Of a DNA stretch of 15,798 nt, positions 1 to 15,798 are shown piece after piece (the first letter of the stretch is position 1; each line of letters starts with the position of its first letter). A program made the translations under genes and the position numbers. The DNA lies in the NCBI GenBank assembly GCA_902805805.1, contig CADCUE010000049.1, forward strand, positions 1 through 15,798. Direction: 5' to 3'. The notes below the pieces were generated by a model. It searched no databases, was not told the origin of the DNA, and saw only the letters and a program-made list of their open reading frames with translations. This DNA comes from an uncultured Frankineae bacterium. GTDB lineage: Bacteria > Actinomycetota > Actinomycetes > Mycobacteriales > SCTD01.

Positions 1-156
1 GAGGGACTCGAGTGCCTTGGCGGCGACCCCTTCGCCCTCGTGGATCAGCCCGAGCAGGATGTGCTCGGTGCCGATGTAGTTGTGGTTGAGCATCCTGGCC
101 TCTTCTTGGGCCAGGACGACCACACGGCGGGCTCGGTCGGTAAAGCGCTCGAACAT
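1..156 (-). CDS. clpC: ATP-dependent Clp protease ATPase subunit ClpC, N-terminal part
   Basis: The first 52 residues are visible; the rest runs off the left edge. The protein starts [20 protein letters not shown] and continues through [20 protein letters not shown], the first half of the Clp N-terminal repeat domain that docks adaptors and substrates. ClpC is a cytosolic AAA+ unfoldase that feeds proteins to ClpP. The ATG at 154-156 has a good ribosome binding site (GAGG on the minus strand, about 7-10 bases upstream), and the start agrees with actinobacterial ClpC. It is transcribed away from lsr2, with about 308 bases of regulatory DNA between them. The walker motifs lie outside the window, so ClpC rather than a ClpB-like protein is judged from the N-terminal sequence alone. 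Confidence 0.95.
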
Positions 157-204
157 GCTGTCGCTCCTCACGGGGCGGAGGACGTCGTCTCCGTCGTCCT
201 TCGC

Positions 205-210
205 ACACTA
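205..210 (-). promoter_or_regulatory. Possible -10 element for clpC (TAGTGT)
   Basis: On the minus strand TAGTGT fits the actinobacterial TANNNT -10 consensus. It would give a 5' leader of roughly 40 bases that includes the clpC ribosome binding site. There is no recognisable -35 hexamer at the usual distance, and a second candidate (TAGATC, 290-295) competes. Confidence 0.25.
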
Positions 211-312
211 GCCCCGGTCGCCGCGCTCCGTCGGGTGACAGCGGCGGTGCGACCGGGCCCGGCGGCGGTGCCGACGGGTTGTCCTGTCAGATCTACGAGA
301 GGTGCAACCTCG

Positions 313-326
313 GGGCACCGGTGCCC
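313..326. promoter_or_regulatory. Perfect 14-bp palindrome upstream of clpC
   Basis: GGGCACCGGTGCCC is a perfect inverted repeat without a spacer. It lies between the possible ClgR box and the possible clpC -10 elements, where an activator or repressor dimer could bind. The regulator is unknown. Confidence 0.3.
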
Positions 327-342
327 GTTCCCCGTGGACGTA

Positions 343-357
343 CGCCCGCAGCGAAAC
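343..357 (-). promoter_or_regulatory. Possible ClgR operator upstream of clpC
   Basis: On the minus strand the sequence is TTTCGC-5N-GCG (within GTTTCGCTGCGGGCG). From memory, the operator described for ClgR, the actinobacterial activator of clp genes, is GTTCGC-5N-GCG; the hexamer here differs only in its first base. It sits about 190 bases upstream of the clpC ATG, in the expected orientation. A short GC-rich match can arise by chance, so this is a candidate only. Confidence 0.35.
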
Positions 358-419
358 GTCACCTGACCGTCACCCCGGCCGTCCCATCGGCGATGCAGCC
401 GCGGGAGGTCCGACGCGCA

Positions 420-450
420 GGAGCCCGCCCCGCTCAGCGGGACGGGCTCC
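420..450 (-). terminator. Hairpin terminator downstream of lsr2
   Basis: The arms GGAGCCCGCCCCGCT and AGCGGGACGGGCTCC pair over about 14 bp with a single mismatch and a very short loop. The hairpin begins about 15 bases after the lsr2 stop codon. No T-run follows on the minus strand, which is common for actinobacterial terminators. It should insulate clpC from lsr2 transcription. Confidence 0.7.
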
Positions 451-464
451 GACGAGGCGTGGGG

Positions 465-848
465 CTAGTGCGCCGCGCGGTAGGCCTCGAGGACGGCGGC
501 CGACAGGCGCCCCCGCTCGCTCACCTTGTGGCCGTTCGCACGGGCCCACTCGCGGACGGCCTGCACCTGCTCGCGGTCCGAGCCCCCGCCGCCGCTGCTC
601 GCCGCGGAGCGGCTGCTGCTGCTGCGCGACGAGCTGCGCCGCGAGCTGCCGCCGGTCGAGCCTGCGGCCTTGCGGGCCGCACCGACGTAGGTGGCGAAGG
701 CGTCCCGCAGCTGCCCGGCGTGCGCCGGGCAGGCGTCGAGCTCGTAGGTCGTCCCGTCGAGACCGAAGGTGAGGGGTTCCACCCCCTCCGTTTCGGCGTC
801 CCCCTCGTGCAGGTCACAGGTGTAGATGGTTCTCGTTTCGCGTGCCAT
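465..848 (-). CDS. lsr2: Lsr2-family nucleoid-associated protein
   Basis: A 127-residue Lsr2 homologue, an H-NS-like protein that bridges AT-rich DNA and silences acquired genes. The N-terminal oligomerisation domain is seen as [13 protein letters not shown] (residues 26-38) followed by a helix with LRDAF. The C-terminal DNA-binding domain reads [18 protein letters not shown] (98-115), with the minor-groove RGR at 112-114. The linker (about 63-91) is rich in Ser, Arg and Gly and makes the protein longer than the usual 110 or so residues. Two CxxH pairs (C11/H14 and C40/H43) stand at the aligned ends of the beta unit and might bind metal. The ATG at 846-848 has a strong site, GGAGGG, 6 bases upstream. 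A hairpin terminator follows. The family call is firm; the number of lsr2 paralogues in the genome is unknown. Confidence 0.93.
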
Positions 849-877
849 TGGTATCCCTCCACAGACGCCCCCGGGCC

Positions 878-892
878 CACGGATACTCCGTG
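878..892. promoter_or_regulatory. Inverted repeat in the lsr2 leader
   Basis: CACGGA-TAC-TCCGTG is a perfect 6-bp inverted repeat with a 3-base centre, about 30 bases upstream of the lsr2 start codon. It could be an operator or a small hairpin in the leader RNA. Confidence 0.35.
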
Positions 893-911
893 ATCATGTA
901 CAGAGAAGCAC

Positions 912-929
912 TGCAAGGGCCTTCTTGCA
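912..929. promoter_or_regulatory. Inverted repeat in the lsr2 promoter region
   Basis: TGCAAG-GGCCTT-CTTGCA is a perfect 6-bp inverted repeat with a 6-base spacer, 64-81 bases upstream of the lsr2 ATG. The segment is less GC-rich than its surroundings, as a promoter region would be. On the minus strand it holds two TTGCA(A/G) sequences that resemble -35 boxes, but I find no matching -10. Confidence 0.35.
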
Positions 930-968
930 AATGGTGACCGACTATGCCCGCGCGCTCACGCCGCGAAT

Positions 969-2303
969 TCACTCGGACGAGGTGGCCAGGCCCTCCACCT
1001 GACCGCTCCGGAAAGCATCGACGAACAAAGCGTGGTCGGCCCGGGCCTGCGCGGCGTACTCCAGCGCGAAAGCGGTCAGGTCGTCGACCAGGTCGTCTTC
1101 CCGCCCCCGCACCGCGGCCACGACCGCGTCCTCGACCTGGAAGTCCACGAGCGGGGTGGAGGCGTCGTCGACGTCGGACACGCAGTGCACCTTCGCGGTG
1201 GCCCGGCCGAGCTGCTCGAGCACCTCGCACAGCTCGTCCGGCTCGGTGAGCCCGCCCCACGCGAGGTCCTTCTCGTACGGGCTGTACTCGGCCACCACGA
1301 AGCCCGTGGTCTCGGCCGAGCCGACCGCCAGCTCGGTCCAGCCGAGCCACGGGTCGGCGTGCGCCTGCAGGGCGCGCTGGCTGACGGCCGTGCGGTGCCC
1401 GTGGTGGGAGAAGGCCTGCGTGCAGGCCTCGTCGTCGACGATGCGGCTCGGCGCCGCGACGTTGCCCTGCTTCATCGTCAGGACCACGTCGTTCTCCAGC
1501 GCCTCGGTGTGCCCCTCGACCAGCAGGCTGTAGGCGGGCAGGCCGGCGCTGCCGATGCCGAAGCCCGACTTCCCCACCACGTCCTTGATCGCGTACGTCA
1601 GGCTGCCGAGGCGCTTGGACTCGGGGATGGTGTCGAGGTAGCCGGCGTACGCCTGCTCGACCCGGCCGCGCTCCTCGTCGTCGAGGCGACGCACGCCGGG
1701 CGCCTTGCGGAAGCGGCGATCGTAGTCCTCGACCACGGTGACGCGGTCGAGCAGGTCCACCCGGGTGGACAGCTGGGCCTCCAGCAGCGCCCGCTCCACC
1801 GGACCGCGGGAGTTGCCGAGGCGCAGCGACCACTCGTGGTCGCGGTCCTTGTCGACGAAGGTCTCCGCCTGGTCGAGGTAGGCCCGCAGGTAGACGTCGC
1901 ACAGGCGGGTGATGTCGCCGTCGGACAGGGCCTTGGTCCAGCCCAGCAGCGCGACGCTGGCCACCAGCCGCTGCAGGTCCCAGGTGAAGTGGCCGAGGTA
2001 GGCCTCGTCGAAGTCGTTGACGTCGAAGACGAGACGGCCGGCGCCGTCCATGTAGGTGCCGAAGTTCTGGGCGTGCAGGTCGCCCTGGATCCACACCCGC
2101 GACGTCCGCTCGTCGACCCAGGGGTCCTCGCGCTCGCGCATGTCGGCGTAGAAGACGGCGGCGGAGCCCCGGTAGAACGCGAACGGGTCGGCCGCCATGG
2201 TCCGGTACTTGTGCCGGAAGGCGACGGGGTCGGCCTCGAGCAGCCCGGACGAGGCCTGGGCGAGGGCGGTGAGCAGGAAGTCCGTGCGGTCGGCGTCGGT
2301 CAT
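969..2303 (-). CDS. DUF2252 family protein (kinase-like fold)
   Basis: A 444-residue protein of the DUF2252 family, whose function is not established. The segment [12 protein letters not shown] (about 72-83) followed by [14 protein letters not shown] (about 92-105) resembles the catalytic loop and metal-binding Asp of aminoglycoside-phosphotransferase-like kinases (HGDxxxxN, then DFD). A small-molecule or protein phosphotransferase is therefore plausible but not shown. It is the last gene of the pan-nad-lysS run, 28 bases after lysS. I chose the ATG at 2301-2303; a GTG at 2316-2318 would add five residues but has no properly spaced ribosome binding site. The length is normal for the family. 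The stop TGA is at 969-971. Confidence 0.88.
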
Positions 2304-2331
2304 CCCTGGATCTTGCACCTCGCAGGGGGGC

Positions 2332-3831
2332 TCAGGTCGGGATCGGCCGCACCAGAGGGAAAAGGATCGTCTCGCGGATCGGCGCGCCGGTCAGCAGCAT
2401 CACCAGCCGGTCGATGCCCATGCCCTGCCCGCCGGTGGGCGGCATGCCGTGCTCGAGCGCCTGCAGGAAGTCCTCGTCGAGCTGCATCGCCTCGGGGTCG
2501 CCGCCCGCCGCCTTGACGCTCTGCTCGGTCAGCCGCCGTCGCTGCTCGACCGGGTCGACCAGCTCGGAGTAGCCGGTCGCCAGCTCGGTGCCGGCCACGA
2601 CCAGGTCCCAGGCCTCGGCCAGGCGCGGGTCGTCGCGGTGGTCGCGCGCGAGGGGCCGGGCGCTCACCGGGTAGTCCCGGACGAAGGTCGGCTCGAGCAG
2701 CGTGTGCTCGACGAGCTTCTCGTACAGCTCGAGGACCACCTCGCCGGCGTCCCACCCGGGCTGCAGGGCGACGTCGTGCTTGTCGGCGAGGGCGACGACG
2801 CTCTCGAGCGGCGTCCCCGCGTCGACCGGCTCCCCCACGGCCTCCGACACCAGGCCGTGCAGCGTGGCGCTGCGCCAGGGCTGCTCGAGGTCGATCGTGC
2901 CGCCCTGGCCGTCCGGCACGGTCGTGCGACCGGTGCGGCGCGCCGCCTCCAGCACCATCTCGCGGGTCAGGTCGGCGACGGTGTCGTAGTCGCCGTAGGC
3001 CTCGTAGAACTCGAGCATCGTGAACTCGGGCGAGTGGGTGGAGTCGACGCCCTCGTTGCGGAAGATCCGGCCGATCTCGAAGACCCGGTCGATGCCGCCG
3101 ACGACCAGGCGCTTGAGGTAGAGCTCGAGCGCGATGCGCAGCGTCATGTCGAGGTCGAGGGCGTTGAGGTGGGTGGCGAAGGGGCGCGCCGCCGCGCCGC
3201 CGTGCACCCGCTGCAGGACCGGCGTCTCCACCTCGACGAAGCCGTGGCCGTGCAGCACGTCGCGGACGGCGCGGACCACTGCGGCCCGGTCGGCGACCAT
3301 CCGCCGGCTGTCGGGGTTGACGACGAGGTCGACGTAGCGCTGCCGGATGCGCAGCTCGGGGTCGGTCAGGCCGTGGTGCTTGTCCGGCAGCGGCCGCAGC
3401 GCCTTGCTCGTGAGCACCCACGCGGTCGCGAGGACGCTGAGCTCCCCGCGCCGGCTGCTGATGACCTCACCGGTCACCCCGACGTGGTCGCCGAGGTCGA
3501 CGTCGCTCTTCCACGCCGCGAGCCGCTCCGCGCCGACGCCGTCGAGGCTCACCATCACCTGCAGCTGCGCGTCGCCCTCCTGCAGCGTGGCGAAGCAGAG
3601 CTTGCCGCCCACCCGGCTCAGCACGACCCGCCCGGTGACGCTGACGACGTCGCCCGAGGAGGTGTCGACCGCCAGGTCGCCGTGGCGCTCCCGGACCTCG
3701 GCGAGCGACGCGGTCCGCGGCGCGCCGAGGGGGTACGGAGGGGTGCCCGTCGCCAGCAGCCGGTCGTACTTGTCGCGCCGGACCCGTACCTGCTCCGGGA
3801 GGTCGGCAGTGGGGGCCGGCGCGTCGCTCAC
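2332..3831 (-). CDS. lysS: Lysyl-tRNA synthetase, class II
   Basis: A complete 499-residue class II enzyme that charges tRNA-Lys with lysine in the cytosol. An N-terminal OB-fold anticodon-binding domain (about 60-145) includes VSVTGRVV and LQVMVSLDG. Motif 2 is seen as [20 protein letters not shown] (255-274), with THSPEF as in mycobacterial LysS. Motif 3 is seen as [13 protein letters not shown] near the C terminus, with [14 protein letters not shown] substrate residues ([10 protein letters not shown]) before it. It starts with GTG at 3829-3831, and no better upstream start exists. A TAGGCT element six bases upstream suggests a leaderless transcript, although it also lies only 67 bases behind coaX and could be read from that operon. 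Confidence 0.96.
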
Positions 3832-3837
3832 CGGGCC

Positions 3838-3843
3838 AGCCTA
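3838..3843 (-). promoter_or_regulatory. Possible leaderless promoter for lysS (-10 TAGGCT)
   Basis: On the minus strand TAGGCT fits TANNNT and ends six bases before the GTG start, which would place transcription at or next to the start codon. lysS shows no ribosome binding site, in line with a leaderless message. No clear -35 is seen. Confidence 0.4.
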
Positions 3844-3898
3844 CGGACGGCGCGCGTCCCGGCTCGGCGCCCGACGCGGGCGCGGCCGGCGGCGGCCG

Positions 3899-4654
3899 TC
3901 AGACGTTGCGCTCGTACACCAGGCGCAGGCCGATCAGGGTCAGGTCCGGCTCGTGGTGGTCGAGGGTGGCGCACACGCGGTACATCAGGTGCGACAGCCC
4001 GCCGGTCGCGAGCACGACCGGCTGCTCGTCGAGCTCGTCGCTGATCCGGCGCACCAGGCCGTCGACCTGCCCGGCGAAGCCGTAGAGGAGCCCGGACTGC
4101 AGGGCCTCGCCGGTGTTCTTGCCGATGACCGACCGCGGCTCGACCAGCTCGACCTTGAACAGGCGCGCCGCCCGGGCGGCCAGCGCGTCGACGCTGATCT
4201 CGACCCCGGGGGCCAGCGCACCGCCGAGGAACTCCCCGCGGGCCGACACGACGTCGAAGTTCGTCGACGTGCCGAAGTCGACGACCACGGCCGGCCCGCC
4301 GTAGAGGGTGTGCGCCGCCAGCGTGTTGACGATGCGGTCGGGCCCGACCTCGCGCGGGTTGTCGGTGAGGATCGGCACACCGGTCTTGACGCCCGGACCG
4401 ACCACGATGGTCGGGACGCCCGAGAAGTAGCGGTCGAACATGGCCGTCAGCTGGTCGAGCACCGCGGGCACGGTCGAGCAGACGGAGACGCCGTGCGGCA
4501 CCTGGTGGTCCGACAGCAGGCCGCGGAACATCAGCGCCAGCTCGTCGGCGGTCACCCGGGGATCGGTCTTGATCCGGTAGCTCTCGTACAGGTGGTCGCC
4601 GTCGAACAGGCCGAGGACCGTGTTGGTGTTGCCGACGTCGACGGTGAGCAGCAT
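3899..4654 (-). CDS. coaX: Type III pantothenate kinase
   Basis: A 251-residue enzyme that phosphorylates pantothenate with ATP, the first step from vitamin B5 to coenzyme A. The N-terminal phosphate-binding motif MLLTVDVGNTNTVLGLFDG contains D6 and N9. GPDR at 104-107 carries the expected catalytic Asp, and DFGTSTNFDVV (126-136) is the adenine/phosphate-2-type motif in its actinobacterial form. The start is the ATG at 4652-4654, which shares its A with the TGA stop of nadC (TGATG). A longer open frame continues upstream inside nadC but has no place in a CoaX protein. Its place with panC and panD fits its role. It belongs to the ASKHA fold, and CoaX enzymes are generally not feedback-inhibited by CoA. 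Confidence 0.95.
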   Translation of the reverse strand: MLLTVDVGNTNTVLGLFDGDHLYESYRIKTDPRVTADELALMFRGLLSDHQVPHGVSVCSTVPAVLDQLTAMFDRYFSGVPTIVVGPGVKTGVPILTDNPREVGPDRIVNTLAAHTLYGGPAVVVDFGTSTNFDVVSARGEFLGGALAPGVEISVDALAARAARLFKVELVEPRSVIGKNTGEALQSGLLYGFAGQVDGLVRRISDELDEQPVVLATGGLSHLMYRVCATLDHHEPDLTLIGLRLVYERNV

Positions 4655-5580
4655 CAGGGGGTCTCCCGGCCGGTCGTGAGGTCCACCCCGAGGTCGAGCA
4701 CCGGCGCGGAGTGGGTCAGGGCGCCGACGGCGAGGAAGTCCACACCCGTCTCGGCCACGTCGCGAGCGACCTCGAGCGAGAGCCCGCCCGAGGCCTCGGT
4801 CAGCACCCCCGCGGAGCGGCACAGCGCCACGCAGGAGCGCAGGTCCTCGTTGCTCATGTTGTCGAGCAGGACGAGGTCGGCGCCGGCCGCCAGCACCTCC
4901 TCGACCTGCGCGACGGTGTCGCACTCGACCTCGACCGGCAGCCCGGGGAAGCGGGTGCGCACCGCGTCGAAGGCCGCGCCGACCCCGCCGGCCGCCACGA
5001 CGTGGTTGTCCTTGACCAGCGCCGCGTCGGACAGCGACATCCGGTGGTTGACCCCGCCGCCGCAGCGGACCGCGTGCTTCTCGAGCGCCCGCAGCCCCGG
5101 CGTCGTCTTGCGGGTGTCGCGGATGCGGGCGCCGGTGCCCTCGACCGCGTCGACCCACGCGCGGGTCAGCGTCGCGATGCCGGACAGGTGGCACAGCAGG
5201 TTCAGCGCGGTGCGCTCGGCCGTGAGCAGCGAGCGCACCGGCCCCTGCGCCTCGAGCACCGCGGTCCCGGCGACGACCCGGTCGCCGTCCTCGGCCCGTG
5301 CCCGCAGCTGCACGCCCGGCACGACCACGTCGAGGACGGCCATGGCGACCCCGGTCCCGGCCAGCGTCCCGTCGCGGCGCGGGACGAAGGCGGCGACGCC
5401 GGTGAGCTGCTCGGGGACGGTGGCGACGCTCGTGACGTCCTCGCCACCGGCGAGGTCCTCGGCGACCGCGCGCCGGACGAGGTCGAGGACGGCGGCCGGG
5501 TCCAGCGCGGCCCGGCGCAGCACGGCGGCGGTCGACTCGCTCAGCGCACCCGCCGACGGCGCCGTCCCGGTCGCGGTCAC
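4654..5580 (-). CDS. nadC: Nicotinate-nucleotide pyrophosphorylase (quinolinate phosphoribosyltransferase)
   Basis: A 308-residue enzyme that converts quinolinate and PRPP to nicotinate mononucleotide, the third step of NAD synthesis from aspartate. Visible motifs include the N-terminal AEDLAGGEDVTS (40-51), RDTRKTTPGLRALEKHAV (154-171), which holds quinolinate- and PRPP-binding residues, GGGVNHRMSL (174-183) and KDNH (190-193). ADLVLLDNM and EASGGL follow in the barrel. The GTG start at 5578-5580 overlaps the nadB stop by four bases (GTGA). The stop shares a base with coaX. The length is about 20 residues above the minimal enzyme because of an Ala-rich N terminus. Confidence 0.95.
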   Translation of the reverse strand: MTATGTAPSAGALSESTAAVLRRAALDPAAVLDLVRRAVAEDLAGGEDVTSVATVPEQLTGVAAFVPRRDGTLAGTGVAMAVLDVVVPGVQLRARAEDGDRVVAGTAVLEAQGPVRSLLTAERTALNLLCHLSGIATLTRAWVDAVEGTGARIRDTRKTTPGLRALEKHAVRCGGGVNHRMSLSDAALVKDNHVVAAGGVGAAFDAVRTRFPGLPVEVECDTVAQVEEVLAAGADLVLLDNMSNEDLRSCVALCRSAGVLTEASGGLSLEVARDVAETGVDFLAVGALTHSAPVLDLGVDLTTGRETP

Positions 5581-7205
5581 GGCGCCTCCAGCGGCTCGTA
5601 CACGGTGCCCGACAGCGTCGTGACGAGGTGCCCGCGCCAGGCCGGCTCGGCGTCGGGGTGGTCCTCGCGCCAGTGGGCGCCGCGGGTCTCCTCCCGGCGC
5701 GCGGCAGCCGCGACCAGCGCGCTCGCGACGGTGTGCAGGTCGGTCGCCTCCCAGGCGGCGGGCGAGGGCTCGGCGCAGCGCCGGGTGGCCAGCTCCTCGA
5801 GGGTCCTCGCGGCTGCGCCGAGGGACGTCGCGCTGCGCAGGACGCCGGCGCCGGCGGTCATGGCGGCGCCGAGCTCGGCGCGCACGGACGGGTCGAGCAG
5901 CACCGCCTCGCCCGTCAGCGGCTCCGGCGTCCCCTGCACGGGCAGGGACCGGGCCAGGTCCGCGCCGATGCGGCCGGCGAAGACGAGCCCCTCGAGCAGG
6001 CTGTTGCTGGCGAGCCGGTTCGCGCCGTGGACGCCGGTGCAGGCGACCTCGCCGCAGGCGTACAGCCCGGGGACGTCGGTGCGCCCGTCGAGGTCGGTGC
6101 GCACGCCGCCGCTCGCGTAGTGCGCGGCCGGGCTCACCGGGATCGGCTCGGTCACCGGGTCGGTGCCGGCCTCCCGGCAGCGCGCGACGATGGTCGGGAA
6201 CCGCCGCAGCAGCACGCTCTCGCCGAGGTGCCGGGCGTCGAGCAGGACGTGGTCGTCACCCCGCTCGCGCATCCGGCGGTGGATGGCCTTGGCGACGACG
6301 TCGCGCGGCGCGAGGTCGGCCAGCGGGTGGTCGTCGGCGCTGATCACGCGCTTGCCGTCGAGGTCGACGAGGAAGGCGCCCTCGCCGCGCATCGCCTCCG
6401 ACACCAGCGGCTGCTGCCCGGTGGATCCCGCGCCGAGGTGCAGCGCCGTCGGGTGGAACTGCACGAACTCGAGGTCCGCGACGGCAGCCCCCGCGCGCAG
6501 CGCCAGCGCCACGCCGTCGCCGGTCGACACCGACGGGTTGGTGGTGCTGGAGAACACCTGGCCCATGCCGCCGGTGGCGAGCACGACCGCCCGGGCGTGC
6601 ACGGCTCCCACGCCGTCCTGCGTCCCCTCGCCGAGGACGTGCAGCGTGAGACCGGCGGCGTGCCCCTCGGCGGTCCGGAGCAGGTCCAGCACGAGCGCGT
6701 GCTCGACGAGCCGGATGGTCGGCGACGCCTTGACGGCCGCGACCAGCGCCCGCTGCACCTCGGCGCCGGTCGCGTCCCCGCCGGCGTGGACGATCCGGTC
6801 GCGGTGATGACCGCCCTCCCGGGTCAGGGACAGCTCACCCGAGGCGTCCCGGTCGAACGCAGCGCCCAGCTCCACCAGCTCGCGCAGCCGGCCGGGACCC
6901 TCCGTGCACAGCACGCGCACGGCGTCGACGTCGCAGAGCCCGACCCCCGCGACGAGCGTGTCCTGCAGGTGGTCCTCGGGGCTGTCCTGCGGGGACAGCG
7001 CCGCCGCCACACCGCCCTGCGCCCAGCGGGTGGAGCCGTCGTCGACGAGCACCTTGGTGACGAGCAGCACGCTGCCCCCGGCGCCGACGGCGGCCGCCGC
7101 GTGCAGGGCGACGGTCAGCCCGGCGACCCCCGACCCGACGACGACGACGTCCGCCGTCGTGGTCCAGCCGGGGTCCGGTGCGAGCAGCCTGCGGGCAGGG
7201 ATCAC
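5577..7205 (-). CDS. nadB: L-aspartate oxidase
   Basis: A 542-residue FAD enzyme that oxidises L-aspartate to iminoaspartate, the substrate of quinolinate synthase NadA. The Rossmann FAD motif is [18 protein letters not shown] (20-37). Other family marks are [66 protein letters not shown] and [20 protein letters not shown] start it at the GTG 7203-7205, which overlaps the panD stop by four bases (GTGA); the open frame continues further upstream only as a shadow of panD and panC. nadA, which many actinobacteria keep next to nadB, is not in the window. Confidence 0.95.
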
Positions 7206-7642
7206 CCGACCAGCGTGCCAGTCCCGGGCGGACGCCGCGCGTCTCCCCGTACGAGCCCGCTGCCGGGCAGGGCCTCGGCGGGGTCGTGACCGGTGCCCAC
7301 GACGCGGTTGTCCGCGTCCACGAAGACGACGCGCGGTGCCCAGCGGCGCGCCTCGGCGTCGTCCATGAGTCCGTAGGCGATGAGGATGACGAGGTCCCCC
7401 GGGTGCACCAGACGGGCGGCGGCGCCGTTGATCCCGATGACGCCGGAGCCGCGCTCGCCGGCGATGACGTAGGTCTCGAGGCGGGCGCCGTTCGTCACGT
7501 CGACGATGGCCACCTGCTCGCCGGCCAGCAGGTCGGCGGCGTCCATGAGGTCCTCGTCGACGGTCACCGAGCCGACGTAGTGCAGGTCGGCCTGCGTCAC
7601 CGTGGCGCGGTGGATCTTGCTCTTGAGCATGGTGCGGTGCAC
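7202..7642 (-). CDS. panD: Aspartate 1-decarboxylase (pyruvoyl enzyme)
   Basis: A 146-residue proenzyme that decarboxylates aspartate to beta-alanine, one half of pantothenate. It cleaves itself at G24-S25 within [11 protein letters not shown] to make the pyruvoyl group. K9, R54 (NGARLETY) and Y58 of the active site are present, as are [15 protein letters not shown] and [13 protein letters not shown] take the GTG at 7640-7642 ([16 protein letters not shown]), since actinobacterial PanD proteins begin four residues before MLKSK; the ATG at 7628-7630 is the alternative. It lies three bases after panC and overlaps nadB by four. The C-terminal tail after residue 120 is Gly/Pro-rich and probably disordered, as in other actinobacterial PanD. 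Confidence 0.95.
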
Positions 7643-7645
7643 GGG

Positions 7646-8461
7646 TCAGCTCTCCTCGGGAGTCGTGAGCACGACGTTGTCGATCAGCCGGGTGGCGCCG
7701 ACCCGCGCCGCGACGACGATCAGGTCGCCGCTCGGATCGGGGGCGAAGGTGCCGCTGTCGACGCGCTCCAGGTAGTCCAGCTCGACGCCCGGCTCGGCGG
7801 CCACGACGGCGCGGCCGGCGTCCACGTCCCCGGTGGCCTGCGCGCGCTGCAGGGCGCGGTGCAGCGCCAGGGCCGACTGCCGTCCGGCCGTCGACAGGTA
7901 GCCGTTGCGGCTGGACAGCGCCAGCCCGTCGCCCTCCCGCACGGTCGGGACGGCCACGACCTCCACCGGCAGGTCGAGGTCGCGGACCATGCGCCGGATG
8001 CCGGCGAGCTGCTGGGCGTCCTTCTGGCCGAACAGCGCGACGTCCGGACGGGTCAGGTGCAGCAGCTTGCAGACCACGGTGAGGACGCCGTCGAAGTGAC
8101 CGGGGCGGCTCGCCCCCTCGAAGACGTCGCCCAGCGGACCGGCGCTGACCCGGACGAGGGGCGGCCCGTCGGGGTAGACGACGTCCGGCGCCGGCGTGAA
8201 GACGACGTCGACGCCCTCCCGCTCGCACAGCTCCAGGTCGCCCGCCAGCGTGCGCGGGTAGCGGTCGAGGTCCTCGGACGGGCCGAACTGCAGCGGGTTG
8301 ACGAAGATCGTGGCGACGACGTGGTCCGCGCGGCGACGGGCCGCCCGCAGCAGCTCGGCGTGCCCGTCGTGCAGCGCGCCCATCGTCATGACGACGGCGA
8401 CCCGACCGGTCAGCCCGTCGCGGGCGGCCGCCAGGTCCGAGCGCTCGTCGACGACCTGCAT
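7646..8461 (-). CDS. panC: Pantothenate synthetase (pantoate--beta-alanine ligase)
   Basis: A 271-residue ligase that joins pantoate and beta-alanine with ATP, consuming the product of the neighbouring panD. The HIGH-type nucleotide-binding motif appears as [18 protein letters not shown] (25-42), followed by [45 protein letters not shown] and LSSRNGYLS (the KMSKS-like loop) complete the family pattern. The ATG at 8459-8461 shares its A with the stop of the DUF2520 gene (TGATG). The much longer open frame upstream is a shadow of that gene. The N terminus is short, with only about 20 residues before the first core strand, but this is within the family range. Confidence 0.95.
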
Positions 8462-9378
8462 CAGCGGGCCGCGCTGCCGTGCGAGGCGGTGGCGAGGACC
8501 TCGAGCAGCGCCCCGGCCCGGTCGGGGTCCAGCCGGCCGGACGCCAGCGCCCGGTCGGCGGTCAGCCGCGCCATGGCGACGTAGGACGGGAGGATCTCCG
8601 GCGCGACGGCGGCCAGCACCTCGAGGTGCGCGGCGACCGTGCCCGCGTCCCCGCGCGCCACCGGTCCGGTGAGGGCCGCGTCGCCGCGCCGCAGGGAGCC
8701 GTCGAGGGCCGCACCGAGCAGCGGCGCCAGCACGGGTCCGGGCTCCTCGACCCCCGCCCGCCGGAGCAGGTCGGCGGAGCTGGCGACCAGCGTCGTGAGG
8801 TGGTTGGCGCCGTGCGCCAGCGCCGCGTGCCACAGCGGTCGCTGCGCCTCGCTGAGGCGTACGGGCTCGCCGCCCATCTCGAGCACCAGCGCCTCGCCGA
8901 CCGGCAGCAGCGGCTCGGGCGCGGTGACGCCGAACGCCGTGCCGACCAGGCGCTCGAGGTCGACGGCGGTGCCGGCGAAGGTCAGCGCCGGGTGCAGCGC
9001 CAGGGGCAGCGCTCCTGCCGCCAGGGCCGGCTCGAGGACTGCCACGCCGTACCGGCCGGACGTGTGCGCCAGCAGCGTGCCGCGACGCAGGACGCCCGTG
9101 GTCACCAGTCCCGTGACCAGCCCGGCGAGGGCGTCGTCCGGCACCGTGAGCAGGGCCAGGTCGGCCGCGGCCACCACGTCCTCGACCGGTCGCACCGGGA
9201 CGGCGGGAAGCAGCGCGGCGGCGCGCGCCCGGGAGGCCTCGGACACCGCCGACACGCCGACGACCCGGTGGCCGGCGCGGCCGAGGGCGGCCCCGAGCAC
9301 CGCACCGACGCGGCCGGCACCGACGACGCCCACGCGCAGTCGCGCCGGGCGCACGTCGTCGTTCGACGAGAGGTCCAT
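8461..9378 (-). CDS. Rossmann-like / DUF2520 oxidoreductase, possible ketopantoate reductase
   Basis: A 305-residue protein with an N-terminal NAD(P)-binding motif, [18 protein letters not shown] (14-31), followed by [18 protein letters not shown] and LHPALTF, and an all-helical C-terminal half ([17 protein letters not shown]). This is the arrangement of the Rossmann-like plus DUF2520 family, which resembles ketopantoate and 6-phosphogluconate-type dehydrogenases. It is the first gene of the operon and its stop overlaps panC by one base, so reduction of ketopantoate to pantoate is an attractive role; I recall a non-canonical ketopantoate reductase (PanG) in Francisella but am not certain it is the same family. 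The ATG at 9376-9378 has only a weak ribosome binding site. Confidence 0.82.
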
Positions 9379-9492
9379 GTGCGGCGTTCCAGTCCTCGAG
9401 AGGGGTACCGGACGTTCCTCGCCAGCGTGCCCCCCCGGCAGGCCGGGCGTCCAGCGGTGTGTCCCGGATCACCGGTGCCGCATGCTGCTGGC
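9379..9492. promoter_or_regulatory. Divergent promoter region, panC operon / midA-nuoD island
   Basis: These 114 bases separate two divergently transcribed operons, so they must hold both promoters. A 14-base inverted repeat CCCGGC-AG-GCCGGG sits at 9434-9447, near the middle. For the plus-strand gene a CATGCT at 9481-9486 ends six bases before the ATG and is one base off TANNNT. I see no clear -35/-10 pair for the minus-strand operon; GGAAC occurs twice on that strand. Confidence 0.45.
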
Positions 9493-10425
9493 ATGACCTT
9501 CTCGCCCTGGCGCTCGGCTCTCGAGCGCGCTCTGTACGGGCCGGAGGGCTTCTTCGTGCGCGAGTCGCCGGGCCGGCACTTCCGCACCTCCGTGAGCGCC
9601 ACCCCGGTGTACGCCGCGGCCGTCCGCGCGCTGGCCGGTCGCGTGGACGACGCCCTCGGCCGGCCCGACCCGTTCGACCTGGTGGACGTCGGGGCGGCCG
9701 GCGGCGAGCTGCTGCAGGCCCTGCCGGACGTGCCGTCCCGCTGGCGGCTGACCGGCGTGGAGGTGGCCCCCGCCCCGGACGCACCGGTGCGCTGGGCGGC
9801 GCAGGTGCCCGAGCTCGAGGGCCTGCTGTTCGCCAACGAGTGGCTCGACGACGTGCCGCTCGACGTGGTGTTCGACGGCCGGCTGGTCGAGGTCGCGCCG
9901 GACGGGACCGAGCGGCTCGACGGACCGGCGCCCGCCGACCTGCTCGACTGGGCTGCGCGGTGGTGGCCGCAGGGCCGCCGCGTCGAGGTGGGGCTGACGA
10001 GGGACCGGGCGTGGGCGGGCGCCGTCGCGCAGGTGCGGCGGGGGCTCGCCGTCGCGGTCGACTACGGGCACGTGCTGGGTGACCGCTCCGACTTCGGCGA
10101 CCGGCGCACCACGCTCACCGGCTACCGCGACGGCCGCCAGGTGCACCCGGTGCTCGACGGCAGCTGCGACATCACGGCGCACGTCGCGCTCGACGCCTGC
10201 CTCGCCGCGACCGGCGGCCGGCTGCTGGTCCAGCGGGAGGCGCTGCGGCTCCTCGGCGTCGACCCGACCCCGCCGGACCGTGCCCTCGCGAGCACCGACC
10301 CGCGGGGCTACCTCGCGCGGCTGTCGGCCGCGAACGGCGCGGCCGAGCTGCTCGACCGCCGCGGCCTCGGGTCGTTCGGCTGGCTCGTCCGGCCCGTCGG
10401 GATCGACGACCCGCTCGCGGTCTGA
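9493..10425 (+). CDS. MidA-like SAM-dependent methyltransferase (COG1565)
   Basis: A 310-residue protein of the MidA/NDUFAF7 class. It shows the N-terminal [11 protein letters not shown] and [13 protein letters not shown], a SAM-binding loop [15 protein letters not shown] (63-77), the family motif [10 protein letters not shown] (113-122), AVDYGH (188-193) and [14 protein letters not shown] (225-238). Mitochondrial NDUFAF7 dimethylates an arginine of the complex I subunit NDUFS2 (NuoD), and the next gene here encodes a NuoD paralogue, so that protein is the likely substrate; this is inference. The ATG at 9493-9495 was chosen because the open frame before it is a shadow of the opposite gene. 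It is shorter than typical MidA proteins (about 350-400 residues), with a trimmed N-terminal region. Confidence 0.82.
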
Positions 10426-10455
10426 CCTGCGCTGCGGGCTGCACGCGGCCGCTCC

Positions 10456-10461
10456 TACGCT
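10456..10461 (+). promoter_or_regulatory. Possible leaderless promoter for the nuoD paralogue (-10 TACGCT)
   Basis: TACGCT fits TANNNT and ends six bases before the ATG at 10468, so transcription could start on the start codon itself. The gene has no ribosome binding site, as expected for a leaderless message. No convincing -35 box is seen. Confidence 0.4.
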
Positions 10462-10467
10462 GCCCGC

Positions 10468-11568
10468 ATGGCGCTCCGCGAGCAGGTGGTGGGGATCGGC
10501 GCCGCCGCGCACGCCACCGCGGACGCCGTCCTCTCGCTCGGCCCGCACCACCCGTCCTCGCACGGCGTCCTGCAGCTGGCGCTGGTGCTCGACGGTGACG
10601 TCGTCGTCTCCGCCGACCCGGACGTCGGCTTCCTGCACCGCGGCGCGGAGAAGCTGTTCGAGGTCCGCGACTACCGCCAGCTGGTCATGCTCGCCAACCG
10701 CCACGACTGGCTGTCGGCGTTCAGCAACGAGCTCGGCATCGTGCTGGCCGTCGAGCGCATGCTCGGCATGCAGGTCCCCGACCGGGCCGTGTGGCTGCGC
10801 ACCCTGCTGGCCGAGCTGAACCGCGTCCTGAACCACCTGCTCTTCCTGGGCGCCGCCGATCCGGTCCGCGTGCAGGGGTTCTCGCAGCGGGAAGCCCTCA
10901 CGGCGGTCATGGAGGAGGCCACCGGCGGACGGGTGCACTTCCAGTACAACCGCGTCGGCGGCCTGCACGAGGACGTCCCACGCGGGTGGACCGGCCGCGT
11001 GCGGACGGCCGCCGACGGCGTCCGCGCTGTCCTGCCGGCGCTGCGCGCGTCGTACGACGGGATCGGGCAGGGCGTCGCCGTCCTGTCGCCGGAGGTCGTC
11101 CTGTCGCACGGCGTGTCCGGACCGCTCGCCCGCGCGAGCGGCGTCGACATGGACCTGCGCCGGGACGACCCCTACCTCGCCTACGCCGATCTCGAGGTCC
11201 CGGTCGTCACCCGCAGCGCCGGCGACGCGGCGGCGCGCTTCGCCTGCGTGCTGGACCAGGTCGAGGCCTCGCTGGACCTGGTCGACGCCTGCCTCGACCG
11301 GCTTCCCGCGGGGCCGGTCGACCTGCGCCTGCCCAAGACGGTCAAGGCTCCGGAGGGCGCGACGTACGCGTGGACCGAGAACCCGCTCGGCATCTCGGGC
11401 TACTACCTCGTCTCCCGCGGCGACCGGGTGCCGTGGCGGCTGGCCATGCGCACCGCGTCGTTCAACAACGTCTCCGCGCTGCCCGCCGCGCTGCCCGGCA
11501 CCCGGCTCGAGGACCTGGTCACGGCGCTGTGCTCGTTCTTCTTCGTCATCGGCGACATCGACCGGTGA
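10468..11568 (+). CDS. Stand-alone NuoD-like protein (complex I 49-kDa subunit paralogue)
   Basis: A 366-residue protein clearly related to NuoD/NDUFS2, though shorter than usual (about 400-440). Visible are [16 protein letters not shown] (22-37), [14 protein letters not shown] (52-65), [37 protein letters not shown] and a C-terminal IGDIDR. His32 matches the quinone-binding His, and R58 matches the Arg methylated in NDUFS2. The quinone-binding Tyr is replaced by Trp81 (NRHDWLS), and the usual GTHALD-type segment is changed to GAADPVR. No other nuo gene lies nearby, so this is probably a second NuoD-like protein and not the subunit of the main complex I; similar nuoD2 genes exist in Streptomyces, as far as I recall. 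It is preceded by the MidA-like methyltransferase. Confidence 0.88.
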
Positions 11569-11584
11569 GGCGGGTGACGGCCGG

Positions 11585-12184
11585 ATGAACCCCCTGGACC
11601 GACTGGACTGGCGCCGCCGGACGACCCGGCTCTACGTCGACGTGCGCGCCGAGCACTACCCCGCCGTGGCGCACGCCGGCTGGGCGGCGGTCCGTGACCA
11701 CCTGCACGCCGACCACCCGTGCTCGCCCGCGGACCGGGACGCCTTCTCCGGACTGGCCGTCGGGGCGTACGACCCGCGCTGGCGGGTCGAGGTGCACCTG
11801 GAGCCGGCGCCGCCGTCCCGGTTCGAGGTCGACGCGGGGACCGGCCGTGTGCTGGCGTACGACCGGGTCGGCGTTCTCCGGACCCCGTGGGGTCCGCTCG
11901 ACGCCTGGGAGCTCGACAGCTGGGGCGGCGGGCTGTGGGTGCCCGTCCGCGACCGCGGCAGCGGGACGCTGTCGTACGACGGCGGGCGCTACCTCTACGA
12001 CACCGCCTGCGGGGCCGATCTCGGGACCGGGCCGGACGGCGGGCTCGTCGTGGACCTCAACTTCCTCTACGCGCCGCCCAGCGCGCACGACCCGCGCACC
12101 GCGTGCCCCCTGCCGCCGCCGGGCAACGTCCTCGACGTCGTCGTCCCGGTCGGCGAGCTGAGTCCGCCTCTGCAGGAGGGGTAG
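11585..12184 (+). CDS. DUF1684-like protein
   Basis: A 199-residue protein starting 16 bases after the nuoD-like gene. The C-terminal half has the marks of DUF1684: SYDGGRYLYD (130-139), then VVDLNFLYAPP (155-165) and TACPLPPPGNVLDVVVPVGE (172-191), matching the family pattern of GGRYL, DFN-x-AYNPPC and CPLPPxxN. The first Cys of that pattern is Ser here (PPSAHDP). The N-terminal half (VYDPRWRVEVHL-type beta strands) is less clear. No signal peptide or membrane segment is seen, so it is probably cytosolic. Function unknown; it is read with the MidA/NuoD pair. The ATG at 11585 has only a distant GAGG upstream. The stop TAG (12182-12184) is followed by an in-frame open stretch leading into the next small gene. 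Confidence 0.72.
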   Translation: MNPLDRLDWRRRTTRLYVDVRAEHYPAVAHAGWAAVRDHLHADHPCSPADRDAFSGLAVGAYDPRWRVEVHLEPAPPSRFEVDAGTGRVLAYDRVGVLRTPWGPLDAWELDSWGGGLWVPVRDRGSGTLSYDGGRYLYDTACGADLGTGPDGGLVVDLNFLYAPPSAHDPRTACPLPPPGNVLDVVVPVGELSPPLQEG

Positions 12185-12232
12185 GGACCGGGTGCGGAGC
12201 CGCACTGGCGGTTCCACGACGAGGAGGTCGAC

Positions 12233-12436
12233 ATGCTCCGACAGCTGCTCAACGGCGCGATGCGGTCAGGTGGGATGTCCGGTCGCCGAGGTGGCACGGT
12301 CTCGGGCACCGGTACGGGAACGGGTGCGGGCCTCGGCGGCCGACGCGGTCGGGGTGGGGCCGGCGGCGACCTCGGCGGTCAGGTCGGCGCCTCGGTGGGG
12401 CGCTCGCTGCTGAGCGGGCTGATGCGCCGCCGCTAG
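12233..12436 (+). CDS. Small Gly/Arg-rich protein of unknown function
   Basis: A 67-residue protein with a strong ribosome binding site (AGGAGGT, 12222-12228) at ideal distance from the ATG, which makes it a credible gene despite its low complexity. It has two similar ends, MLRQLLNGAMRSGG and RSLLSGLMRRR, each a short basic amphipathic segment. They are joined by a Gly-rich middle with a GTGTGTGAG run and GGRRGRGG. I do not recognise a family. The charge pattern suggests binding to membrane or nucleic acid, but this is only inference. Its stop codon overlaps the stop of the opposite gene. It may be co-transcribed with the DUF1684-like gene 48 bases upstream. Confidence 0.6.
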   Translation: MLRQLLNGAMRSGGMSGRRGGTVSGTGTGTGAGLGGRRGRGGAGGDLGGQVGASVGRSLLSGLMRRR

Positions 12437-12729
12437 CCCTTGAGGTAGTGCAGGAAGCGGGCCCGCAGCAGCGGCTCGTCCTCACCGAGCGGCTCCTTGC
12501 CGAGCAGCTCGCGCACGACGTGGACGGCCTCCGCGACCGAGCCGGTGATGGCCCCGGAGGACCCGTCCTCGCCGGCGATCGCGCGCGCGCCGCGCATGTG
12601 ACGGACGACGTCCCAGACGAAGCCGACGTCCCGCGTGTGCTCGGCCTTGTCGAAGGCCCGTGCCCGCAGCTCGTCGGTGGACAGCGCGTCGAGGTCGTCG
12701 AGGGACAGCGCGGGCGAGTCGTCGGTCAC
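12433..12729 (-). CDS. Conserved-looking 98-residue protein of unknown function
   Basis: An acidic N terminus (MTDDSPALSLDDLDALSTDE) is followed by a mostly helical body with AFDKAEHTRDVGFVWDVV (25-42), HMRGARAIAGEDGSSG (44-59) and a C-terminal LLRARFLHYLKG. No signal peptide, membrane segment or known catalytic motif is visible. I do not recognise a named family. It is the last gene of the folate operon, 28 bases after the DUF3180 gene. A GTG at 12727-12729 is the start; there is no ribosome binding site, but TAGAGT lies seven bases upstream, so a separate leaderless transcript is possible. Codon use matches the neighbours, which supports a real gene. Confidence 0.72.
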   Translation of the reverse strand: MTDDSPALSLDDLDALSTDELRARAFDKAEHTRDVGFVWDVVRHMRGARAIAGEDGSSGAITGSVAEAVHVVRELLGKEPLGEDEPLLRARFLHYLKG

Positions 12730-12736
12730 GCTGCAG

Positions 12737-12742
12737 ACTCTA
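12737..12742 (-). promoter_or_regulatory. Possible leaderless promoter for the 98-residue protein (-10 TAGAGT)
   Basis: On the minus strand TAGAGT fits TANNNT and ends seven bases before the GTG start codon. The gene lacks a ribosome binding site. The element lies in the 28-base gap after the DUF3180 gene, a rare less GC-rich spot. Confidence 0.4.
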
Positions 12743-12757
12743 GGTGTCCCGGAGCGC

Positions 12758-13228
12758 CTAGAGGCCGTCGCGCGGGCCGTCCGGGGTCCGGCACGCCCGC
12801 TCGAGCACCAGCGCCGCGACGACGAGGACGAGGGCCGCCGCGGCGGACAGTCCGGCGGCCAGGGCGTCGCGCTCGGCCACCGCCAGCTCCGCCCGTCGCG
12901 GGAGCGTCCATGCCAGCAGCCCGCCGTAGGCCCCCAGCAGGATGGCCCCGGTGGTGCTGCTGGCCTTGGCGAGCACCGCCGCCCGCGCGACCTGCATCGG
13001 GTGCAGCGGACGACCCCGCGGGCGGCCGCGGTCGTCGCGCCGGTGCGCCAGGCGGTCGGCGACGACCTTGGCCATGCCCAGCTCGGTGACCGCGAGCAGG
13101 ACCAGCGTCACCGGGGCGTACAGCGGCAAGGCCGGGAACGAGCCGTACGACGTCTGCGCTACCACGTAGAGCAGCACCGCGAAGACCACGACGATGCCGA
13201 CGATCGGCCCGGTGCGGGTCGGCGTCAC
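12758..13228 (-). CDS. DUF3180 family membrane protein
   Basis: A 156-residue integral membrane protein with four predicted segments: about 8-30 (GPIVGIVVVFAVLLYVVAQT), about 34-56 (APVTLVLLAVTELGMA), about 83-108 (TTGAILLGAYGGLLAWTL) and about 117-143 (AAALVLVVAALVLE). A charged loop rich in Arg and Asp (about 62-75) lies between the second and third segments. The DUF3180 family is typical of actinobacteria and is usually found right after folK, as here. Function unknown. The GTG start at 13226-13228 overlaps the folK stop by four bases (GTGA), so translation is probably coupled. Confidence 0.87.
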   Translation of the reverse strand: MTPTRTGPIVGIVVVFAVLLYVVAQTSYGSFPALPLYAPVTLVLLAVTELGMAKVVADRLAHRRDDRGRPRGRPLHPMQVARAAVLAKASSTTGAILLGAYGGLLAWTLPRRAELAVAERDALAAGLSAAAALVLVVAALVLERACRTPDGPRDGL

Positions 13229-13683
13229 AGGACGAGGTCCTCGCGGCGGCGGAGGCCTTCGGTCCCCAGCGAGGCCAGCAGCTCGCGCACCGGGCCGGCG
13301 CCCGGGAGCTCGGCCGTCGGGTCGAGCTCCAGCCACGGCGCGAGGACGAAGCCGCGCTCGTGCGCACGCGGGTGCGGCAGGAGCAGCCCGTCCGGGACCG
13401 GTGGGCCGGCGACGACCACGTCGACGTCGAGGGTGCGCGGTCCCCAGCGGAGGTCCCGCCGCCGCCCCGCCGCCCGCTCCGCGGTCTGCGCCGCGTCCCA
13501 GGCCCGCGTGGCGTCGAGGTCGCACAGCAGCACGGCGTTGAGGTAGTCGTCCTGCGCGGGTCCGCCCACCGGTGCGGTCTCCCAGACGCCCGAGACGGCC
13601 CGCGGCGACAGCACCCGCACCGCGAGGCGCAGGTGCGCGAGCCGGTCGCCCAGGTTGCTGCCGATCGACAGGACGGCGCTCAC
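13225..13683 (-). CDS. folK: 2-amino-4-hydroxy-6-hydroxymethyldihydropteridine pyrophosphokinase (HPPK)
   Basis: A 152-residue enzyme that transfers pyrophosphate from ATP to hydroxymethyl-dihydropterin, making the substrate of FolP. The N terminus is SAVLSIGSNLGDRLAHL; ETAPVGGPAQDDYLNAV (36-52) binds pterin; RRRDLRWGPRTLDVDVV (74-90) holds the Arg residues and the two Asp metal ligands; LLPHPRAHERGFVL follows. The GTG start at 13681-13683 lies inside the last unit of a 23-bp tandem repeat that separates it from folB. In the presumed ancestral arrangement this GTG would overlap the folB stop directly. No ribosome binding site precedes it, so its translation probably depends on coupling through the repeat. 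Confidence 0.95.
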   Translation of the reverse strand: MSAVLSIGSNLGDRLAHLRLAVRVLSPRAVSGVWETAPVGGPAQDDYLNAVLLCDLDATRAWDAAQTAERAAGRRRDLRWGPRTLDVDVVVAGPPVPDGLLLPHPRAHERGFVLAPWLELDPTAELPGAGPVRELLASLGTEGLRRREDLVL

Positions 13684-13799
13684 GGCCGCGACACCGTGAC
13701 GCTCACGGCCGCGACACCGTGACGCTCACGGCCGCGACACCGTGACGCTCACGGCCGCGACACCGTGACGCTCACGGCCGCGACACCGTGACGCTCACG
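13678..13799. repeat. 23-bp perfect tandem repeat between folB and folK (5 units plus 7 bases)
   Basis: Units lie at 13678-13700, 13701-13723, 13724-13746, 13747-13769 and 13770-13792, with a partial copy (gctcacg) at 13793-13799. All are identical. On the minus strand each unit carries the last codons of folB (VTVSRP), its TGA stop and the GTG AGC that starts folK. Because 23 = 8x3 - 1, each GTG opens an 8-codon frame (MSVTVSRP) that ends on the TGA overlapping the next GTG. Four such minicistrons link the folB stop (13772-13774) to the folK start (13681-13683). No spacers of differing sequence exist, so it is not a CRISPR array. Confidence 0.97.
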
Positions 13800-14134
13800 T
13801 CGGTGAACGGCACCGGGATCGGGGCCTGCGGCTTGTGCACCGTCACCTCGACGCGGCGCACGGGCCCCGCCGACAGGCAGACGTCGGCCAGCCGAGCGGC
13901 CAGCGTCTCCAGCAGGTCGACCGGCTCGCCCGCGACGACCGCCGCCAGCGCCTCGGCCAGCTCGCCGTAGTGCACCGTCTTCGTCAGGTCGTCGTCGGCG
14001 CCGGCGAGGCGCAGGTCGAGGTGCAGCACGGCGTCGACGACGAAGTCCTGGCCGTCGCGCCGCTCCTCGGGAAGCACGCCGTGCCGCCCGCGCACCCGCA
14101 GCCCGGTCAGCGTGATCCGGTCGTCGCTACTCAT
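13772..14134 (-). CDS. folB: Dihydroneopterin aldolase
   Basis: A 120-residue enzyme that cleaves dihydroneopterin to hydroxymethyl-dihydropterin and glycolaldehyde, the step before FolK. The protein reads ITLTGLRVRGRHGVLPEERR with the conserved Gly-Val-x-x-Glu of the active site (E23-24 region), then TVHYGELAEALAAVV, LLETLAARLAD and the catalytic Lys in VEVTVHKPQAPIPVPF (94-109). The ATG at 14132-14134 overlaps the end of the NTF2-like gene by eight bases. Its last eight codons (VSVTVSRP) plus stop are identical in sequence to the 23-bp repeat unit that follows, so the repeat arose from the end of this gene. Confidence 0.95.
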   Translation of the reverse strand: MSSDDRITLTGLRVRGRHGVLPEERRDGQDFVVDAVLHLDLRLAGADDDLTKTVHYGELAEALAAVVAGEPVDLLETLAARLADVCLSAGPVRRVEVTVHKPQAPIPVPFTDVSVTVSRP

Positions 14135-14537
14135 CGCCGAGCTGCCCCAGGACCGGTGACCCGTGGTGGACCTGCATCCGCCAGCCGTCCGGCCGGCGGA
14201 CCAGCACGTTCGTGGCCACGACGGTGGCGCCGGCGTGCGCGGACTCGGTCACCTCGGTCAGGACGTTCTCGGTGCAGGTCACGACCGCGACGTCACCCCG
14301 CACGTGCACGCGGACGTCGGTCAGGAAGAACTGGATGTAGTCCGTGCCGGCCATGACCGCCGACCAGGAGCGCAGGACCTGCTCGCGCCCGCGCAGCATC
14401 GGCCAGCCGGGGTGCACGCACACGACGGCGTCGGGTGCGACGTCGTCCCAGACGCGCTCCATCCGGTCGACGTCGGCGCTCTCGAACGCCTCGTACAGCG
14501 CGGCGTTGACCGCCTGCGCGTCCTCGACGTCGCTCAC
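14127..14537 (-). CDS. NTF2-like (SnoaL-type) protein
   Basis: A 136-residue protein of the NTF2-like fold: an N-terminal helix pair (AVNAALYEAFESADVDRMERVW-type), then VCVHPGWPMLRGREQVLRSW and beta strands FFLTDVRVHVRGDVAVVTCT and TNVLVRRPDGWRMQVHHGSP. In this fold such proteins act as small hydrolases, isomerases or binding proteins; the substrate here is unknown. Its position between folP and folB in actinobacterial folate operons suggests a role near pterin metabolism, but that is inference. The GTG start (14535-14537) overlaps the folP stop by four bases (GTGA) and its TAG overlaps the folB start region by eight. Confidence 0.85.
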   Translation of the reverse strand: MSDVEDAQAVNAALYEAFESADVDRMERVWDDVAPDAVVCVHPGWPMLRGREQVLRSWSAVMAGTDYIQFFLTDVRVHVRGDVAVVTCTENVLTEVTESAHAGATVVATNVLVRRPDGWRMQVHHGSPVLGQLGDE

Positions 14538-15445
14538 GCCGGACCTGCCGCCGGTCCGGTGACGAACGCCCCCGCCGCCGCGGCGACGCGGACGGCGTCG
14601 GCACTGGCGCGTACGGCATGGACCCGCACCGCCCAGGCGCCGGCCGAGGCCGCCAGCACCGTCACCGCCGCCGTCGCGTCGTCGCGCTGCCCGGCCGGCC
14701 GGGGGGTGCCGTCGGCCGACGCCAGCAGGCCGCCGAGGAAGCCCTTGCGGGACGCGCCGACGACCAGCGGGGCGAGGGCGGTCAGGCGCGGCAGGGCGCC
14801 CAGGAGCGCCCAGCTGTGCGCCGGGGTCTTGGCGAAGCCGAGGCCCGGGTCGAGCACCAGCCGGTCCGCCGGGACCCCGGCGGCCAGGGCGGCATCCCGG
14901 CGGACGAGCAGCTCACCGGTCACGTCCGCCACCACGTCGTCGTAGACCGCCCGCGACTGCATGTCGCTGCTGTGCCCGCGCCAGTGCATGGCGACGTAGG
15001 CGCAGCCGCGCTGCGCCACCAGCGGCAGCATCGCGGGATCGGCGAGCCCGCCGGACACGTCGTTGACGAGCACCGCCCCGGCATCCAGCGCGGCCGCGGC
15101 GACGCGGGCGCGCATGGTGTCCACCGACACCAGCGCACCGGCGGCGACCAGGCCCTCCACGACCGGCAGCACGCGCGCCCGCTCCTCGTCCTCGGGCACC
15201 CGGTCGGCCCCCGGACGGGTGGACTCGCCGCCGACGTCGACCAGGTCGGCGCCCTCCTCGAGCAGCCGGACGCCGCGCCGCAGCGCGTCCTGGGCGCGCA
15301 GGTGCTGTCCGCCGTCGCTGAACGAGTCGGGGGTGACGTTGACGACGCCCATGACCAGGGTGCGCCCGAGCGCCGGCAGCCCCGCCACCGCGGGCGGGCC
15401 CGACGCCGACAGCAGCGAGGCCGGCGGCTGGTCCCGCGGCGGCAT
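14534..15445 (-). CDS. folP: Dihydropteroate synthase
   Basis: A 303-residue enzyme that condenses hydroxymethyl-dihydropterin pyrophosphate with p-aminobenzoate; it is the target of sulfonamides. Family motifs are all present: VMGVVNVTPDSFSDGG (31-46), GGESTRPGADR (72-82), VSVDT (106-110), VNDVSGG (127-133), MHWRGHSSDMQ (153-163), LDPGLGFAKT (198-207) and VGASRKGFLGG (229-239). The ATG at 15443-15445 shares a base with the TGA of folE (TGATG). The first 25 or so residues are variable and Pro/Ala-rich. If the folE frame break is real, ribosomes from its 5' part stop at 15561-15563 and would not reach this junction, so folP may need independent initiation. Confidence 0.95.
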   Translation of the reverse strand: MPPRDQPPASLLSASGPPAVAGLPALGRTLVMGVVNVTPDSFSDGGQHLRAQDALRRGVRLLEEGADLVDVGGESTRPGADRVPEDEERARVLPVVEGLVAAGALVSVDTMRARVAAAALDAGAVLVNDVSGGLADPAMLPLVAQRGCAYVAMHWRGHSSDMQSRAVYDDVVADVTGELLVRRDAALAAGVPADRLVLDPGLGFAKTPAHSWALLGALPRLTALAPLVVGASRKGFLGGLLASADGTPRPAGQRDDATAAVTVLAASAGAWAVRVHAVRASADAVRVAAAAGAFVTGPAAGPA

Positions 15446-15798
15446 CAACGGCCCAGGATCAGGCTCATGGCCTCGGACCGGGTCACCGCGCTGGTCTTGA
15501 GGACGCCGCGGACGGCCGAGGTGACGGTGCGGGCGCCGGGCTTGCGCACCCCCCGCACGGTCATGCACATGTGCTCGGCCTCGACGACCACGATGACGCC
15601 GCGCGGGTCGAGCCGCTCGACCAGCGCGTCGGCGACCTGCGTGGTGAGCCGCTCCTGCACGGACGGCCGCTTGGATCGGCGTGCAGCCCGGCGAACACCT
15701 CGGCGTACATGCGGGCCACCCGGGCGGGGGTGTCCCGCAGTCCCTGGCGCTCGACGTCCCCGCCGAGGGCGTTCAGCAGCTCGCGGACGGCTGCTTCG
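15445..15798 (-). pseudogene. folE: GTP cyclohydrolase I, internally deleted and frameshifted; 5' end beyond window
   Basis: FolE turns GTP into dihydroneopterin triphosphate, the entry step to folate. From the right edge one frame encodes [14 protein letters not shown]...[20 protein letters not shown], ending near 15672. The reading then jumps into another frame, [19 protein letters not shown]...[20 protein letters not shown]...AMSLILGR, ending at 15445-15447. Compared with a normal FolE (for instance that of M. tuberculosis, from memory), about 60-65 codons between ADP and KRPSVQ are absent, including the CEHH zinc and catalytic site and the FHGxAHVGYIP strand; the C-terminal zinc Cys (EHMC) remains. 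The 5' frame runs on to a TGA at 15561-15563. It is either a true pseudogene or an assembly deletion. The start codon is off the window. Confidence 0.88.

Follow-up and report, generated by a model that had tools for sequence, protein, structure and literature searches.

The junction of folB and folK in a 15,798-nucleotide stretch of DNA from an uncultured Frankineae bacterium (hereafter the window) carries a tandem array whose units form a chain of minicistrons running from one gene to the other. We hold, with modest confidence, that this junction expanded locally and that the chain serves as a reinitiation relay to folK in which each step probably loses some ribosomes. The geometry of the relay is a by-product of the array's origin, and by itself shows no selection.

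Results

Layout of the folB/folK junction

The minus-strand gene order in the ORF list is folP, an NTF2-like gene, folB and folK. The NTF2/SnoaL-like gene (14127..14537, minus strand, from the ORF list; TIGR02246 at 30.7 bits, slightly below the 33.95 cutoff) overlaps the folB start by 8 bases at its end. The folB gene (13772..14134, minus strand) encodes a dihydroneopterin aldolase of 120 aa (TIGR00525, 119.3 bits, cutoff 72.15), and folK (13225..13683, minus strand) a protein of 152 aa (TIGR01498, 99.4 bits, cutoff 54.1) from a GTG at 13683 with a weak Shine-Dalgarno match. The folK start is supported by the sister proteins P0122-P0124, which are also 152 aa long, begin MSAVLSIGSN and are 97-99% identical to the window's P0121. 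Elsewhere in the window (10468-11565, plus strand), amid biosynthetic genes of the opposite strand, lies the gene of a 366-aa NuoD-like protein, which scored 303.6 bits with its best NCBIfam model, short of that model's cutoff of 360 bits.

The array spans 13677..13799 on the minus strand (TRF period 23, 5.3 copies, 100% match, score 246) and, as near-identical units in tandem, has the form of a VNTR. A pattern search allowing up to 3 mismatches found exactly five 23-bp units in the window, all perfect and all on the minus strand, at 13776..13798, 13753-13775, 13730-13752, 13707-13729 and 13684-13706 (units 1 to 5); 0.01 matches are expected by chance, five were reached in none of 200 shuffles, and the rest of the 15.8-kb window held no further unit at the same tolerance. 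Unit 1 and the base that follows it, the first of unit 2, encode the folB residues VSVTVSRP, so that the last 8 codons of folB are the repeat unit, and a partial sixth unit, GTGAGCG at 13683-13677, is the beginning of folK. An 8-bp direct repeat, CGTGAGCG, brackets a unit; its outer copy is at 13792..13799 and its innermost copy at 13684-13677 at the folK start.

These results bear out the first-pass annotation, which had described five identical units and a partial one between folB and folK: TRF and the pattern search agree. It had also proposed that a unit length of 8x3 - 1 lets each GTG open an MSVTVSRP frame ending in a TGA that overlaps the next GTG, and our own chain finder recovered the same frames, joining four MSVTVSRP minicistrons into the 152-codon ORF on the minus strand. 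The path it traced is exact to the base, from the folB TGA at 13774-13772 through starts at 13775, 13752, 13729 and 13706 to the folK GTG at 13683-13681. With their TGA, the four 8-codon minicistrons occupy 13749..13775, 13726..13752, 13703..13729 and 13680..13706, the TGA of the last overlapping the folK GTG, and every step is a -4 stop/start overlap, inside the range from -4 to +3 nt.

The repeat unit is the end of folB

Among the best 120 of 7924 proteins, the window's P0001 included, the FolB C-terminus ends in RP in 115 and reads DVSVTVxRP in 85. Because FolB relatives end, and FolK relatives begin, as the window's proteins do, unit 1 can be taken as ordinary folB sequence, the folK start as an ordinary start, and the stretch between them as added copies. 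The octamer CGTGAGCG stands in two contexts, GAC-GTG-AGC-G in the folB Asp-Val-Ser-Val codons and CC-GTG-AGC-G at the folB stop/folK start. Their positions suggest slippage or recombination between these octamers as the simplest origin of the array: with one octamer in the Asp-Val-Ser-Val codons and the other on the overlap of the folB stop and the folK start, such an event would copy the last 23 nt of folB repeatedly.

Two other origins were rejected. The array is not a MIRU insertion, the unit being folB's own end; nor is the junction a microhomology hotspot, as NTGA matches (at least 4 bp) upstream of other -4 folB/folK overlaps occurred at 24 of 124 loci (19.4%), against 20.5% of 2307 control sites. 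A sequence made of an exact unit and the beginning of the following one was present in none of 317 loci and had no match in a scan of viral contigs. The closest FolB among the matches listed in the genomes searched had 76% identity, with the orders of G060 and G059 represented by one genome each; the top identities among the matches listed were 63% for the NTF2-like protein and 72% for LysS.

Why the frame fits

The unit length is 3n-1 because the ends of the unit are an in-frame GTG of folB and the GTG of the -4 overlap, which lies one frame off, and the relay frame is open because the stretch between these two GTGs is folB's own open frame. Every copy is therefore a relay unit without any selection, the geometry being fixed by the ends of the duplication. 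When we simulated a one-unit junction and duplicated lengths of 6-60 directly before the overlap, the folB stop stayed only at n=23, and 22 of the 24 upstream NTGA matches at other overlaps lie at n = 2 mod 3. The antisense (plus) strand of the same array also gives a formal relay, of three MTLTAATP frames at 13719-13788, so that geometry alone proves nothing about use. The array alters neither FolB nor FolK nor the -4 spacing, which makes the expansion easy to tolerate.

Two stronger claims of the first-pass annotation need qualification in this light. It had suggested that a repeat which would normally break translational coupling instead keeps it; the relay geometry is real, but the simulation and the 22 of 24 matches leave no coincidence that needs selection. 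It had further suggested that coupling is kept whatever the copy number, which holds for the geometry, whereas ribosomes may drop out at every reinitiation and the array RNA folds stably.

Other folB/folK junctions

Our set of junctions comprised 195 fetched loci, mostly actinobacterial, and the window, which after removal of 6 without a folB or folK match and 6 duplicates left 184 unique loci. A -4 NTGA overlap whose frame runs into folK was found at 124 of these, a single ORF at 17 and other arrangements at 42, the window being the remaining one; the plain -4 NTGA overlap is thus the common state of the folB/folK junction. The 17 single-ORF loci (e.g. L116, L108 and L109) hold folB and folK in one stop-free frame, as a FolB-FolK fusion.

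Tandem arrays (TRF score of at least 60, period of at least 10, at least 2.3 copies) numbered 11 in the 20.6 kb of folB/folK junction, window included, versus 89 in the 793.9 kb that make up the remainder of the 184 loci, an enrichment, measured against the rest of these loci, that may reflect no more than weaker constraint on junctions than on coding sequence. The ten other junction arrays (L057, L074, L101, L106, L108, L111, L114, L164, L082 and L013) have periods of 15 (six loci), 18 (two), 22 and 44 bp. We found no repeated-minicistron chain in any of these ten. Three are touched by chance chains, each of one or two frames that differ from one another, and the array with the 44-bp period is 3n-1 in length but lacks NTGA. 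Several of the ten appear to extend the FolK N-terminus in frame.

Translation of folK

We compared the duplex that each start region of the window could form with an assumed anti-Shine-Dalgarno sequence. Two further rows were dropped for wrong start coordinates, leaving six usable starts, of which folK had the weakest duplex at -3.0 kcal/mol (lysS -4.2, folB -4.7, the NTF2-like gene -6.4, panD -8.4 and nadC -9.3). Because its match is the weakest of the six, folK may depend for its translation on ribosomes arriving from folB; the folB and lysS matches are weak too, however, so a weak match is no proof of dependence on coupling. From the folB stop to the folK start the gap is +88 nt without the relay, and -4 at each step with it. 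According to a review (PMC12548453), coupling works best at -4 to +3 nt and in most studies fades or disappears past about 30-40 nt. If the relay is used, ribosomes finishing folB would reinitiate at the successive GTGA overlaps and so arrive at folK, some probably being lost at each reinitiation, and FolK per FolB would then be equal to or below that of a one-unit junction. Tandem-copy relay chains at other gene junctions, a 77-bp element of Asanoa and an array before prcB (see below), speak for the same reading.

Stable RNA structure would bear on this as well. The array RNA, 201 nt folded free, reached -110.2 kcal/mol (z -1.94), and pieces of 99, 101 and 122 nt had z-scores of -2.03, -2.31 and -2.92 against shuffles; two other pieces, one of 53 nt with a single junction (z -0.60) and one of 64 nt covering the folK start (z 0.68), folded no better than shuffles. 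One screen cited in the same review linked structure just 3' of the upstream stop to weaker coupling (PMC12548453).

The chief competitor of the relay is neutral expansion, in which the same slippage made the array but the relay goes unused, folK being reached through its own weak initiation, through opening of the RNA or by scanning across the 88 nt. We regard this as a real possibility, though not the one we would choose. The relay frame arises automatically and has a counterpart on the antisense strand, arrays are enriched at folB/folK junctions and the other ten lack a repeated-minicistron chain, and one study in the review saw coupling at +50 nt and more (PMC12548453), all of which agree with neutral expansion; set against it are the folK Shine-Dalgarno match, the weakest of the six starts, and the scant coupling beyond 30-40 nt in most studies.

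Much less probable is a role for the unit-junction palindrome CCGTGA-GCG-TCACGG, which recurs every 23 bp and might act as a series of RNA hairpins or operator sites. The units are self-complementary and the 99-, 101- and 122-nt pieces fold better than shuffles, but the palindrome arises from the folB V-S-V-T codons and the overlap, and the 53- and 64-nt pieces show no such excess; the array also had no Rfam match at the gathering threshold, and a consensus scan found neither a sigma-70-type promoter nor a terminator. An assembly artefact or wrong copy number is the least credible explanation of all, for although the window is probably a metagenome contig, ordinary reads can cover the whole 123-bp array, and graph assemblers tend to collapse perfect repeats rather than add copies.

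Relay-like arrays at other loci

We searched for four GTGA at 23-bp spacing and obtained 44 matches in 26 of the 393 genomes of the class, whereas the backward control gave 11 matches in 8 genomes. Of the 30 loci fetched from this search, 10 had long frames linked by a chain, representing 7 distinct arrays, and family searches on 5 of these 7 named both neighbours in two. The background for repeated-minicistron chains, from 60 stretches (1.2 Mb, 6 genomes), was two flags, both rejected on inspection: a 17-bp array with an upstream frame of only 69 codons (L197) and a degenerate array (L225).

The clearest parallel to the window array is L299, where a 23-bp array (reverse complement of about 1501-1650) follows an EamA/RhtA-like gene. 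Its chain consists of three MTDRAPEV frames and then one of 26 codons, and ends at the start of prcB (proteasome beta); the unit has 11 bp in common with the end of the EamA/RhtA-like gene. Here prcB has its own Shine-Dalgarno-like GAGAGGAG, so this parallel does not need its relay. At L279 (1501-1640) a 23-bp array lies between FMO-like and epimerase genes, its units carrying GTGA and an RBS-like GGGGGACATG; we rejected it as a clean relay, the epimerase start probably being an ATG behind the Shine-Dalgarno-like GGAGGAGGGG within the last unit. The array at L280 (1501-1630) repeats the end of a gene for a substrate-binding protein (VILTVLTA) in six copies of 23 bp. Its chain leads into a frame of 70 codons that matches no Pfam family, indicating that arrays of this kind can form without a relay to serve.

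The other loci are less informative. The chain at L294 was rejected: it stops upstream of the likelier start of a SIS-domain gene and follows a frame with no family match. Neither neighbour at L278 has a Pfam match, and at L274 and L297 the frame before or after the chain is short or unnamed. In a Micromonosporaceae MAG, the 28-bp array that lies upstream of folP (L033:1312-1488) was likewise rejected, as it holds no 3n-1 relay and the chain finder merely strings pieces together.

A 77-bp element of Asanoa

A second kind of minicistron array came to light at the folP-folB junction of Asanoa ishikariensis, which holds two copies of a 77-bp unit (L038:2472-2634), each a 26-codon frame joined by ATGA; the same junction in A. 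hainanensis and A. iriomotensis is a plain ATGA overlap. The unit is dispersed: the three Asanoa genomes gave 9, 5 and 4 matches, and the four other genomes scanned alongside them gave none. Across the family, 15 of 150 genomes had any match, near-full-length units occurring in five only (G866, G867, G868, G923 and G943), while the other ten match over 27-36 bases.

Among the 18 fetched loci (L256-L273), 15 hold one to three copies that form a chain from one long frame to another, at 10 distinct sites; the chain was not seen in L257, L260 or L268, and at L264 the frame is longer and altered. The element encodes the peptide MTEPWRGHHQQSPPGQGGSPRSGDPS and sits at ATGA overlaps. One junction, seemingly shared to judge by its flanks, holds 2 copies in G867 and 3 in G866. 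Like the window array, the element has start/stop overlaps on both sides, minicistrons, and tandem copies between genes; unlike it, the element is dispersed and is not derived from the gene it follows. In layout it is thus like a MIRU, outside Mycobacterium.

Discussion

MIRUs are the closest known system to the window array. They were reportedly described in a 1997 paper. They are elements of 40-100 bp scattered over 41 locations of the H37Rv chromosome (PMC2734929), they appear mobile, and they contain a short ORF that shows -4 nt coupling with the adjacent gene (PMC12548453); senX3-regX3 holds three 77-bp MIRUs in H37Rv, and two of 77 bp plus one of 53 bp in CDC1551 (PMC4213456). The likeness to the window array lies in geometry only: a minicistron at a -4 overlap, tandem copies between co-directional genes, and a unit length of 3n-1 (77 in the one, 23 in the other). 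MIRUs are foreign to the gene they follow, whereas the window unit encodes the conserved FolB C-terminus, and at 23 bp it falls outside their length range. Because it is so short and is locally derived, the window array is not a MIRU.

The variable tandem repeats that separate rnc from fpg1 in the M. tuberculosis complex resemble the window array in lying between two neighbouring genes. They are a complex set of direct repeats starting 40 bp past the rnc stop, longer arrays accompany more fpg1 mRNA, and in other mycobacteria only a few bp lie between the two genes (PMC2734929). They differ from the window array in their measured effect on mRNA level and in that their description, in the portion available, includes no minicistron chain. 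Coupling driven by reinitiation or by uORFs shares the -4 nt stop/start overlap, through which a short ORF can hand its ribosome to the next gene (PMC12548453); the window array differs in having four identical short ORFs in series, made from the duplicated end of the upstream gene. Among the titles and abstract openings listed in our searches of open-licence PMC papers, none describes relay arrays built from an upstream gene's own end.

We further propose, as a speculation that we think unlikely, that slippage at stop/start overlaps in GC-rich bacteria regularly yields self-framed relay arrays that act as adjustable ribosome attenuators, copy number setting the FolB:FolK ratio. If this were so, coding constraint would drive the unit to 3n-1, every added unit would cost a further reinitiation, and copy number could drift up and down between strains with neither protein damaged, a scheme that would apply to other gene pairs too.

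The window array shows that a coupled gene pair can acquire a repeat array with neither protein harmed, and that duplicating the end of the upstream gene up to the overlap gives a frame-correct chain of minicistrons for free. It separates geometry from selection and offers a natural test of ribosome loss per reinitiation; this general rule, with its testable cost per unit, outweighs the single locus of the window. Together with the Asanoa element, it suggests that MIRU-like relays are no purely mycobacterial curiosity.
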